Assembly (NCBI GenBank): GCA_948469315.1
Contig: CAOKLQ010000007.1
Location: 1 to 64,000, forward strand
DNA length: 64,000 bases
Reading direction: 5' to 3'
DNA from: an uncultured Clostridium sp.
GTDB taxonomy: Bacteria; Bacillota; Clostridia; TANB77; CAG-508
A program made the position numbers and the translations under genes. Positions 1 to 64,000 of this stretch are shown one piece after another. The notes under the pieces are model-generated. The model had not been told where the DNA came from. It saw only the letters and a program-made list of their open reading frames with translations, and did not search any database. Positions within the stretch are counted from its first letter, which is position 1. Each line of letters opens with the position of its first letter.

Positions 1-1340
1 AAGAGAAAAATGTTGCAATACTATTTGAAGAAGAAAATATCAATACAGGTTCAGGGCAAGGAGAATTAGTATTAACTTTATTAAGTGCTATGGCACAACA
101 AGAAAGCGAAAACATATCTTCACATGTTCTACTAGGACTAAAAATGAAAAAAGATAGAGGAGAATTAATTGGCTACAATGGTTGTTATGGATATAACTAT
201 AATCTTGAAACCAAAGAAATAACAATTAATGAAGAAGAGGCAGAAGTTGTAAGATATATGTTTGAAAGATATGTTAAAGGTGTAGGTTCAAGTACAATTG
301 CAAAAGAACTAACAGAAAAAGGAATAAAAACTCCAAAAGGCGGAACAAAATGGTGTGAGTCAACAGTAAGAGGAATTCTAAAAAATGAAAAATATATTGG
401 AGATGTGCTAATGGGCAAAACATTTACAATAGATCCAATATCACATAAAAGATTAAGCAATTTAGGAGAAGCAGACAAGCATTATTTAAAAGAACACCAT
501 GAGCCAATTATTAGCAAAGAACTATTTGATAGAGCTCAAGAAATAAGAACAAAAAGAGCGGGTAACAGAGAAACAGGAAGAAGAAATGATAACTATAGTA
601 AAAAATATCCTTTTAGCAGTAAATTATATTGTGGCTTTTGTGGTAGTTTACTAACAAGAAGAAATTGGAATGGAAATAGGAACTGTGCAAAACCAGTATG
701 GCAATGTATAAAAAGAGCAAAACATGGAAAAGAAGAATGCCCACATTGTAAAGCAATTCCAGAAGAAATACTAGAAGATTGTTTTATACAAGGATATAGA
801 ATACTCTGTAATGACAATAGAAAAGTAGTAGAAAACTTTTTAGAAAAAATAGAAAATATATTAAAAGAAAATACTACAGAAACAATAGTAACAAAACTAG
901 AAAAAGACAAAGAAAAAATAAACAAAAAACTTGCTAATCTATTAGAACTAAATTTAGAAGGGAAAATCAATAAAGAACAATATACAGAAAAATTTGATAA
1001 CTTAAATGTAGAATTATTGAAAATAGAAAATAAAATACAAAGTTTACTAAAAGAAACAAATAGAAATGAAAGCATTAAACAAAGATTAAACAAGTTTAAA
1101 AGTTTATTTAAAAATATAGATAAAATAGCCCAATTTGATAAAGATGTTTTTGAATGTTTAATAGATAAAGTAGTAATAGGAGAAACTTTAGAAGATGGAA
1201 CAATCAATCCATATACAATAAGATTTATTTGTAAAAATGGAACAGAAATAAATTGCAAAAATAAATTTACTGCTACAAGCGATAAACAACATTCAAATAA
1301 TACTGCAACCAGAGAGAAACAACACATGTGGAGTGTGTAG
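1..1340 (+). CDS. Large serine recombinase, 5' truncated by window edge
   Basis: The reading frame is open from base 3 and has no start in the window, so this is the C-terminal part of a large serine recombinase that cuts and rejoins DNA at att sites of an integrative element or phage. The visible N-terminal residues FEEENINT and LSAMAQQESENIS are the end of the resolvase catalytic domain. A recombinase domain follows (GYNYN, then a WCESTVRGIL stretch), then a zinc ribbon with paired cysteines (CGFC near residue 180 after base 90, later CPHC) and a long Lys/Glu-rich coiled coil. The last codons overlap an rlmD-like sequence in another frame, as expected when such a gene lies at the very end of its element. 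The catalytic serine is outside the window. Confidence 0.93.
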   Translation, partial: EKNVAILFEEENINTGSGQGELVLTLLSAMAQQESENISSHVLLGLKMKKDRGELIGYNGCYGYNYNLETKEITINEEEAEVVRYMFERYVKGVGSSTIAKELTEKGIKTPKGGTKWCESTVRGILKNEKYIGDVLMGKTFTIDPISHKRLSNLGEADKHYLKEHHEPIISKELFDRAQEIRTKRAGNRETGRRNDNYSKKYPFSSKLYCGFCGSLLTRRNWNGNRNCAKPVWQCIKRAKHGKEECPHCKAIPEEILEDCFIQGYRILCNDNRKVVENFLEKIENILKENTTETIVTKLEKDKEKINKKLANLLELNLEGKINKEQYTEKFDNLNVELLKIENKIQSLLKETNRNESIKQRLNKFKSLFKNIDKIAQFDKDVFECLIDKVVIGETLEDGTINPYTIRFICKNGTEINCKNKFTATSDKQHSNNTATREKQHMWSV

Positions 1341-1360
1341 CAGTGCTTAATCTTAAATAA
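1325..1360 (+). pseudogene. rlmD-like 3' tail, copy 1 (putative att site)
   Basis: In the frame different from the recombinase, this stretch reads HVECVAVLNLK then stop. This resembles the C-terminal HVETVVLLS-type end of the 23S rRNA m5U1939 methyltransferase RlmD (RumA). The 3' end of rumA/rlmD is a known integration site for serine-recombinase elements in Firmicutes. The recombinase stop codon lies inside it. I infer that this is the right-hand att junction of the element that owns the recombinase. The body of rlmD would then lie left of the window. The match is short, so the identification is tentative. Confidence 0.5.
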
Positions 1361-1421
1361 CTCTGAAATTATTTCTACTGTAAAGATAGATAGATTAAAA
1401 GTTAGACAATTTATTTTATAT

Positions 1422-1449
1422 ATCTAACTAAAATCTAACCAAAGTAAAA
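1422..1449. repeat. Left 28-bp direct repeat (putative attL)
   Basis: A 28-base sequence, starting ATCTAACTAAAATCTAACC, is repeated exactly and in the same orientation at 5568-5595. It lies 80 bases from the 3' end of the tyrosine integrase. A perfect direct repeat that close to an integrase gene is the usual signature of the two att sites of an integrated element. Confidence 0.85.
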
Positions 1450-1494
1450 TTTCAATTAAATATAAATAAAATTATGAAAAATTGTAAATAAGTA

Positions 1495-1527
1495 AATCTA
1501 GTTTAGAAAAAATGCTAAGCTAGATTT
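1495..1527. terminator. Hairpin with T-run next to integrase 3' end
   Basis: Arms AATCTAG.TTAG and CTAA.CTAGATT enclose an A-rich loop and are followed by TTTTTT on the plus strand. It sits directly downstream of the integrase stop (minus strand) and could work in both directions, although the T-run is better on the plus strand. Confidence 0.55.
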
Positions 1528-1528
1528 T

Positions 1529-2814
1529 TTAATTCTTAAAACTAAAAGCAGAAGATATAGCTTCAGCAGATAGTAACTTAGAATTTATATCTAAATGAGC
1601 ATATACATTAGCAGTAGTAGAAAAATCAGAATGGCCAAGCCATTCTTGAATAGCTTTCATAGATACATTTCTTGCTAACAATAAACTAGCACAAGAATGT
1701 CTTAAATCGTGAAATCTAATATGTCTTAAACCATTATTTTTAAGTAAAAGAGGAAAATGCCTTGTAACATAATCAGGTTTAATTATAGAACCGTCAGGAT
1801 TTAAGCAAACATATTCTTCATATTTTGTATTATAGTTTTTCTTAAATTTCCTTTTATAATATTTTTGTTGCTTTTTTGCCAGTTCTAAGGCAAATATAAT
1901 TTCATCAGTTAAAGGTAAAGTTCTATGACTAGCATTTGTTTTAGTTCTATCTTTTCCTAAAATTCTATTTGTACCTTTTATTTTGATTTCTATGATTGTA
2001 TGCTTAATTGTAATTGTTTTATTCTCAAAATCAATAGCAGACCATTTTAAACCTAAAACTTCACTTCTTCTTAAACCATAAAAAGCTGTAAGTAAAATGA
2101 CTAAATGAAGTGGATCATTTTTAGATTTTTCAAAAAGAGTATTTAACTCATTTTCAGAATAAAATGAACCAACAAAAATATTCTTCTTAGGTCGTTTTAC
2201 TTTGTCAGCAGGGTTATTAACAATTAAATCATTTTTAAAAGCATAATCAAGTGATTTCCTGATAATAGCATGATAACGAATAACACTAGTGGGTTTTAGC
2301 CAATCAGCTAATAAAATATCATAAAAATTTTGAATATGTATAGGCTCTAATTCTAATAACTTAATAGGATTTAAAGAAAAATAAGTCTTAATCCTAGAAT
2401 TAATCATTTGTAAATGAGATGTATAAGTAGTTAATTCAAGATTACTTTTTACTTTCTCAATCCATAATTTTAGATAGTCAAAATAAAGAATATTTTCATC
2501 ATAATATTTACGAGAATCCATTATATGCAATTTTTCTCTAAATAGCATATACTTTTTTTAGCCTGTTCATCATTTTCTTGTTTAATACGTTCTTGTAAAT
2601 TAAAAGATTTTTCAAATTGTTCTCTATATACTTCAGATTTTTGTAGAGCCAACCTTTTATTACCACGAGCTACTTTAATTCCAGTAGAAACCCATTTTTG
2701 TTTTCGTTTATTGTTATCATCTTTATAATTAATTACTGCTTGATATATATTATTTTTTTCGTGTAAACTAACAGTTATATTTGTTTTACGTAGGTTTTCT
2801 GTTATATTTTGCAT
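1529..2814 (-). CDS. Tyrosine site-specific integrase, split by a -1 frame change
   Basis: Phage/ICE-type integrase that would move the element at its att repeats. The first 97 codons (2814 down to about 2560) encode an arm-type DNA-binding domain (WVSTGIKVARGNKR region) and then run to a stop at 2521. The remaining 339 codons (2548 down to 1529) hold a SAM-like core-binding domain and the catalytic domain with R (LRRSEVLGLKW), HDLRHSCAS, GH (LGHSDFSTTANVYAH) and the final Tyr. Both parts share one reading if the ribosome slips -1 on a run of seven A followed by G near 2555-2562, giving a normal-sized protein of about 428 residues. This may be programmed slippage, a real mutation or a sequence error. 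The minus-strand frames contain no in-frame CGG, so this break differs from those at CGG elsewhere. Confidence 0.85.
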
Positions 2815-2904
2815 AAATAACTCCTTTCGTTCATAACAGAATTGAATTTACCTACTATTTATAATATTGAAATTATAATAGCATAGATTTAATCAAAAAT
2901 CTAG

Positions 2905-3126
2905 TTATGAGCAATTTTTTTTGGTTAGATATAAAATTACGTCAGCTTTAGCAATTTTATATTGTCGACCAATTTTAATGGATTTAATAATGTTATTTTG
3001 CAATAAGTGATAGGCTAGCTTTTTACTAATACCACCTAACATTGATTGAAGTTCTTTAACATTTATAACATCAGGATAGTTCTTAAACATAGATTTATAA
3101 TATTTCTGAGAATAATTACTACACAT
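2905..3126 (-). CDS. Excisionase-like helix-turn-helix protein
   Basis: A 73-residue protein with a MerR/excisionase-type winged helix: VINVKELQSMLGGISKKLAYHLL, then IKSIKIGRQYKIAKADVILYL, a typical HTH_17 layout. It would bend att DNA and steer the integrase toward excision, or regulate the element. I chose the ATG at 3126 because GGAGG at 3134-3138 lies seven bases upstream. A much longer reading is possible but begins with unlikely AT-rich sequence. It lies just upstream of the integrase on the same strand, the usual xis-int order. Confidence 0.8.
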   Translation of the reverse strand: MCSNYSQKYYKSMFKNYPDVINVKELQSMLGGISKKLAYHLLQNNIIKSIKIGRQYKIAKADVILYLTKKNCS

Positions 3127-3331
3127 TTTCATACCTCCAGTAAGTAAAATATATTTATAAGAAAAGTATAGCAGGTTAATTTTTAAAAGTATACTGCAGA
3201 GTTTTGCAATGTTTTTGCAAAATTTTATGTAAAATTTTAAAATAGAAAAGTCTGAAATTTTGAAAATTCTATTGACTTTTAAAAACAAATGTTTTATCAT
3301 ATAAACATGATTGAAATTGGAGATGATTTAA

Positions 3332-3706
3332 ATGAAATATGTTTATAATAAATTAGTAAGAGATAGAATACCAGAGAATATTAACTCTATGGAAGGAAGA
3401 AAATGTAATTTTAAAATTCTAAATAATGATGAGTATTTAAAAGAATTAGATAAAAAATTATTTGAAGAAGCACATGAATTTGTAGAAGAACATTCAATAG
3501 AAGAACTTGCTGATTTAATGGAAGTTATTTTTGCTATAATGAAGGACAGGAATATATCAATAGAAGATATAGAAAATGCTAGAAAAATTAAAAATAATAA
3601 AAAGGGTTCTTTTAATGATAAAATTTATTTGATTGATGTTGAGCAAGAAGTAATAGATGAAAGAGAAGAAAATGAAATGAAAAAAGAGTGGAGGAAAAAT
3701 ACTTAA
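3332..3706 (+). CDS. MazG-like nucleoside triphosphate pyrophosphohydrolase
   Basis: A 124-residue all-alpha NTP pyrophosphohydrolase of the phosphoribosyl-ATP pyrophosphatase-like group. The start YNKLVRDRIPE is the hallmark of this family. The metal-binding helix motif is EEAHEF followed by EELADLMEV, giving the E..E then E..D pattern. It would hydrolyse (d)NTPs to monophosphates, as a house-cleaning or alarmone-control enzyme. A ribosome site GGAGATG precedes the ATG. It is followed three bases later by the PemK toxin gene, so the two are probably co-transcribed. Confidence 0.85.
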   Translation: MKYVYNKLVRDRIPENINSMEGRKCNFKILNNDEYLKELDKKLFEEAHEFVEEHSIEELADLMEVIFAIMKDRNISIEDIENARKIKNNKKGSFNDKIYLIDVEQEVIDEREENEMKKEWRKNT

Positions 3707-3709
3707 AAT

Positions 3710-4204
3710 ATGTTGAATTATGTTATAAAAAACGTTACTAAATATATAAATAGAAATAATTTTAAAAAGCTTTTTGATTGGTTTATATATAAGTTTGACT
3801 TAAATGATAAATCTGAACAATTTGAGAAGAACAAAAAAAATAACTTACACCCTATAAGACCAAGAAAAGGAGAAATATATTTAATAGAATTTGGTCAAAA
3901 TGTAGGAAAAGAATTGTGTAATACACACATGGGAATTATTATGCAAGATTCATATAAAAATAGTGTATCAAGTACAGTTATTGTAATACCAATTTCTAGT
4001 TCTAATAGGTTATGTGATACACACGAAAAGATTTTGGAAACAGACTTAGAAGAAGGAAAACTAAATAAATTACCATCTAAAGCGAAAGCAGAACAAATCT
4101 CTTGTATAGACAAATCTCGTTTAATTTATAAAATAGGAAAAATGACACCTGAATTTATGATAAGACTAGAGAAAAGACTTTTAAAAAATCTTGACATTGC
4201 CTAA
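3710..4204 (+). CDS. PemK/MazF-family mRNA interferase toxin
   Basis: A 164-residue protein. After an extra, basic N-terminal stretch of about 45 residues, the PemK/MazF SH3-like barrel begins at RPRKGEIYLIEFG, with HMGIIMQDSYKN, VIVIPISSS, LPSKAKAEQISCIDKSRL and a C-terminal helix. This family cleaves mRNA. No protein antitoxin of normal kind is adjacent. The upstream partner is a MazG-like enzyme and the downstream region is dense in structured RNA. The last codons overlap a good sigma-A promoter (4191-4218). The N-terminal extension is unusual, and an internal start cannot be excluded. Confidence 0.85.
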   Translation: MLNYVIKNVTKYINRNNFKKLFDWFIYKFDLNDKSEQFEKNKKNNLHPIRPRKGEIYLIEFGQNVGKELCNTHMGIIMQDSYKNSVSSTVIVIPISSSNRLCDTHEKILETDLEEGKLNKLPSKAKAEQISCIDKSRLIYKIGKMTPEFMIRLEKRLLKNLDIA

Positions 4205-4218
4205 AATTATGGTATAAT
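4191..4218 (+). promoter_or_regulatory. Sigma-A promoter for structured RNA
   Basis: TTGACA at 4191-4196 and TATAAT at 4213-4218, both perfect, with a 16-base spacer. It is embedded in the last codons of the toxin gene. Transcription would start near 4225, immediately before the first hairpin RNA. Confidence 0.8.
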
Positions 4219-4224
4219 TAAATT

Positions 4225-4314
4225 AACAAATATTTTCCACGTAAGGTGGAGCTTACTTATATAGAAATATATAAGGTTGATTTAAGAGTAAAGGTTCAAA
4301 ACTTTACTCTTTTT
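4225..4314 (+). ncRNA. Putative small RNA 1, three hairpins
   Basis: About 90 bases behind a perfect promoter. Hairpin 1 is TCCAC/GTGGA (4236-4250). Hairpin 2 is CTTATATA-GAAA-TATATAAG (4256-4275). Hairpin 3 is AGAGTAAAG/CTTTACTCT (4285-4310) followed by a T-run, an intrinsic terminator. No reading frame of note. I do not recognise the family. The position after a PemK toxin suggests an antitoxin or regulatory RNA, but this is inference. Confidence 0.65.
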
Positions 4315-4361
4315 GCATATATTTTAAAAATTTTAATATAATAATAATATAGATTAATCTA

Positions 4362-4448
4362 ATTTGAGATTTTAGATCTCACTTATATATGAGTAACTTA
4401 TATAGTTTTAATTGGAGGAGTATTTTTTACAAGATACTTCTCTTTTTT
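4362..4448 (+). ncRNA. Putative small RNA 2, similar layout to RNA 1
   Basis: GAGAT/ATCTC hairpin (4366-4380), then ACTTATATA repeated on both sides of a short spacer, then a terminator hairpin GAGTAT/GATACTTC ending in TTTTTT (about 4418-4447). The order short hairpin, ACTTATATA element, linker, terminator is the same as in RNA 1, so the two may be a diverged tandem duplication. The promoter is weak (AT-rich, TATAAT-like near 4338). Confidence 0.5.
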
Positions 4449-4453
4449 AGTTA

Positions 4454-4602
4454 CCCTTAAATTTTAGAAAAATTTAAGGGCAGGATAAGGAAAGCAGAGG
4501 CTTTCCTGTGAACATATAGAAAGACAAGCTTTCTAATACTCTGTGAAGAAGAAAAAATTGCAGAGGATATGCAGAGTGCGTACACTTCGGTGTATTTTTT
4601 AT
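4454..4602 (+). ncRNA. Putative structured RNA 3, multi-hairpin
   Basis: Five hairpins in a row: a perfect 12-bp CCCTTAAATTTT stem (4454-4480), GGAAAGC/GCTTTCC (4489-4506), TAGAAAG/CTTTCTA (4517-4535), ACTCTG/CAGAGT enclosing 4544-4571, and TACAC-TTCG-GTGTA with a T6 run (4581-4600) as terminator. It may be a separate RNA or the 3' part of a longer transcript. With the other two RNAs it fills most of the 502-base gap between genes. Confidence 0.55.
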
Positions 4603-4706
4603 ATAAAAGTATTGAAATATAGGCGATTGTAGTTATAAAAGAATAATAGATAAATTATTTTTTTATTATATTATTATTAGAGTTAAATTAATATAATCAT
4701 GTAAAT

Positions 4707-5033
4707 GTGAATAAATTTTTTATAGTAGTTAGAAGTATAGAAGAATGGGAAGCAAAATTAGAAGGTTCAACTTTTAATGAAGAAACAGGAATTACTAAAT
4801 ATCCAGACATAAAAACATTAGGAACAGATAATGTTAGATATATATATAGAAGATTACATAGTAAAGATTCAATTAAACAATTTTTATTAAAAGCTGGATT
4901 TAAAATAGATTATATACAGGAATATGAAGAATATTTATATAGAGATTATGAAAGGATAGATGTAAATCCTAAACCAAGTAAAATTGTTGAAGTTTGTGCA
5001 AGTAAAATAAGATTGGAGGAAAGTAATGTTTAA
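4707..5033 (+). CDS. Protein of unknown function coupled to NUDIX gene
   Basis: A 108-residue, charged, soluble protein that I do not recognise. It begins VNKFFIVVRSIEEW and is rich in Tyr, Glu and Lys (FKIDYIQEYEEYLYRDYERI). The start is GTG at 4707; a stop lies just upstream in frame, and no strong ribosome site is visible, so expression from its own start is uncertain. Its stop overlaps the ATG of the NUDIX gene by eight bases, indicating translational coupling and a shared role. Confidence 0.6.
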   Translation: MNKFFIVVRSIEEWEAKLEGSTFNEETGITKYPDIKTLGTDNVRYIYRRLHSKDSIKQFLLKAGFKIDYIQEYEEYLYRDYERIDVNPKPSKIVEVCASKIRLEESNV

Positions 5034-5523
5034 AACAGTAAGAAAAGCTGTAAGATGCTATTTGATAAAAGATAATAAAGTAGTAGTTACAAAATATAAA
5101 AAAGGAAATAGAAAAGAAGGATATTATGATATTCCAGGTGGTAAAATTGAAAATATGGAATTACCAAAGGAAACAGCAATTAGAGAAGTAAAGGAAGAAA
5201 CAGGATTAAAGGTAAAAAATCTAAATTATAAAGGACATATGATAATTGAATATCCAAATAGGATATTTGATTTTGATGTGTTTGTTTGTAATGATTGTGA
5301 AGGAGAACCACAAGAATTTGAAGAAAATACAGCAGAATGGATAGAAATAAAAGAATTATTGCAAAAAGAAAAAATATTGTCTAATATAATGATTTTGGAT
5401 AGATTTTTTATAAAAGGACTAGTTAATAATAATTGTAGTTTTAAAATGAATATTCAAGTAGATGATGAAGAAAATATATTAAATGTGAAATATGAGATAA
5501 AAGAAAATAATAATATTGAATGA
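5026..5523 (+). CDS. NUDIX hydrolase
   Basis: A 165-residue enzyme that hydrolyses a nucleoside diphosphate linked to another group. The complete NUDIX box starts at GGKIENMELPKETAIREV and ends KEETGL (residues about 38-61), with all metal-binding glutamates present. The N-terminal beta strand AVRCYLIKDNKVVVTKY is typical. The substrate cannot be told. A C-terminal extension of about 35 charged residues is extra. It overlaps the preceding gene by eight bases and is the last gene of the element. Confidence 0.9.
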   Translation: MFKTVRKAVRCYLIKDNKVVVTKYKKGNRKEGYYDIPGGKIENMELPKETAIREVKEETGLKVKNLNYKGHMIIEYPNRIFDFDVFVCNDCEGEPQEFEENTAEWIEIKELLQKEKILSNIMILDRFFIKGLVNNNCSFKMNIQVDDEENILNVKYEIKENNNIE

Positions 5524-5567
5524 AAATTTTCATATTATAAATAGTAAGTATTCTGTTATGTAAAACC

Positions 5568-5595
5568 ATCTAACTAAAATCTAACCAAAGTAAAA
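5568..5595. repeat. Right 28-bp direct repeat (putative attR)
   Basis: Identical to 1422-1449 in the same orientation. The sequence diverges immediately on both sides of the 28 bases. It lies 45 bases after the NUDIX stop codon and closes the element. Confidence 0.85.
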
Positions 5596-5736
5596 ATAAT
5601 TTACAAAATAGCCTAAAATTTTAGAAATATTCATACTACTAAAATCTATCAAAAAAATGTCAAAAATCATTACAATTTCAAGGATTTAAAGTTACTTAAC
5701 TAACCACAAAAATCTTAAAAGATTTTTAGATGAAAA

Positions 5737-5781
5737 CATGTGGAATGTTGCTCGGTGCTATATCTAAAAGATTCGATATAA
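5737..5781 (+). pseudogene. rlmD-like 3' tail, copy 2, in a 526-base gap
   Basis: One frame reads HVECCSVLYLKDSI then stop and aligns residue by residue with copy 1 at 1325-1360 (HVECVAVLNLK). Two RlmD-like tails flanking the small element suggest successive insertions at the same att site. In the other frame, 5730-5909 encodes an unrecognised 59-residue peptide (MKTCGMLLGAISKRFD start) with no ribosome site, which I do not call a gene. A self-complementary AAAATCTTAAAAGATTTT lies just upstream (about 5709-5726). The rest of the gap 5524-6049 holds the right att repeat and otherwise only AT-rich sequence. Confidence 0.4.
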
Positions 5782-6049
5782 TAGTTGAATTTACTGCTTT
5801 TGAGGATTTTATTAGTTTTGAGAGAAAAGGTAAAAATAAGGTTAAAAGAGTAGAAAATAATAAAATTAAGGTAACGATAGAGGTTGATATGGTATGCGGA
5901 GTAGTATAATTTTGATAAAAAAATTTTAAATGTTTGGAGATAAAACTTAAAATGTAAAGTATGTAATAATTTAATTTGTTATATACTTTATTTTTTTGTT
6001 ATTTTATGGTAAGATTTTAGCATAATTAATATTGATTTAGGAGAAATTT

Positions 6050-6523
6050 ATGTTTAGAATAGCAAGATATGAAGATATAGAAGAAATATCAAAATTAAGA
6101 GTAATGCAACAAAAAGATGATTGGAAAGAATTATATCCAAATAAAGATGAAGAATTTTATATAATAACAAAGAGCTATTTGGAAGAGCATTTAAACAAAG
6201 ATATATTCTTTTTTATAGAGATTATAGAAAACAAAATAGTTGCAACTTGTGGATTACAAGTAATAAAATATATGCCACAATGTGTAGAAAGTGGCATTGA
6301 AGGATATATCTGTGATGTATTTACATTGAAAGAATACAGAAGAAAAGGGATACAAACTAATTTGATAAAAGAATGTATTAAATTTGCAAAGGAGAATCAC
6401 ATTATTGAATTAAAACTTTCAAGTGATAATCCAGAGGCTATAAAAATTTATCAAGAACAAGGTTTTGAACATGATAAATTAATTATGAAAAGGGAAATTA
6501 AGGAGCATAAAGTCGATGAATAA
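6050..6523 (+). CDS. GNAT-family N-acetyltransferase
   Basis: A 157-residue acetyl-CoA-dependent acyltransferase. The acetyl-CoA binding motif A is visible as DVFTLKEYRRKGIQTNLIKE (RRKGIQ is the pyrophosphate-binding Q/RxxGxG/A loop), and motif B as LKLSSDNPEAIKIYQEQGFE. The substrate is unknown. GGAGAAATTT gives the ribosome site. The stop overlaps the start of the PHP gene by eight bases (ATGAATAA), so the two are translationally coupled. Confidence 0.88.
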   Translation: MFRIARYEDIEEISKLRVMQQKDDWKELYPNKDEEFYIITKSYLEEHLNKDIFFFIEIIENKIVATCGLQVIKYMPQCVESGIEGYICDVFTLKEYRRKGIQTNLIKECIKFAKENHIIELKLSSDNPEAIKIYQEQGFEHDKLIMKREIKEHKVDE

Positions 6524-7187
6524 ATATTTAACAGAACTACATTTGCACACAAAGGAGTCTAGTTCTTGTTCAGAAATACCTGCTAAGCAAATGATTGAAA
6601 AATATAAAAAAGAAGGATATTCTACAATTGTAATAACAGATCATTGTAGTAAAAGTAAAATGGATATACTAGGAGATATATCTTGGAAAGAAAAAATAGA
6701 TTATGTATATACAGGATTTGATATGGCAAAGAAATATGGGAATGAGCTAGGAATGAATATATTATTAGGAGTAGAAATTACATTACAAATAACTGATAGT
6801 GATTATTTAATATATGGAATAGATAAAGAATTTCTATATGAAAATGAAAAGATATATGAATATACATTAGAAGAATTATATAAAATTTGTAATAAAAAAG
6901 AATATTTATTAGTACAAGCACATCCTTTTAGAGATGATATACAACTAGCACCATTGGAATATATAGACGGAATAGAAGTATTTAATGGATGTCAAGATGA
7001 GGTATCAAGAAATGATAAAGCATTAGAATATGGAAAAAGTACAAATAAGATACTAACATCTGGTTCAGATTTTCATAGAATAGATGACTTGGCACGAGGT
7101 GGAATTATTACAGAAGTAGAAATAAAAAATGTTAAACAATTAGTAGAAATTTTAAAGACAAAAAATTACAGATTAAATAAAAGATAA
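6516..7187 (+). CDS. PHP-domain metal-dependent phosphoesterase
   Basis: A 223-residue PHP protein. Metal ligands are in order: HLHT (near residue 10), TDH (near 43), GVEIT (near 87), AHPF (near 138), and GSDFH (near 188). It lacks a polymerase part and is of the stand-alone type related to histidinol-phosphatase or nucleoside 3',5'-bisphosphate phosphatases. It likely removes a phosphate from a small substrate. The coupling to the upstream acetyltransferase suggests a small-molecule modifying pair. Confidence 0.88.
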   Translation: MNKYLTELHLHTKESSSCSEIPAKQMIEKYKKEGYSTIVITDHCSKSKMDILGDISWKEKIDYVYTGFDMAKKYGNELGMNILLGVEITLQITDSDYLIYGIDKEFLYENEKIYEYTLEELYKICNKKEYLLVQAHPFRDDIQLAPLEYIDGIEVFNGCQDEVSRNDKALEYGKSTNKILTSGSDFHRIDDLARGGIITEVEIKNVKQLVEILKTKNYRLNKR

Positions 7188-7197
7188 GGAATTATGT

Positions 7198-7776
7198 ATG
7201 GAAAAATTAAAAATAGAATATAAATTTGATTTAAAAGACTTTGAAATGATGGAAAATATAGAACATTCTTATTTTCCAAATGAAAATATAACACCAGCAG
7301 AAGAAGTATTAAATTGGTATAAGAAAAACAATTTAACTTGTATTGGACTAAAAAATAGTAATAATGAAATTATAGCTTTTGTAAATATATTACCATTAAG
7401 TCAAGAAGTCTTTTATGATATTTATGAAGATAAAATAAACGAAGCAGATGTAGTGTATAGCCAAATAGAAGAATATAAAGATAATAAATCATATTACATA
7501 TATTTATCTTCTATATCAATAGACAAAAGATATAGAAACAATTATAGAGTAATAACAAATCTTCTAAAAGGATGCATAAATATATTAGATTTATTATTTG
7601 AAAGAAATATCAAAATAGAAAAAGTAATGGCTGATGCTAGTACAATACATGGAGAAAAAATATGTAAAAAATTATTAAAAATGGATTATATAAGAAATAC
7701 AAGTCATGAATCTAAAATATATTGTGAAGATGGAGAAAAATTTACGAAAGTTATAGAGAAAATGAAAAGGGTATAG
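7198..7776 (+). CDS. GNAT-like acetyltransferase, atypical
   Basis: A 192-residue protein with a GNAT-like core: IAFVNILPLS, YYIYLSSISIDKRYRN followed by VITNLLKG (position of motif A), and a last segment AGE-like ASTIHGEKICKKLLKMDYI (position of motif B). The pyrophosphate loop is poorly conserved, so acetyl-CoA binding is an inference. It follows the PHP gene by ten bases and closes a three-gene operon ended by a strong terminator. Confidence 0.65.
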   Translation: MEKLKIEYKFDLKDFEMMENIEHSYFPNENITPAEEVLNWYKKNNLTCIGLKNSNNEIIAFVNILPLSQEVFYDIYEDKINEADVVYSQIEEYKDNKSYYIYLSSISIDKRYRNNYRVITNLLKGCINILDLLFERNIKIEKVMADASTIHGEKICKKLLKMDYIRNTSHESKIYCEDGEKFTKVIEKMKRV

Positions 7777-7782
7777 ATAAAA

Positions 7783-7817
7783 AAGCAGTTATTTAATTTT
7801 AAATAATTGCTTTTTTT
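7783..7817 (+). terminator. Intrinsic terminator
   Basis: AAGCAGTTATTTAA pairs with TTAAATAATTGCTT with one mismatch, followed by seven T. It ends the GNAT-PHP-GNAT operon. Confidence 0.85.
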
Positions 7818-7836
7818 ATGACACAAAAACAAATGT

Positions 7837-7865
7837 TTGACAACAATAGAAAAATGTTATATAAT
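7837..7865 (+). promoter_or_regulatory. Consensus sigma-A promoter
   Basis: TTGACA at 7837-7842 and TATAAT at 7860-7865 with a 17-base spacer: a perfect promoter, still standing in front of what is now a broken gene. Confidence 0.8.
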
Positions 7866-7893
7866 AGCAAAAAATAAATAAGGAAGTGGTATT

Positions 7894-8100
7894 ATGCAAG
7901 AAAACAAATTAGCAATATTCGAAGAAAAAGAAATAAGAAGAGAATGGTACAAAGAGGATTGGTATTTTTCAGTCATAGATGTTGTAGAAGTTTTAGTTGA
8001 GAATAATAAAAGACCAAGAAAATATTGAAGTGTCCGAAAAAATCGGACAGTTGAAAATGTTAGCAAAAGATGGGAATACATCATTCAGTATATTACTATC
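7894..8100 (+). pseudogene. Fragment of BRO/antirepressor-like phage protein
   Basis: The first 44 codons (AIFEEKEIRREWY, WYFSVIDVVEVL, KRPRKY) are the N-terminus of a BRO-type phage antirepressor-like protein and stop at 8028. In the next frame the protein resumes at once as EVSEKIGQLKMLAKDGN, which normally follows after about 15 further residues. So the gene has lost a short internal segment and its frame. It then runs into transposase sequence. Promoter and ribosome site (AAGGAAGTGG) are intact. Confidence 0.7.
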
Positions 8101-8663
8101 ACAAAAATAACAAAACAAACAGATATAAGGAAAATAATAAAGAATTAGACAAAAAAATACTGGAAATATATACTGAATCAAAAAGAAGATATGGATCACC
8201 CAAAATACAGAAGGTACTAGCAAGTAAAGGAACAAAAACAAGTCAAAAGCGAGTAGCAAGAAGGATGAGAAAACTAGGAATACGAAGTATAGTAGTGAAA
8301 AAATATAATTATGTAAGAAATAAAAGAGTAGATGATACAAATAAACCAAACTTATTAGAACAAGATTTCAAAGCAACAAAACCAAAAGAAAAATGGGTTG
8401 GAGATATAACATATATTTATACAAAGGATAATAATATTAATCAAAAATGGAAAAATCTAAATATAATAAAACAAAAAACGATTCAATTTATATTTGATAA
8501 AGGTGATGTTATGACACAACAAATTGCAGAATATATTGAAAGGGATAGAAAAACAGCTCAAAGAATATTGAAAAAACTTGAGAACGAAGGATTAATCGAA
8601 TGGGTAGGAACATCAAATAAAGATCCTAAAAAATATATAGAATTAAATAAAGTGTCGCAGTAA
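8070..8663 (+). pseudogene. Chimeric ORF: IS3-type transposase fragment joined to wHTH fragment
   Basis: An open frame of 197 codons made of unrelated pieces. Residues 1-119 are an internal part of an IS3-family OrfB transposase (KILEIYTESKRRYGSPKI, RVARRMRKLGIR, KWVGDITYI with the first DDE aspartate), cut off before the other two catalytic residues. From about residue 125 the protein changes to a winged-helix tail (MTQQIAEYIERDRKTAQRILKKLENEGLIEW) like those ending AlbA_2/AAA_4 putative regulators. It cannot be a working transposase. It has no ribosome site of its own. Confidence 0.7.
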
Positions 8664-8776
8664 TATCGCATTATGAATGTTTGAAAAATATAAAATTTTA
8701 AATTAGTACACAGTTTTTGAGAGTGAGGAGATTTTTATAATCCTACCAATAATGTAATATAATAAGAAATAAACAA

Positions 8777-8800
8777 GGCAGGAAATCAAATCCTGCCTTT
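8777..8800. terminator. Intrinsic terminator
   Basis: GGCAGGA/TCCTGCC stem with a seven-base loop and TTT after it, preceded on the other side by several A. It separates the plus-strand debris from the convergent SASP gene. Confidence 0.75.
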
Positions 8801-8908
8801 ATGTATCTTATAAATAAAATATATAAAAACAAAATTTAATTTTCTGCCTAAATAAGTTTAGATTAAAATGCTTTAATAGAAAAATGCTATTGTTTAATAA
8901 ATGCTAAT

Positions 8909-9100
8909 TTATTTCATGTTTCTTTCAGCTTGTTCTATTAATTTTTTAACCATTTGTCCACCTATTTTACCAGCATCTTTAGAAGTTAAATCACCGTTGT
9001 ATCCATCTTTTAAGTTAACACCAACTTCGCTAGCTACTTCATATTTGAATTTATCTAAAGCTGTCATAGCTTCTGGAACTACTTTCTTTGAGTTTGCCAT
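8909..9100 (-). CDS. Small acid-soluble spore protein, alpha/beta type
   Basis: A 63-residue SASP that coats and protects spore DNA. Conserved features are present: the germination protease (GPR) site in KYEVASEVGV, the central NGDLTSKDAGKIGGQMVKKLI block and Gly/Lys-rich DNA-binding helices. The start follows CTAGGAGGTG at a good distance. Single gene with its own terminator at 8777-8800. Its presence shows that the organism makes endospores. A sigma-G type promoter is expected, but I cannot point to a clear match in the 418-base gap upstream (9101-9518). Confidence 0.95.
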   Translation of the reverse strand: MANSKKVVPEAMTALDKFKYEVASEVGVNLKDGYNGDLTSKDAGKIGGQMVKKLIEQAERNMK

Positions 9101-9292
9101 TGTTTTTCACCTCCTAGGAATGATAATTTAGTGTATAAACAAATCTATAAAAGTATAAGTATAATGAATTGATTTGTTACTTTAGAAAATAAAAATTTTC
9201 TAATATAATCGAAAAAACTTAAATTTGCTTTTTCAATATTTAGAATGCGTAATTTTATTTTTTATATTCTGGTAATTTTTGTAAAATGAAAA

Positions 9293-9320
9293 TTGACAAA
9301 AATATATAAATGTATATAAT
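9293..9320 (+). promoter_or_regulatory. Sigma-A promoter upstream of HAD gene
   Basis: TTGACA (9293-9298) and TATAAT (9315-9320) with a 16-base spacer. The transcript would carry the GC-rich palindrome at 9362-9381 in a leader of about 190 bases before the HAD phosphatase. Confidence 0.7.
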
Positions 9321-9361
9321 AATTAAAAAGTAAAATAAATAGATGACAGATTATTTATAGA

Positions 9362-9381
9362 GGGCGATGTCGTCATCGCCC
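9362..9381. repeat. GC-rich palindrome, possible diverged dispersed repeat
   Basis: GGGCGATG-TCGT-CATCGCCC is a perfect 8-bp stem and very GC-rich compared with the surrounding sequence. It shares the GGGCGA/TCGCCC core with the dispersed GC-rich repeats found elsewhere in the window. It may form a hairpin in the leader of the HAD gene. Confidence 0.45.
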
Positions 9382-9518
9382 GTTCTTCAAAGGTATAGCT
9401 GAAATTCATATAAATAAAAACAAATTAAAAAAATAATGTTTTAAGGAAAATCGTTAAAGCATAGGCAATTAATAAAATCAATTCTAGAATAAATTAAAAT
9501 ATTAATATGGAGGATATT

Positions 9519-10388
9519 ATGTATAAATTAATAGCAATAGATTTAGATGGAACTTTGCTAAATTCATATGGAGAAGTAAGCAAAAAAAACAATGAAGCTA
9601 TAAATCAAGCTATAAGTAAAGGAATAGAAGTGGTTCTAGCATCAGGAAGAATTGGAACATCAGTTGAAACAATTGCAAAACAAATAGGTGCAGATAATTA
9701 TTATATTTCTGGAAATGGATCAATGTTATTTAACATTAAAAATCAAAAAATAGAATATGAGAATTTTATAGAAAAAGACAAAATATTAGAATTAATAAAA
9801 ATATGTGAAGAAAATAGTATTTATTATAATATATATACGCAAACAATGGTTATAGCAAATTCACTTAAATACAATGTAGCCTTTTATAATTACGAAAATA
9901 GTAAAAAAAGTACAGAAAAAAGAACAAACATAAATATAGTACAAAATGTATATAATTATGTAAAAGAATTAGAAAATACAAAATTTTTAAAAATGACAAT
10001 ATGTGATGAAAGCAAAATAATATTTTCAAGTATAATAAGAAAAATAAAAAGTATAAAAGGAATAGATGTATTAGATGTATCACATATGTGTAAAAAAGTA
10101 ATAAAAGAAGGAACAAAGAAAAATGATATAGAATATTTTTATACAGAAGTTACAAAAGAAGATGTAGATAAATGGACAACTATTCTACAATTATTAAAAT
10201 TAATAGATATAAAATCAGAAGAAGTAATAGCAATAGGAGACAATATAAATGATGAGAAAATGATAAAAAATGCAGGACTAGGAGTAGCAATGGGACAATC
10301 AAATCCAAGAATAAAACAAATAGCAGATATTGTAACGCAAGATAATAACAGCGATGGTGTTGCAGAAATTATAAATAAATTAATATAA
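9519..10388 (+). CDS. Cof-type HAD-IIB phosphatase
   Basis: A 289-residue haloacid dehalogenase-superfamily phosphatase. Motif I is AIDLDGTLLNS at the N-terminus (nucleophile Asp and DxD), motif II the ASGR segment, motif III Lys in the IIB cap/core junction, and motif IV VIAIGDNINDEKMI near residue 240. The family removes phosphate from sugar phosphates or flavin precursors; the substrate is unknown. I start at 9519 because GGAGG at 9509-9513 is five bases upstream. An ATG at 9507 is too close to that site. Confidence 0.9.
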   Translation: MYKLIAIDLDGTLLNSYGEVSKKNNEAINQAISKGIEVVLASGRIGTSVETIAKQIGADNYYISGNGSMLFNIKNQKIEYENFIEKDKILELIKICEENSIYYNIYTQTMVIANSLKYNVAFYNYENSKKSTEKRTNINIVQNVYNYVKELENTKFLKMTICDESKIIFSSIIRKIKSIKGIDVLDVSHMCKKVIKEGTKKNDIEYFYTEVTKEDVDKWTTILQLLKLIDIKSEEVIAIGDNINDEKMIKNAGLGVAMGQSNPRIKQIADIVTQDNNSDGVAEIINKLI

Positions 10389-10395
10389 TTTATTT

Positions 10396-10545
10396 ACAAA
10401 GTTATTATATTTTTTACGTAGTAACAATTCGCGGGGACCGACAAGTTACAAGATATAAAGATTAATAAATTCATACCTTAATTTATTAATCTTTTATAGA
10501 TTGTTCGCAGTTGGGAGTTACAAGTAAAACATATAATAACTTTGT
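10396..10545 (+). ncRNA. Structured intergenic element, copy 1
   Basis: A perfect 15-bp outer stem (10396-10410 with 10531-10545) and a perfect 15-bp inner stem (10457-10471 with 10480-10494) enclose two conserved single-strand-like blocks: GTAACAATTCGCGGGGACCG and, on the 3' side, GCAGTTGGGAGTTACAAG. The same blocks recur at 43961-44118, where both stems have different sequences but still pair perfectly. This is the covariation expected of a conserved RNA structure rather than of a terminal inverted repeat. Family not recognised. Confidence 0.7.
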
Positions 10546-10604
10546 AATATATATTTTTTATAAATATTACAACAATATTACAACAATATTATATTTTAAT
10601 AACA

Positions 10605-10635
10605 AACGACTAAATTTATTGAATTTAGTCGTTTT
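10605..10635 (+). terminator. Intrinsic terminator
   Basis: AACGACTAAATT/AATTTAGTCGTT, a perfect 12-bp stem with a five-base loop, ending in TTTT. It separates the structured element from the pilus/secretion locus. Confidence 0.75.
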
Positions 10636-10687
10636 GTGGTGTAAAATAAACTTTAGATGATAAAAGTAAAAAAGGGAGGAAAAATAA

Positions 10688-11758
10688 ATGTCAAGTAATC
10701 CAATGCAAAGACAAAAGAGAATATCTTTTTGGATGGGAGTATTAGTAACAATATTAATTTGTGGAATAGTTATATGTGGACTAGGCTATATGTTATATAC
10801 AAAAATAATGGAAGAAAGAAAATTACAAGAAAGTATGGTACAAGTATATACTTTAAATGTAGATGTTCTATCTGGACAAGTAGTAACAAGCAATATGCTT
10901 GACTTGCAAACTGTTAGCAAAGATACAGTGCCATCAAATGCTGTAAGTGATTCAAGTACATTTTCATCATATTTATTACAAGATAACAAAGGAAATGAAA
11001 TATTTACAGATTCAAATGGAATGTATATACAAGAAGGAAATTCAAAAATAAGATTAAGTCAAGATGACAAAGGAAATTATACAAAAAGAGTTAACAATCA
11101 AACACAAGAGGTAGAATTAAAAGAAGTTCCACTAATAGCAAAAGTAAATATGAAAGCAAATACAGTGCTAACAAGAGAACTTGTGGCACAAAGTGATGAA
11201 GTAAACACAGACGATGTAAGAAATCAAGAATTTAATATGATTACATTACCAACAACATTAGAGTCAGGAGATTTTGTAGATATACGTATGCGTATGCCAA
11301 ATGGAGTAGACTATATAGTAGTATCAAAAAAAGAAGTAACAATTCCGGATGTTGCAGGAATTCCATCATCAGATACAATAAATATAAAAATGTCAGAAGA
11401 TGAAATTTTAACAATGAGTAATGCGATTGTTGAAGCATATATAATGACAGGAGCAGAACTTTATGCAAGTAGATATACAGATCCAGGAAATCAGCAAAAG
11501 GCTACACCAACATATCCAATTAGCAGAGAAACTATGGAGTTAATAAATACAAACCCAAATGTTGTTAATGAAGCAAAAAATGCACTATGGGCAAGATACA
11601 ATGCAGACCAAAGAAATGGAAATGTAAATAATCAATTAAATAATTATTCTGCAGAAAGTTCAGATAATGTTGAAACTGGAATTCAAGAACAAATACAAAA
11701 ACAAAAACAATTAAGACAAGAGTATTTAGAAGCTTTAAATGGAGCTACATCTAATTAG
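10688..11758 (+). CDS. CpaB-like SAF-domain protein of Tad-type locus
   Basis: A 356-residue membrane-anchored protein: a basic N-terminus, one transmembrane helix (about residues 14-37) and an outer SAF-like region (VDVLSGQVVTSNMLDLQTVSKDTVPSNA, then VPLIAKVNMKANTVLTRELVA). SAF domains are found in CpaB/RcpC, which help assemble Flp pili through the wall. The C-terminal third is Gln/Asn-rich with a coiled coil (QEQIQKQKQLRQEYLEAL). AAGGGAGG gives the ribosome site. First gene of a locus whose next five genes are close together. Confidence 0.75.
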   Translation: MSSNPMQRQKRISFWMGVLVTILICGIVICGLGYMLYTKIMEERKLQESMVQVYTLNVDVLSGQVVTSNMLDLQTVSKDTVPSNAVSDSSTFSSYLLQDNKGNEIFTDSNGMYIQEGNSKIRLSQDDKGNYTKRVNNQTQEVELKEVPLIAKVNMKANTVLTRELVAQSDEVNTDDVRNQEFNMITLPTTLESGDFVDIRMRMPNGVDYIVVSKKEVTIPDVAGIPSSDTINIKMSEDEILTMSNAIVEAYIMTGAELYASRYTDPGNQQKATPTYPISRETMELINTNPNVVNEAKNALWARYNADQRNGNVNNQLNNYSAESSDNVETGIQEQIQKQKQLRQEYLEALNGATSN

Positions 11759-11767
11759 GAGGAAAGT

Positions 11768-12457
11768 ATGAAAATAGTAGGATTTTTAGGTGCTTATGAT
11801 AAAACAGATTTAATTATATATGTGGCTAAAATGTTGTCAATAACAAATAAAAAAGTTTTAGTGATAGATAGTACAGTAGAAGGAAAATCAAGATATATCG
11901 TACCAACTATAAACCCTACTATTTCATATGTTACGAATTTTTATGAAATAGATATAGCAATAGGTTTTGATAATTATACAAATATAGCACAGTATTTAGG
12001 CAAAAAACAACTAGATTATGATTTTATATTAATAGATGTAGATAATTATGAATCTTTTGAGAATTTTAAAATAAAACAAGCATATAAAAATTATTTTGTA
12101 ACATCGTTTTCTTTATATTCAATAAAAAAAGGATTAAGTATATTAGAACAGCTTAAGGAACCAATTAAACTAAGTAAAGTGATATTTTCAAAAGATGTTT
12201 CAAATGAAGAAAACGAATACTTAAATTATTTATCTTTAGGTTATAAAGTCCAATGGGACGAATATAGAATATATTTCCCACTGGAAGCAGGTGACCAAAC
12301 TGCAATAATAGATAATGAGAAATTATCAAGAATTAGATTTAAAAATTTAAGTGCTCAATATAGAGAAAGCTTGCAATATATAGCAGAAGAACTATTAGGT
12401 GAAGAAGAGATAAATAATTTTATGAAAGCTTTAAGAAACTTTGATAAAAGAGATTAA
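11768..12457 (+). CDS. Degenerate ParA/TadZ-like protein
   Basis: A 229-residue protein with the fold pattern of a MinD/ParA ATPase: an N-terminal strand (MKIVGFLGAYDKTDLIIYVAKML), then VLVIDST and DFILIDVDNYE at the positions of the switch and Walker B strands. The Walker A glycines and lysine are missing (GAYDKTD in place of GKGGxGKT), so ATP binding is doubtful. CpaE/TadZ proteins place Tad pili in the cell and often have such atypical loops. It starts nine bases after the CpaB-like gene. Confidence 0.6.
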   Translation: MKIVGFLGAYDKTDLIIYVAKMLSITNKKVLVIDSTVEGKSRYIVPTINPTISYVTNFYEIDIAIGFDNYTNIAQYLGKKQLDYDFILIDVDNYESFENFKIKQAYKNYFVTSFSLYSIKKGLSILEQLKEPIKLSKVIFSKDVSNEENEYLNYLSLGYKVQWDEYRIYFPLEAGDQTAIIDNEKLSRIRFKNLSAQYRESLQYIAEELLGEEEINNFMKALRNFDKRD

Positions 12458-12513
12458 ATAGAAGTTTACAATTAAATTCTGGTAGATACTTTTAAGAAAG
12501 GGATGATATTAAA

Positions 12514-13350
12514 ATGGCTATAGTAACATTTTGGAGTCAGTGTAAAAAAGAAGTTGGACAAACATCTGCAGCAATAGCAGTTGCAACACAAATGGCTATG
12601 GAACATAACTATAAAATATTATTAATATCCACATATAATAACAGTGAATTAAAAGAAGCATTTTGGCAAGAACAAAAACAAAGAAAAGGTCTAGCAGGAT
12701 TATTTGATGCAAACAAAAAAGTAAATGTAGACTCTGGAATACAAGGATTAGCAAAAGCAGTAAACAGTAATAAAATAACACCTCAAATAATTACAAATTA
12801 TACAAGAATAGTTTTTAAAAATAGATTAGAAATATTAGATGGATATGATAGTAAAGAAATGGAATATGAAGATATTTATAAAGTATATCCAACTATTATA
12901 CTAAATGCATCGATGTACTATGATATGGTAATAGTAGACTTAAATAGAAGTATAGATAATGAAATTAACAATAAAATTTTAGAAATATCAAATGTAATAA
13001 TGTATGGAATTACTCAAAAAAATAGTAGTTTAAACAATTATATAGAATCAAAAACAGATGGATTTTTAAAAGATAAGAAAAATGTATTAACATACTTAGG
13101 AAGATACGATAGATTTTCAAAATATAATACAAAAAATATTTCAAGATATTTAAAATCAAGAAAAGATATAGATTATATGTCATATAACACATTATTTAAT
13201 GAAGCATGCGACGAAGGAACAGTTGCAGACTTATTTTTAAAACTTAAACCAATCAAGACAGAAGATAAAAATGTGGACTTTTTAAATGAAGTAAGAAAAC
13301 TCTCAGAAAGTATAATATACAAAATTCAAGAACTAAAACTTAAAATATAG
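12514..13350 (+). CDS. ParA/TadZ-like ATPase, atypical P-loop
   Basis: A 278-residue MinD/ParA-like protein. The loop WSQCKKEVGQTSAAIAVATQ sits where the deviant Walker A (KGGxGKT) belongs, with Gln for the invariant second Lys. MVIVDLNRSI is the Walker B strand. With the preceding gene it forms a pair of TadZ-like proteins, probably acting as localisation partners of the TadA ATPase encoded next. AAAGGGATGATATT provides the ribosome site. Confidence 0.65.
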   Translation: MAIVTFWSQCKKEVGQTSAAIAVATQMAMEHNYKILLISTYNNSELKEAFWQEQKQRKGLAGLFDANKKVNVDSGIQGLAKAVNSNKITPQIITNYTRIVFKNRLEILDGYDSKEMEYEDIYKVYPTIILNASMYYDMVIVDLNRSIDNEINNKILEISNVIMYGITQKNSSLNNYIESKTDGFLKDKKNVLTYLGRYDRFSKYNTKNISRYLKSRKDIDYMSYNTLFNEACDEGTVADLFLKLKPIKTEDKNVDFLNEVRKLSESIIYKIQELKLKI

Positions 13351-13381
13351 AAGTTGAATTTTTAGGGGAAGGAGAACAAAT

Positions 13382-15370
13382 ATGATTATTAACATAATAT
13401 TAATAATTGCAATAATTGGAATTACAATTGCTGTAATTTGTAACAATATAAAAAAGAAACAAAATGAAACACCAGAACAGCAAATTGAAGTTGATGATAA
13501 AACATATACAATAGTAAAAATGACTGCATATGTAAAAAAGAGATTAGATGAAATTACAAAAATCAACTTATACGATATAGGCCTTTCAGAAGAAGAGTTA
13601 AAAAGAAGAAAAAACAAAAAGTACGAATTAAAAAAGGCCCTAAAAGGTTGTACATATGGTGATGTTAATGATAAAAAATATGTAAAAGAATTAATATATG
13701 ATATTTTATCAAAAGAATATGGTGTTGATGAAACAAACATTTCAAGAGCAATTGCATTTGATACTCCTTCATTACTAACAGCCCAAGATAAATTTGATAT
13801 ATTAATTTATGTATATAAAGAGCAGTTTGCATATGAAGCTTTAACAGAGCTTATAAAAAAATATAATTTGGCATCTTTAAAATATATAGCAGGAGAGACA
13901 AAACCATCATATGTAATAACAGCAGATGAAATAAATGACATATTTGAAAAAGAGCAAATAGTATTATCATTTTCAGATAAATTAAATGTAGTAGTGCAAA
14001 GAATATATCAAAAATACAAAGGATACTCAAGTATAGATGAAATAAGAGATATGAATATAGACGGTGTATCTGGTGGTGTATCAGGACTTCCAGAAAGTTT
14101 TTTAAGTCAAGTTGCACAAACAGATGGAGATTACTTAGTGCAAGTTGCAGAACACAAAGTGCCACGTGCGTGTGATAGTATATGGATTTTCTTCCAAGGT
14201 AAATCAATACGTTTAGCATTTCTAAGTTTTGGAACAGAATCAGAATTAAAAAGAGTATGTCAAAACATATATAAATACAATAACCCAGGACAATTATCAG
14301 ATACAAATGGATATAAAATAAATGAAATGAAAGATGGTTCTCGTATAGTAGTTGTAAGACCAAGCTTCTCAGAAACATGGGCATTTTTCGTAAGAAAATT
14401 TGACGTAAAACGTTCAACATTGGAGCAATGGTTTAAAGGAGAGCAAGGAAGCACTGAATCAATAGAATTATTAAAATACCTAGTAAAAGGAGCAAGAATT
14501 TTATCAATTACAGGAGAGCAAGGTTGTGGTAAAACAACAATGCTAATGGGAATGATAGAAAATATATATGAAACAATGAACCTAAGAGTTCAGGAAACAG
14601 CATTCGAGTTACACTTAAGAAAAATATACCCAACAAGAAATATACTAACATTTAGAGAAACAGATACAATATCAGGACAAGAGGGACTAGATGTACAAAA
14701 GAAAACAGATGGATCTGTTAACATTATTGGTGAGGTTGCAACAGACCCAGTTGCATCATGGATGATACAAGCAGCACAAGTTGCATCTAAATTCACATTA
14801 TTTACACACCACGCAAAAACATTTCCAAATTTAGTAACAGCACTAAGAAACTCAATGTTAAGAGCAGGAGTATTCAAAAATGAAAGAACAGCAGAAGAAC
14901 AAGTAGTGCAAGTATTAAATTTTGATATACATTTAGTAAAAGACTTTAGAGGAAAAAGATATGTAGAAAGAATAACAGAATGTATACCAATAGAAGCTAA
15001 AAATGAATATACATTTGATTATAGACAAGAAAAAACATTAGAAGCAAAGTTTAATAAATTCTTTGATAATGCAACAAACTATTTTACAAAAATAACAAAC
15101 AATGAACTATATACATATAGAAATATATTAGAATATATAGATGGAAAATACATATTAACAAACCCAATAACAGAAGAAAATATATCTCAAATGAGATTAA
15201 ATATGTCAGAAGAAGATGTAGAAGAATTTGATGAATTTCTAAAAAGAAATTGGGGAATAAAGTCACAAAAATTAGAATTCAAGCAACAAAACGACAATAT
15301 CTTAGTACAAGACAACAAATCACAACCAAAAAAACGTGGCAGAAAACCAAAACAACAACCAGAATTATAA
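13382..15370 (+). CDS. TadA/CpaF-type secretion ATPase
   Basis: A 662-residue hexameric ATPase that drives pilus assembly or type II-like secretion from the inner face of the membrane. Residues 1-25 form a membrane helix, unusual for CpaF, which is normally soluble. The ATPase core has Walker A GEQGCGKTT (near residue 378), the Asp box (NIIGEVATDPVA) and the His box (FTLFTHHAKTFPNLV). The C-terminus is low-complexity and ends PKKRGRKPKQQPEL, which resembles an AT-hook DNA-binding motif and may simply be a basic tail. Confidence 0.85.
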   Translation: MIINIILIIAIIGITIAVICNNIKKKQNETPEQQIEVDDKTYTIVKMTAYVKKRLDEITKINLYDIGLSEEELKRRKNKKYELKKALKGCTYGDVNDKKYVKELIYDILSKEYGVDETNISRAIAFDTPSLLTAQDKFDILIYVYKEQFAYEALTELIKKYNLASLKYIAGETKPSYVITADEINDIFEKEQIVLSFSDKLNVVVQRIYQKYKGYSSIDEIRDMNIDGVSGGVSGLPESFLSQVAQTDGDYLVQVAEHKVPRACDSIWIFFQGKSIRLAFLSFGTESELKRVCQNIYKYNNPGQLSDTNGYKINEMKDGSRIVVVRPSFSETWAFFVRKFDVKRSTLEQWFKGEQGSTESIELLKYLVKGARILSITGEQGCGKTTMLMGMIENIYETMNLRVQETAFELHLRKIYPTRNILTFRETDTISGQEGLDVQKKTDGSVNIIGEVATDPVASWMIQAAQVASKFTLFTHHAKTFPNLVTALRNSMLRAGVFKNERTAEEQVVQVLNFDIHLVKDFRGKRYVERITECIPIEAKNEYTFDYRQEKTLEAKFNKFFDNATNYFTKITNNELYTYRNILEYIDGKYILTNPITEENISQMRLNMSEEDVEEFDEFLKRNWGIKSQKLEFKQQNDNILVQDNKSQPKKRGRKPKQQPEL

Positions 15371-15403
15371 TAAACAATGTAATAAAAATATATGAATGAA
15401 TGA

Positions 15404-15483
15404 CATCAATAGAACATAAGGGGAGGGGACATACCTTATACAAATAAAAATAGCCCTTTATAAAAGGTGTGTCCCTTGTCTAC
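15404..15483 (+). repeat. Leader repeat with GGGACATACCTT hairpin, copy 1
   Basis: Begins TGACATCAATA.AACATA, then GGGGACATACCTT and, about 25 bases later, the pairing AAAGGTGTGTCCC followed by TTGTC. The same block occurs at 20948-21036. Both lie directly before the ribosome site of a secretion-locus gene, so they may be regulatory leaders or a mobile repeat. It fills the 136-base gap between tadA and tadBC. Confidence 0.6.
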
Positions 15484-15506
15484 TAAAAAGAAGGAGGAGC
15501 AAAAAA

Positions 15507-17589
15507 ATGTCAAACGAAATATTATTATACATAGTAATAGCGGCAGTAGCATTACTTGCAATAATAGTAATAGCATATATAATACTAAATAAAAAAATGC
15601 AAAGCTCAGAGATGAAACAAATAAAAGCCCTAAGACAAGGAACGCAAAAAAGCTCTTTCTCATCAGAAATATTATTTCAAAAATTATATCTGCAATATAG
15701 AAAAATACCAGTAATAAAGAGATATTTACTAAAAATAAGAAGAAGATTAGAAATAACAAACATAGACGATGAATATTTAACAAGAAAACAAGCATCACAA
15801 ATAATGACAAAAACATTATGTGCAGTAATTCCAATAACAATAGCAATAATAATATTTACAAAAAGCAATCCATTATTAATGGGAATAATATTAATATTTG
15901 AGCTATTTTTACTAGATACAATAATAGATGGAATGGTAGATAAAATAGATAATAACTTGTTAAAACAACAAATAGATTTTTTTAGTGAAATAAGACATAA
16001 CTACCATGAATGTAATATGGTAGAAGAAGCAATATATCAAACAGCACAAGAAAACGAAACAGAAATATCAAGACAAGCAGAAAAAATATATGAAATATTA
16101 ATATCAGATGACCCAGAAATGGAACTTGAAAAATATTATGATATAGCACCAAACAGTTACTTGAAGGAATTTGCTGGAATATCATATTTAACAAAAGAAT
16201 TTGGAGATAGAAAAACAGATACATCATCTTCTTTATATTTAAAAAATTTAACTAATATTACTCAAGAGATGCAATTAGAAATATTAAAAAGAGACAAATT
16301 AGATTATGTATTTCAAAGTTTATCAGTAATATCAGTTGTACCAATGCTATTTTTAGAAACAATTAAAAATTGGTCAGTTAATCAATTCTCATTTACAAAA
16401 AGCTTTTATTTTGGAAAACAAGGATTGATAGTACAAATATTAATATTACTTATAACTGCAATATGTTATATGTTAACAAGAAAATTAAAAGATAATGGAT
16501 CAGTAAGTACAGCAACAAAAAATTACGAAAATCCCTGGCAACAAAAACTATATAAGAATAAAATAGTAAAACAAATAGTAAACATGTTTATGCCAAAACC
16601 AAGAACAAAAGATTACAGAAAAATAAAAGAACTTTTAAAAGATGCAGCTTCAAAGCTAAAAATGGAATGGTTATATATAAATAGACTCAGCATATGTATA
16701 GTAACATTTTTAATATCTTTTATAATGTTTTATCAGTTACATAAAGTATCAATAGACTATGTGTATACACAGCCAACAACTGAGTATGATATTTTGCGGA
16801 GAAATGTCTGATATAGATACCAAAAAAGCAATGGAAGTAACAAAGCAAGATAATATATTTTTAGACCAATTTAAAGGAAAATTAAAAACAACTCAAAGTG
16901 ACATAGAATATGCAATGAAATATTCTCCATATTATAAAGAAGTTTCTAAAGAAGATATACAAATAGATGCTGGGAGAGTATACAAAAAATTACAAATAGT
17001 AAATAGTGAATATATGAAATGGTTTGAAGTACTACTAGCAATAGTATTTGCATTATTAGGATATATGTCTCCAATAGCATTATTACATTTTCAAAAAAGA
17101 ATGAGACTAATGGAAATGGAAGACGAAGTAATGCAATTTCATACAATAATACTAATGCTTATGAAAATAGAAAGAGTAAATGTAGAAATGATACTAGAAT
17201 GGCTAGAGAGATATTCAAACATATTCAAAGAGCCATTATCAAGATGTATAAATAACTATGAAGCAGGAGCATGGGAAGCATTAGAAGAAGCAAAAGAAGA
17301 TATATCATATCAAGAAATGGTACGTATAATAGAAAGCTTGCAAGCAGCAGTAGAAAAAATACCAATAAAAGAAGCATTTGACGAACTAGACACAGAAAGA
17401 GCATATTATCAAGAAAAAAGAAAAGAATCAAATAATAGATTAATATCACAAAAAGGACTAATAGGAAAAGTAATAGGATTTGCACCAATGGTATGCTTAT
17501 TTGTAGGATACTTAATAATACCACTAGTATTCATAGGACTAACAAGTATGTCAAGCTCATTTAGTACAATGTCTAAAATGTCAATGTAA
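15507..17589 (+). CDS. TadB-TadC membrane proteins, joined by +1 frame change at CGG
   Basis: Read straight, a 434-residue TadB-like protein (helices near residues 5-28, 105-140 and 300-330, then at 395-415) ends at 16811. A TadC-like part continues in the +1 frame to 17589 with further helices (EVLLAIVFALLGYMSPIALL and the last VCLFVGYLIIPLVF). At 16797-16799 the reading frame meets TTG-CGG-A; skipping the C gives DILGEMSDIDTK and one open frame of 693 residues. No ribosome site is seen for a separate start of the second part. TadB and TadC form the inner-membrane platform of Tad pili and here seem to be one polypeptide. Confidence 0.75.
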
Positions 17590-17704
17590 GCAAAAACAAA
17601 CTAAAATCAGCAATCTATGAATTTTCGAATCATTAATCAAACCTCGACGTACCAACGTATGCCTTCGCCTTGATTAATTCACAAAAATCCATATCTTACT
17701 AATT

Positions 17705-17742
17705 TAATTTTGTTTTGAAAAAATGAATATAAAACAAAATTA
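17705..17742 (+). other. Perfect 12-bp hairpin in tadBC-pilin gap
   Basis: TAATTTTGTTTT and AAAACAAAATTA (17705-17716 and 17731-17742) form a perfect stem. Just before it, ATTAATCAA...TTGATTAAT (about 17632-17677) encloses a GC-richer hairpin. The 277-base gap 17590-17866 contains these two structures and two dispersed GC-rich repeats. Confidence 0.5.
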
Positions 17743-17747
17743 AACAC

Positions 17748-17780
17748 CGTAGGGGCCGTCGCCCACGGCGATCCGCAAAA
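17748..17780 (+). repeat. Dispersed GC-rich repeat
   Basis: Starts CGTAGGGGCCGTCGCCCACG and ends GGCGATCCGCAAAA. It matches the family pattern TGTAGGGG, about ten GC-rich bases, GGCGACCCGCAAAA. Self-complementary GCCGTCGCCCACGGC can form a hairpin. Confidence 0.7.
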
Positions 17781-17807
17781 ACATATAAAAAAACAAATGT
17801 CAAACAT

Positions 17808-17838
17808 CGTAGGAGTCGGACGCGACTTTCCGCCCGTA
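17808..17838 (+). repeat. Dispersed GC-rich repeat
   Basis: CGTAGGAGTCGGACGCGACT followed by TTCCGCCCGTAAAA. Second copy within 70 bases, 30 bases before the ribosome site of the first pilin-like gene. Confidence 0.65.
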
Positions 17839-17866
17839 AAAATAAAACAAAGGGGGAAAAACAAAA

Positions 17867-18496
17867 ATGGAAAACGCATCAAAAGCTCTAACAATTGCAG
17901 GAACAATATTAATATCATTAATAGTAATATCAGCCCTAATATTTATGTTTAGAGAAATAAGAGGAATTAAAACACAGAATGCTTTAAATCAGAAAACACA
18001 ATCAATAATAGAATTTAACAAATCATATGAATCATATAATAAAAACTTATATGGCAGTGAATTATTATCACTTGCAAACAAAATGAGTGATTATAACAAA
18101 AGCCTTGTAAAAAAATATGGTGAAAATAAAGATGGCTATGAAGATATGCAATTAAATGTAAAATTTGAAAATGAAACAACAAATAAAGATTTTACTTATT
18201 TCATAGGAGTAATTAAACAAAATGATGAATTAATGAAAACATATAAATCATCAAGTAATTTAGAAACATTATATAAAGCAATGGTTATAGATAAAGATAA
18301 ACCAAGTGCTAAAGAACAAAAAGAACAGATATTACGAAAAATAGGAAAACAAGAGGACGAAATAATAAATAAAATAGCAAGTAATTATGAACAATATAGT
18401 AAATATAAAGAATTAAAAACAAAAAAATTCAAATGTGAAAACATAGAATATTCAAAAAATGGAAGAATACGATTAATGCAATTTACAGAACAATAA
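17867..18496 (+). CDS. Pilin-like one-helix protein 1
   Basis: A 209-residue protein starting MENASKALTIAGTILISLIV: a short MENAS head followed at once by one hydrophobic helix (residues 8-30) and a soluble, Lys/Asn-rich domain. This layout equals a mature type IV or Flp pilin without its leader. The same head occurs in three later proteins of the locus, so they are paralogous pilin-like subunits. No prepilin peptidase gene or normal cleavage site is seen. AAGGGGG gives the ribosome site. Confidence 0.6.
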   Translation: MENASKALTIAGTILISLIVISALIFMFREIRGIKTQNALNQKTQSIIEFNKSYESYNKNLYGSELLSLANKMSDYNKSLVKKYGENKDGYEDMQLNVKFENETTNKDFTYFIGVIKQNDELMKTYKSSSNLETLYKAMVIDKDKPSAKEQKEQILRKIGKQEDEIINKIASNYEQYSKYKELKTKKFKCENIEYSKNGRIRLMQFTEQ

Positions 18497-18506
18497 AACA
18501 ACCTTT

Positions 18507-18533
18507 TAGGGGTCGGCGTCCTTAGGCCACCCA
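18507..18533 (+). repeat. Dispersed GC-rich repeat
   Basis: TAGGGGTCGGCGTCCTTAGG then CCACCCA. Typical member of the family, between two pilin-like genes. Confidence 0.7.
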
Positions 18534-18603
18534 AACAAATTAAAACATACAACAAAACAAACGTCAAACAAAAAATCAAAAAGAAAGGAGCAAATACAAT
18601 ACA

Positions 18604-19110
18604 ATGGAAAACGCATCAAATGCTTTACTAATGGCAGCAGGAATATTAATATCAATAATGTTAATTTCATTAGGAACATATCTATTTGCAACTTTCGGAG
18701 GATACAGCAAAAATATAAACGATACCTTAAACCAAACACAAATAGAAGAATTCAACGCACAATTTACCAAATACGAAACTACCACAGGTGACGAAACAAC
18801 TTACTGCACAGTATACGATATAGTAAGTGTAATAAACTTAGCAAAAAATGCAAATGAGAAATATGAGGAATATAAGAATTTAAATAAAAGAAGACCTAGT
18901 AATGCAGAAAGGGAAAATAATACATATATATATGTAAATGTAAATGGTAATACCATAAATGAACTCTCTTTAGAAAAAGATTTAAATCAATTTATACAAA
19001 ATAATATTGAAACAGACAGAGAAAATACAAAATTAACAAAATATAATTGCAAAGTAGAAATAAGTGGAAAGACAAAATTAGTAAAAAGTATAAAATTTAC
19101 TAAAAAATAA
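18604..19110 (+). CDS. Pilin-like one-helix protein 2
   Basis: A 168-residue protein with the same head MENASNALLMAAGILISIML, one helix (residues 8-29) and a soluble domain rich in Asn, Thr and Glu. Ribosome site AAAGGAG lies 13 bases upstream. Separated from its neighbours by GC-rich repeats, but on the same strand and probably in the same transcript. Specific function unknown beyond the likely pilin or pseudopilin role. Confidence 0.6.
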   Translation: MENASNALLMAAGILISIMLISLGTYLFATFGGYSKNINDTLNQTQIEEFNAQFTKYETTTGDETTYCTVYDIVSVINLAKNANEKYEEYKNLNKRRPSNAERENNTYIYVNVNGNTINELSLEKDLNQFIQNNIETDRENTKLTKYNCKVEISGKTKLVKSIKFTKK

Positions 19111-19128
19111 TATAAAAAATCAAACAAT

Positions 19129-19153
19129 GTAGGGGTTGACATCCCCGACGACC
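19129..19153 (+). repeat. Dispersed GC-rich repeat
   Basis: GTAGGGGTTGACATCCCCGA followed by CGACC. GGGGTTGACATCCCC is self-complementary at its ends. It lies 19 bases after the stop of the second pilin-like gene. Confidence 0.65.
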
Positions 19154-19266
19154 AAAACCAACCCAGACATGTAAATAACCAAACGTCAAACAAAAAAATA
19201 AAATTTAACCAAAATCTATTTACAAAAAAACAAACCAATAATATAATACAAATAGGTGTAAAAGCA

Positions 19267-19695
19267 ATGAGAAAATATATAATAATACTAATAATATTAA
19301 CAGCAATAGTAATAATATCTACATTATACGCATACCAAACATATAAAAAGGATATAAGCGAGTTAAAAGAATATAATAGCAGTTTTGAACAATATAAAGA
19401 TAAGCAAATAGAAGGAACTAATATTGCAACAATACTAAACAAAGCAATAAACAATAATGAACAAAACAATATCCAAAAAGACAATCAGCAAAACTATATA
19501 GAAAATGACGAAAACTCCATAAAAATAGATATATACATAAAAGATAATGATACAACATACTCAATGGAAACAATCTATAACATGGGAGTAGAAAAATTTA
19601 TAAACAGTTTCAGCCTAGAAACATTTAAAATAGCAAAAATAGAGTACCATACACAAACAAAAATGATAAAATACTTGCTTATAGAACAACAATAA
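19267..19695 (+). CDS. Small membrane-anchored protein of pilin cluster
   Basis: A 142-residue protein: MRKYIIILIILTAIVIISTLYA (one N-terminal helix, residues 4-24), then a charged coiled-coil-like segment and a small C-terminal domain (YSMETIYNMGVEKFINSFS). It differs from the MENAS paralogs in its head and is probably a minor pseudopilin or accessory protein. AGGTGTAAAAGCA is a modest ribosome site. I do not recognise a family. Confidence 0.55.
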   Translation: MRKYIIILIILTAIVIISTLYAYQTYKKDISELKEYNSSFEQYKDKQIEGTNIATILNKAINNNEQNNIQKDNQQNYIENDENSIKIDIYIKDNDTTYSMETIYNMGVEKFINSFSLETFKIAKIEYHTQTKMIKYLLIEQQ

Positions 19696-19743
19696 AAAAT
19701 GTTAGGTAAAATATAAAAATAAAAAAATAAGGAGGAAAAAATC

Positions 19744-20160
19744 ATGGAAAACGCATCAAAAGCATTATTAATAGCAGCGGCTATAATAATTGCAATAATA
19801 TTAATATCATTAGGAGTATTTGTAGTAAGACAAGGACAAAGCGCAATAGGAAGTATAAATTTATCAGAACATGAAGTTACAGAATTTAATTCAAAATGGG
19901 AATCATATCAAGGAACACAATTAGGAAGCTCAGTAAAAAGTTTAGTTTCTCAAGTAAATAATTATAATAGAACAGCTAATGATGGAAGATATATAACAAT
20001 TGACACAAATGAATATACTTCTAATTCAGCAACATCTGAATTCCCTAATAGTGCACCAGTAAATAATATAACTATTAATTCAGGTACAACATATAAAGTT
20101 ACTTTCCAATATACAAAGGGTGGTTTAATTAGTCATATAGGAATAAGTGAGACTAGATAA
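19744..20160 (+). CDS. Pilin-like one-helix protein 3
   Basis: A 138-residue protein, the most pilin-like of the set: MENASKALLIAAAIIIAIILISLGVFVV (helix about residues 7-29), a short alpha segment, then a beta-rich Ser/Thr/Asn domain ending in GGLISHIGISET. GGAGG lies nine bases before the ATG, the best ribosome site in the group, so it may be the main subunit (inference). Confidence 0.6.
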   Translation: MENASKALLIAAAIIIAIILISLGVFVVRQGQSAIGSINLSEHEVTEFNSKWESYQGTQLGSSVKSLVSQVNNYNRTANDGRYITIDTNEYTSNSATSEFPNSAPVNNITINSGTTYKVTFQYTKGGLISHIGISETR

Positions 20161-20175
20161 TATTGGAGGCATATT

Positions 20176-20778
20176 ATGGAAAATGCAGCAGAAGCTATAA
20201 AATTAGCAGGATTTACATTACTGTTTGTAACAGCACTTGCAATAGCAATGACAACAGTAATGCAAGGAAAAAAGACATCTGAAACAATAATAAGTTATTC
20301 AGATAAAACCAAATACTATTCAACAGTTGAGCATACACAAGCTACAGATGATAAAGGCAATAGAATAGTGTCTATTTATGATATAATTCCAACATTATAT
20401 AGATATAAACAAGAAGAATATATAGTGTTATTTGAATATGAAAGTGGTCAACCTTTACAAATATATGAAGGAGATACAAAAATTGACTACAGCAAAAAAA
20501 TATCATATTTAAACTATAATTTAGAAGATAAATTACAAGAAAATTGGAGACAAAATGATAATACAGTAAAAGAACATTTAGATGAAATTGTAAAGTATTT
20601 ATTAGATAAGTATTCAAATAAAAAATTCATAGAAACAATAGAAACAACAGAAAATATATATTATAATAATGCAGATATAACAATAGATACATCATCTGAT
20701 CAAAGCCAAACAACAAATGATGAAAAAGAGGAAAATAAAGAAATTCGTGTAATAAAATACACATTAAAAACAAATTAA
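20176..20778 (+). CDS. Pilin-like one-helix protein 4
   Basis: A 200-residue protein with head MENAAEAIKLAGFTLLFVTA, one helix and a soluble domain rich in Tyr, Asp and Glu. It starts 15 bases after the preceding gene behind TTGGAGG, so both are co-transcribed. The MENA(A/S) start is conserved, while the rest differs completely from the paralogs. Confidence 0.6.
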   Translation: MENAAEAIKLAGFTLLFVTALAIAMTTVMQGKKTSETIISYSDKTKYYSTVEHTQATDDKGNRIVSIYDIIPTLYRYKQEEYIVLFEYESGQPLQIYEGDTKIDYSKKISYLNYNLEDKLQENWRQNDNTVKEHLDEIVKYLLDKYSNKKFIETIETTENIYYNNADITIDTSSDQSQTTNDEKEENKEIRVIKYTLKTN

Positions 20779-20947
20779 TAAAAAATAATTTATTTTCAAA
20801 TTCCGTTCTCTAAGGCGTTTAATATAGCAAATAATCAAAATATAGATACACATTATAAATATATAAAATTAAATGGCTAAATGTCGAACTCATTTTCAAA
20901 TAAAATTATTTTTTATTAATAAGAAACTAAGATAAAGTTTAAAAACT

Positions 20948-21036
20948 GACATCAATATAACATAGGAGGAATGGTACATACCTTAAATAGAAGAGGAGCG
21001 ACCTTTGCTTAAAAGGTATGTCCCTTGTCCTTATAA
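20948..21036 (+). repeat. Leader repeat with GTACATACCTT hairpin, copy 2
   Basis: Shares TGACATCAATA.AACATA and GG.GG with 15404-15483, then GTACATACCTTAA pairing with TTAAAAGGTATGTCCC and a following TTGTCC. It lies just before the ribosome site at 21040. The rest of the 276-base gap 20779-21054 is AT-rich with no clear signal. Confidence 0.6.
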
Positions 21037-21054
21037 AAAGAGGAGGAAAAACAA

Positions 21055-21600
21055 ATGGGAGATTCACTAATAACGGTAGTTGCAATAGCATTAGCTGCAG
21101 TGCTTATGTTCGTATTTCCTTTGCTTACAGTATCACAAAATAGTGATAGTACATCTGCGTTATCTGTGCAAAATGCAACAACAGAATTTGTAGAAAATAT
21201 ACGATCAAAGGGTCAAATAACTAGGGACGCATATGATAGATACATACAAACAATAAACTCAACAGGAAACACTTTTGATGTACAAATAGAAGTGCAAATA
21301 TTAGATGAAAACCCTGGAAAGAAAACAACACAAACAAGTCAAACAAAAATTGGAGAGAATATATATTATACAAAATATACAACACAAGTATTAGAAGAAA
21401 TAGGAGTAGGAACAAATGATCCTAAATCAAAAACTAAAATGATACTAAAAGAAGGAGACATAGTAACAGTTATGGCATCAAACACAAATACAACAATAGC
21501 ACAAACATTAAGGAATTTCCTATATAGAATAGCAGGAAGCAACACATCATCAATAGCAGCATCACATTCTGGAATAGTAACATCAAACGGAAGTAATTAA
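21055..21600 (+). CDS. Membrane-anchored pilus-locus protein, TadE-like size
   Basis: A 181-residue protein with an N-terminal helix (SLITVVAIALAAVLMFVFPLL, residues 4-25), then a soluble domain with FVENIRSKGQITRDAYDRYI and a Thr/Ser-rich tail. A short head followed by a helix fits a pseudopilin of the Tad system. GAGGAGG ribosome site, followed by its own GC-rich terminator. Family not recognised with certainty. Confidence 0.55.
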   Translation: MGDSLITVVAIALAAVLMFVFPLLTVSQNSDSTSALSVQNATTEFVENIRSKGQITRDAYDRYIQTINSTGNTFDVQIEVQILDENPGKKTTQTSQTKIGENIYYTKYTTQVLEEIGVGTNDPKSKTKMILKEGDIVTVMASNTNTTIAQTLRNFLYRIAGSNTSSIAASHSGIVTSNGSN

Positions 21601-21603
21601 TAA

Positions 21604-21622
21604 AACCCCTGCGGGGGTTTTT
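21604..21622 (+). terminator. Intrinsic terminator
   Basis: AACCCC-TGCG-GGGGTT followed by T. It lies immediately after the stop codon at 21598-21600. Confidence 0.85.
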
Positions 21623-21678
21623 ATTAATTACTGTATACAAAAATCCAAAACAAAAAATAATTAGAAAGGAAACCGCCC

Positions 21679-23167
21679 ATGAAATTGCAAACTCTAACAG
21701 TAATATTTATAATAATAATGTTACCAATAACAATGGTAGTATCGCAGTATATAGAAACACAAATATCAACAATAAATGAGCAAACCCAATATGATACCAT
21801 ATTAAATAATGCAACATATGATGCAATAAAAGCCTTAGAGTTAAACCAAGTCAATAGTAGTTCAAGCAATGTAGTAACAGAAAAAAGAAGAGATATAGAA
21901 GCATCAATAAATTCATTTTACAATTCAATGGCATCAAGCATGGGCGTTGCAGGATACACAAAAGAAGATTTAGAATCATATATACCATGTTTAGTATATA
22001 CACTATATGATGGTTATTATATATATACGAAAAATAATGATGGAAAATATATATTAAAACCATATGTATATTATACAGAGCAAGTAGGAGAGTATTCAGT
22101 AGCATATACATTAGATAGTTATATAATAGTAACAGGAAAAAATGGACAAACAAAATCAGGTTATCTATGTGCAGGAATAAATGAGATTTATGAAGAAGAA
22201 AGTTTAAAAGAATATGTTGAATATTATAATAAAGATGGTAATATTGAGGTTAAAGAATTGCAATATGTGTATAGAGATTTTACTGGTCAAAATATAAAAT
22301 ATTATAATAAAGATGGTGAGTGGTATAGTTTAGGGATAGATGGAAAATTAGCACAAGTAAATAATCAAACTTATATAAATGAACTTAATAACAATATGAA
22401 TAATAATAATGTAATTGATAAAAGTGCTAAAAGTTATGTTGATAAATATAAAAACGAAGAGAATAGTTTTACTAAATGGGTAAATGAAAATATTGCAAAA
22501 AATGATAATAATTCTCCATTATATATAAATGAAAGTAACGACCCAGATGCTTACAATTCGCTTTTCAATGTACACAGAAGAGAAATAATACAAAAGTCTA
22601 TAAAGTCAAATATAGAATCAACATTGTTCCATTATAATGGAGGAACTAATACAAAAACATTTGAATTTAAAATGCCAGAATTAGATGAAAGAGAATGGGA
22701 TAAAATAATAAACAATGTAAATTTAATATCATTTATGCAAGGAATTCCTTTAAAAAACAAATATTACATGGGCTATAGTGTAGTAACAAATACTCGGAAA
22801 TAAAGAATTTGTAGATCCAGATGAAATATATTTACTAACAAATGAGAGTGGGAATAATCAATATCATAAAATAACATGGAAAGGATTTGAGGATAAAAAT
22901 CCTCTACAAACAGCATATAGAAATACAGACTTTAGGAGAAAAACATATATAGGAATAGATACAGATGGAACAAAAACACAAATGTACTATTATCCACAAA
23001 TTGCAACAGCAGATTATGAATCGGTAGTAGCATCAACAAACGTATATGAAGCAACAGCAGAGGCGTTAACAAATATAAATAATAACGCAAAAAAGGCATA
23101 TTACACAGCATTATATAGAGAAAGATATGTAAATTATAAGTCGTTAAATTTTGGAACTAATGAATAA
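21679..23167 (+). CDS. Large pseudopilin-like protein, +1 frame change at CGG
   Basis: An N-terminal helix (LTVIFIIIMLPITMVVSQYI, residues 5-24) with short head MKLQT, then a large Tyr/Asn-rich outer domain. Straight reading ends after 374 codons. At 22795-22797 the frame meets ACT-CGG-A; skipping the C gives VTNTGNKEFVDPDEIYLLTN and continues to 23167, for 495 residues. The second part has the same composition and no ribosome site of its own. Likely a TadE/TadG-like surface component. AAAGGAAACCGCCC gives the start context. Confidence 0.7.
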
Positions 23168-23306
23168 GAATAAATAAAATTAGTGGGAAATAAAAAATAT
23201 ATATTAGAAAATCCAATTAGATCGTTAAATAAAAATTAAATAAAAATTAGTTTAAAAAAATAAAAAATGGTTAAAAATAAAATTAATAATATATAGGAGA
23301 GAAAAT

Positions 23307-24545
23307 ATGAAAACTTTCAAAAAAATATTATTAATTTTATTTTTGTTTTTAATCTTAATATATACAAGCAATTTATCTGCAATACCATCTAATTTAATAT
23401 TATTTCAAGGAGAAACATTAAATATACCAACATTATTTGGAATAAACATATCACCTAATCAAACATATGAAGCATCGTCACCTGTAGGGGAGCGGCGCCG
23501 AGGGCGACTCTAATACACAACAAAAAATATCAAATACCACAGGAACCTACGACTTAAACATAAAGCTTGCAAATGTAAAAATAAAAGAAATGACAGTAAA
23601 TGTAGTACCAAAATCATCAGTAGTACTTTGTGGAGAAGCCATAGGTGCAAAACTATATACAAATGGAGTATTAGTAGTAGGAATGTCAGAAATAGAAGGA
23701 GTAAAACCATATGAAAATTCTGGAATAGAAGAAGGAGATATGATAACCCAAATAGATGAAGAAGTGATTACATGTACAGCAGATCTAATAGAAAAAGTAA
23801 ATGAAAGTGGACGGAAACAATATAAAAATAAAATATGTACGAGAAGGTGAAGAATATAGTACAAATTTAAATCCAGCAAAAACAAAGCAAAATGAATATA
23901 AGCTAGGCTTATGGGTAAGAGATGCAGCAGCAGGAGTTGGAACAATAACCTTTTATGAACCGGAAACAGGGAATTTTGCAGCATTAGGACATGGAATAAT
24001 GGATATAGATACAAGTAAATTAATAAATATTTCAAAAGGAGAACTAGTTACAAGTAAAATAATATCAATAGTAAAAGGGGAAAATGGAAAACCAGGAGAA
24101 ATAAAGGGAAGCATAGAAAATGGAACATCATGTGGTGAGATATATGAAAACACACCATTTGGAATATATGGAAAAATAAGAAATACAGCTGTACTTGGAA
24201 TTGATAAAACACAAACAGTAGGAGTAGCAAACAGGGATGAAATAAAAACAGGAGATGCCAAAATACTATGTACATTAGACAATGGAAAAAAGAAGCAGTA
24301 CGATATAAAAGTAGAAAAAATATATTATAATAACAATTCAAACAACAAAAGTATGTTAATAAAAGTAACAGACGAAGAACTAATAGAAAAAACAGGAGGA
24401 ATAATACAAGGAATGAGTGGAAGTCCAATAATTCAAAATGGAAAATTCATTCGGAGCAATAACGCATGTATTAGTAAATGATTCAACACAAGGTTATGCT
24501 GTATTTGGAGACCTAATGGTAAAACAAATGAAAGCAGTAGATTAA
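23307..24545 (+). CDS. spoIVB: SpoIVB signalling protease, three +1 frame changes at CGG
   Basis: SpoIVB is the serine peptidase (S55) made in the forespore that triggers sigma-K activation. Parts in order: N-terminal membrane anchor (residues 5-25), PDZ domain (GMSEIEGVKPYENSGIEEGDMITQ split over text, with VNESGG after it), then the protease with AALGHG (His near 227) and GMSGSP (Ser near 370), and GAITHVLVND at the end. The frame changes by +1 at CGG 23493-23495, 23812-23814 and 24452-24454. Each skipped C leaves a glycine codon (GGC, GGA, GGA). The repaired protein has 411 residues, normal for the family, with all catalytic residues. The first site lies inside an inserted GC-rich repeat. 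Confidence 0.9.
23483..23512 (+). repeat. Dispersed GC-rich repeat inside spoIVB
   Basis: GTAGGGGAGCGGCGCCGAGG followed by GCGACTCT. It matches the intergenic repeats but lies between the membrane anchor and the PDZ domain of SpoIVB, where family members vary. With the CGG skip it codes for VGEGAEGDS and keeps the gene open. Confidence 0.65.
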
Positions 24546-24574
24546 AAGATGAAGATTTTTAATCTTCATCTTTT
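24544..24574. terminator. Bidirectional terminator between spoIVB and murC
   Basis: AAAAGATGAAGATT/AATCTTCATCTTTT, a perfect 14-bp stem with T-runs on both sides. It overlaps the stop regions of both convergent genes. Confidence 0.85.
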
Positions 24575-25944
24575 AACATTGGTCCTATATTTGTAACTGT
24601 TCCAGCACCTAAGGTAAGTATTATATCATCTTTATTTACATTTTGCTTTAAATATTTTACAGTTTGTTCAAAATCAGGTATATATTTAGCATTAGCGCCA
24701 GATTCAGTTAATTTTTTTACTAAATCTTCTGAAGAAATATTATAGGTGTTTTGTTCTCTTGCAGCATATATATCTAAAACAATTATATTATCAAAATTTA
24801 ATAATGCGTGAACAAAATCTCCTAATAAACTTTTAGTTCTACTATATGTGTGTGGTTGGAAGATGGCCCAAGATTTATTATAAGTTTTATTCATTAAAGC
24901 TTTTGCAGTTGCAACAATTTCTGTTGGATGATGACCATAATCATCAAAGATACTTGCTCCATTTACTTTTCCTTTATATTCAAATCTTCTATTAGCACCT
25001 GTAAATTTTGAAAGTCCAACTTTTATATTTTCACTTGAAATTCCATATTCATTGCATAAAGATATACATGCAAGAGCATTTAAAACATTGTGCATTCCTG
25101 GAACATGAAGTTTAATTCTATCATAAAATTTATCATTATGATAAACATCAAATTCAGGAAAGCCATCTTTATCAAAAGAAATATTTACTGCAAAGAAATT
25201 AGTATTTTTATTTGTAATGCCATATGTTACAGTCTTAGCATTAGTTATTTTACATAAATCCAAACAATTACTGTCGTCTCCATTTACAACTAATAATCCA
25301 TCATCTGGGATAATTTTTACATATTTAATAAAAGCATTTTTTATATTTTCAAAAGTTTTAAAATAATCTAAATGATCATTATCAATATTTAAAATAATTT
25401 CAGCTTTAGGGAAGAATTTTAAAAAACTTTCAACATATTCACAAGCTTCAATTATAAAATGTTCACTATTACCAATTCTATAATTTCCATCTATTTGCTT
25501 TAACAAAGCACCAACTTGAATACTAGGATCTAAACCTGCTTCTATAAAACATAAAGATACCATAGAAGTAGTAGTAGTTTTACCATGTGTTCCAGAAATA
25601 CCAATAGTATCTTTAAATGCTTTTGTGAGTAATCCCAAAAAATCACATCTTTCAATAGTAGGAATATTAAGTTTTTTTGCTTCAAGCATTTCAATATCAT
25701 CATTTTTTATGGCGGCAGAATAAATAACACTATCGGCTTTAGCTAAATTTTCTAAATTATGACCAATAGTAACATCGATTCCATTTAATGTAAGCTTTTT
25801 AACTATTTCAGAATCAGCAATATCAGAACCAGTAACTTTAACACCAAAATTATTTAAAATTTCAGCAATACCACTCATACTAACTCCGCCAATTCCAAGC
25901 ATATGTACTCTATTATATTTCTTTATTAAATCTATATTAGGCAT
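24559..25944 (-). CDS. murC: UDP-N-acetylmuramate--L-alanine ligase
   Basis: A 461-residue Mur ligase that adds the first amino acid, L-Ala, to UDP-MurNAc in peptidoglycan synthesis. Domain 1 has the nucleotide loop MLGIGGVSMSGIA. The central ATPase has GISGTHGKTTTTSM (near residue 112) and the EACEY and NIDNDHLDYF metal-site segments. The C-terminal domain has FDDYGHHPTEI and FQPHTYSRT. Full length with strong GGAGG ribosome site. Single gene, transcribed opposite to its neighbours. Confidence 0.97.
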   Translation of the reverse strand: MPNIDLIKKYNRVHMLGIGGVSMSGIAEILNNFGVKVTGSDIADSEIVKKLTLNGIDVTIGHNLENLAKADSVIYSAAIKNDDIEMLEAKKLNIPTIERCDFLGLLTKAFKDTIGISGTHGKTTTTSMVSLCFIEAGLDPSIQVGALLKQIDGNYRIGNSEHFIIEACEYVESFLKFFPKAEIILNIDNDHLDYFKTFENIKNAFIKYVKIIPDDGLLVVNGDDSNCLDLCKITNAKTVTYGITNKNTNFFAVNISFDKDGFPEFDVYHNDKFYDRIKLHVPGMHNVLNALACISLCNEYGISSENIKVGLSKFTGANRRFEYKGKVNGASIFDDYGHHPTEIVATAKALMNKTYNKSWAIFQPHTYSRTKSLLGDFVHALLNFDNIIVLDIYAAREQNTYNISSEDLVKKLTESGANAKYIPDFEQTVKYLKQNVNKDDIILTLGAGTVTNIGPMLKDED

Positions 25945-26120
25945 AAAAAAACCTCCATATTACATTTCAAAATTATTAACATTTAAATTATACACTTAAT
26001 TGCAATATTTTACAACAAAAATGTAAAAATATTAGAATGTAGGGGATAATATATTTTTATATAATAATATTTGAAAAACAAAAATTTTGTGAATAATTTT
26101 TTTATATTTGTAAAAAATAA

Positions 26121-26149
26121 GAAGGAAAAAAGTTTTTTTTGACGAATAA
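26121..26149 (+). promoter_or_regulatory. Sigma-H type promoter of spoVG
   Basis: GAAGGAAAA (26121-26129) matches the sigma-H -35 consensus RnAGGAwWW, and GACGAATAA (26141-26149) matches the -10 consensus RnnGAATww, with 11 bases between. spoVG of Bacillus is the classical sigma-H dependent gene, and this site is at the right distance (57 bases from the start codon). Confidence 0.8.
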
Positions 26150-26205
26150 TATAATTGTACATAAGAAAAATGTACAATTATAAACATTGGAAGGCGGTGC
26201 ACAAG

Positions 26206-26472
26206 ATGCAAATAACAGATGTACGTTTAAGAAAAGTAAATTCAGAAAACAGAATGAAAGCTGTTGCTTCTGTAACATTCGATAATGAATTTGTAGTACA
26301 TGATATTAAAGTTATCGAAAAAGATGGATTATTTATTGCTATGCCAAGCAAAAAAACTCCAAACGGAGAATTTAAAGACATAGCTCATCCAATCAATGCT
26401 GAGACAAGGGAAAAAATACAAAGCGCTATATTAGAAGCTTATAATGCTCCTGAAGAAGAATCAGCAGAATAA
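26206..26472 (+). CDS. spoVG: SpoVG septation/RNA-binding regulator
   Basis: An 88-residue SpoVG, a conserved nucleic-acid-binding regulator acting at the start of sporulation and on cell-wall genes. It begins [11 protein letters not shown] and contains [32 protein letters not shown] and [16 protein letters not shown], all typical. The start follows AGGCGGTG. An ATG at 26155 in frame lies at the expected transcription start and is not used in the family. A sigma-H promoter precedes it. Confidence 0.97.
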
Positions 26473-26490
26473 TAATTTAAGTAAAATAAA

Positions 26491-26513
26491 AATGACCTTC
26501 GGGTCATTTTTTT
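26491..26513 (+). terminator. Intrinsic terminator of spoVG
   Basis: AATGACC-TTCG-GGTCATT followed by seven T, 18 bases after the stop codon. Confidence 0.9.
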
Positions 26514-26562
26514 GTAAGAAAATTGGTTGTCATTAGGGACACAAACGAAAGGAATGATAAAA

Positions 26563-26814
26563 ATGCAATATGTATATGAGCCACAAGGAGTATGTTCACG
26601 CCAAATGGTATTTGAAATAGAAGGAGATATAGTAAAAGATATAAAAATAATAGGAGGATGTGCTGGAAATACAGTAGGTGTTTCAAAACTAATACAAGGT
26701 TTAAAAATAGATGAAATAATAAAAAAGCTAAAAGGAATACCATGTGGATTTAAAGGAACATCATGTCCAGACCAAATAGCAAAGGCATTAGAAGAGTACA
26801 AGAAAAATAATTAA
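26563..26814 (+). CDS. TSCPD-domain protein (TIGR03905-like)
   Basis: An 83-residue protein of the TSCPD family, named after the conserved C-terminal TSCPDQIA segment seen here. It also has conserved cysteines at GVCSRQM, GGCAGNTVGVSKLI and IPCGFKGTSC. The domain is related to the C-terminal part of some vitamin B12-dependent ribonucleotide reductases, and the stand-alone form has no proven function. I start at ATG 26563 because GAAAGGA lies nine bases upstream. Confidence 0.85.
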   Translation: MQYVYEPQGVCSRQMVFEIEGDIVKDIKIIGGCAGNTVGVSKLIQGLKIDEIIKKLKGIPCGFKGTSCPDQIAKALEEYKKNN

Positions 26815-27115
26815 AATTATTATTTGATTTTTTATATTAATAAATTATTATGTTTTAATAAAAAACAGAGAAAAAGCGAGGAAAATACCAAAAAAAATAG
26901 CAAATTATACCAAAATTTAATATAAATATTTCTCAAAGATGTAAATTTTTATAAAATTACATCTTTTTTTGGTATACATAATTTGAAATTGTGAACAATA
27001 TATAGTATAATAAAATTTAGTTGTGCATAAAATTTTTGTTAAAGGAGAGTGAATTTATATTTTAAGATTAAAATTAAAACACTGCACAAAAGAAGTAATA
27101 AAAATAGCAAAAATA

Positions 27116-28051
27116 ATGGCAGTAGCATTATTTTTTGTATTAAGTATGATATTAATTAAATATAAACCACTATATGAAGTGGAAATAAATGGTAAACAAA
27201 TAGGGTATGTAAAAAACAAAAACGAATTTGATAGTTTAATAAATGAATATACACAAAGCAAAAGTGGAAATGTAGCATTTATTACATTAAATTTTAAACC
27301 AGAATATGAATTAAAGTTAGTTTCAAATAAGGAAAAAATAAATGAAGGGGAAATTTTAGAAACTATAAAACAAGATAGTATAACAACATATACAGCATAT
27401 GGAATAACCATAAATGATGATATAAAAACATATGTAAATACACAACAAGAAGCGGAAAATATATTAAATGGTATTAAAGAGCAATATAGTGAAAATTCTA
27501 ATGTTAATATTGGAATAAGGCAAGTATATACTGAGCAAAATTTAGAAACTGTAAAACAAGAAGATGCAATTAAAACTGTTACTCAAATTGCAAATATGAG
27601 AATTGAAGAGATAACAAAGCAAAAACAAGAAGAAGAAAAAAAGAAAAATGGCATTGGAAATATAAATGGGATGGTAATTGCAAATAAGCCAATAACAGGA
27701 ATGATTACTGCAAGATTTGGAGAAAACAGTAGAGTAAGAAGTACTAGCCACACAGGACTAGATATAGCTACATCTACAGGAACTCCTATAAAGGTGGTAG
27801 CAAATGGAACAGTTATATTTGCAGCACAAAAAGGATCTTACGGAAAAATGGTAAAAGTACAGCATGAAAACGGAGTTCAGACTTGGTATGCACACTGTAG
27901 CAAGTTATATGTAAAAAGTGGAGATAAAGTTTCGGCAGGAGAAACAATCGCAGCAGTAGGTTCAACAGGAAATTCAACAGGATCACACCTTCACTTAGAA
28001 ATAAGAATAAATGGAACAGCAGTAAATCCACAAAAATATTTATATAAATAA
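27116..28051 (+). CDS. M23 metallopeptidase, membrane anchored
   Basis: A cell-wall endopeptidase. Parts: one N-terminal helix (ALFFVLSMILI), a middle region of about 170 residues, and the LytM/M23 domain with HTGLDIA, WYAHCSKLYVKSGDKV and SHLHLEIRING, giving the zinc ligands H, D, H. The first ATG (27116) lacks a ribosome site, but a strong AAAGGAGAG lies at 27041-27049 and the frame stays open back to 27053. The gene therefore probably begins at an ATT codon (27053 or 27059), adding about 20 residues (RLKLKHCTKEVIKIAKI) before the helix. It resembles SpoIIQ-type sporulation proteins, but I cannot decide this. Confidence 0.85.
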   Translation: MAVALFFVLSMILIKYKPLYEVEINGKQIGYVKNKNEFDSLINEYTQSKSGNVAFITLNFKPEYELKLVSNKEKINEGEILETIKQDSITTYTAYGITINDDIKTYVNTQQEAENILNGIKEQYSENSNVNIGIRQVYTEQNLETVKQEDAIKTVTQIANMRIEEITKQKQEEEKKKNGIGNINGMVIANKPITGMITARFGENSRVRSTSHTGLDIATSTGTPIKVVANGTVIFAAQKGSYGKMVKVQHENGVQTWYAHCSKLYVKSGDKVSAGETIAAVGSTGNSTGSHLHLEIRINGTAVNPQKYLYK

Positions 28052-28083
28052 ATGATGAGAATATATTTTCTCATCATTTTTTT
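28052..28083 (+). terminator. Intrinsic terminator
   Basis: ATGATGAGAA/TTCTCATCAT, perfect 10-bp stem, then seven T, directly after the M23 stop codon. Confidence 0.9.
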
Positions 28084-28084
28084 A

Positions 28085-28250
28085 TATTCTTAGGAAAGCC
28101 ATCCACGAAAGTGGTGAGTTTCCTTAGAATATAATTATGGCGGAACTTAGAGTTTGCAGCAATTGTAATTAGTGTACAAAGTCTTTCTTACGGTTTTTTA
28201 TTTTTACATATTGTTTTTTATGGTGTGAATTGCAACAAAGCAATTCCAAA
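28085..28250 (+). repeat. Structured intergenic element E, copy 1
   Basis: TATTCTTAGGAAA pairs with TTTCCTTAGAATA (28119-28131, one mismatch) around an inner CCAC-GAAA-GTGG hairpin, followed by ATAATTATGGCGGAA. A second hairpin GAATTGC/GCAATTC lies at 28227-28246. The frame TATTCT..AG.AA, stem, AATTATG.GGA also occurs at 37461-37575. The remainder of the 275-base gap is AT-rich. Confidence 0.45.
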
Positions 28251-28326
28251 AATAGAAATTTCCAATATTTTTATCTTGTATAAAATAAAAGTATAATGTA
28301 TAATACTACATAAAAGAGGTGAATTT

Positions 28327-29343
28327 ATGGGTATTATTCAGAAATGGAAATTAAGAAGAGAAATAAAAAAATTGCTAGATTCAAATGATAAAGCAAAATT
28401 AGAAAGTGTAATTGATTATAATAAAGATGAAAATCTGGAAAACATAATACTTAGTATAAAAGACAAAAATACAAGAGCTCAAGCACTCCAAGAGACTATA
28501 CATAAAATAGACAGTAAAGAAGTTCTAAAATCAATAATTCCAACATTAAAAGATGATGATATTTTAGTAATATTAGAAAAAAAGCCAGAATATTTAAAAA
28601 ATGATACAAGAAATATTTTATATACGACAATATCAGGAATTATAGATCCAAAAAAGAGAATTAGGGCAATTAAAAAATTTTATAAAAATCTTTCAGATAA
28701 AGAGATATCTGATCTATTATCAGAACTTAAAGATGAAAAAATAAGACAAAAAGATTTACAAGATTCAGAAGATAGTATCGAAAGTTTAAAAATAGAAATT
28801 ATAACAAATAAAATAATAAATAATTATATAACTACAGGAACTTTATTACATATGACAGAATTATTAGGATGTTTAGAATTGGAAGTATCAAAAGTTGAAG
28901 TTGTAGAAAATGCATTAATACAAGAGGAAAAATTACAAGACAAAGTGAAAAAAGGTGAATTGCCAGATGAATATCAAAATAAGGATAGATTAGGTAATAA
29001 TATAAGAGTTAAAAATTGCATTTTTGATGATCATGGTAAAAGACTACTAATAAAAAAATCTTTTGAAAATATACATGGAAGCAAAACTGTAGAAAAGAGA
29101 AAGAAGGAAATAATAATAAAATTATATGAAAAAGGATTATATTCATATGAAGAGGCACGAGATGTTTTAAATGCAGGATTAAGTAATGAAGCAATAATAA
29201 AAGATGGGAAAAAAAGTTTACTAAAAATAGAAGGTAGAAGAAAGATAGTAGAAGAAGTAAGAAATAAAGGTTTAATTGAAGCTCCAGTCGCAATAGAAGA
29301 AACGGGTGAAATTATAAAAGTTATTGAAGATGTTCAAAGATAA
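28327..29343 (+). CDS. Unrecognised soluble helical protein
   Basis: A 338-residue, highly charged, mainly alpha-helical protein without signal peptide or membrane segment. The N-terminal 150 residues (LLDSNDKAKLESVID, IIPTLKDDDILVILEKK, ISDLLSELKDEKIRQK) suggest helical repeats. The C-terminal part (EEARDVLNAGLSNEAIIKDGKKS) looks like a small domain of its own. I do not recognise a family. AAAGAGGTGAATTT gives a good ribosome site. It stands alone between two regulatory gaps. Confidence 0.7.
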   Translation: MGIIQKWKLRREIKKLLDSNDKAKLESVIDYNKDENLENIILSIKDKNTRAQALQETIHKIDSKEVLKSIIPTLKDDDILVILEKKPEYLKNDTRNILYTTISGIIDPKKRIRAIKKFYKNLSDKEISDLLSELKDEKIRQKDLQDSEDSIESLKIEIITNKIINNYITTGTLLHMTELLGCLELEVSKVEVVENALIQEEKLQDKVKKGELPDEYQNKDRLGNNIRVKNCIFDDHGKRLLIKKSFENIHGSKTVEKRKKEIIIKLYEKGLYSYEEARDVLNAGLSNEAIIKDGKKSLLKIEGRRKIVEEVRNKGLIEAPVAIEETGEIIKVIEDVQR

Positions 29344-29349
29344 ATTTAA

Positions 29350-29377
29350 TTGACAAAATTTTAATATATTATATAAT
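29350..29377 (+). promoter_or_regulatory. Sigma-A promoter of adhE
   Basis: TTGACA (29350-29355) and TATAAT (29372-29377), 16-base spacer. The leader of about 140 bases holds GA-rich repeats and GAGGGG/CCTATTAGGTG-like pairing, so leader control is possible but not shown. Confidence 0.7.
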
Positions 29378-29524
29378 ATTTACATACAATAAAAAATGAA
29401 TTATAAGAATTTCTAAGAAATGGAAATTGTAAAGGAATTTTTATAATCAACATAATTATCTTGTGAGGGGTTTTTTACCTATTAGGTGAAAACTTCTACA
29501 ATATAAAAAACAAAGGAGGAAATT

Positions 29525-32117
29525 ATGTCAGAAGTTGATATTAATGAAGAACAAAAAGTAGAAAATGAGATTAACCAGTTAGTAGAAAAGGCAATACAAG
29601 CATCTAAAGAGTATGCAAAATTAAATCAAGATCAAGTAGATAAAATAGTAAAGGCTATGTCAATAGCAGGGCTAGAAAATCATATGAAACTTGCTAAAAT
29701 GGCAGTAGAAGAAACAGGCCGTGGAGTATATGAAGATAAAATAACAAAAAATTTATTTGCAACAGATTATATTTATCATAGTATTAAATATGATAAAACA
29801 GTTGGAATAATAGAAGAAAATGAAGAAGAAGATTTTGTAAAAATTGCAGAACCAATTGGAATAATTGCAGGAGTAACACCAGTTACAAACCCAACATCAA
29901 CAGTAATTTTTAAATCTATGATTGCTGCAAAAACAAGAAATGTAATAATATTTGGCTTTCATCCATCTGCACAAAAATGTAGTATGGAAGCTGCAAAAAT
30001 AATAAGAGATGCAGCAATTAAAGCAGGAGCACCAGAGGATTGTATATTATGGATAGAAAATCCTTCTATTTTAGCTACAAGCAAACTTATGAATCATCCA
30101 GCAGTTGATTTAATTTTAGCAACAGGTGGAACAGGGATGGTAAAATCTGCTTATTCATGTGGAAAACCAGCATTAGGAGTAGGACCAGGTAATGTTCCAT
30201 GTTATATAGAAAAAAGTGCAAAATTAGAAACATCTGTAAATGATTTAGCAATGTCAAAATCATTTGATAATGGAATGATTTGTGCATCTGAACAATCTGT
30301 TTTAGTAGATAGAGAAATTTATGAAAAATTTGAAAATTTAATGAGAAAAGCAGGATGCTATTTTGTAAGTAAAGAAGAAAAACAAAAACTGCAAGATGTA
30401 ATGTTTCAAGATGGAAAATTAAATTCAAAAATACCAGGACAAAGTGCACACAATATAGCAAAACAAGCTGGATTTGAAGTTCCAGAAGATACAAAAGTAC
30501 TAGTTGTATATGAAGAAGGAATTGGAGAAGAATATCCATTTTCAAAAGAAAAGCTAAGTCCAGTACTTGCATATTATATTGTAGATGGAACAGAAGATGG
30601 AATTTCAAAATCTGAAAAATTACTAGAAAATGGAGGACTTGGACATTCAGCAGTTATTCATTCAGAAGATGAAGATATAATATTAGAATTTTCTAAAAGA
30701 GTAAAAGTAGGAAGAATAATAGTAAACTCTCCATCATCACATGGTGGGATTGGTGATATATATAATACAAATCTGCCATCACTTACACTTGGTTGTGGAA
30801 GTTTTGGAAAAAATTCAACAACATCTAATGTATCTAGCGTAAATTTAATAAATATAAAAAGAGTTGCCAAAAGGAGAGTTAATATGCAATGGTTTAAAGT
30901 TCCAGAAAAAATATATTTCGAAGCAGGAGCAATAAGTTATTTAGAAAAAATGCCTAATATAACAAGAGCATTTATTGTAACAGATGAAGGAATGGTAAAA
31001 CTTCGGTTATGTAGATAAAATATTATATCATTTAAGAAAAAGATTAGATTATGTACATTCTGAAATATTCTCAGATGTAGAACCAGATCCATCTTTTGAT
31101 ACAATAAAAAATGGAGTTTCACAAATAGAAAAATTCAAACCTGATGTAATAATTGCATTAGGAGGAGGATCTGCAATAGATGCAGCAAAAGGAATGTGGC
31201 TATTTTACGAACATCCAGATGCTGATGTAGAAGCAATGAAATTAAAATTCTTAGATATAAGAAAGAAAACATACAAATTTCCAAAATTAGGACAAAAATG
31301 TAAAATGGTAGCAATACCAACAACATCAGGAACAGGTTCAGAAGTAACATCTTTTGCAGTAATATCAGACAAAAAACAAAATAAAAAATATCCATTAACA
31401 GACTATGAACTAACACCAGATGTAGCAATAGTTGATCCTAATTTAGTATTATCACTTCCAAAGTCAATTACAGCAGATACTGGAATGGATGTATTAACTC
31501 ATAGCATAGAAGCATATGTATCAAACATGGCATCAGACTATACAGATGCATTATCAGAAAAAGCAATAGAGTTAGTATTTAATAATTTAAAAGAATGCTA
31601 CAACAATGGAGCAAATAAAACAGCAAGAGAAAAAATGCACAATGCAAGTACAATAGCTGGAATGGCATTTTCAAACGCATTTTTAGGAATAAATCACTCA
31701 CTAGCACACAAACTAGGAGGAGAATTTCACTTGCCACATGGAAGAGCAAATGCAATATTACTTCCATATGTAATAAAATACAATGCAAGCAAGCCAACAA
31801 AATTTGTATCATTCCCAAAATACGAATACTTTATAGCAGACCAAAAATATGCGGCTATTTCAAAGAAAATGGGATTTAAAGCAGACACAGTAGAGCAAGG
31901 TGTAGAGTCATTAATACAAGAAATAGTAAAACTAAATTCAGATTTAGGAATACCAAAATCTTTCCAAGAAGCGGGGATAGATGAAAAAGAATTTTTAAGC
32001 AAAGTAGATAGACTTGCAGACTTAGCATTTGAAGATCAATGTACAACAGCAAATCCACGCTTGCCACTAATACCAGAATTAAAGCAAATACTATTAGATG
32101 CATATTATGGAAGCTAA
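29525..32117 (+). CDS. adhE: Bifunctional aldehyde/alcohol dehydrogenase AdhE, +1 frame change at CGG
   Basis: AdhE reduces acetyl-CoA to acetaldehyde and then ethanol with NADH in fermentation, and forms cytoplasmic spirosomes. The N-terminal acetylating aldehyde dehydrogenase has the catalytic Cys in FDNGMICASEQSV and NAD loop LATGGTGMVKSAY. The C-terminal iron-dependent alcohol dehydrogenase has GGGSAIDAAKG, TTSGTGSEVT and HSLAHKLGGEFHLPHG. At 31004-31006 the frame meets CTT-CGG-T; straight reading stops after 497 codons, while skipping the C gives VKLGYVDKILYHLRKR and a full 863-residue enzyme. AAAGGAGG ribosome site. Confidence 0.93.
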
Positions 32118-32155
32118 TGGGGACAGCCCCAAAACCGACACTTTGTCGGTTTTAG
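32118..32155 (+). terminator. Hairpin terminator-like repeat after adhE
   Basis: AAAACCGACA-CTT-TGTCGGTTTT, a perfect 10-bp stem, framed by GGGGACAG before and GGGACAAGTC after. A second hairpin AGGCACGAAGTACCGTGCCT follows at 32181-32200. The GGGACA context recalls the leader repeats of the pilus locus. Confidence 0.6.
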
Positions 32156-32225
32156 GGACAAGTCTTAATAAAGATATAATAGGCACGAAGTACCGTGCCT
32201 ATTATTAAGTGGAAGGATAATGAAA

Positions 32226-33035
32226 ATGAAAAATAATAAAAGCAAAATAATAAAAATAATTTTAATTACTATAACATGTATAATACTAGCATTTACAATA
32301 TATCAAGTTGTAACATACAATAAAACATATTATATAAATGAAAAAAACATAGAAATACCAATATTTTTATATCATGATATAATAGATACAAAAGAGCAAA
32401 TAGAATTTGACTATATGCAAACAGATAAAGACACTTTTGAAAAACAAATAAAAGGTCTATTAAAATTAAATTATAAAGTAATAAGTTATGAAGAACTTGT
32501 AGAGTACAAAAATGGAAAAATACCTCTTCCTAAAAAAGTGTGTTTAATAGATTTTGATGATGGATATAAGGGTAACTATGAAATTGCATTTGATATTATA
32601 AAAAAATATAACATACCAATAAGCATATATGTAGTAGATAACTGTATAGGAAAAGATGGATATATGAATTGGGAAGAATTAAGAATTTTAAGCCAAAGTG
32701 GATTAGTTACAATAAATACACATGGAAGATATCATGATGATTTTGATAAATTAGAAACTGTTAAAGCTGTAGAAGATGTAAAATATGCACATAAACAAAT
32801 AGAGCAAAATTTAGGAAGACAAATAATAAAAGTATTTACATATCCATGTGGATTATATAAAGAAGAAACAATAAAAGCATTAGAGCAAGAAGGATTTATA
32901 CAAAATCTAACAGACAACAAAATAAACAAAAGCAAAACACTAAATTTATCAGGATTACATAGATGTTATTGTTTAGGAGATTCTACATTAAAAATGATGA
33001 TAAAATTAAAATATAGAGCAATTAGGTATAAATAG
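32226..33035 (+). CDS. Polysaccharide deacetylase, membrane anchored
   Basis: A 269-residue NodB-type carbohydrate esterase (CE4) with an N-terminal helix (IIKIILITITCIILAFTIYQVV). Catalytic motifs: DFDDGY (Asp base and metal Asp), THGRYHDD (metal histidines) and TYPCG (position of the RxPxG loop). It would remove acetyl groups from peptidoglycan or another surface glycan outside the cell. I prefer ATG 32226, eight bases after GGAAGGA, to the ATG at 32220, which is too close. Confidence 0.88.
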   Translation: MKNNKSKIIKIILITITCIILAFTIYQVVTYNKTYYINEKNIEIPIFLYHDIIDTKEQIEFDYMQTDKDTFEKQIKGLLKLNYKVISYEELVEYKNGKIPLPKKVCLIDFDDGYKGNYEIAFDIIKKYNIPISIYVVDNCIGKDGYMNWEELRILSQSGLVTINTHGRYHDDFDKLETVKAVEDVKYAHKQIEQNLGRQIIKVFTYPCGLYKEETIKALEQEGFIQNLTDNKINKSKTLNLSGLHRCYCLGDSTLKMMIKLKYRAIRYK

Positions 33036-33099
33036 TAAAGATCCTTCTTAAAAATTGTAAAAAAGCTTGACTTAAATAGTAAAATAAGGAGAAATAAAA

Positions 33100-33657
33100 A
33101 TGAAAGAAGAATTTTTAGAAATATTAAAAAAGATAAAAAGAGACGGAATAGATGAATTAATAGAGTTTATTGAAAATAAAACAGATTTTTTTACAGCACC
33201 TGCAAGCACTAGATTCCATGGCTCTTATGAAGGCGGACTTTTAGAACATAGTATGAAAGTATATGAAATATTAAAACATAAAATAGAAAATTCAATAGAA
33301 GATATAGTTGCAGACGAAGATACAATAAAAATAGTAGCTTTATTACATGATATATGTAAAGTGAATTTTTATAAAGTAGATTATAGAAATGCAAAAAATG
33401 CAAAAGGAGAATGGGAAAGAGTACCATATTATACAGTAGATGATACAATTCCATATGGACATGGAGAAAAATCTGTAATGATGATTTGCGAATATATAAA
33501 ATTAACTCCAGAAGAAAAATACTCAATACGTTGGCATATGGGATTTACAGAAGCTAAAGAACAATATAACACCATAGGATCAGCATTTAAAAAATATCCA
33601 TTAGCATTACTATTACATGAAGCAGATCTAGAAGCAACATATTTTTACGATATATAA
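33100..33657 (+). CDS. HD-domain phosphohydrolase
   Basis: A 185-residue metal-dependent HD hydrolase. Ligand motifs: GGLLEHSMKV (His), ALLHDICKVNF (the HD pair), GHGEKSVMM, IRWHMGF and LLHEADLEATY. These proteins act on nucleotides or nucleic acid ends; related phage and host proteins remove 3' phosphates or 2',3'-cyclic ends. The substrate is unknown. ATAAGGAG gives the ribosome site. Confidence 0.85.
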   Translation: MKEEFLEILKKIKRDGIDELIEFIENKTDFFTAPASTRFHGSYEGGLLEHSMKVYEILKHKIENSIEDIVADEDTIKIVALLHDICKVNFYKVDYRNAKNAKGEWERVPYYTVDDTIPYGHGEKSVMMICEYIKLTPEEKYSIRWHMGFTEAKEQYNTIGSAFKKYPLALLLHEADLEATYFYDI

Positions 33658-33719
33658 ATTTCATTTAAACTATTGAATTTTTAAAATTAAATGATATAAT
33701 ATCATAAATTAAAAAATAA

Positions 33720-33975
33720 AAACAAAAGCAAGGACAACACAAATAAATAATTACTTAGAACCAGAGAGCTAAACAAAAGCTGGAAGTTTAGCATAAGGAA
33801 AATTATTTGTTATCACCTTAAGCTGTTGCAATTCTGAAAAAGTAAGTAAGTTTTGCCGTAAATCTCGCGTTAAGAGAAATTAAGAGAGTAATTAGATTAA
33901 AATAAATTACTAAAATAGGTGGTACCGCGGAAAACCCCATTTCGTCCTATATATAGGATGAAATGGGGTTAATTG
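33720..33975 (+). promoter_or_regulatory. T-box riboswitch, isoleucine type
   Basis: Contains the T-box sequence AGGTGGTACCGCGG (33917-33930), which pairs with the CCA end of uncharged tRNA, followed by the terminator stem CCCCATTTCGTCCTAT...ATAGGATGAAATGGGG (33935-33968). The upstream stem I region has AGAGAGCTAA and GCTGGAAG. The likely specifier is ATC at 33812-33814 (isoleucine), fitting ileS downstream. It controls DUF1653 and ileS together and fills most of the 345-base gap 33658-34002. Confidence 0.92.
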
Positions 33976-34002
33976 ATTTTATAAAAAATGGAGGGGAATT
34001 TT

Positions 34003-34245
34003 ATGCAAGAAATAAAAATTGGAGGAGCTTATAAACATTTTAAAGGTTCAAAAGTAATTGTTATAAGCAGAGCAAAACATACAGAAACAGGAGAAGATTT
34101 AGTTATTTATGCTTGTACAAATAATGATAATACAAATCATACAGACGGAATATATGCAAGACCATTAAATATGTTTTTATCTGAAGTAGACCATGAAAAA
34201 TATCCAGATGTAAAACAAAAATACAGATTTGAATTACAAAAATAA
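34003..34245 (+). CDS. DUF1653 protein
   Basis: An 80-residue DUF1653 family protein: [15 protein letters not shown], then VIYACTNN and [18 protein letters not shown] with the final KYRFE. The family is widespread and small, with an SH3-like fold and unknown role. The ATG at 34003 lies six bases after GGAGGGG; an ATG at 33988 lies before that site. It sits between the T-box and ileS, so it is controlled by isoleucyl-tRNA charging. Confidence 0.85.
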
Positions 34246-34273
34246 AATCTGTAAAAAAAAAGGAGTGAAGATT

Positions 34274-37200
34274 ATGTACAAAAAGGTAGAATTAAAAGAC
34301 GGCTTTGTAGGAATGGAAAGAAAAGTCGCAAAAGTATGGAAAGAAAAAGACATAGTAAAAAAGAATTTTGCTATGAATGAGGGGAAAGAATATTTTACAT
34401 TTTATGATGGACCACCAACAGCAAATGGAAAGCCACATGTAGGTCATATTGAAACAAGAGTTATGAAAGATATAATTCCAAGATACAAGGTAATGAAAGG
34501 TTATAAAGTTTTAAGAAAAGCAGGTTGGGATACACATGGTCTTCCAGTAGAACTTGAAATAGAAAAAAAATTAGGAATTTCAGGAAAACAACAAATAGAA
34601 GAATATGGTGTAGAAAAATTCGTAAAACAATGTAAGGAAAGTGTATTTGAATATGTTTCTATGTGGGAAGAAATGACAAACAAAGTAGGTTATTGGGTAG
34701 ATATGGAAAATCCATATGTTACATACCACAATGAATACATAGAATCTGTATGGTGGGCATTAAAACAGATATGGGAAAAAGGCTTATTATATGAAGGACA
34801 TAAAGTAATGCCATATTGCCCAAGATGTGGAACAGCACTTTCTTCACATGAAGTTGCTCAGCGGTTATAAAGATGTAAAAGATTTAACATGTATAGCAAA
34901 ATTTAAAGTGATAGGAGAAGATAAATATTTCTTAGCCTGGACAACAACTCCATGGACGCTTCCATCAAACCTAGCTTTATGTGTAAACAAAGCATACACA
35001 TATGCAGATGTTAAGGTAAATGTAGGAAATGAAGACGAGCCCAAATATGAAACATATATTTTAGCAAAAGATTTAATAGATACAGTTTTAAAAGATAGAG
35101 AGTATGAGATATTAAAAGAATATAAAGGTGAAGAACTATTAGGAATAAAATATGAACAACTAATGCCATTTGCAAAAGTCGAAGGTAAAGCATTTGAAGT
35201 AATCCATGGAGATTATGTAACTTTAACAGATGGAACAGGAATAGTTCATATTGCACCAGCATATGGAGAAGATGATAGTTTAGTTTCAAAACAAAATGGA
35301 ATAACATTTGTAAATTTAGTAGATAAATCAGGAAAATTTACAAGCGAAGTTACTCCATGGGTAGGAAGATTTGTTAAAAATTGTGATGAAAGTATCTGTA
35401 ATTGGTTAAAAGACGAAAACAAATTGTTTATCTCCCAAAAACATATGCACTCATATCCACATTGTTGGAGATGTGATACACCACTTTTATATTACCCAAA
35501 AGAAAGCTGGTTTGTTGCAATGAGCAAACTAAGAGATGAATTGGTCGCTAATAACAACAAAGTAAATTGGTATCCAGATACAATAAGAACAGGAAGATTT
35601 GGAAAGTTCTTAGAAAATGTAATAGATTGGGGAATTTCAAGAGATAGATATTGGGGAACACCACTTCCAGTATGGACTTGTACAAATAAAGAATGTGGTC
35701 ATCAAGAATGTATAGGAAGTATAGAAGAGTTAAAGCAAAAAGCAATTAATTGCCCAGAAGATATAGAACTTCATAAACCATATATAGATAATGTATATTT
35801 AAAATGTCCAAAATGTGCAGATAAAATGGAAAGAGCAAAAGAGGTAATAGACTGTTGGTTTGATTCAGGTTCAATGCCATTTGCACAATTGCATTATCCA
35901 TTTGAAAATAAAGAATTATTTGATAAAAACTTTCCAGCAGGGTTTATCTCAGAAGCAGTAGACCAAACCAGAGGATGGTTTTATACTCTAACTGCAATAG
36001 GAACAATATTATTTGGAAGAACACCATTTGAAAATTGTATAGTATTGGGTCATGTATTAGATGAAAAAGGACAAAAAATGTCTAAATCAAAAGGTAATGG
36101 AGTAGACCCAATGACACTTTTAGATACAGTAGGAGCAGACGCAACACGTTGGCATTTTTATACAGTATCAGCACCATGGCTTCCAACAAGGCTTGGAATA
36201 AATAATGTACAAGAAACCCAAAGAGGATTTTTAAGTACACTTTGGAATGTATATTCATTTTATGTTTTATATGCTGAGATAGACAATTTCAATCCATTAG
36301 AATATAAAGACTTTAAACTTACAAATGTAATGGATAAATGGATTATTTCAAAATTAAATACATTAATAAAAAATGTAGATGAAAAGCTAGAAAAATATGA
36401 TATAACATCTGCAGCTCTTGCAATAGAGAGTTTCACAGACGAACTTTCAAACTGGTATGTGCGTAGAAATAGGCAAAGGTATTGGGGAAAGGGAATAGAT
36501 GATCAAAAAATAGGAGCATATGCAACTTTATATACAGTACTTGTAAATTTAGCAAAAATATCTGCACCATTTGTACCATTTATAGCAGAAGAAATATATC
36601 AAAATTTAGTAGTAGGATTAGATAAAACAAAACCAGAAAGTGTACATTTATGTTTATGGCCGGAAGTAGATGAAAGTAAAATAGATAAAAAACTAGAAAA
36701 AGAAATGGATTTAGCATATTTAATAGTAAAATTAGGACGTAGTAGCAGAAATAACGCAAATATAAAAAATAGACAACCATTATCTAAAATGCTAATTTCA
36801 GTAGATACTTTGCCTAAATATTATTCAGATATTGTAAAAGAAGAATTAAATGTAAAAAGCCTAGAGCTAGGAGCGCAAATGTCTGAGTATGTTAATTTTG
36901 AAATAAAACCAAATCTTCCAGTTTTAGGTAAATTATATGGAAAATTAATTCCTAAAATAAAAGAAGAAATTTCAAAGAAAAATCAAATGGATTTAGCAAA
37001 TAAAGTAAAAAGTGGTAAAGTAGAATATATACAAGTAGAAGATAAGCAAATAGAGTTAAGTTCAGAAAATCTGTTAATTACAATGCAAGGAAAAGAAGGT
37101 TTTGCATTTAGTGGAGAAGGCGAAATTGGAGTTGTACTAGATACAAATATTACAGAAGAATTAAGAAAAGAAGGATATGTAAGAGAAATATTATCTAAAG

Positions 37201-37421
37201 TACAAAACATGAGAAAAGACAAAGGTTTTGAGGTATTAGATAAGATTAATATATATGTATCTGGAAACCCAAAATTAGAAAAAATAATAAAAGAAAATGA
37301 AGAACTAATAAAACATGATACACTTGCAATTCAAATAAAATATAATGAAAAACATGAAGATTATTCAGAGACTAAAGTAAATGATGAAATATTAAATTTA
37401 GATGTTGAAATTATAAAATAA
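34274..37421 (+). CDS. ileS: Isoleucyl-tRNA synthetase, +1 frame change at CGG
   Basis: Charges tRNA-Ile; an essential enzyme. HIGH motif GKPHVGHIE (near residue 50), CP1 editing domain with TTPWTLPSN and [14 protein letters not shown], catalytic [14 protein letters not shown] motif [13 protein letters not shown], and an anticodon-binding C-terminus with zinc-like cysteines. At 34862-34864 the frame meets CAG-CGG-T; straight reading stops after 198 codons, while skipping the C gives [15 protein letters not shown], where the Gly is strongly conserved, and the normal 1048 residues. Start at 34274 behind AGGAG; an in-frame ATG at 34229 overlaps the previous gene. Since ileS is essential, the frame change must be overcome. 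Confidence 0.96.
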
Positions 37422-37427
37422 TTTAAT

Positions 37428-37452
37428 GTAGGGACGTGGCGTGCTACGTCCT
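37428..37452 (+). repeat. Dispersed GC-rich repeat acting as terminator stem
   Basis: GTAGGGACGTGGCGTGCTAC followed by GTCC and TCTTTTTT. GGACGT and ACGTCC pair, so this member may have been recruited as the terminator of ileS. Confidence 0.65.
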
Positions 37453-37460
37453 CTTTTTTA

Positions 37461-37575
37461 TATTCTAAGAAATTTCTCATAAAGAATGAGAAATTTCTGT
37501 AGAAGAGAATTATGCGGATTATTAGAATTGCTTTGCGATTACTATCGCTTAGCAATTCTTGAAATCCGCTTTTTT
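37461..37575 (+). repeat. Structured intergenic element E, copy 2, with long terminator hairpin
   Basis: A perfect 13-bp stem AGAAATTTCTCAT/ATGAGAAATTTCT (37468-37498), then GAATTATGCGGATT opening a long hairpin: GCGGATT/AATCCGC outer, AGAATTGCT/AGCAATTCT middle and GCGAT/ATCGC inner (37514-37569), ending in TTTTTT. It shares its frame with 28085-28250. Together with the promoter at 37658 it explains most of the 343-base gap 37422-37764. Confidence 0.6.
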
Positions 37576-37657
37576 ATGTGTTTTCTTATAAAATGTAAAA
37601 AAATTGATATAAATCACATAATGTTGAAAAATGTCATCATAAAAAATTAACATAAAA

Positions 37658-37686
37658 TTGACAAGAATAGAAAAAAATGGTATAAT
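37658..37686 (+). promoter_or_regulatory. Consensus sigma-A promoter of vWA gene
   Basis: TTGACA (37658-37663), 17-base spacer, TATAAT (37681-37686). The leader of about 75 bases includes AGAACGTTATTGTTCT just before the GGAGG ribosome site, which can form a small hairpin. Confidence 0.85.
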
Positions 37687-37764
37687 AATTACAGATTTAT
37701 GAGATTTAAAAACATATATATAATATTATTATGTAGAACGTTATTGTTCTAATAGGAGGTTCTT

Positions 37765-39060
37765 ATGAGAAAATATAAAAAAATAATAGTTATTGTAACA
37801 GTTTTATTAAGTCTTTTAACACAACTTACTGTATATGCAAGTACAGTTTCAATTAACAATATAAAAAATGAAGGAACACCAATAAATACAGACGATGGTA
37901 TATTAACAAATAAAATTACTAGTATACAAGATAATGAAGTAAATTTGAAATTAGAATTATCTTTAAATAGTAATAAAATAATTAATAGTAATAGTGAAAT
38001 TTTATTTTTAATAGATAATTCAACAAGTATGAATACAGTATTAGAAGACAAAGTTACTACAAGAAAAACAAAAGTAATAAAATCAACAGCAGAACTTATA
38101 AAAAAAATACATACTAATAATCCTGAAGTAAAAATAGGAATAATGACTTTTTCAAAACAAACACAATTAGTACAAGGCTTTACAAACGATCAAAGTAATT
38201 TAATAAATGCTTGTGATAAAGTTGCAAAATTAGCAGCAGAAGGTGATACAAAAATGGCAACGGCAATAAGTGTAGCAAAACAGCAGTTTTCTGGAAATAT
38301 TGAAAACAAAATATTAGTACTTCTTACAGATGGATTCCCAACAGATGGTGATAGCCAAACAAAAGCTGGCTTACAAGATAGAAGTGTATATATAATAAGT
38401 ACATTAGTTGGATTAGATGGGTTAGATGATGCAAGTAAACAAAAAATAACATCAATATTTGGAACAAAAGAAAATCCTTCAGCAAATAGATTTTATAATA
38501 TACAAGATAGTGATATAGAAACAACAATAAGTAAAAATATATATAATAGAATAGTAGAAGATTTTCAAAGTTCAATTAATAATATACAAATAAAAGATTA
38601 TTTTTCAGAAGAAATAATAAACAATTTTGATATAATTATAAATAATGTATCAAAAGGACAAACTATTAAAAGTAATAAAGATATAATATGGAATATAGAT
38701 ACTATGAAATACGGAAGTAATGCTATTTTAAATTATACATTAAAATTAAAAAATGAATATGATGAAAATATTATAGAAAAAATATTAGATGCAGATCAAA
38801 AGGTTGAATTGAGTTATAATACTATAATGAAAAATAATCAAACATTACAAATGTTAGATGCACCACAAATACAACTTACAACAAAAGAGATAACTTCAAA
38901 TGTAAATACAAACCAAACACCTAAAAGTAAAAAGTTAGATAAAACAACAGTAAGCAAGCAGATACCATACACAGGAACAAACACAATAATTTTAACTACT
39001 ATAGTATTAGGAATAATTAGTTCAATAATATTAAAAAGAAAAATAGATTCAATTAAATAA
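37765..39060 (+). CDS. vWA-domain surface protein with IPYTG sorting signal
   Basis: A 431-residue wall-anchored protein. It has a signal peptide (IIVIVTVLLSLLTQLTVYA), a von Willebrand A domain with the MIDAS motif LIDNSTSM (near residue 88), MTFS and LLTDGFPTDGD, and a second beta domain. The C-terminus has IPYTG, then a hydrophobic helix and KRK, the layout of a sortase substrate with Ile in place of the usual Leu. Such proteins act as adhesins or pilus tips. No sortase is encoded in the window. Single gene with its own promoter and terminator. Confidence 0.85.
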   Translation: MRKYKKIIVIVTVLLSLLTQLTVYASTVSINNIKNEGTPINTDDGILTNKITSIQDNEVNLKLELSLNSNKIINSNSEILFLIDNSTSMNTVLEDKVTTRKTKVIKSTAELIKKIHTNNPEVKIGIMTFSKQTQLVQGFTNDQSNLINACDKVAKLAAEGDTKMATAISVAKQQFSGNIENKILVLLTDGFPTDGDSQTKAGLQDRSVYIISTLVGLDGLDDASKQKITSIFGTKENPSANRFYNIQDSDIETTISKNIYNRIVEDFQSSINNIQIKDYFSEEIINNFDIIINNVSKGQTIKSNKDIIWNIDTMKYGSNAILNYTLKLKNEYDENIIEKILDADQKVELSYNTIMKNNQTLQMLDAPQIQLTTKEITSNVNTNQTPKSKKLDKTTVSKQIPYTGTNTIILTTIVLGIISSIILKRKIDSIK

Positions 39061-39066
39061 TTAAAT

Positions 39067-39100
39067 AAGGGCGATTTATAAAGTCGCTCTTATTTTTTTT
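39067..39100 (+). terminator. Intrinsic terminator
   Basis: AAGGGCGA/TCGCTCTT (one wobble pair) followed by a T-rich run, directly after the vWA gene. Confidence 0.85.
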
Positions 39101-39166
39101 ATTTAACTATTGTTAAAAAATATTAAGTTTTGTATAATATATATAATTTTAAAATTGGAGGAACAA

Positions 39167-40492
39167 ATGTCAAACAAAAATAAAATTATAAGTAATATTA
39201 TATTTGCAATAGTAATAGTTATAATTTTCGTAATATTTTATTTCTTTTTTGAAAAATATAATTTTAATGATTACGAAAAATCAGAATATTATGCAAATAA
39301 AACTAATTTTACAAGAGACAAAGATGTAAAATATTCTAAAAGTGCTAGCTATAAATTACAATCAGAAGAATATAATGATGCAATATTTTATAAAACAATA
39401 AAATTACAAAAAGATACAGTATATAAAGTAACTTGTATGGTAAAAACTGAAAATATACAAACTCAGGAAAATTCATCAATTGCAGGAGCGCAAATCTCTA
39501 TAGTAGATACTACGGAAAAGTCAAGATCTATAACAAATACAAGTAATTGGCAAAAAATAGAATTATTATTTGATTCAAAAGATAGACAGGAAGTAAAAGT
39601 AGGATTTAGATTAGGAGGATATGATGATAACTGCATAGGAACAGCATGGTTTACAAATTTAGAAATAGAAAGTGGTATGCCAGATACAAATTCTAATTGG
39701 AATTTTGCTTTATTTATATGCGAAAACTTAGATGTGAATATTGAAAAAGATGGAAGTACACAAAATATAAAAATTAATATGACAAATGAAGATATTCAAG
39801 TTATGGCAGAAGATATAGAAAGATTTAAAAATTCTATAAAGACACTTTCAGGAAATCAGATGACAGCTACAACAAATATATATGAAGTAAAAGCGCCAAT
39901 AAAAACATTGTCATATGATAGAGACCATGGCTACTATGTTGGAGTAAAAGATGTAGAAGATATAATAGATGATATTGTTTTACAAAATGAATTTGACCAT
40001 ATATTTATAGCAATTAAATTTGGAGATATATTAAAAAATCAAGAAGTTCCAGTTAATGATTGGATAGGACTTGGATATATGGACTATTATGGTATAGGAT
40101 TTTCTAATATAAGACTTCCAAATAGTTCAGGAAGTTATATATATAGATATAATTCTAGATTAAATACATTCCCAGAAGAAGTATTTATACACGAATTTTT
40201 ACACTCATTAGAAAGACAATTAAATGAAAGAAATTATGAAATACCACAGTTACATAGTTATGCAGAATATGGATATAGCAATTCTAGTTTAGAAGGACTA
40301 AAAAGTTGGTATGAAGCATATATGCAAAAAAAGATAAAAACGAGATCTGATTATATTGGATTAGACAGTAAAGTATATACTATAAAGCCAGTAAAAAAAT
40401 CATGTTTTGAATATAGCATAAAACTAGATTATTTTGAAGAACCAAGAACAATATTTGGAGAAATAGGAAAAACAATATCTACAATATTTTGA
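39167..40492 (+). CDS. Membrane-anchored protein with HEXXH metallopeptidase motif
   Basis: A 441-residue protein with an N-terminal membrane anchor (IIFAIVIVIIFVIFYFFF), a beta-sandwich of the carbohydrate-binding type (YKTIKLQKDTVYKVTCMVKT, NWQKIELLF, VGFRLGGYDD) and a C-terminal domain with EVFIHEFLHSLER, a zincin motif, and LHSYAEYGY after it. It is probably a secreted, surface-bound metallopeptidase, but I do not recognise the family. The start is ATG 39167 behind GGAGG. An upstream ATG at 39110 is not supported by a ribosome site. Confidence 0.75.
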   Translation: MSNKNKIISNIIFAIVIVIIFVIFYFFFEKYNFNDYEKSEYYANKTNFTRDKDVKYSKSASYKLQSEEYNDAIFYKTIKLQKDTVYKVTCMVKTENIQTQENSSIAGAQISIVDTTEKSRSITNTSNWQKIELLFDSKDRQEVKVGFRLGGYDDNCIGTAWFTNLEIESGMPDTNSNWNFALFICENLDVNIEKDGSTQNIKINMTNEDIQVMAEDIERFKNSIKTLSGNQMTATTNIYEVKAPIKTLSYDRDHGYYVGVKDVEDIIDDIVLQNEFDHIFIAIKFGDILKNQEVPVNDWIGLGYMDYYGIGFSNIRLPNSSGSYIYRYNSRLNTFPEEVFIHEFLHSLERQLNERNYEIPQLHSYAEYGYSNSSLEGLKSWYEAYMQKKIKTRSDYIGLDSKVYTIKPVKKSCFEYSIKLDYFEEPRTIFGEIGKTISTIF

Positions 40493-40525
40493 AATTAAAA
40501 CATGCAAATATATAAATTAAATAAT

Positions 40526-40552
40526 GTAGGGATAGGTGTCCTTAGGCGACCA
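40526..40552 (+). repeat. Dispersed GC-rich repeat
   Basis: TGTAGGGATAGGTGTCCTTA followed by GGCGACC. It lies in the 126-base gap upstream of queA; no riboswitch is evident there. Confidence 0.7.
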
Positions 40553-40618
40553 GAATGTATATAAACATAAAAAAATAATATCAATATAAAATATTATACA
40601 AATAGAAAAGAGGTAACA

Positions 40619-41645
40619 ATGAACGTACAAGAATTTGATTATGAATTACCAGAAAACTTAATTGCACAAACACCATTGGAAAAAAGAGATGAATCAAGAT
40701 TAATGATATTAAATAAACAAAAACAAACAATAGAACATAAAACATTTAAAGATATTATAGATTATCTAAATCCAGGAGACGTTTTAGTAAGAAATAATAC
40801 CAAAGTAATTCCAGCAAGAATATATGGTAAAAAGCAAACAGGAGCAAATGTGGAATTTCTATTATTAAAAAATATTGAAGGAGATATTTGGGAAACTATT
40901 GTAAGGCCAGGAAATAAATTACATATTGGAACAAAAATAATATTTAAAGAAGGTTTATTACAAGCTGAAATTATAGAAATAATGCCAGGAGGAACAAGAA
41001 AAGTAAAATTTGAATATAATGGAATTTTTAACGAGATACTAGACGAAATCGGGCTAATGCCACTTCCACCATATATTCATGAAGAACTAAAACAAAAAGA
41101 TAGATATCAAACAGTATATGCAAAATATAATGGATCAAGTGCAGCTCCAACAGCAGGACTTCATTTTACTCCAGAGTTATTACATGGTTTAGAGCAAAAA
41201 GGTATACAAATAGCAAATGTAACTTTGCACGTAGGAATAGGGACATTTAGACCAGTGAAGGTAAAAACAGTAGAAGAGCACGAAATGCATTCAGAACATT
41301 TTTATATAAAACAAGAAGATTGCGATATTATAAATAAAGCAAAAAAAGAAGGAAGAAGAATAATAGCTGTTCGGAACAACATCTTGTAGAGTGTTAGAAA
41401 CAATTGCAGATGAAAAAACAAAAATTGTTAAGGCACAAGAAGGTGACACTAAAATTTTTATTTATCCAGGATACAAGTTTAAGTGTATAGATGCACTTAT
41501 AACAAATTTCCATCTGCCACAATCAACTCTACTTATGCTAGTATCTAGTTTGGCAGGAAAAGATTATATTATGAAAGCATATAAAGAAGCGGTAGAACAA
41601 AAATATAGATTTTTCTCTTTTGGAGATGCAATGTTTATAAATTAA
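40619..41645 (+). CDS. queA: QueA, queuosine biosynthesis, +1 frame change at CGG
   Basis: S-adenosylmethionine:tRNA ribosyltransferase-isomerase, which makes epoxyqueuosine from preQ1 at tRNA position 34. The family start [23 protein letters not shown] is complete, followed by [51 protein letters not shown] and [14 protein letters not shown]. At 41372-41374 the frame meets GTT-CGG-A; straight reading stops after 256 codons. Skipping the C gives [15 protein letters not shown], where the Gly is conserved, and [17 protein letters not shown] near the end. The full length of 341 residues equals the family norm. Confidence 0.95.
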
Positions 41646-41740
41646 TTATTAAAAAAGAAAGAATTTAATTATACATTTAATAAACCAATAGTATGTTAAA
41701 TTATTAAAACATATAAAGAATTAAGGAAAGAGGACTAAAC

Positions 41741-43940
41741 TTGGAAGAGATAGAAGGGCAGATAATAGAATTTATATATCAAAATGAACTAAATAGTTAT
41801 ACAATAGCAATATTAGAAACTAATGAAGATGAAATAACAGTAACTGGGTATCTTCCATTTATAAATGTTGGAGATACATTAAAATTAGTGGGAAAATATG
41901 TTATACATCAAGAATATGGTGAGCAATTTAAAATAGAAACATTTGAAAAATTAATGCCTAAAACTTTAGATGCAATTGAAAGGTATTTAGCAAATGGAAC
42001 TATAAAAGGAATAGGACCTGCTACTGCTAAAAAAATAGTAGCAACATTTGGGGAAGATACAATAAGTATATTTAAATTAGAGCCAGAAAAGCTTACTCAA
42101 ATAAAAGGAATTACGGAAGAAAAAGCCAAAGAAATGAGCAGAGAGTTTATAGAAAATTGGGAGCTATGGCAAATAGTAGGATTTTTAGAAAAGTTTGGAG
42201 TAGGCGTTTCAAGTGCAAAAAAGGTTTATAAAGAGCTTGGAAATTCCTCAATAGAAGAAATAGAAGCAAATCCATATTTATTAGTAGATATTATACAAAA
42301 TGTAGATTTTAGAAAAATAGACAAAATGGCTTTAGATATAGGCATATCAGCTGATAATAGTAAAAGAGTAAAAAGTGGAATAAAATATGCTTTAGGAAAA
42401 ATTTCTATTAATGGTCATTCTTGTGTGTTAAAACAAAACCTAGAAAAATATGTTACAGAACTTTTAGGTATTGATACAGGTTTTATTGAAGATAGTCTGA
42501 TAGAATTAAAAGTAAAAGATGAAATTTACATAGAAAACCGAGATGAAGAACAATGGATATATCTTAAATATTTTTATGATGCTGAAGTAAATATTGCCAA
42601 AAAAATAATACTTATGAATGAAGCAAAAAATATAAAAAAAATATCATCTTTTAAAAAAGAACTAGAAAAAGCACAAAAAAATATAGATATTGAACTATCT
42701 GAAAAACAAAAAGAAGCAATAAAACAAGTAAATGAAAACAATGTAACAATTATTACAGGAGGACCAGGTACAGGAAAAACAACAATAATAAAAACAATAA
42801 TAGATCTATACCAAACTCATGGCAAAAAAGTAGTACTTTGTGCTCCAACAGGAAGAGCTGCAAAAAGAATAACTGAAACCACAGGTCAGGAAGCAAAAAC
42901 TTTACATAGGCTTTTAGAAATAGGAAAGATAGAAGATGATGTTAAAAATGTAAATTATGATGTATCTCCAGTAGATGCAGATGTAATTGTAATTGATGAA
43001 ACATCAATGGTAGATATTTTTTTAATGAACTATCTAGTAAGAGGAATATATCAAGGAACAAAACTTGTGCTTGTAGGAGATGTAGACCAGCTTCCATCTG
43101 TAGGACCAGGAAATGTTTTAAAAGATATAATAGAATCAGGGCAAGTTCAAACTACACATTTAGATGAAATATTTAGACAAGCTGCAACAAGCAAAATAAC
43201 ATTAAATGCACATAAAGTAAATGAGGGACAAAATTTTATAAAACCTCAAGATAGTTCAGATTTAAAACAAGACTTTTTTTATATAAATGAAAGCAATCGG
43301 AGAAAAAATGCTAAGTGAAATAGTATCTTTATGTAAGGGAAGGCTGCAAAATTATGGAGATTACAATTTTTTTGAAAACATACAAGTTCTAACACCAACA
43401 AAAAAAGGAATACTTGGAACAAAAGAACTAAACAAAGTATTACAAGAGCAGTTAAATCCACAAATTTCAGGAAAAAGACAAAAAAAATCAGGAGAAATTA
43501 TTTTTAGAGAAGGCGACAGAGTAATGCAAACAAAAAATAATTATGATATGTACTGGGAAAAACAAGATGAAAATGGAACAGGAATATTTAATGGAGAACT
43601 TGGAAAAATTTTAAGAGTTAATGAAGAAGAAAAACAAATAAAAGTTGAATTTGATGATGGGAAAGTAGCATGGTATTTATACTCAGACTTAGAGCAATTA
43701 GAGCATGCATACGCAATTACAATACATAAATCCCAAGGAAGTGAATTTGATGTTGTAATAATAGTACTTCCACAAGCTTATTCAGGATTACTTACAAGAA
43801 ACCTATTATATACAAGTATAACAAGAGCAAAAAAACTTCTTATTGTAATAGGTGGTAATAGAACAATTAATTTTATGATAAATAATGATAATAATAAAAA
43901 TAGAAACACAGGGCTTAAATATAAATTACAGAATATTTAA
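41741..43940 (+). CDS. RecD2-like DNA helicase, +1 frame change at CGG
   Basis: A 5'-3' superfamily 1B helicase in genome maintenance. N-terminal OB and helix-hairpin-helix region (GTIKGIGPATAKKIVATFG), helicase core with GGPGTGKTT (near residue 346), APTGRAAKR, VIDETSMVD and GDVDQLPSVGPG, and the C-terminal UvrD-like part with AYAITIHKSQGSEFDVV and LLYTSITRAKK. At 43298-43300 the frame meets AAT-CGG-A; straight reading stops after 525 codons, before the essential C-terminal motifs. Skipping the C gives NESNGEKMLSEIVSL and the normal 732 residues. Starts at TTG 41741 behind AAAGAGGA. Confidence 0.92.
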
Positions 43941-43960
43941 AAATGCAGTAAAATAAAAAT

Positions 43961-44118
43961 TTAAATAGGTTAATATATTTTTTATGCAGTAACAATTCGG
44001 GGGGACCGACAAGCTACAATCTGTTAAAATACAAAAATTTAGACTTCAATTTTTGTATTTTAATATAGATTGTGTGCAGTTGGGAGTTACAAATAAAAAC
44101 ATATATTAACCTATTTAA
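43961..44118 (+). ncRNA. Structured intergenic element, copy 2
   Basis: A perfect 18-bp outer stem (43961-43978 with 44101-44118) and a perfect 16-bp inner stem (44024-44039 with 44048-44063). Between them are the conserved blocks GTAACAATTCGGGGGGACCG and GCAGTTGGGAGTTACAAA, almost identical to copy 1 at 10396-10545, although both stems differ in sequence. An extra pair ACAATCT/AGATTGT extends the inner stem. It fills the 242-base gap between recD2 and comF. Confidence 0.7.
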
Positions 44119-44182
44119 TATATATTTGACATATAAATTAATTTAATATATATTATAAACTATAGGGAGCAGAAAGGAACGT

Positions 44183-44836
44183 GTGTTGAGTTTTTTTGAG
44201 ATGCTCCTTAATTTTATTTATCCAAATAAATGTGGAATATGTGAGAAAATTTGTGATAATTTTTTATGTCCTAATTGCAAAAATAATATAGAAAAGCTAC
44301 AATTTAATAAATTAAAAAAATTTTTAATAAAACCTTTAGATGAGCATTTTTATATTTTTAAATATGAAGGAATAATTAGGAAAAAAATAATTGACTATAA
44401 ATTTAATGATAAAGCTTTCTTATCTGATTTTTTTACACAAATTATTTTAAAAAACAAAAAAGTATATTGTTTCATAAAAAAATATGATATAATCATTCCA
44501 GTTCCAGTACATAAAAAAAGAAAAGATCAAAGAGGATATAATCAAACAGAATTAATATCAAGGAAAATTGTGCAAAATATAGATGACTTAGAATATTTAA
44601 ATAACTGCTTAGTTAAAACAAAAAATACTAAACCACAAAGTAAATTAAAAGAAAATGATAGAAAACATAATTTGATTGGAGCATATAAAGTAAATAATGA
44701 TTTTAAGATAAAAAATAAAAAAATTCTACTTTTAGATGATGTATATACAACAGGAAGTACAGCAAATGAATGTAGTAAAGCTTTAAAAGAAGTGGGTGCT
44801 AAAAAAGTTGGAATTTTAACTATTGCAAAAGATTAA
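44183..44836 (+). CDS. comF: ComF-family phosphoribosyltransferase
   Basis: A 217-residue ComF-like protein. It has an N-terminal zinc ribbon (CGICEKICDNFLCPNC), FKYEGIIRKKIIDYKF, the IIPVPVHKKRKDQRGYNQTELI block, and the PRPP loop KILLLDDVYTTGSTANEC. ComF acts in DNA uptake with the ComFA helicase and in related DNA transactions; comFA is not in the window. The start is GTG (44183) or the following TTG, behind GGAGCAGAAAGGAAC. Confidence 0.9.
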   Translation: MLSFFEMLLNFIYPNKCGICEKICDNFLCPNCKNNIEKLQFNKLKKFLIKPLDEHFYIFKYEGIIRKKIIDYKFNDKAFLSDFFTQIILKNKKVYCFIKKYDIIIPVPVHKKRKDQRGYNQTELISRKIVQNIDDLEYLNNCLVKTKNTKPQSKLKENDRKHNLIGAYKVNNDFKIKNKKILLLDDVYTTGSTANECSKALKEVGAKKVGILTIAKD

Positions 44837-44853
44837 ATTTAGGAGGATTTACA

Positions 44854-46824
44854 ATGGAAGATTTAGTTGAGTGCATATTAGACTATATTAGAGCCTATTA
44901 TACAGATTATGCAATAATGATTAATGGAGAATGGGGAAGCGGAAAAACTTACTTTTGGAATAATAAAGTAAGAAACAAAATTGAATCTATGAAAATAAAT
45001 GGTAAGCAATATACAACAATATATATGTCCTTGTATGGAATATCAAACTTAGAAGATATAAGCAAAAAAATATTTATAGAAACAACTCAATTAATGGATA
45101 AAAACTTAAGAAAATATATGAATTCACATGGTCAAACAACAATTCCAGAATATGCAAAAACAGGACTTGATATGGCAAACTTTTTTGGTGTAACACAAAA
45201 TGGGGATAAATTAGATTATAGTAAATTCTTTTCAACAGATGACAAAATATTATGTTTTGATGATTTAGAAAGAGCAAATGTAGATGTTATAGATATTTTA
45301 GGTTATATAAATAATTTTGTTGAACATGACCATATAAAAACAATTATTATTTGTAACGAAAAAGAATTATCAACAAAAATAAAAAATTCTAATTTAGAGA
45401 TGAAAACATTTATTGCAACTTACCTTTTAGACAAAGAAGGAGACCTAACAAAAACAGAAAAACCAATGGTTGAAAAAATAAAAGATAAAATAGAATATGT
45501 TTTTGATAAAGCAAATGAATATGAGAGAATAAAAGAAAAATTAATTGGTGAGACTTTTGAATATGATCCAGAATTTAATTATATAATTAATGGATTACTT
45601 ATGAGATATGAAAATTATTCAGAATTAATACGTTTTTTGAGAGAAAATACAAGATTAATAATTTCTACATTCAACAAAAGTGGTACTAGAAATTTAAGAA
45701 TTTTAAAACATGCATTAAATGACTTTAAAAGAGTTTTTGACATGGTAAATAAAAGCTATCCAAAAACAAGTAACAAAGTAATGCAAACAATGCTTATATT
45801 TACAATAGCAATATCTTTTGAAATAAAAGCTGGAAAAATAACAAAAGAAAAATTTATAAATATACAAAGTAATGAAGAATATAAATCAATACTTGTTTCT
45901 TCAAGAGTATTATCAGATAACAGACAATTTTATATAAAAGAATTTGATAATAATTATTATTATAACTTCAAAGCAGAATATAGGTTTTTTAAATTTATTG
46001 AAAAATATATACGTACACGTATTTTTGATATGAAGATATTTAAAGATGATATGGAAGTTATAATAAATACAGTAGATGTAGAAAACTTACCAGCATATAA
46101 AAGGTTACTTACAGAAGAATATTGGAAAATACCAGATGATGAGTTTGGTCTAGCAATAGATAATATATTAGATAATGTAAAAAATGGAGAATTAGAATTA
46201 ATAGATATTGTAAAATTATATGCATATTTTAGTTATTTTACTAAAAAAGATTTAATAATGTATGATATAAAAACAATAAAAAATATATTTTTTGAAGGAA
46301 TGAATATAGCATCACTTAAATCTGAATATTGCGAAAATGTAGAAGAAGAGTTAAACAAAATAACAGTAGATGGTGAAATGAATGAAGATATGCAAGAAAT
46401 TCTAAAACATTTTACTAATTTAAATAATTCATTAAAAGAAAAAATGTATAGTCAAAAAGCAGAAGAATTATTTATGAATATTCCAATGAAAATGGAAGTA
46501 TTTTATGATATGTTAGATAAAGAATTTATGGATGTGCCTATATTTAAATATTATGATCCATACCAAATATTCCAAAGAATATCTTGTGCAAGCAATGAAG
46601 ATATAGTCGCAATAAAAGAAAAGCTAGTAAATAGAGCAGATAAATATAAAAAGCAAATCGAGCCAGAAATGAACAATATAAAGAAATTAAAACAAATAAC
46701 AGATGAATATATACATGGAAAAGATATATCTATAAAAATTGTAATGTTAAAAGAATTTTCAAAAGAACTAGAATATATCTTAGATAAATATAAAACTCCA
46801 TTTTTGAGTAGAAAAGAAGAATAA
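44854..46824 (+). CDS. KAP-family P-loop NTPase
   Basis: A 656-residue P-loop ATPase of the KAP/STAND-like group. Walker A is MINGEWGSGKTYFW near residue 30; Walker B is KILCFDDLERANVDVID near residue 133, then TIIICNEKEL. The long alpha-helical C-terminal part (DFKRVFDMVNKSYP onward) has no catalytic motif I recognise. No transmembrane helices are present, unlike classical KAP proteins. Some KAP NTPases belong to antiphage systems, but no partner gene is adjacent. Starts behind AGGAGG, 17 bases after comF. Confidence 0.75.
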   Translation: MEDLVECILDYIRAYYTDYAIMINGEWGSGKTYFWNNKVRNKIESMKINGKQYTTIYMSLYGISNLEDISKKIFIETTQLMDKNLRKYMNSHGQTTIPEYAKTGLDMANFFGVTQNGDKLDYSKFFSTDDKILCFDDLERANVDVIDILGYINNFVEHDHIKTIIICNEKELSTKIKNSNLEMKTFIATYLLDKEGDLTKTEKPMVEKIKDKIEYVFDKANEYERIKEKLIGETFEYDPEFNYIINGLLMRYENYSELIRFLRENTRLIISTFNKSGTRNLRILKHALNDFKRVFDMVNKSYPKTSNKVMQTMLIFTIAISFEIKAGKITKEKFINIQSNEEYKSILVSSRVLSDNRQFYIKEFDNNYYYNFKAEYRFFKFIEKYIRTRIFDMKIFKDDMEVIINTVDVENLPAYKRLLTEEYWKIPDDEFGLAIDNILDNVKNGELELIDIVKLYAYFSYFTKKDLIMYDIKTIKNIFFEGMNIASLKSEYCENVEEELNKITVDGEMNEDMQEILKHFTNLNNSLKEKMYSQKAEELFMNIPMKMEVFYDMLDKEFMDVPIFKYYDPYQIFQRISCASNEDIVAIKEKLVNRADKYKKQIEPEMNNIKKLKQITDEYIHGKDISIKIVMLKEFSKELEYILDKYKTPFLSRKEE

Positions 46825-46826
46825 AG

Positions 46827-46856
46827 TATAGGAGCACAAAATAAAGTGCTCCTATA
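46827..46856. terminator. Bidirectional hairpin between KAP and spoVT
   Basis: TATAGGAGCAC/GTGCTCCTATA, a perfect 11-bp stem between convergent genes, with A/T-rich sequence on both sides. Confidence 0.7.
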
Positions 46857-46867
46857 AATTTTCAAAA

Positions 46868-47422
46868 TTATATTTCCATTTGTGTACCTAAAAAGTTAGC
46901 AGCAGATTGAGCAACTTTTTTTTCTATATCATTCATTTTAGTTTTAGCTTCTTTTGAAATTAAAATTACAGTACCAATTGCATCTCCATCAGATATTATA
47001 GGATACACAATTTGAGAATTAAATTTTCTTTCTTTATTATCATTTTTAACTATAGGAACAGACATATCATTATTTTCATTACTTGTATAAACTTCTTTAT
47101 CTTCAATTATTTGCTCTAATTCCTCACTTAAATTTTGTTCTAGTAATTCTTTTTTAGCACCACCAGAAACTGCAATAACAGTATCTTTATCTGTTATACA
47201 AGCAATATGACCAGTAGTTTTAGCCAAAGTTTCAGCATAACCTACAGCAAATTCTGAAAGTTCTCCAATAGGAGAATATTTTTTAAGTATAACTTGACCT
47301 TCTCTATCTGTAAAAATTTCAAGTGGATCACCTTCTTTAATACGAAGTGTTTTTCTTATTTCTTTTGGGATAACAACTCTTCCTAAATCATCTATTCTTC
47401 TAACAACACCAGTTGCTTTCAT
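46868..47422 (-). CDS. spoVT: SpoVT, AbrB-type sporulation regulator
   Basis: A 184-residue transcription regulator active in the forespore. The N-terminal AbrB swapped-hairpin domain (MKATGVVRRIDDLGRVVIPKE to ILKKYSP) binds DNA, and the C-terminal GAF-like domain (LAKTTGHIACITDKDTVIAVSG, IVYPIISDGDAIGTVIL) is typical of SpoVT. Complete length. Start behind GGGAGG. It confirms the spore-forming nature together with spoIVB, spoVG and SASP. Confidence 0.95.
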   Translation of the reverse strand: MKATGVVRRIDDLGRVVIPKEIRKTLRIKEGDPLEIFTDREGQVILKKYSPIGELSEFAVGYAETLAKTTGHIACITDKDTVIAVSGGAKKELLEQNLSEELEQIIEDKEVYTSNENNDMSVPIVKNDNKERKFNSQIVYPIISDGDAIGTVILISKEAKTKMNDIEKKVAQSAANFLGTQMEI

Positions 47423-47608
47423 ATATATTTCCTCCCTTTTTTTATTTTCATATTCTTATTATGTCAAAAAAGGAAAAAAATATGCGTTTGAAAAATTTTG
47501 ATTAAAAAAAGTTATATTTAATAATAAAAATAATACTAATATTTTAAATAAAATAGTATACAAAAATATTAAACTAATATATAATAAAAAAATGAAAGGA
47601 GATAATCT

Positions 47609-50600
47609 ATGAATTTCAAAAAATATAAAAAAACAATATTATTAGTATATATATTAATGTTTATGTTAATACCGATATTTTCAATAGCTAATAATAATAC
47701 TAAACCAATTGTTAGTTATAGTACACATATTCAAAACAATGGTTGGGAAAATAATTTTAGTAAAAGCAATGGTGAAGTATCTGGAACAAGTGGACAAGGA
47801 TTAAGATTAGAAGCAATAAAAATAAAAATAGACAATATGCCAAGTATAGATTTAAGATATCAAGTACATATACAAAATATAGGATGGCAACAATGGAAGG
47901 AAAATGGGGACATAGCAGGGACAAGCGGACAAGGACTAAGGTTAGAAGCAATAAAAATAAAATTGGTAAATTCTCCAGATTATACAGTAGAATATAGAGT
48001 ACATGTACAAAATATAGGGTGGCAAAATTGGAAACAAGATGGTGCAATAGCAGGAACAAGTGGACAAGGATTAAGATTAGAAGCAATACAAATTAGAATT
48101 GTTAAAAAAGAAAATAAAGGTGAAATAAAATTAGAATCAAATTTTAAAGAGCAATCTTATTTTGATAAAATTAATGTTTCAGGTTGGAAAATTACAAATG
48201 TAGAAAATGCAAAATTAAAAGTATTTGTAGATGACAATGATATAACAAATCAATTAAATGTACAATATACTAAAAGAGACGATTTAAAAGAAATGATATC
48301 ATATGGTGATGATATAATTAATGATAAGCCAGGTTTTAATTTTACTTTAGATGCAACTAAATTTAAAACTGGGATACATAAACTAGAAATTAGACTTTTA
48401 ACAAATGATGAAGTGTCTACCATATCAACTGTTACAAAAGAGTTTAGAACAGATAAAGATATACACATACTATATCAATCACATGTGCAAGAAATAGGTT
48501 GGCAAGATTTTAAAACAGATGGTAATATTTCTGGAACAACAGGAAAATTTTTAAGGATCGAGGCAATAAATCTTAAAACTTATAATTTACCACAAAATGT
48601 AAAATTAAAGTATCAGGCGCATGTACAAGGAATAGGTTGGCAAAATTGGAATTATGAAGGAAACTTTATGGGAACAATTGGACAATCTAAAAGAATAGAA
48701 GCATTTAGGTTAAAACTGGAAAATCAACAAGATTATACAGTAGAATATAGAGCACATATACAAGGAATAGGTTGGCAAAATTGGAAACAAGATGGAGCAG
48801 TAGCTGGAACAATAGGAAAATTTTTAAGGATTGAAGCAATACAAATTAGAATTGTAGAAAAAACAAATAAAGCCTCAGTAGTTATAGAAACTGATACTCA
48901 AAATCAGACATTTTATGAAGATATAGCTATTAAAGGTTGGAAAATGACTAATGTAGAAAATGCAAAATTAAAAGTTTTTTTAGATGGAAATGATATTACA
49001 AATAATGTAGATCTTAATTATCAAACAAGAGATGATTTGATAGAAAATATTGATTATTGTAGTAATATTGAAAATGAAAAGCCAGGATTTACATTTGTAA
49101 TAAAAAATAATAAAATATCAACAGGAAACCACAAATTAGAAGTAAAACTTTTATTAGAAGATGAAACTAAAGTTTTAGCATCAAATAGTAAAAATATATT
49201 AATAGATAAAGATATACATATTTCATATCAATCACATGTCCAAGGAATAGGTTGGCAAGACTATTTTGTAGATGGATCAACATCTGGAACAATAGGTAGA
49301 GGATTTAGAATAGAAGCAATGAATATTAAGGCATATAATTTACCAGATGGAGTAACATTAAAATATCAAGCACATGTAGAAGGTATAGGTTGGCAGCCAT
49401 GGAAAAACAATGGTCAAATGATAGGAACAACGGGAGAATTTAAAAGAATTGAAGCAATTAAATTAGAATTAGAAAACACAAATAAATATTCTATTATATA
49501 TAGGACACATGTTCAAGACTATGGATGGCAAGATTGGGCAAATGATGGGGAAATGACTGGAACTGCTGGTGTAGGAAAAAGAATAGAAGCAATAGAAATT
49601 AAAATTGTAGATAAATTAACTGAAAATAAAACAAAAGTACATCTTGATGAAATACCAACTAATTTAACTAATAAAACTCATAGAATAAGTGGATATATTA
49701 TGACAAATGTACCAAATGTTCAATTAGAATTATTAATAGATGGTAAAAAAATAAATACAATTTTGCCAAGAATTTGGGATCAAGAAGTATTTAATGTAGT
49801 AAAAGGATATGGAGGAGAAAAGCTAAATCCAATACCAAGATTTTATATAGATATAGATTTTTCTAAATATTCTTTAGGAACACATACTGCAACAGTTCAA
49901 GCAATTTTAAATGGAAATATAATACAAACTCAAAGTAGAACTTTTAATACAATAAGACAAATACAATATTTTGCAGGAACATATGGATATTCAGGTCTTG
50001 CTATAAATGGAGATCAAAATGGAAATATTTTGAGATATTATAAATATGGAGATGGACCAAATGTATTTTTTGCAACATTTTGTGTACATGGATTTGAAGA
50101 TTCTTGGTATAGAGATGGACAGTATTTAACAGGAATTGCAGATGCATTTTACAATACTCTTATATCAAGACAAGACTTTGAAATTGCAGACAAATGGACT
50201 ATATATATATTACCAGAAGTTAACCCAGATGGGGCAAGAGTAGGTACAACTAATAATGGACCAGGAAGGACAACATTATATAGTAAAATAAAAAGAGGAA
50301 TAGATATAAATAGATCATGGCAAACAGATAGTTATTATAAAAGATATACAGATGCAAGAAATTATAATGGAACTTCAGGATTTCAAGCATATGAAGCAGA
50401 AGCATTAAGAGATTTTCTTTTATCTCATAAATCTCTAGTAGGGCAAAATGTTTTAGTAGATTTACATGGATGGGAAAATCAATTAATAGGAAATGAGCAA
50501 GTTGCAAGTTATTATAAACAATATTATAGTAGTTGTTCAACAAGAAATTATGGAACATATGGAACTCAATATTTAATATCTTGGGCGAGACAAAATTTAG

Positions 50601-50716
50601 GTGCTAAAACTGCTTTAGTAGAACTACCAAAAGCTAATAGTGAGCAACATGCAAATAATATGCACTTACCTGAAAATTATATTGATGCAACATTTAAAAT
50701 GTTAAGAGGGTTATAA
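47609..50716 (+). CDS. ChW-repeat protein with M14 carboxypeptidase domain
   Basis: A 1035-residue secreted protein. After a signal peptide (TILLVYILMFMLIPIFSIA) come nine clostridial hydrophobic (ChW) repeats of the form H.Q..GWQ.W...G..GT.G...R.EAI, arranged as three triplets. Each triplet is followed by an Ig-like domain (VSGWKITNVENAKLKVFVD, IKGWKMTNVENAKLKVFLD, ISGYIMTNVPNVQLELLID). The last 245 residues form an M14 zinc carboxypeptidase: CVHGFED (His and Glu ligands), NPDGARVG, GIDINRSW, VDLHGWENQ (His) and ALVELPKAN (Glu base). It probably trims wall peptides or extracellular proteins while held by the ChW region. Confidence 0.88.
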   Translation: MNFKKYKKTILLVYILMFMLIPIFSIANNNTKPIVSYSTHIQNNGWENNFSKSNGEVSGTSGQGLRLEAIKIKIDNMPSIDLRYQVHIQNIGWQQWKENGDIAGTSGQGLRLEAIKIKLVNSPDYTVEYRVHVQNIGWQNWKQDGAIAGTSGQGLRLEAIQIRIVKKENKGEIKLESNFKEQSYFDKINVSGWKITNVENAKLKVFVDDNDITNQLNVQYTKRDDLKEMISYGDDIINDKPGFNFTLDATKFKTGIHKLEIRLLTNDEVSTISTVTKEFRTDKDIHILYQSHVQEIGWQDFKTDGNISGTTGKFLRIEAINLKTYNLPQNVKLKYQAHVQGIGWQNWNYEGNFMGTIGQSKRIEAFRLKLENQQDYTVEYRAHIQGIGWQNWKQDGAVAGTIGKFLRIEAIQIRIVEKTNKASVVIETDTQNQTFYEDIAIKGWKMTNVENAKLKVFLDGNDITNNVDLNYQTRDDLIENIDYCSNIENEKPGFTFVIKNNKISTGNHKLEVKLLLEDETKVLASNSKNILIDKDIHISYQSHVQGIGWQDYFVDGSTSGTIGRGFRIEAMNIKAYNLPDGVTLKYQAHVEGIGWQPWKNNGQMIGTTGEFKRIEAIKLELENTNKYSIIYRTHVQDYGWQDWANDGEMTGTAGVGKRIEAIEIKIVDKLTENKTKVHLDEIPTNLTNKTHRISGYIMTNVPNVQLELLIDGKKINTILPRIWDQEVFNVVKGYGGEKLNPIPRFYIDIDFSKYSLGTHTATVQAILNGNIIQTQSRTFNTIRQIQYFAGTYGYSGLAINGDQNGNILRYYKYGDGPNVFFATFCVHGFEDSWYRDGQYLTGIADAFYNTLISRQDFEIADKWTIYILPEVNPDGARVGTTNNGPGRTTLYSKIKRGIDINRSWQTDSYYKRYTDARNYNGTSGFQAYEAEALRDFLLSHKSLVGQNVLVDLHGWENQLIGNEQVASYYKQYYSSCSTRNYGTYGTQYLISWARQNLGAKTALVELPKANSEQHANNMHLPENYIDATFKMLRGL

Positions 50717-50719
50717 AAT

Positions 50720-51460
50720 ATGAAAAATCAAATAAAAAATATAATTATAGTTGTTATTTATTTAATAATAGTAATTGTTTTATTTAAAACAATTACTATT
50801 ATTAAATCTAAAAAACAAGAAAACGAAAATTCATGGAAAGATGATTCTATAATGTATAAACAAAATATAAGTATAGATGATTTAAAACAAGAATATAAAA
50901 TTACAGGAGATAATAATTTATATGAAATAAATACAGAATATGATGGAAGAAAAGTCTTAAATATAAAGTCTAATATTAATTATAAAGTAGCATTTTCAGG
51001 AATTATAAAAAAACAGATGCCTAATTTTGATGAAATTGAAACAATATATAACAATTATTATCCAAAAGATAAAAAAGGAATATGGATAGAAGAAAAAAGT
51101 AGAGATAAAATAATAAATTATTTAAATACTACACAATTACTAAGCTATAAATATAATGTTGATGATAGTGGATTTATAATAATAACAAATAAAGATAATT
51201 CAAGCAAATATGATAAAATTTTAGAAGATATTATAAATTCTAATAATACATATATTTTATCTATTACAGGTATTTATTATATGGTAGATATTGTAACAGG
51301 AGAAATTATAAAAAATCCATATGAAGATTTAGAGCCTGATCAGCCATATGAATATATTCAAAATAATAATGATTTAATTATTTGTATAACAGAAAATATA
51401 AAAGAAGAATTAAGCAGTAACGAAATCTTTGAAAATATAATAGAATTAATAAAACAATAA
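50720..51460 (+). CDS. Membrane-anchored protein of unknown function
   Basis: A 246-residue protein with one N-terminal helix (IIIVVIYLIIVIVLFKTITII) and an outer domain rich in Asn, Asp, Glu and Ile. I do not recognise it. It follows the ChW/M14 gene after only three bases and is closed by a hairpin, so the two form an operon. It may be a membrane partner of the peptidase (inference). Confidence 0.65.
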   Translation: MKNQIKNIIIVVIYLIIVIVLFKTITIIKSKKQENENSWKDDSIMYKQNISIDDLKQEYKITGDNNLYEINTEYDGRKVLNIKSNINYKVAFSGIIKKQMPNFDEIETIYNNYYPKDKKGIWIEEKSRDKIINYLNTTQLLSYKYNVDDSGFIIITNKDNSSKYDKILEDIINSNNTYILSITGIYYMVDIVTGEIIKNPYEDLEPDQPYEYIQNNNDLIICITENIKEELSSNEIFENIIELIKQ

Positions 51461-51470
51461 AAATATCAAA

Positions 51471-51509
51471 AGCCTTATTTGTTATGTAATAGTTGACAAA
51501 TAAGGCTTA
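51471..51509 (+). terminator. Hairpin terminator
   Basis: AAGCCTTATTTGT/ACAAATAAGGCTT, perfect 13-bp stem with a 13-base loop, between the ChW operon and the polysaccharide locus. T-run weak. Confidence 0.7.
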
Positions 51510-51550
51510 TATATATAAAATTATAATATAAATTAAAAAGGAATAAAAAG

Positions 51551-52642
51551 ATGAGAAGAATATTATTTTGCGCATATTCATTAGATATTGGAGGAATTGA
51601 AACAGCTTTACTTACTTTAATTAATGAACTTGTAAAAAAAAATTATGATATAACATTAGTTTTAGAAAAAAAACGAGGAATATTTTTAAATCAAATAGAT
51701 AAAAATATAAAAATTATAGAGTATATACCAAATAACAATAAAAATATAGTAATAAGAAAAATATCAAATTTTATTAAAAGAATTAAATTTATTTTAAAAT
51801 ATAAAAATAGATTTAGTTTTGCAGCATCTTTTGCTACATACTCTCTATCAGGTTCATTTATTGCAAGACAAGCTTCAAAGAATAACTGTATTTGGGTACA
51901 TTCAAATTATATGAGTTTATTTTCTAATAATAAAAATAAATTTATTAAATTTTTTAATGATATAAATGTACAAAAATTCAAAAATATAATATTTGTTTCA
52001 AATAATGCAAAAGAGGTATTTATTAAACAATTTTCACAATTAGAAAAAAAATGCAAAGTAATTAATAATATTATAGATTATGAAAGAATACTTAAGTTAT
52101 CAGAAGAAAAAGTAGAAGATTATAAAAAAAGTTACCCTACAATTTTATATGTAGGAAGATTAACCGAGGAAGATAAAAAAATAAGTAGAATAATAGAAGT
52201 TGCTAAGAAATTAGTAGAAGATAATATTAAATTTAAAGTTTTGATTATTGGAGATGGAAAAGATAAACAAAATTATATAAAAAAAGTAAAAGAGCTAAAA
52301 TTAGAACAAAATATTGTATTTTTAGGAAAAAAGAAAAATCCATACCCATATTTTAAGAAAAGTGACTTTTTAATATTAACATCAGACTATGAAGGATATC
52401 CAGTTGTATATAATGAAGCAAAAATTTTAAATCTTCCAATACTTACAACAAATGTATCAGATAGCAAGCAAATAATTGAAAATAAGTATGGAATTGTAAC
52501 AACAAAAGATGTAGAAAATATATATGCAAATACTAAGAAGATGTTAGAAGAAAGATTTAAATTAAAAGAAAAATTTGATGTTTTAAAGTATAATAAAGAA
52601 AATATTAAATTAGTAGAAGATATTATAAATTATATAGTTTGA
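51551..52642 (+). CDS. Family 4-type glycosyltransferase
   Basis: A 363-residue GT-B transferase. The N-terminal acceptor half has YSLDIGGIETALLTLINEL. The C-terminal nucleotide-sugar half has PTILYVGRLTEEDKKISRIIEVA, VLIIGDGKDK, VFLGKKKNPYPYFKKSDFLILTSDYEGYPVVYNEA, with the conserved E of the EGYPVV(Y)EA motif. It is 57% of the way alike in motif order to the protein at 58839-59951 (same NPYPY.KKAD segment), so the two are paralogs. It would add a sugar to a surface polymer. Confidence 0.88.
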   Translation: MRRILFCAYSLDIGGIETALLTLINELVKKNYDITLVLEKKRGIFLNQIDKNIKIIEYIPNNNKNIVIRKISNFIKRIKFILKYKNRFSFAASFATYSLSGSFIARQASKNNCIWVHSNYMSLFSNNKNKFIKFFNDINVQKFKNIIFVSNNAKEVFIKQFSQLEKKCKVINNIIDYERILKLSEEKVEDYKKSYPTILYVGRLTEEDKKISRIIEVAKKLVEDNIKFKVLIIGDGKDKQNYIKKVKELKLEQNIVFLGKKKNPYPYFKKSDFLILTSDYEGYPVVYNEAKILNLPILTTNVSDSKQIIENKYGIVTTKDVENIYANTKKMLEERFKLKEKFDVLKYNKENIKLVEDIINYIV

Positions 52643-52695
52643 CATACTTTACTATTATGATATAATATAAAAAATCTTTATACAAGGAGAATAAA

Positions 52696-53439
52696 ATGAG
52701 CCAAGAAAGACAAATAGCAATAAGCGTAAAAAATGTAACCAAAAAATTTAACGTATTTTTTGATAAAACAAACACAATAAAAGAAAAGCTTTTATTTTGG
52801 AATAGAACTAAAAATAAAGAAGAAAGAACAGTTTTAAATGATATAAGTTTAGATATAAAAAAAGGAGAAGTAGTAGGATTAATTGGGACTAATGGAAGTG
52901 GAAAATCTACACTTCTTAAATTAATGACAAAAATAATATACCCAAACAGTGGGCAAATAACAACAAATGGAAAATTAACCTCACTTTTAGAATTAGGAGC
53001 GGGATTTCATCCAGACTTTTCAGGAAGAGAAAATATATATTTTAATGCTTCAATTTTTGGACTTACAAGGAAAGAAATAGATGATAGGTTAGAACAAATA
53101 ATAGAATTTTCAGAATTAAAAGATTATATAGATAATCCAGTAAGAACGTATTCATCAGGAATGTATATGAGGCTTGCTTTTTCTGTTGCAATAAATGTAG
53201 ATGCACAGATTTTATTAGTAGATGAGATATTATCAGTAGGAGACCAACATTTTCAAGAAAAATGTTTTAAAAAGATCGAAGAATTAAAAGCACAAGGTAA
53301 AACAATTGTTATTGTAACACATACAATGGGAGCAGTACAAAGATTTTGTACAAGAGCTGTGTGGTTATATAATGGAAAAATTAAAATGGATGGAAATCCA
53401 GATGATGTAGTACCAGAATATACAAAAGTAACTGCGTAA
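52696..53439 (+). CDS. Polysaccharide/teichoic acid ABC exporter, ATPase
   Basis: A 247-residue ATP-binding subunit of the Wzt/TagH type. Walker A GTNGSGKSTLLKL (near residue 62), ABC signature YSSGMYMRLAFSVAI, Walker B ILLVDEILSVGDQ and the H-loop VTHTMG. LLELGAGFHPDFSGRENIY is characteristic of polysaccharide exporters. It lacks the C-terminal carbohydrate-binding domain found in some Wzt. ACAAGGAGAA ribosome site. Encoded directly before its permease. Confidence 0.93.
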   Translation: MSQERQIAISVKNVTKKFNVFFDKTNTIKEKLLFWNRTKNKEERTVLNDISLDIKKGEVVGLIGTNGSGKSTLLKLMTKIIYPNSGQITTNGKLTSLLELGAGFHPDFSGRENIYFNASIFGLTRKEIDDRLEQIIEFSELKDYIDNPVRTYSSGMYMRLAFSVAINVDAQILLVDEILSVGDQHFQEKCFKKIEELKAQGKTIVIVTHTMGAVQRFCTRAVWLYNGKIKMDGNPDDVVPEYTKVTA

Positions 53440-53462
53440 AACAAAAAAGAGGAGTAAATGTA

Positions 53463-54239
53463 ATGGTTAATATGTTTAAAAATATATATCAATATAGAGA
53501 ACTATTAAAAACAAATATAAAAAAAGAAATAAGAGGAAAATATAAGCATTCATTTTTAGGTGTATTATGGTCGTTTTTATACCCATTATTACAACTTGCA
53601 GTATATGCTATAATTTTTCCATTAATATTAAGAAATACACAAGAAAACTATGTGATATTTTTGTGTGTTGCATTAATACCTTGGAACTTTTTTACAACAA
53701 TTGTAACACAGTCAACAGGAACAATAATTGCAAATGGAGATATTGTAAAAAAAGTATATTTCCCAAGAGAAATATTGCCAATATCAGTAGTAACTAGCCA
53801 GCTAGTCAATTTTTTAATATCAACAATTATAATAATTGCATTTGTTTTATGTGCAGGAATGGGACTTTCAAAATACATAATTTTTTATCCAATAATATTG
53901 TTAATACAATATATACTTTCGGTAGGAATATCATTTATAGTATCTAGTGTAACAGTATTTTTAAGAGATTTAGAACATCTAATTAGTATTGCAATGATGA
54001 TGCTATTTTATGCAACTCCTATAGCATATTCAGCAGATACAATACCTGCAAATTTTCAATTTATAATAACATTAAATCCAATGGCACATATATTAAATGC
54101 TTATAGAGATATTTTTTACTATCAAAGAATGCCAAACATACAAACTTTAGGTATAATGCTTGCAATATCTATATTTATATTTGTTATAGGATACTTAATA
54201 TTCAATAAATTACAAAGAAACTTTGCGGAGGAATTATAA
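53463..54239 (+). CDS. Polysaccharide/teichoic acid ABC exporter, permease
   Basis: A 258-residue ABC-2 type permease of the Wzm/TagG group with six membrane helices. The amphipathic N-terminus REIRGKYKHSFLGVLWSF-like segment (KKEIRGKYKHSFLGVLWSFL) is typical of the family. With the ATPase encoded just upstream it would export undecaprenyl-linked polymers across the membrane. AAGAGGAG ribosome site. Confidence 0.93.
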   Translation: MVNMFKNIYQYRELLKTNIKKEIRGKYKHSFLGVLWSFLYPLLQLAVYAIIFPLILRNTQENYVIFLCVALIPWNFFTTIVTQSTGTIIANGDIVKKVYFPREILPISVVTSQLVNFLISTIIIIAFVLCAGMGLSKYIIFYPIILLIQYILSVGISFIVSSVTVFLRDLEHLISIAMMMLFYATPIAYSADTIPANFQFIITLNPMAHILNAYRDIFYYQRMPNIQTLGIMLAISIFIFVIGYLIFNKLQRNFAEEL

Positions 54240-54260
54240 AATATAAAAGGGAATTTGAAT

Positions 54261-55448
54261 ATGAAGAAAAGAATAGGATTTTCAAGCTTTCCAGACTATT
54301 CTGGAAATAGTAAAGCTTTATATAAAGCTTTACTATTAAAAGATTTAAAAGAATTTGAGTTAGTATGGTTTGTAAAAGATATAAAAGTAAAAGAACAATT
54401 AGAAAAATTAAATATAAAAGTTTTTTGTGATTTTGAAGACAACTTTGAAGAAGAGTTTTCTAAAACACACATAATGTTTATTACACATGATAATTATATA
54501 AACATAAAAAGGGATTATCAAATATTTGTAGGCTTATGGCATGGGTTAGGACCAAAAAAAAGTGGAGCTTTAATTCAAACAAAAGAAGCAAGAGAATTTA
54601 TTGATACATATTCAAAATCTTGTGATTATATACTTGCACCTAGTGAATTTGGAAGTATTGTTTTTTCAGCATTATTTAATAAAAAAGTTGATAAAATATT
54701 ACAATATCCTCAACCAAGATATGAATTTTTAGAAAAAAGTAATGGAAAGCAAAATCTAGAAAAATTATTGAAAAAAGATTTATCTAAATTTAGAAAAATT
54801 ATATTATATGCACCAACATTTAGAAATGGTTTAGGAGAGCGAAATGGACAATTAAGTAATCAAAATCTAATAAATGTAAATAAATATAAAGAAAAAGAAT
54901 TTATAGATTATTTATTAAAAAATAATTATCTACTAATTTTAAAAATGCATCCATCAGAGGAAACAAAAGTAAATATAGAAGATGGTACACAAAATGTTGT
55001 TATATTAAAAGATGAATTAATGATAAAAAATTTAATAAGTATAAATGAAATACTAAATGGAATTGATTTATTAATTGCAGATTATTCTTCAATATATATA
55101 GATTTTATAAATTTATTAAGACCTATTATTTTCTTAAATACAGATGAGGAAAAATATATAGAAGATAGAGGTTTAATATTTAATTCAACACAATTTTGGT
55201 TTCCTGGACCTAAAGTAAATAATATGACAAATTTATGTGATGAAATAGATAAAATGTTTCAAGATGAAAACTATTATAAAACACAAAGGATACAATTTAA
55301 TAATTTAGTAAATGAATCTAAAGATTTAAGCTGTGATAGATTTATAGATGAATTTATTAAAGATATTGAAGTAAAAGAAGATGAAAAAGAACAAAATAAA
55401 GAAAGTAAAAAAACATTAATTAGTAAAATTTTAAATAAATTTAAATAG
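54261..55448 (+). CDS. CDP-glycerol glycerophosphotransferase family protein
   Basis: A 395-residue TagF/TagB-like enzyme that transfers glycerol phosphate or ribitol phosphate from a CDP-alcohol. Conserved segments: GLWHGLGPKKSG (catalytic His), LAPSEFGS, QYPQPRYEFL, ILYAPTFRNGLG, LKMHPSEE and LIADYSSIYIDFINL. The first ATG with a spaced ribosome site (AAAAGGGAA) is 54261; a TTG two codons earlier is less likely. It indicates that the polymer of this locus is teichoic-acid-like or phosphate-decorated. The C-terminal 25 residues are a Lys/Glu tail. Confidence 0.9.
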   Translation: MKKRIGFSSFPDYSGNSKALYKALLLKDLKEFELVWFVKDIKVKEQLEKLNIKVFCDFEDNFEEEFSKTHIMFITHDNYINIKRDYQIFVGLWHGLGPKKSGALIQTKEAREFIDTYSKSCDYILAPSEFGSIVFSALFNKKVDKILQYPQPRYEFLEKSNGKQNLEKLLKKDLSKFRKIILYAPTFRNGLGERNGQLSNQNLINVNKYKEKEFIDYLLKNNYLLILKMHPSEETKVNIEDGTQNVVILKDELMIKNLISINEILNGIDLLIADYSSIYIDFINLLRPIIFLNTDEEKYIEDRGLIFNSTQFWFPGPKVNNMTNLCDEIDKMFQDENYYKTQRIQFNNLVNESKDLSCDRFIDEFIKDIEVKEDEKEQNKESKKTLISKILNKFK

Positions 55449-55458
55449 GAATAATATT

Positions 55459-56397
55459 ATGTGTAAAGTAAGTATAATAGTACCAGTTTATAATACTCAA
55501 AAATATTTAGAAAAATGTTTAGACTCATTAGTTAACCAAACTATGAAAGATATAGAAATCATAGTTGTTAACGATGGGTCTATTGACCATTCTGAAGATA
55601 TTATTAAAAAATATGAAGAAAATTATCCTACAATGATAAAATATTTTAAAAAGAACAATGGAGGACTATCTGATAGCAGAAATTTTGGGGTTAAAAAAGC
55701 AACTGGAAAATATTTAGCATTTGTAGATTCAGACGATTATATTGATATAAACTTATTTTCAAATTTAGAAGAATATATAAAAAAAGACGTAGAATTAATA
55801 AAGTATAAGACTATAAAGATATATGAAGATGGAAGACAAGAAAAATTTGCAGGTCCAGTATTTAAGCAAAAAAATGGACAAGAAGCATTTAATGAACTAT
55901 ATTCAAAAGATACATTGCTAGAGCCAGCATGGCTGTATCTATATAAAAGAGAATTTTGGAATAAAAATAATTTTAAGTTTACTCCAAATACCTATCATGA
56001 AGATTTTGGGCTGATACCATTAATTATTTTGCAAGCTAAAATTATTGTATCAACAGATGTATATGGCTATTATTATATTCAAAGGCAAAATAGTATAATA
56101 ACAGATAAAAGTAAAACTCTAAAAAAAGCAAATGATTTATTAATTCATTATGATAATATGATAAAAAAAGTAAATGAATTAAATTTAAATAAAAAAACTA
56201 AAGAAAATATAAAAATTTATTATACAAATGCTATATTGCTAAAAACTAAAGAACTGCAAAAAAAAGAATATAAGATATATATAAAACAGATAAAAAAAAG
56301 AAAAATGGTTAAAAATATTAAAGTAAGAAATTTAAAACAATTAGTAAAAAAAGTATTACTTTTAATAAATATAAAATTATATTTGAAGTTAAGGTGA
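55459..56397 (+). CDS. Family 2 glycosyltransferase
   Basis: A 312-residue GT-A transferase. N-terminal VSIIVPVYNTQKYLEKCLDSL, IIVVNDGSIDHSEDII, GGLSDSRNFG and AFVDSDDYID (the DXD metal site, near residue 92). After the catalytic domain comes a helical Lys-rich tail. It is closely related in pattern to the protein at 57649-58590. Four bases separate it from the next small gene. Confidence 0.92.
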   Translation: MCKVSIIVPVYNTQKYLEKCLDSLVNQTMKDIEIIVVNDGSIDHSEDIIKKYEENYPTMIKYFKKNNGGLSDSRNFGVKKATGKYLAFVDSDDYIDINLFSNLEEYIKKDVELIKYKTIKIYEDGRQEKFAGPVFKQKNGQEAFNELYSKDTLLEPAWLYLYKREFWNKNNFKFTPNTYHEDFGLIPLIILQAKIIVSTDVYGYYYIQRQNSIITDKSKTLKKANDLLIHYDNMIKKVNELNLNKKTKENIKIYYTNAILLKTKELQKKEYKIYIKQIKKRKMVKNIKVRNLKQLVKKVLLLINIKLYLKLR

Positions 56398-56401
56398 GAA
56401 T

Positions 56402-56611
56402 ATGAGTGAAGATATAAATGAATTAAAATTAGTAAATGAAGAGTTAAATGAAGAAATTAAGATATTACAAGAAAAACTTGAATTATTAAAAAAGGATGAT
56501 GAGTATTTTAAAAGTGAAACAATTAGACTAAATGAAGAATTAGAAAAAATAAAAAGCTCAAAAAGCTATATAATATTAGAAAAAGTTAAAAATTTAATTA
56601 GGAGAAAGTAA
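56402..56611 (+). CDS. Small coiled-coil protein
   Basis: A 69-residue protein that is almost entirely a heptad coiled coil (ELKLVNEELNEEIKILQEKL, then ETIRLNEELEKI) and ends KSYIILEKVKNLIRRK. The last part resembles the tail of many wall-polymer glycosyltransferases, so it could be a detached tail or a chain-length or scaffold protein. AAGGTGAG ribosome site. Packed between two transferase genes without gaps. Confidence 0.7.
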   Translation: MSEDINELKLVNEELNEEIKILQEKLELLKKDDEYFKSETIRLNEELEKIKSSKSYIILEKVKNLIRRK

Positions 56612-56612
56612 T

Positions 56613-57647
56613 ATGAAGCCAAGAATATTATTAGTAATAGATTCTAAAGGATGGGCTTTAGATAATATTGCTAAACAAATAAAGAAAAATTTAAGTGATT
56701 TTTATGAAATAGATATAATTTATTCAAAATTGTTTAATGATAATATTGTTAAAATTCTCATTTTATCTAAAAAATACAGTTTAGTTCATTTTTTATGGAG
56801 AGGACTTATCTCATGGGTATATTCTGAAAATTCTAAATATTATATAAATAAATTGGGAATGAATTATGATGAGTTTATAGACGAATATATAGATAAAAAC
56901 AATATAACAACTTCAATATGTGATCATTTATTTTTAGACCAAAAAGATAATGAATTAACTAAGTTTGTTACTAATAAAACTAAAAACTATGTAGTAATGT
57001 CTAAAAAATTAGAAGAAATTTATACAAATTTAAATCAAATAAAAAAACCATTAATGGTAATTCATGATGGTGTAGATTTAGAAATTTTTAAACCAGAAAA
57101 TTTAGATAGATTTAGAAATATTGAAAATAGAAAGATAATACTAGGATGGGCAGGAAATAGTAAATTTACAGATTCTGAAAATGATGAAGATCTAAAAGGT
57201 TTAAGTAAAGTAATAATACCAGCTATTCAAGAATTAAAAGAAGAAGGATATAATATAGATAATTATTTTGCAGATAGAAATGTGAAATTAATTCCATATA
57301 ATGAAATGCCTAAATATTATAATAATATAGATGTATATATATGTGCATCTAAAACAGAAGAGACGCCAGAACCAGTGTTAGAGGCTATGGCATGTGGTAT
57401 ACCTGTAATTTCAACTAATGTTGGAATAGTTCCAGAAGCATTTGGAGAAATACAAAAGAGATTTATTTTAGAGCAAAGAAGCAAACAATGTTTAAAGAAT
57501 AAAATAAAGGAATTATTAAGTAATAAAAGATTATTTGAAGAATTATCAAAAGAAAACTTAGATAAAATAAAAATGTGGGATTGGAAGCAAATTACTAAAA
57601 AATATAAAGAATTTTTTGATGAAAATTTAAAAATGGAGAAGAAATAA
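56613..57647 (+). CDS. Family 4-type glycosyltransferase
   Basis: A 344-residue GT-B transferase. The nucleotide-binding half has ILGWAGNSKFTDSEND, LIPYNEMPKYYNNIDVYICAS, and TEETPEPVLEAMACGIPVISTNVGIVPE, a good match to the GT4 E(x7)E motif. The N-terminal half VIDSKGWALDNIAKQI is typical. GGAG three codons upstream. Confidence 0.9.
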   Translation: MKPRILLVIDSKGWALDNIAKQIKKNLSDFYEIDIIYSKLFNDNIVKILILSKKYSLVHFLWRGLISWVYSENSKYYINKLGMNYDEFIDEYIDKNNITTSICDHLFLDQKDNELTKFVTNKTKNYVVMSKKLEEIYTNLNQIKKPLMVIHDGVDLEIFKPENLDRFRNIENRKIILGWAGNSKFTDSENDEDLKGLSKVIIPAIQELKEEGYNIDNYFADRNVKLIPYNEMPKYYNNIDVYICASKTEETPEPVLEAMACGIPVISTNVGIVPEAFGEIQKRFILEQRSKQCLKNKIKELLSNKRLFEELSKENLDKIKMWDWKQITKKYKEFFDENLKMEKK

Positions 57648-57648
57648 A

Positions 57649-58590
57649 ATGCCAAAAGTAAGTGTTATAGTACCTGTTTACAATGTAGAAAATTATATAG
57701 AAAAATGTATAGATTCATTAGTAAATCAAACTTTAGAAGATATTCAAATAATAATAGTAAATGATGGATCCAAAGATTCATCTAAAGAAAAAATTGAAAA
57801 ATATTTAAAAGACAAAAGAATTATATATTTAGAAAAAGAAAATGGTGGATTATCAGATGCAAGAAATTATGGTATTCCATATGCAAAAGGAGAATATATA
57901 GGATTTGTTGATTCAGATGATTATGTTGAAAAGACAATGTTTGAAAAAATGTATAATAAAGCTGTAAAGGAAAATTCTGATATGGTAGAATGCGATTTTT
58001 TATGGGAATATCCTAGTAAAACAAAAATAGATACAGGGAAAATATATGAAGGAAAAAAAAGGGGAATAGTAGAAGCAAGAGTAGTTGCTTGGAACAAAAT
58101 AATAAAAAGACAAATTTTAGAAAATGAAAAAATAGAATTTCCAAAAGGATTAAGATATGAAGATGTTGAGTTTTTTTATAAGTTAATTCCAAACTTAGAT
58201 AAAATATCTTTTATAAAAGAGCCTTTAGTACACTATGTTCAAAGAGATACATCTATTGCAAATACTCAAAATGAAAGAACAGCTGAAATATTTAAAGTAT
58301 TAGAAAATGTTATAAATTATTACATAGAACAAAATATATTTAATGAATATAAAGAAGAATTAGAATATTCTTATACAAGAATTTTATTATGTAGTTCATT
58401 AAAAAGAATTACACAAATAAAGGACAAGCAATTAAGAAAGGCTTTAATAAAATTAACTTGGAAAAATTTAAATTCAAAATTTCCTAATTGGAAACAAAAT
58501 AAATATTTAAAAGAAAACAAAACTTTAAAAAACTTATATATAAAATCTATAAATAAAATTACTTTTTCTATTTATAGTAAGCTTTTTTAA
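57649..58590 (+). CDS. Family 2 glycosyltransferase
   Basis: A 313-residue GT-A transferase: VSVIVPVYNVENYIEKCIDSL, IIIVNDGSKDSSKE, NGGLSDARNYGI, GFVDSDDYVE (DXD) and LRYEDVEFFYKL, the acceptor-side ED motif. It starts one base after the previous gene. Last gene of the tightly packed part; a structured gap follows. Confidence 0.92.
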   Translation: MPKVSVIVPVYNVENYIEKCIDSLVNQTLEDIQIIIVNDGSKDSSKEKIEKYLKDKRIIYLEKENGGLSDARNYGIPYAKGEYIGFVDSDDYVEKTMFEKMYNKAVKENSDMVECDFLWEYPSKTKIDTGKIYEGKKRGIVEARVVAWNKIIKRQILENEKIEFPKGLRYEDVEFFYKLIPNLDKISFIKEPLVHYVQRDTSIANTQNERTAEIFKVLENVINYYIEQNIFNEYKEELEYSYTRILLCSSLKRITQIKDKQLRKALIKLTWKNLNSKFPNWKQNKYLKENKTLKNLYIKSINKITFSIYSKLF

Positions 58591-58599
58591 AATTTATAA

Positions 58600-58830
58600 A
58601 TATTATAAGAATTATGCATTTTTTGTAGAAACTAAAGTTTGCGAACTCTTCGTGGGGACCGATGAGCATTGTTCAATCTATGATTGTTACAATGCCATTG
58701 GGGAGGAGTGAGCAAGAACAAAACTATAATTTATAGATAAACCTTTTGAAAGATTCTTAAGAAACCGAAGGTGTCTTAAGCAGGATAGGATTAAAAGGTA
58801 ATGGCGGAGCCCTTGACCTTTTAAAAAAGG
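58600..58830 (+). ncRNA. Structured intergenic element, diverged copy 3
   Basis: GAACTCTTCGTGGGGACCGA and, further on, CATTGGGGAGGAGTGAGC take the place of the two conserved blocks of copies 1 and 2. The closing pair changes from GTAAC/GTTAC to ACTC/GAGT, and the inner pair to GCATTGT/ACAATGC (58666-58695), so pairing is kept while sequence changes. A further region follows with TTCTTAAGAAACCGAAGG, TGTCTTAAG and ATGGCGGAGCC before the next ribosome site. It fills the 248-base gap. Confidence 0.5.
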
Positions 58831-58838
58831 AGTAATGT

Positions 58839-59951
58839 ATGAAAAAAATTATTTTTGGAATAACAGTTCTAACACTAGGAGGAGCAGAAAGAACATTAGT
58901 AGATATAGCAAATAGACTTTGCTATAGATATGAAGTTACAATTTTTTGTATATATTCTGGTGGAGAACTTGAAAAAGAATTATCTAATAAAATAAAATTA
59001 ATTCATTTATGTAAAAAAAGTTACAATGAACTTACAAAAATAGAAAAAATATATATGTCTTTAAAAATTTTATTTAATACAAAATATTTATACAAAACAT
59101 ACATATGGGGACAATATGACAAAGAAATTGCTTTTTTAGAAGGACCAATTACAAGAATTTTTGCTTGTTTTAAAGATAAAAATAAAAAAATTGTCTGGAT
59201 TCATAATGATATAGGTAAAGTATTTGGAAATAATTTAAAATCAAAATTAAAAAGTATATTAGATAAAAAAGCATATAAAAAGTATGGAAAACTTATTTTT
59301 GTAAGTAAAGATAATTTAGAAAAATTTAATAAAAAATATAAAATAAAAAATGAAAAACAAGTTATATATAATTATATTGAAAAAGATGAAGTACTAAAAA
59401 AAGTAAATAGAAAAATAAATTTTGAATTTCCAAAAGATAGAGTTAATTTTGTAACAGTTGCAAGGTTAGTAGAGCAAAAAGCAATAGATAGACTAATAAA
59501 AGTACATAGTAAGTTAATAAAAGAAGGCTATAAACATAATTTTTATATAATAGGTGATGGACCAAAAAGAAAAGAATTAGAAACTTTAATTGAAACAGAA
59601 GATGTAGGACAAACATTTAAATTATTAGGAAAAATGCAAAATCCTTACCCATACATAAAGAAGGCGGATTATTTTTGCTTACTTACATATTTTGAAGGAT
59701 ACCCTATGGTATTAGAAGAAGCAAAAATATTAGATAAATATATATTAATAACAGATACTGCAGCAAGGGAAACAGTGCAAAATTATAAAAAATCACAAAT
59801 ATTTGAAAATACACAAGAAGGAATATATGAAGGACTAAAAAATATAATTATACACAATGTAGGGGTGGGCGTCTTGGGCGACCCGCAAAACAATAATAAC
59901 TATGACAACCGCACTATAATACAACAAATTTGTAAAATAATAGAAGAATAA
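58839..59951 (+). CDS. Family 4-type glycosyltransferase containing a repeat
   Basis: A 370-residue GT-B transferase: GITVLTLGGAERTLVDIANRL, NFVTVARLVEQKAIDRLIKV, FYIIGDGPKRKELE, LLGKMQNPYPYIKKADYFCLLTYFEGYPMVLEEA. The last 30 residues include HNVGVGVLGDPQNNN, encoded by an in-frame copy of the dispersed GC-rich repeat (59860-59892), so the family C-terminus has been extended by a repeat insertion. AAAAAAGGAG ribosome site. Confidence 0.88.
   Translation: MKKIIFGITVLTLGGAERTLVDIANRLCYRYEVTIFCIYSGGELEKELSNKIKLIHLCKKSYNELTKIEKIYMSLKILFNTKYLYKTYIWGQYDKEIAFLEGPITRIFACFKDKNKKIVWIHNDIGKVFGNNLKSKLKSILDKKAYKKYGKLIFVSKDNLEKFNKKYKIKNEKQVIYNYIEKDEVLKKVNRKINFEFPKDRVNFVTVARLVEQKAIDRLIKVHSKLIKEGYKHNFYIIGDGPKRKELETLIETEDVGQTFKLLGKMQNPYPYIKKADYFCLLTYFEGYPMVLEEAKILDKYILITDTAARETVQNYKKSQIFENTQEGIYEGLKNIIIHNVGVGVLGDPQNNNNYDNRTIIQQICKIIEE
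59860..59892 (+). repeat. Dispersed GC-rich repeat inside glycosyltransferase gene
   Basis: TGTAGGGGTGGGCGTCTTGG followed by GCGACCCGCAAAA, the best match to the family consensus. It is translated as VGVGVLGDPQ and keeps the frame open to a stop 60 bases later. Confidence 0.8.
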
Positions 59952-59965
59952 ACGAAATTAAATTA

Positions 59966-60108
59966 AGATAAATTAATAATATTTAAAAACGAGTTCGACC
60001 CGACTATTACATATAGGTAGAGACCGTGGCACAAAGGTATGAATATTTTATCTAAGTTTAAGCGTTTGGAGAACGGAATTTTTAAATATTACTTAATTTA
60101 TCTTTAAA
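59966..60108 (+). ncRNA. Structured intergenic element, possible copy 4 or separate family
   Basis: A nearly perfect outer stem of about 24 bp (AAGATAAATTAATAATATTT region with its complement at 60080-60106, one bulge) encloses GAGTTCGACCCGACTATTAC, GGTAGAGACCGTGGC and, on the 3' side, GCGTTTGGAGAACGG. GACCG and TTGG.GA correspond loosely to the conserved blocks of copies 1-3, and GTTC/GAAC could be the closing pair. It fills the 174-base gap. Confidence 0.45.
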
Positions 60109-60125
60109 TATATTTAGGAGGGGTT

Positions 60126-61007
60126 ATGCTAAATATTTCAGTACTTACTGCAACATATAATAGAGCAAATTTATTACCAAGATTATATGAAAGTATAAAG
60201 GAAAATTTAGAACAAGGTATAAATATAGAATGGTTAATAATGGATGATGGCTCAACAGATAATACCAAAGAAATAGTAAGTAATTTTAAAGAATATGAAA
60301 ATTTAAAAATTAAATATTATTTTCAAGAAAACAGTGGAAAGATGCAAGCAATTAATAATCTAATAAAAAAAGTTACTGGAGATTTAATAATAGAATGCGA
60401 TTCAGATGATTATTTTGAAAAGAAAAGTTTTAAATTAATACAAGAAGAATATGAAAAATGCAAGAAAAATAAACAATTATATGCAATGTGTTTTCTTAAG
60501 TATGACAAAAACAGAAATAATATAGGAAATAACTTTAAAAACAAACAAACTACAATGTTTGACTTATATTTTAAAGAAGGAGAAGATGGAGAAAAAGCAT
60601 TAGTTTATTTTTCAGATATTAGAAAACAATATAAATACAAATTAGAAAAAGGTGAAAAATTTGTAACAGAGGCAAGACTTCATCATGAAATGGATCTAAA
60701 ATATAAGATAGAATGTATAAATAAACCTATTATGATATGTGAGTATCAAAACCAAGGGTATACAAAAAATATACAAAAAATATTTAAAAAAAATCCATAT
60801 GGCTATTATAAATATTTTAAAGAAATATTAAGTAGAGATACAAAAGAAATAAAACTAAAAAAGAGATTGTATATAGTGAAGCATTATATATTATTTACAT
60901 ATCTAACAAAAGAAAAATTAAATATAATTCAAGTTAATGGAATTATAAATAAAATATTACTAATTTTATTATACATACCTGGAATTATTAAGAGTAAGAA
61001 ATATTAA
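60126..61007 (+). CDS. Family 2 glycosyltransferase
   Basis: A 293-residue GT-A transferase: ISVLTATYNRANLLPRLYESI, WLIMDDGSTDNTKEIV, NSGKMQAINNLI and LIIECDSDDYFE (DXD). The NSGK.AI.N variant puts it in a subgroup different from the other family 2 enzymes here. TTAGGAGG ribosome site. Confidence 0.9.
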   Translation: MLNISVLTATYNRANLLPRLYESIKENLEQGINIEWLIMDDGSTDNTKEIVSNFKEYENLKIKYYFQENSGKMQAINNLIKKVTGDLIIECDSDDYFEKKSFKLIQEEYEKCKKNKQLYAMCFLKYDKNRNNIGNNFKNKQTTMFDLYFKEGEDGEKALVYFSDIRKQYKYKLEKGEKFVTEARLHHEMDLKYKIECINKPIMICEYQNQGYTKNIQKIFKKNPYGYYKYFKEILSRDTKEIKLKKRLYIVKHYILFTYLTKEKLNIIQVNGIINKILLILLYIPGIIKSKKY

Positions 61008-61098
61008 CATTAAGGAAATGTCTAAACATTGACTTTTTAATGGAATATGATATAATTTGCAATAATAAAAAACAAGAAAATAAATGCAAGGAGAAAAC

Positions 61099-62193
61099 AT
61101 GGACAAGGGTTATTTATTTACAATAATTATTCCTGTATATAATACAGGAAAATATATAAAAAAGTGTCTAAATTCTGTATTACAAGCAATAGATACAGAT
61201 TGTGAGGTTATTATTATAAATGATGGCTCAACAGATAATTCAGAAAAAGTCGCTTTAGAGTTTATAGAAGATTTGCCTGAAAAATACAAAGAAAACTTTA
61301 AATATATAAAAAAAGAAAATAAAGGTTTAGCAGATACAAAAAATGTTGGTCTGCAAATGGCAAAAGGAAAATATATTAGCTGTGTAGATTCAGATGATTA
61401 TATAAGTGAAGACTTTTATGAAATAGCAAGAAAACAAATTAATAAAGGTTATGAAATTATAATTTATGATGTGTATGTTATATTTGAAAAAGATAAAAAA
61501 ATGAATTATTTATCAAGGGCGTACACAGATTATAAAGATGAATTTATAGTTTCAATTTTAAATGGTGCAATTTCAGGATCCTCTTGTAACAAAATAATAA
61601 AAAGTAATTTATATAACAATTATAAATTCCCAGTAGGAAAACAATATGAAGATACAGCAGTAACACCATTTATATTATCTGAAACTCAAAAAATAAAATA
61701 TATGCCATATGGAATGTATTATTATTTGCAAAGAGAAAAGTCAATTGTTGCAACAAATACACTAGAAGAAGCTTTTTATAAAATTTGTGAAAATGTTTCT
61801 GAGGTTATCAACCAAAAATCAAAAGAGAAGAATATAGAAGAAATTGTAGATAAATATAAATATGTAATAAACGAATTTGTTATAGATAGAGCACTAGAGT
61901 ATTTTATAAGTGATTATAAAATAAGTAAAAGTCAATTTATTAAACATCTAAAAGACTTTAAAGAAAAAAATAGCAATATTATAGATTTTATAGTTGATAA
62001 AAATTGGATTTTAGAATTAGAAAATCATTATTCAACAAGACAAAAAGACAATTTAAATTTAATTTTTAAATATTTAAAACAATCACAGTATAATAAAACA
62101 TCAAAAATTATAAGTAAAACTATTATTATAAGAAAAATACGTAATATTCAAATTAGCTTAAAAACATTATTAAAATCAATAATAAAAAAATAA
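61099..62193 (+). CDS. Family 2 glycosyltransferase
   Basis: A 364-residue GT-A transferase: FTIIIPVYNTGKYIKKCLNSV, VIIINDGSTDNSEKV, KGLADTKNVGL, SCVDSDDYISE (DXD), SGSSCNKIIKS and KQYEDTAVTPFIL. The helical C-terminal part is longer than usual. I start at ATG 61099, five bases after AAGGAG; an in-frame ATG at 61084 lies before that site. The gap before it (61008-61098) holds a promoter-like TTGACT...TATAAT. Confidence 0.9.
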   Translation: MDKGYLFTIIIPVYNTGKYIKKCLNSVLQAIDTDCEVIIINDGSTDNSEKVALEFIEDLPEKYKENFKYIKKENKGLADTKNVGLQMAKGKYISCVDSDDYISEDFYEIARKQINKGYEIIIYDVYVIFEKDKKMNYLSRAYTDYKDEFIVSILNGAISGSSCNKIIKSNLYNNYKFPVGKQYEDTAVTPFILSETQKIKYMPYGMYYYLQREKSIVATNTLEEAFYKICENVSEVINQKSKEKNIEEIVDKYKYVINEFVIDRALEYFISDYKISKSQFIKHLKDFKEKNSNIIDFIVDKNWILELENHYSTRQKDNLNLIFKYLKQSQYNKTSKIISKTIIIRKIRNIQISLKTLLKSIIKK

Positions 62194-62208
62194 GTTGGAG
62201 GAATAAAT

Positions 62209-64000
62209 TTGATAAAAAAAATACACTACAGTTGGTTTGGAGGAAAAAAGCTACCAAAAGAAGTAAAAAAATGTATAGCAACATGGAAAAAAAATTTGCC
62301 AGACTATGAGATAATTGAATGGAACGAAAGTAAATTTGATGTAAATAAAATTCCTTTTGTAAAAAGTGCATATGAAAACAAAAAATGGGCATTTGTTAGC
62401 GATTATGTTAGAACATATGCATTATATGAAGAAGGTGGACTATACTTAGATACTGATGTAAAAATTCTAAAAGATGTATCTAAAATAATAGACAAAAATT
62501 TAGTATTTGGATATGAAGATAGTGGATATTTTGGAACAGCAGTAATTGCTACAAATAAAGTTCATAATCCATATATAAAAGAAGTTTTAAAATATTATGA
62601 CAATATTGAAAATATAAATTTAGATATTATATATAATTATGCAAATCCTGCTATTATCACAAGAATAATAAATAAATATTCAGTACAATTACAAGAAGAT
62701 GGAGTAAAAATATTTAACAAAGAGGTATTTGTTTATCCAAGAGATTATTTTTATCCATTAAGTTATAATTATTCGGAAAAAATATATACAAAAAATACAT
62801 GTATGGTACACTTATTCAATGGAACTTGGACAGATAAAGGTGAGCAAAGAACAATTAATTTATATAGAAAATTTGGACTAGGTTTTGGAGGATTTTTAAA
62901 TAAATTAATAGATTTTATATTTAGTATAAAGTCAGGAATAAGAAGCTTTATATATAAATTATATAATTTTGCAAAAGTGCAATATTCAATATATATAAAT
63001 AGATCTAAAAGAGTAAAACAAATAAAAAATATATTAAATAACCAAAATGGTAAATATGTAGTTATATGTGATCCAGATTTAGCTCAAATAAAAGATATAA
63101 CATATAGAAATTTTAAACAGAACATTTTAGAAATAAGAGAGCAACATACAAAAAAAGAAGCTCAAATGATTGCAAAAGAAATTATAAATAGTAAAAAACA
63201 ATTAGTAATATTTAATTCTTATACAAAAGGGTGGAATGATATTATAATTGAACTAAAAAGAATAAATCCAAAAATAAAAATAAAAGATATTATATATCAT
63301 AGTAATGCATTTTTAAGTAATCCATATTATTGGGAAATATCTAATAACTTATTAGATTTATATTTTAAAGGTTTGATAGATGAATTTGGATTTACAAATA
63401 AAAATTCATATGATTTTTATAAACAAAAAGGTTACAATTCAAGTTTAATATTTAATAATATAGACATAGAAAATAAAGAAGAATTAATTAATAATAAAAA
63501 GAAACACTCAAATATAAAAATTGGAATGTATTATAATGGAGATAATTTTGAAAATAATATATATAACCAATTAAGTGCAGCAAGCATGATAGATAATACA
63601 AGCTTAGATTGTATACCATTAAATTATAAAATCTCTGGTATAGCTAAAAGATATAATATTGCATTATCTGGAAATACTAGTATGATTCCTAAAATAGAAT
63701 TATATAAAAAAATGGCTCAAAATGATATAAATTTATATCTAACATTTTCTGATAATATTTCTTTATTACCTTTAGAGAGCTTAGAATTAGGAACAATATG
63801 TTTAATTGGAAATAATATAAATTATTTTAAAGAAACGCAGCTTGAAAAATATTTAGTTGTAAATAATTTAGATAACATAAATCAAATTTATGATAAAATA
63901 AATTATGCTATTGAAAACAAAGAGCAAATATTAGAATTATACAAAAAATGGAGAAATGAATATATCACAAAAGCTAAACAAAGTATTAAAGATTTTATTA
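62209..64000 (+). CDS. Two-domain glycosyltransferase (GT32-like plus GT-B-like), 3' truncated
   Basis: Starts at TTG 62209 behind TTGGAGG and is open to the window end (597 codons). Residues 1-230 are a capsular/GT32-type transferase: IHYSWFGGKKLP, FVSDYVRTYALYEEGGLYLDTDV (DXD at 81-83) and VHLFNGTW. Then comes a new region (KYVVICDPDLAQIKD, LVIFNSYTKGWNDII, ISLLPLESLELGTICLIGN) with the strand order of a GT-B C-terminal half. So it seems to be a fusion of two transferases. The end lies outside the window. Confidence 0.85.
   Translation, partial: MIKKIHYSWFGGKKLPKEVKKCIATWKKNLPDYEIIEWNESKFDVNKIPFVKSAYENKKWAFVSDYVRTYALYEEGGLYLDTDVKILKDVSKIIDKNLVFGYEDSGYFGTAVIATNKVHNPYIKEVLKYYDNIENINLDIIYNYANPAIITRIINKYSVQLQEDGVKIFNKEVFVYPRDYFYPLSYNYSEKIYTKNTCMVHLFNGTWTDKGEQRTINLYRKFGLGFGGFLNKLIDFIFSIKSGIRSFIYKLYNFAKVQYSIYINRSKRVKQIKNILNNQNGKYVVICDPDLAQIKDITYRNFKQNILEIREQHTKKEAQMIAKEIINSKKQLVIFNSYTKGWNDIIIELKRINPKIKIKDIIYHSNAFLSNPYYWEISNNLLDLYFKGLIDEFGFTNKNSYDFYKQKGYNSSLIFNNIDIENKEELINNKKKHSNIKIGMYYNGDNFENNIYNQLSAASMIDNTSLDCIPLNYKISGIAKRYNIALSGNTSMIPKIELYKKMAQNDINLYLTFSDNISLLPLESLELGTICLIGNNINYFKETQLEKYLVVNNLDNINQIYDKINYAIENKEQILELYKKWRNEYITKAKQSIKDFI

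Follow-up and report, generated by a model that had tools for sequence, protein, structure and literature searches.

Bacterial MITEs and small mobile repeats, including Correia/NEMIS, RUP, ERIC/RU-1 and YPAL/RU-2, have been reviewed, and transcribed RNA structure motifs have been described for them (PMC2229807). The hairpin motif studied here occurs twice in the window, that is, in the whole stretch of DNA analysed, 64,000 nucleotides from an uncultured Clostridium sp. (contig CAOKLQ010000007.1). Like these repeats, it is small and protein-less, carries inverted repeats and is dispersed between genes (PMC2229807). Unlike them, it keeps an asymmetric core while the sequence of its arms turns over with matched changes, the comparison at sequence level having been made through Rfam only. 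The family is short, encodes no protein, has many dispersed copies and leaves an empty orthologous site at copy 2. In kind, it belongs with the bacterial MITEs that carry RNA motifs, as a variant of them (PMC2229807); its novelty lies in the combination of a conserved asymmetric core and arms that change freely but are always paired, at a density of up to one copy per 13 kb. IStrons, which combine a group I intron with an insertion sequence, are similar in being a structured, possibly RNA-acting module on a DNA transposon (PMC4227781). The present element is far smaller than IStrons, is protein-less and has no group I intron match in Rfam.

The first-pass annotation could place the motif in no known family and named an Rfam scan among the checks. 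This judgement stands: Rfam 15 contains no family matching either window copy or the divergent homologues at gathering score, and an E-value scan of copy 1 returned matches below gathering scores only. The motif thus shares a conserved loop and covarying stems with the candidate structured RNAs of Rfam release 15, but matches none of them at gathering score. No description of the family was found in the open-access literature searched. It is a small mobile-element family of gut Clostridia, undescribed in the libraries searched here.

Two other hairpin systems were considered. Integron attC sites are bounded by RYYYAAC/GTTRRRY boxes and lie in cassette arrays; their structure is kept while the sequence varies, and the fold is read on one strand. 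The present motif resembles them in the preservation of structure over sequence, in the one-strand fold and in a superficial TAACAATTCG likeness. It differs in its GTAAC/GTTAC boxes, scattered single copies, long outer stems and target-site duplications, and the boxes together with the scattered single copies rule out an attC site. Hairpin elements of the IS200/IS605 type (REP/PATE) depend on a Y1 transposase and make no target-site duplication; they are ruled out by the 8-bp duplications found in relatives.

Copies in the window

The features of the two window copies are as follows.

10394..10547, + strand: copy 1, whole hairpin from outer arm to outer arm, with inverted arms; covariance model match 10399-10541, 123.3 bits; fold z -9.7
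10394..10417, + strand: copy 1, 5′ arm of the outer stem; pairs with 10524-10547 over 24 nt, 96% complementary
10524..10547, + strand: copy 1, 3′ arm of the outer stem, partner of 10394-10417
10421..10442, + strand: copy 1, 5′ side of the core; GTAAC (pairs with GTTAC), loop AATTCGCGGGGA, CCGAC (pairs with GTTGG)
10457..10494, + strand: copy 1, inner hairpin; arms 10457-10471/10480-10494, 15 nt, 100% complementary
10507..10523, + strand: copy 1, 3′ side of the core; GCA, GTTGG, GA, GTTAC, AA
43961..44118, + strand: copy 2, whole hairpin; outer arms 43961-43983/44096-44118, 23 nt, 96%; covariance model match 43967-44111, 132.6 bits; fold z -10.9
43989..44010, + strand: copy 2, 5′ side of the core; GTAAC, loop AATTCGGGGGGA, CCGAC
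44024..44063, + strand: copy 2, inner hairpin; arms 44024-44039/44048-44063, 16 nt, 100% complementary
44076..44092, + strand: copy 2, 3′ side of the core; GCA, GTTGG, GA, GTTAC, AA
43941..44163, + strand: copy 2, approximate insertion unit of 223 nt; extra DNA relative to the congener G009, lying between the recD2 part's stop codon and the AGGGAGC that precedes comF

Two conserved blocks had been reported as common to the copies, and both are present without a mismatch, block 1 at 10421-10441 and 43989-44009 and block 2 at 10507-10523 and 44076-44092; the means expected by chance from shuffled windows are 0.00 and 0.10 matches. The fold z values of the two copies were equalled in 0 of 200 shuffles. 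The stems, described earlier as perfectly paired, are as long as noted or longer (outer arms 24 and 23 nt, 96%; inner arms 15 and 16 nt, 100%). The same description held the stems of the two copies to be entirely different in sequence yet still pairing. The pairing is real and is accompanied by double-sided changes, but the stems are homologous sequences that have diverged (AAGTTATTATAT vs AGGTTAATATAT).

Conserved core and fold

Across the family, the hairpin is built in layers. The outermost is an outer stem of 15-60 bp, variable in sequence, followed by a small asymmetric loop. The core is closed on the outside by GTAAC/GTTAC pairs (variants GCAAC/GTTGC and ATAAC/GTTAT) and on the inside by CCRAC/GTTGG (variants CCAGC/GCTGG and CCACC/GGTGG); between them lies an asymmetric internal loop, whose 5′ side reads AATTCGGGGGGA, also given as (A)ATTCGGGGGGA, and whose 3′ side is GA. 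Above CCRAC/GTTGG come a second loop, AARYT / KYGCA, and the inner hairpin, which is free in sequence and, depending on the copy, about 15 to 187 nt long. Double changes are also found inside the core stem itself (CCAGC/GCTGG, CCACC/GGTGG, GCAAC/GTTGC), and the asymmetric internal loop is kept across families with differing arms.

Among the own-genome copies, the core is the most conserved part, with pairwise identities of 0.91-0.94 vs 0.69-0.77 in the arms; as block 1 served as the search key, the conservation of the core is inflated, block 2 and the covariance-model matches being less affected. The apical loop has an identity of 0.83 among the same copies and shows no conservation from one family to the next. 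Two genomes of the same family contain divergent homologues in which GGGGACCGAC and GTTGGG are retained, the arms being unrelated and the outer closing pairs different.

Distribution

The own genome contains 11 copies according to a pattern search and about 24 according to BLAST and the covariance model. With the covariance model, carrier Clostridia MAGs hold 1-120 copies each, the own genome being counted at 24; the greatest density is about 120 copies in a 1.6-Mb genome, or approximately one per 13 kb. A scan of 84,980 species genomes for block 1 yielded 107 stretches, which with few exceptions come from a dozen uncultured Clostridia MAGs; three of the matches (L069, L083 and L099) have no block 2 and look like chance matches. 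The distribution is patchy: among 391 genomes of the class, matches were limited to three, the own genome and two others of its family, block 2 was found in only 4 of 94 relatives searched, and it is absent from all 13 congeners. In viral contigs, the block 1 pattern scan gave no match; a terminal-repeat scan gave 102 stretches, which are likely due to chance.

Nearly all copies lie between ORFs, with mixed orientation to their neighbours by crude ORF calls (upstream/downstream orientations -/- 40, -/+ 24, +/+ 22 and +/- 15).

Ends, target-site duplications and an empty site

In relatives, the arms of the element end in terminal inverted repeats, GTTACARTTCAC, with the same core inside; the length between the ends is about 180-345 bp, without a protein gene. 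In 39 relative copies with both ends, the 8-bp sequences flanking the element match at 0.75 vs 0.36 in shuffled pairings (z 15.7), and flank lengths other than 8 bp give z values of no more than 2.5. Examples of the target-site duplications are GCTAAATC (L061), ATTATAAT (L086) and GTAAAATG (L018). A few copies in one genome (L093, L110 and L112) possess a quite different end, AATGCTGTCAACTTAAG, with the inner part unchanged. Three derivatives (L188-L190) have only fragments of the core left, one of them (L189) being flanked by a perfect 8-bp repeat, AGATTTTC; the core seems not to be strictly needed for the ends to work.

Copy 2 occupies the space between a recD2 part, whose stop is at 43940, and a comF-like gene at 44183; the two are 242 nt apart. 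In the nearest congener, G009, the sequences corresponding to window positions 43928 and 44152 are joined at adjacent bases in a BLAST alignment, so the copy 2 site is empty there. Where matches to recD2 and comF both extended across this junction (G009, L160 and L161), the spacing between the genes is about 30-80 nt. The copy 1 site of G009 is not cleanly empty and is occupied by another, terminator-like hairpin.

No terminal repeat or target-site duplication was recognised in the own-genome copies, including both window copies, by three methods with fixed and flexible offsets. Either their ends and duplications have decayed or the copies end at the stem; mobility in the own genome would follow from the relatives, the copy number and the one empty site.

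A partner transposase of the IS256 or IS1595 type was sought. The IS1595 type gave 0 matches in eight genomes; IS256-type matches occur in two relatives only, one broken by stops and one partial, and the right ends were not found near them. No intact partner gene of either type was found. The stop-broken IS256-type gene L298 (G095:C38) is the sole such match in its genome.

Covariation and change of the arms

Covariation of the stems in further copies, a point set beforehand, is present. When 18 own-genome copies are aligned, both sides are changed in 22 of the 48 pairs, against a shuffled mean of 8.1 and with 0 of 500 shuffles as high; paired cells amount to 95.8% vs 88.1% in shuffles. When the partner is slid by 1-3 columns in the same alignment, only 42-48% of the cells are paired.

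In the copies of the genome G095, double changes account for 76 cells vs 36 cells with single changes. Blocks of change identical in both arms were observed in several of these copies (L027, L037, L072, L084 and L110), a clustering that is partly made up of indels common to both arms and of the relatedness of the copies. According to published work, hairpin stems can be both generated and preserved by template switching (PMC8794818). Template switching across the palindrome is favoured here, because stepwise compensation does not readily give long blocks in both arms. Compensatory selection alone is doubtful, since the arms of the own copies (0.69-0.77) outrun the apical loop (0.83), although constraint on the loop may contribute to this difference.

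The kinds of mismatch carry a further signal. On the + strand, the inner stem has 38 G-U vs 15 A-C distinct wobble events (P = 0.002, a modest effect) and the outer stem a weaker trend of 50 vs 32 (P = 0.06), both P values being approximate, as the counting of events was done by genome group and no genome could be assigned to 30 copies. The 22 outer pairs next to the core have no wobble preference (8 G-U vs 10 A-C). An excess of G-U over A-C is what a folded + strand RNA, or single-stranded DNA, would give. We read most of the covariation as coming from templated copying, with some selection on the folded + strand. Stem covariation is the usual gold standard for RNA function, but it can arise at the DNA level where, as appears to be the case here, arms are rewritten as pairs. 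As the arms change in whole both-sided blocks, covariation alone is no proof of RNA-level selection in this family.

Proposed mechanism and rival explanations

The motif is most probably a copy of a non-autonomous, MITE-like mobile hairpin family with a conserved single-strand fold in its core. The mobile-element reading is based on the 8-bp duplications, the copy number, the patchiness, the empty copy 2 site and the mixed orientation. The first-pass annotation had reasoned that a transposon would keep its ends and that the pattern fitted an RNA shape instead. The RNA-like part of this argument is retained, given the covariation, the conserved asymmetric loop and the inner-stem G-U bias. Its exclusion of a transposon has to be abandoned: the hairpins of relatives lie inside terminal inverted repeats with 8-bp duplications, and the family is patchy and high-copy, with the copy 2 site empty in G009.

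A DDE transposase acting in trans would move the element by its outer ends. Replication across the palindrome would copy one arm onto the other by template switching, keeping the arms paired despite the turnover of their sequence, and selection for the fold may assist this pairing. The core would be kept as a working folded single + strand, most likely in RNA, where it might bind a protein or contribute to the processing or stability of an mRNA. Our best guess is a hairpin that a MITE carries and that, in RNA, binds a protein or takes part in processing; a role in recognition at the DNA level is given about the same likelihood. Should the core act as RNA, the family would be a mobile RNA module of which hundreds of variants occur naturally.

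Two rivals were weighed. One is a stand-alone structured RNA (aptamer, ribozyme or protein-binding), selected as such, with a transcribed + strand, compensatory covariation and the transposon ends as its vehicle. Stems covarying beyond shuffles, the preference for + strand G-U in the inner stem, the occurrence of one core with more than one kind of end (GTTACARTT, or AATGCTGTCAACTTAAG in L093, L110 and L112) and the retention of the core in own copies whose ends are past recognition all speak for it. The rarity of G-U (about 1-2% of pairs), its failure to outnumber A-C in the first 22 outer pairs, the blocks of change identical on both arms, the lack of a fixed gene orientation and the absence from congeners do not, and promoter- and terminator-like sites around both window copies are not above shuffles; this explanation is regarded as possible but rather unlikely. 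It can be extended to a new structured-RNA class, in which a purine-rich asymmetric loop on a hairpin of any sequence is the cargo of several transposon ends and is kept by post-insertion selection as a mobile aptamer- or ribozyme-like module, a proposal that we consider doubtful. The other rival is a purely DNA-level element, whose palindrome and bulge are a recognition structure (cruciform or folded single strand) for a transposase or recombinase, with no RNA involved. Near-perfect Watson-Crick arms without wobble preference next to the core, templated arm copying and target-site duplications are all compatible with it, whereas the strand-specific wobble bias of the inner stem and the existence of L188-L190, with core fragments only, argue against it; it is likewise regarded as possible but rather unlikely.

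It is very unlikely that the motif serves the neighbouring genes in cis as a terminator, an attenuator or a 3′ element stabilising their mRNA. Copies do lie close to gene ends and G009 holds a terminator-like hairpin at the copy 1 site, but the orientation to genes is mixed, which rules out a sense-orientation cis-regulator, scans of either window copy revealed no terminator-like site, and the element is absent from the orthologous sites of congeners. Short palindromes are common in an AT-rich genome, so chance similarity or an assembly artefact might be suspected; with 0.00 and 0.10 block matches expected from shuffles, as against 24 own copies and hundreds elsewhere, this has a negligible probability.

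Neighbouring features and related elements

The right flank of copy 2 (TTGACATATAAA... to 44163) resembles, by eye, the arm of CANQTZ copies at an equal distance from the end. Between the copy 2 hairpin and the comF-like gene, there is a promoter-like site close to the consensus at 44126-44154 (TTGACA, 17 nt, TATATT, 11 of 12). Judging by the same TTGACATATAAA stretch in the arms of CANQTZ elements, the element may bring a promoter with it. The recD2 gene upstream is split into overlapping ORFs, 41741-43318 (N-terminal OB/HHH/AAA) and 43287-43940 (C-terminal SH3/UvrD_C), which suggests a frameshift or an assembly error.

CANQTZ copies (L013, L019, L117 and others) have an inner hairpin of about 185 nt containing a further long palindrome, conserved and imperfect (TTTTTTCATAACTTTGTGTGTCGCAAC...), which may be a nested element. 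In the CANOYI copies L078 and L080, the hairpin is enclosed by a GTCCCCACTGGTTCCGGG...GGGGAC repeat present in inverted copies, which may be another set of ends. Core-less palindromic elements with the same GTTACAATTCACAG ends (L176-L183) are found beside core-bearing ones in the same genomes. They may mean that the core inserts into ready-made palindrome centres, but short direct repeats at the junctions allow L176-L183 to be deletion products.
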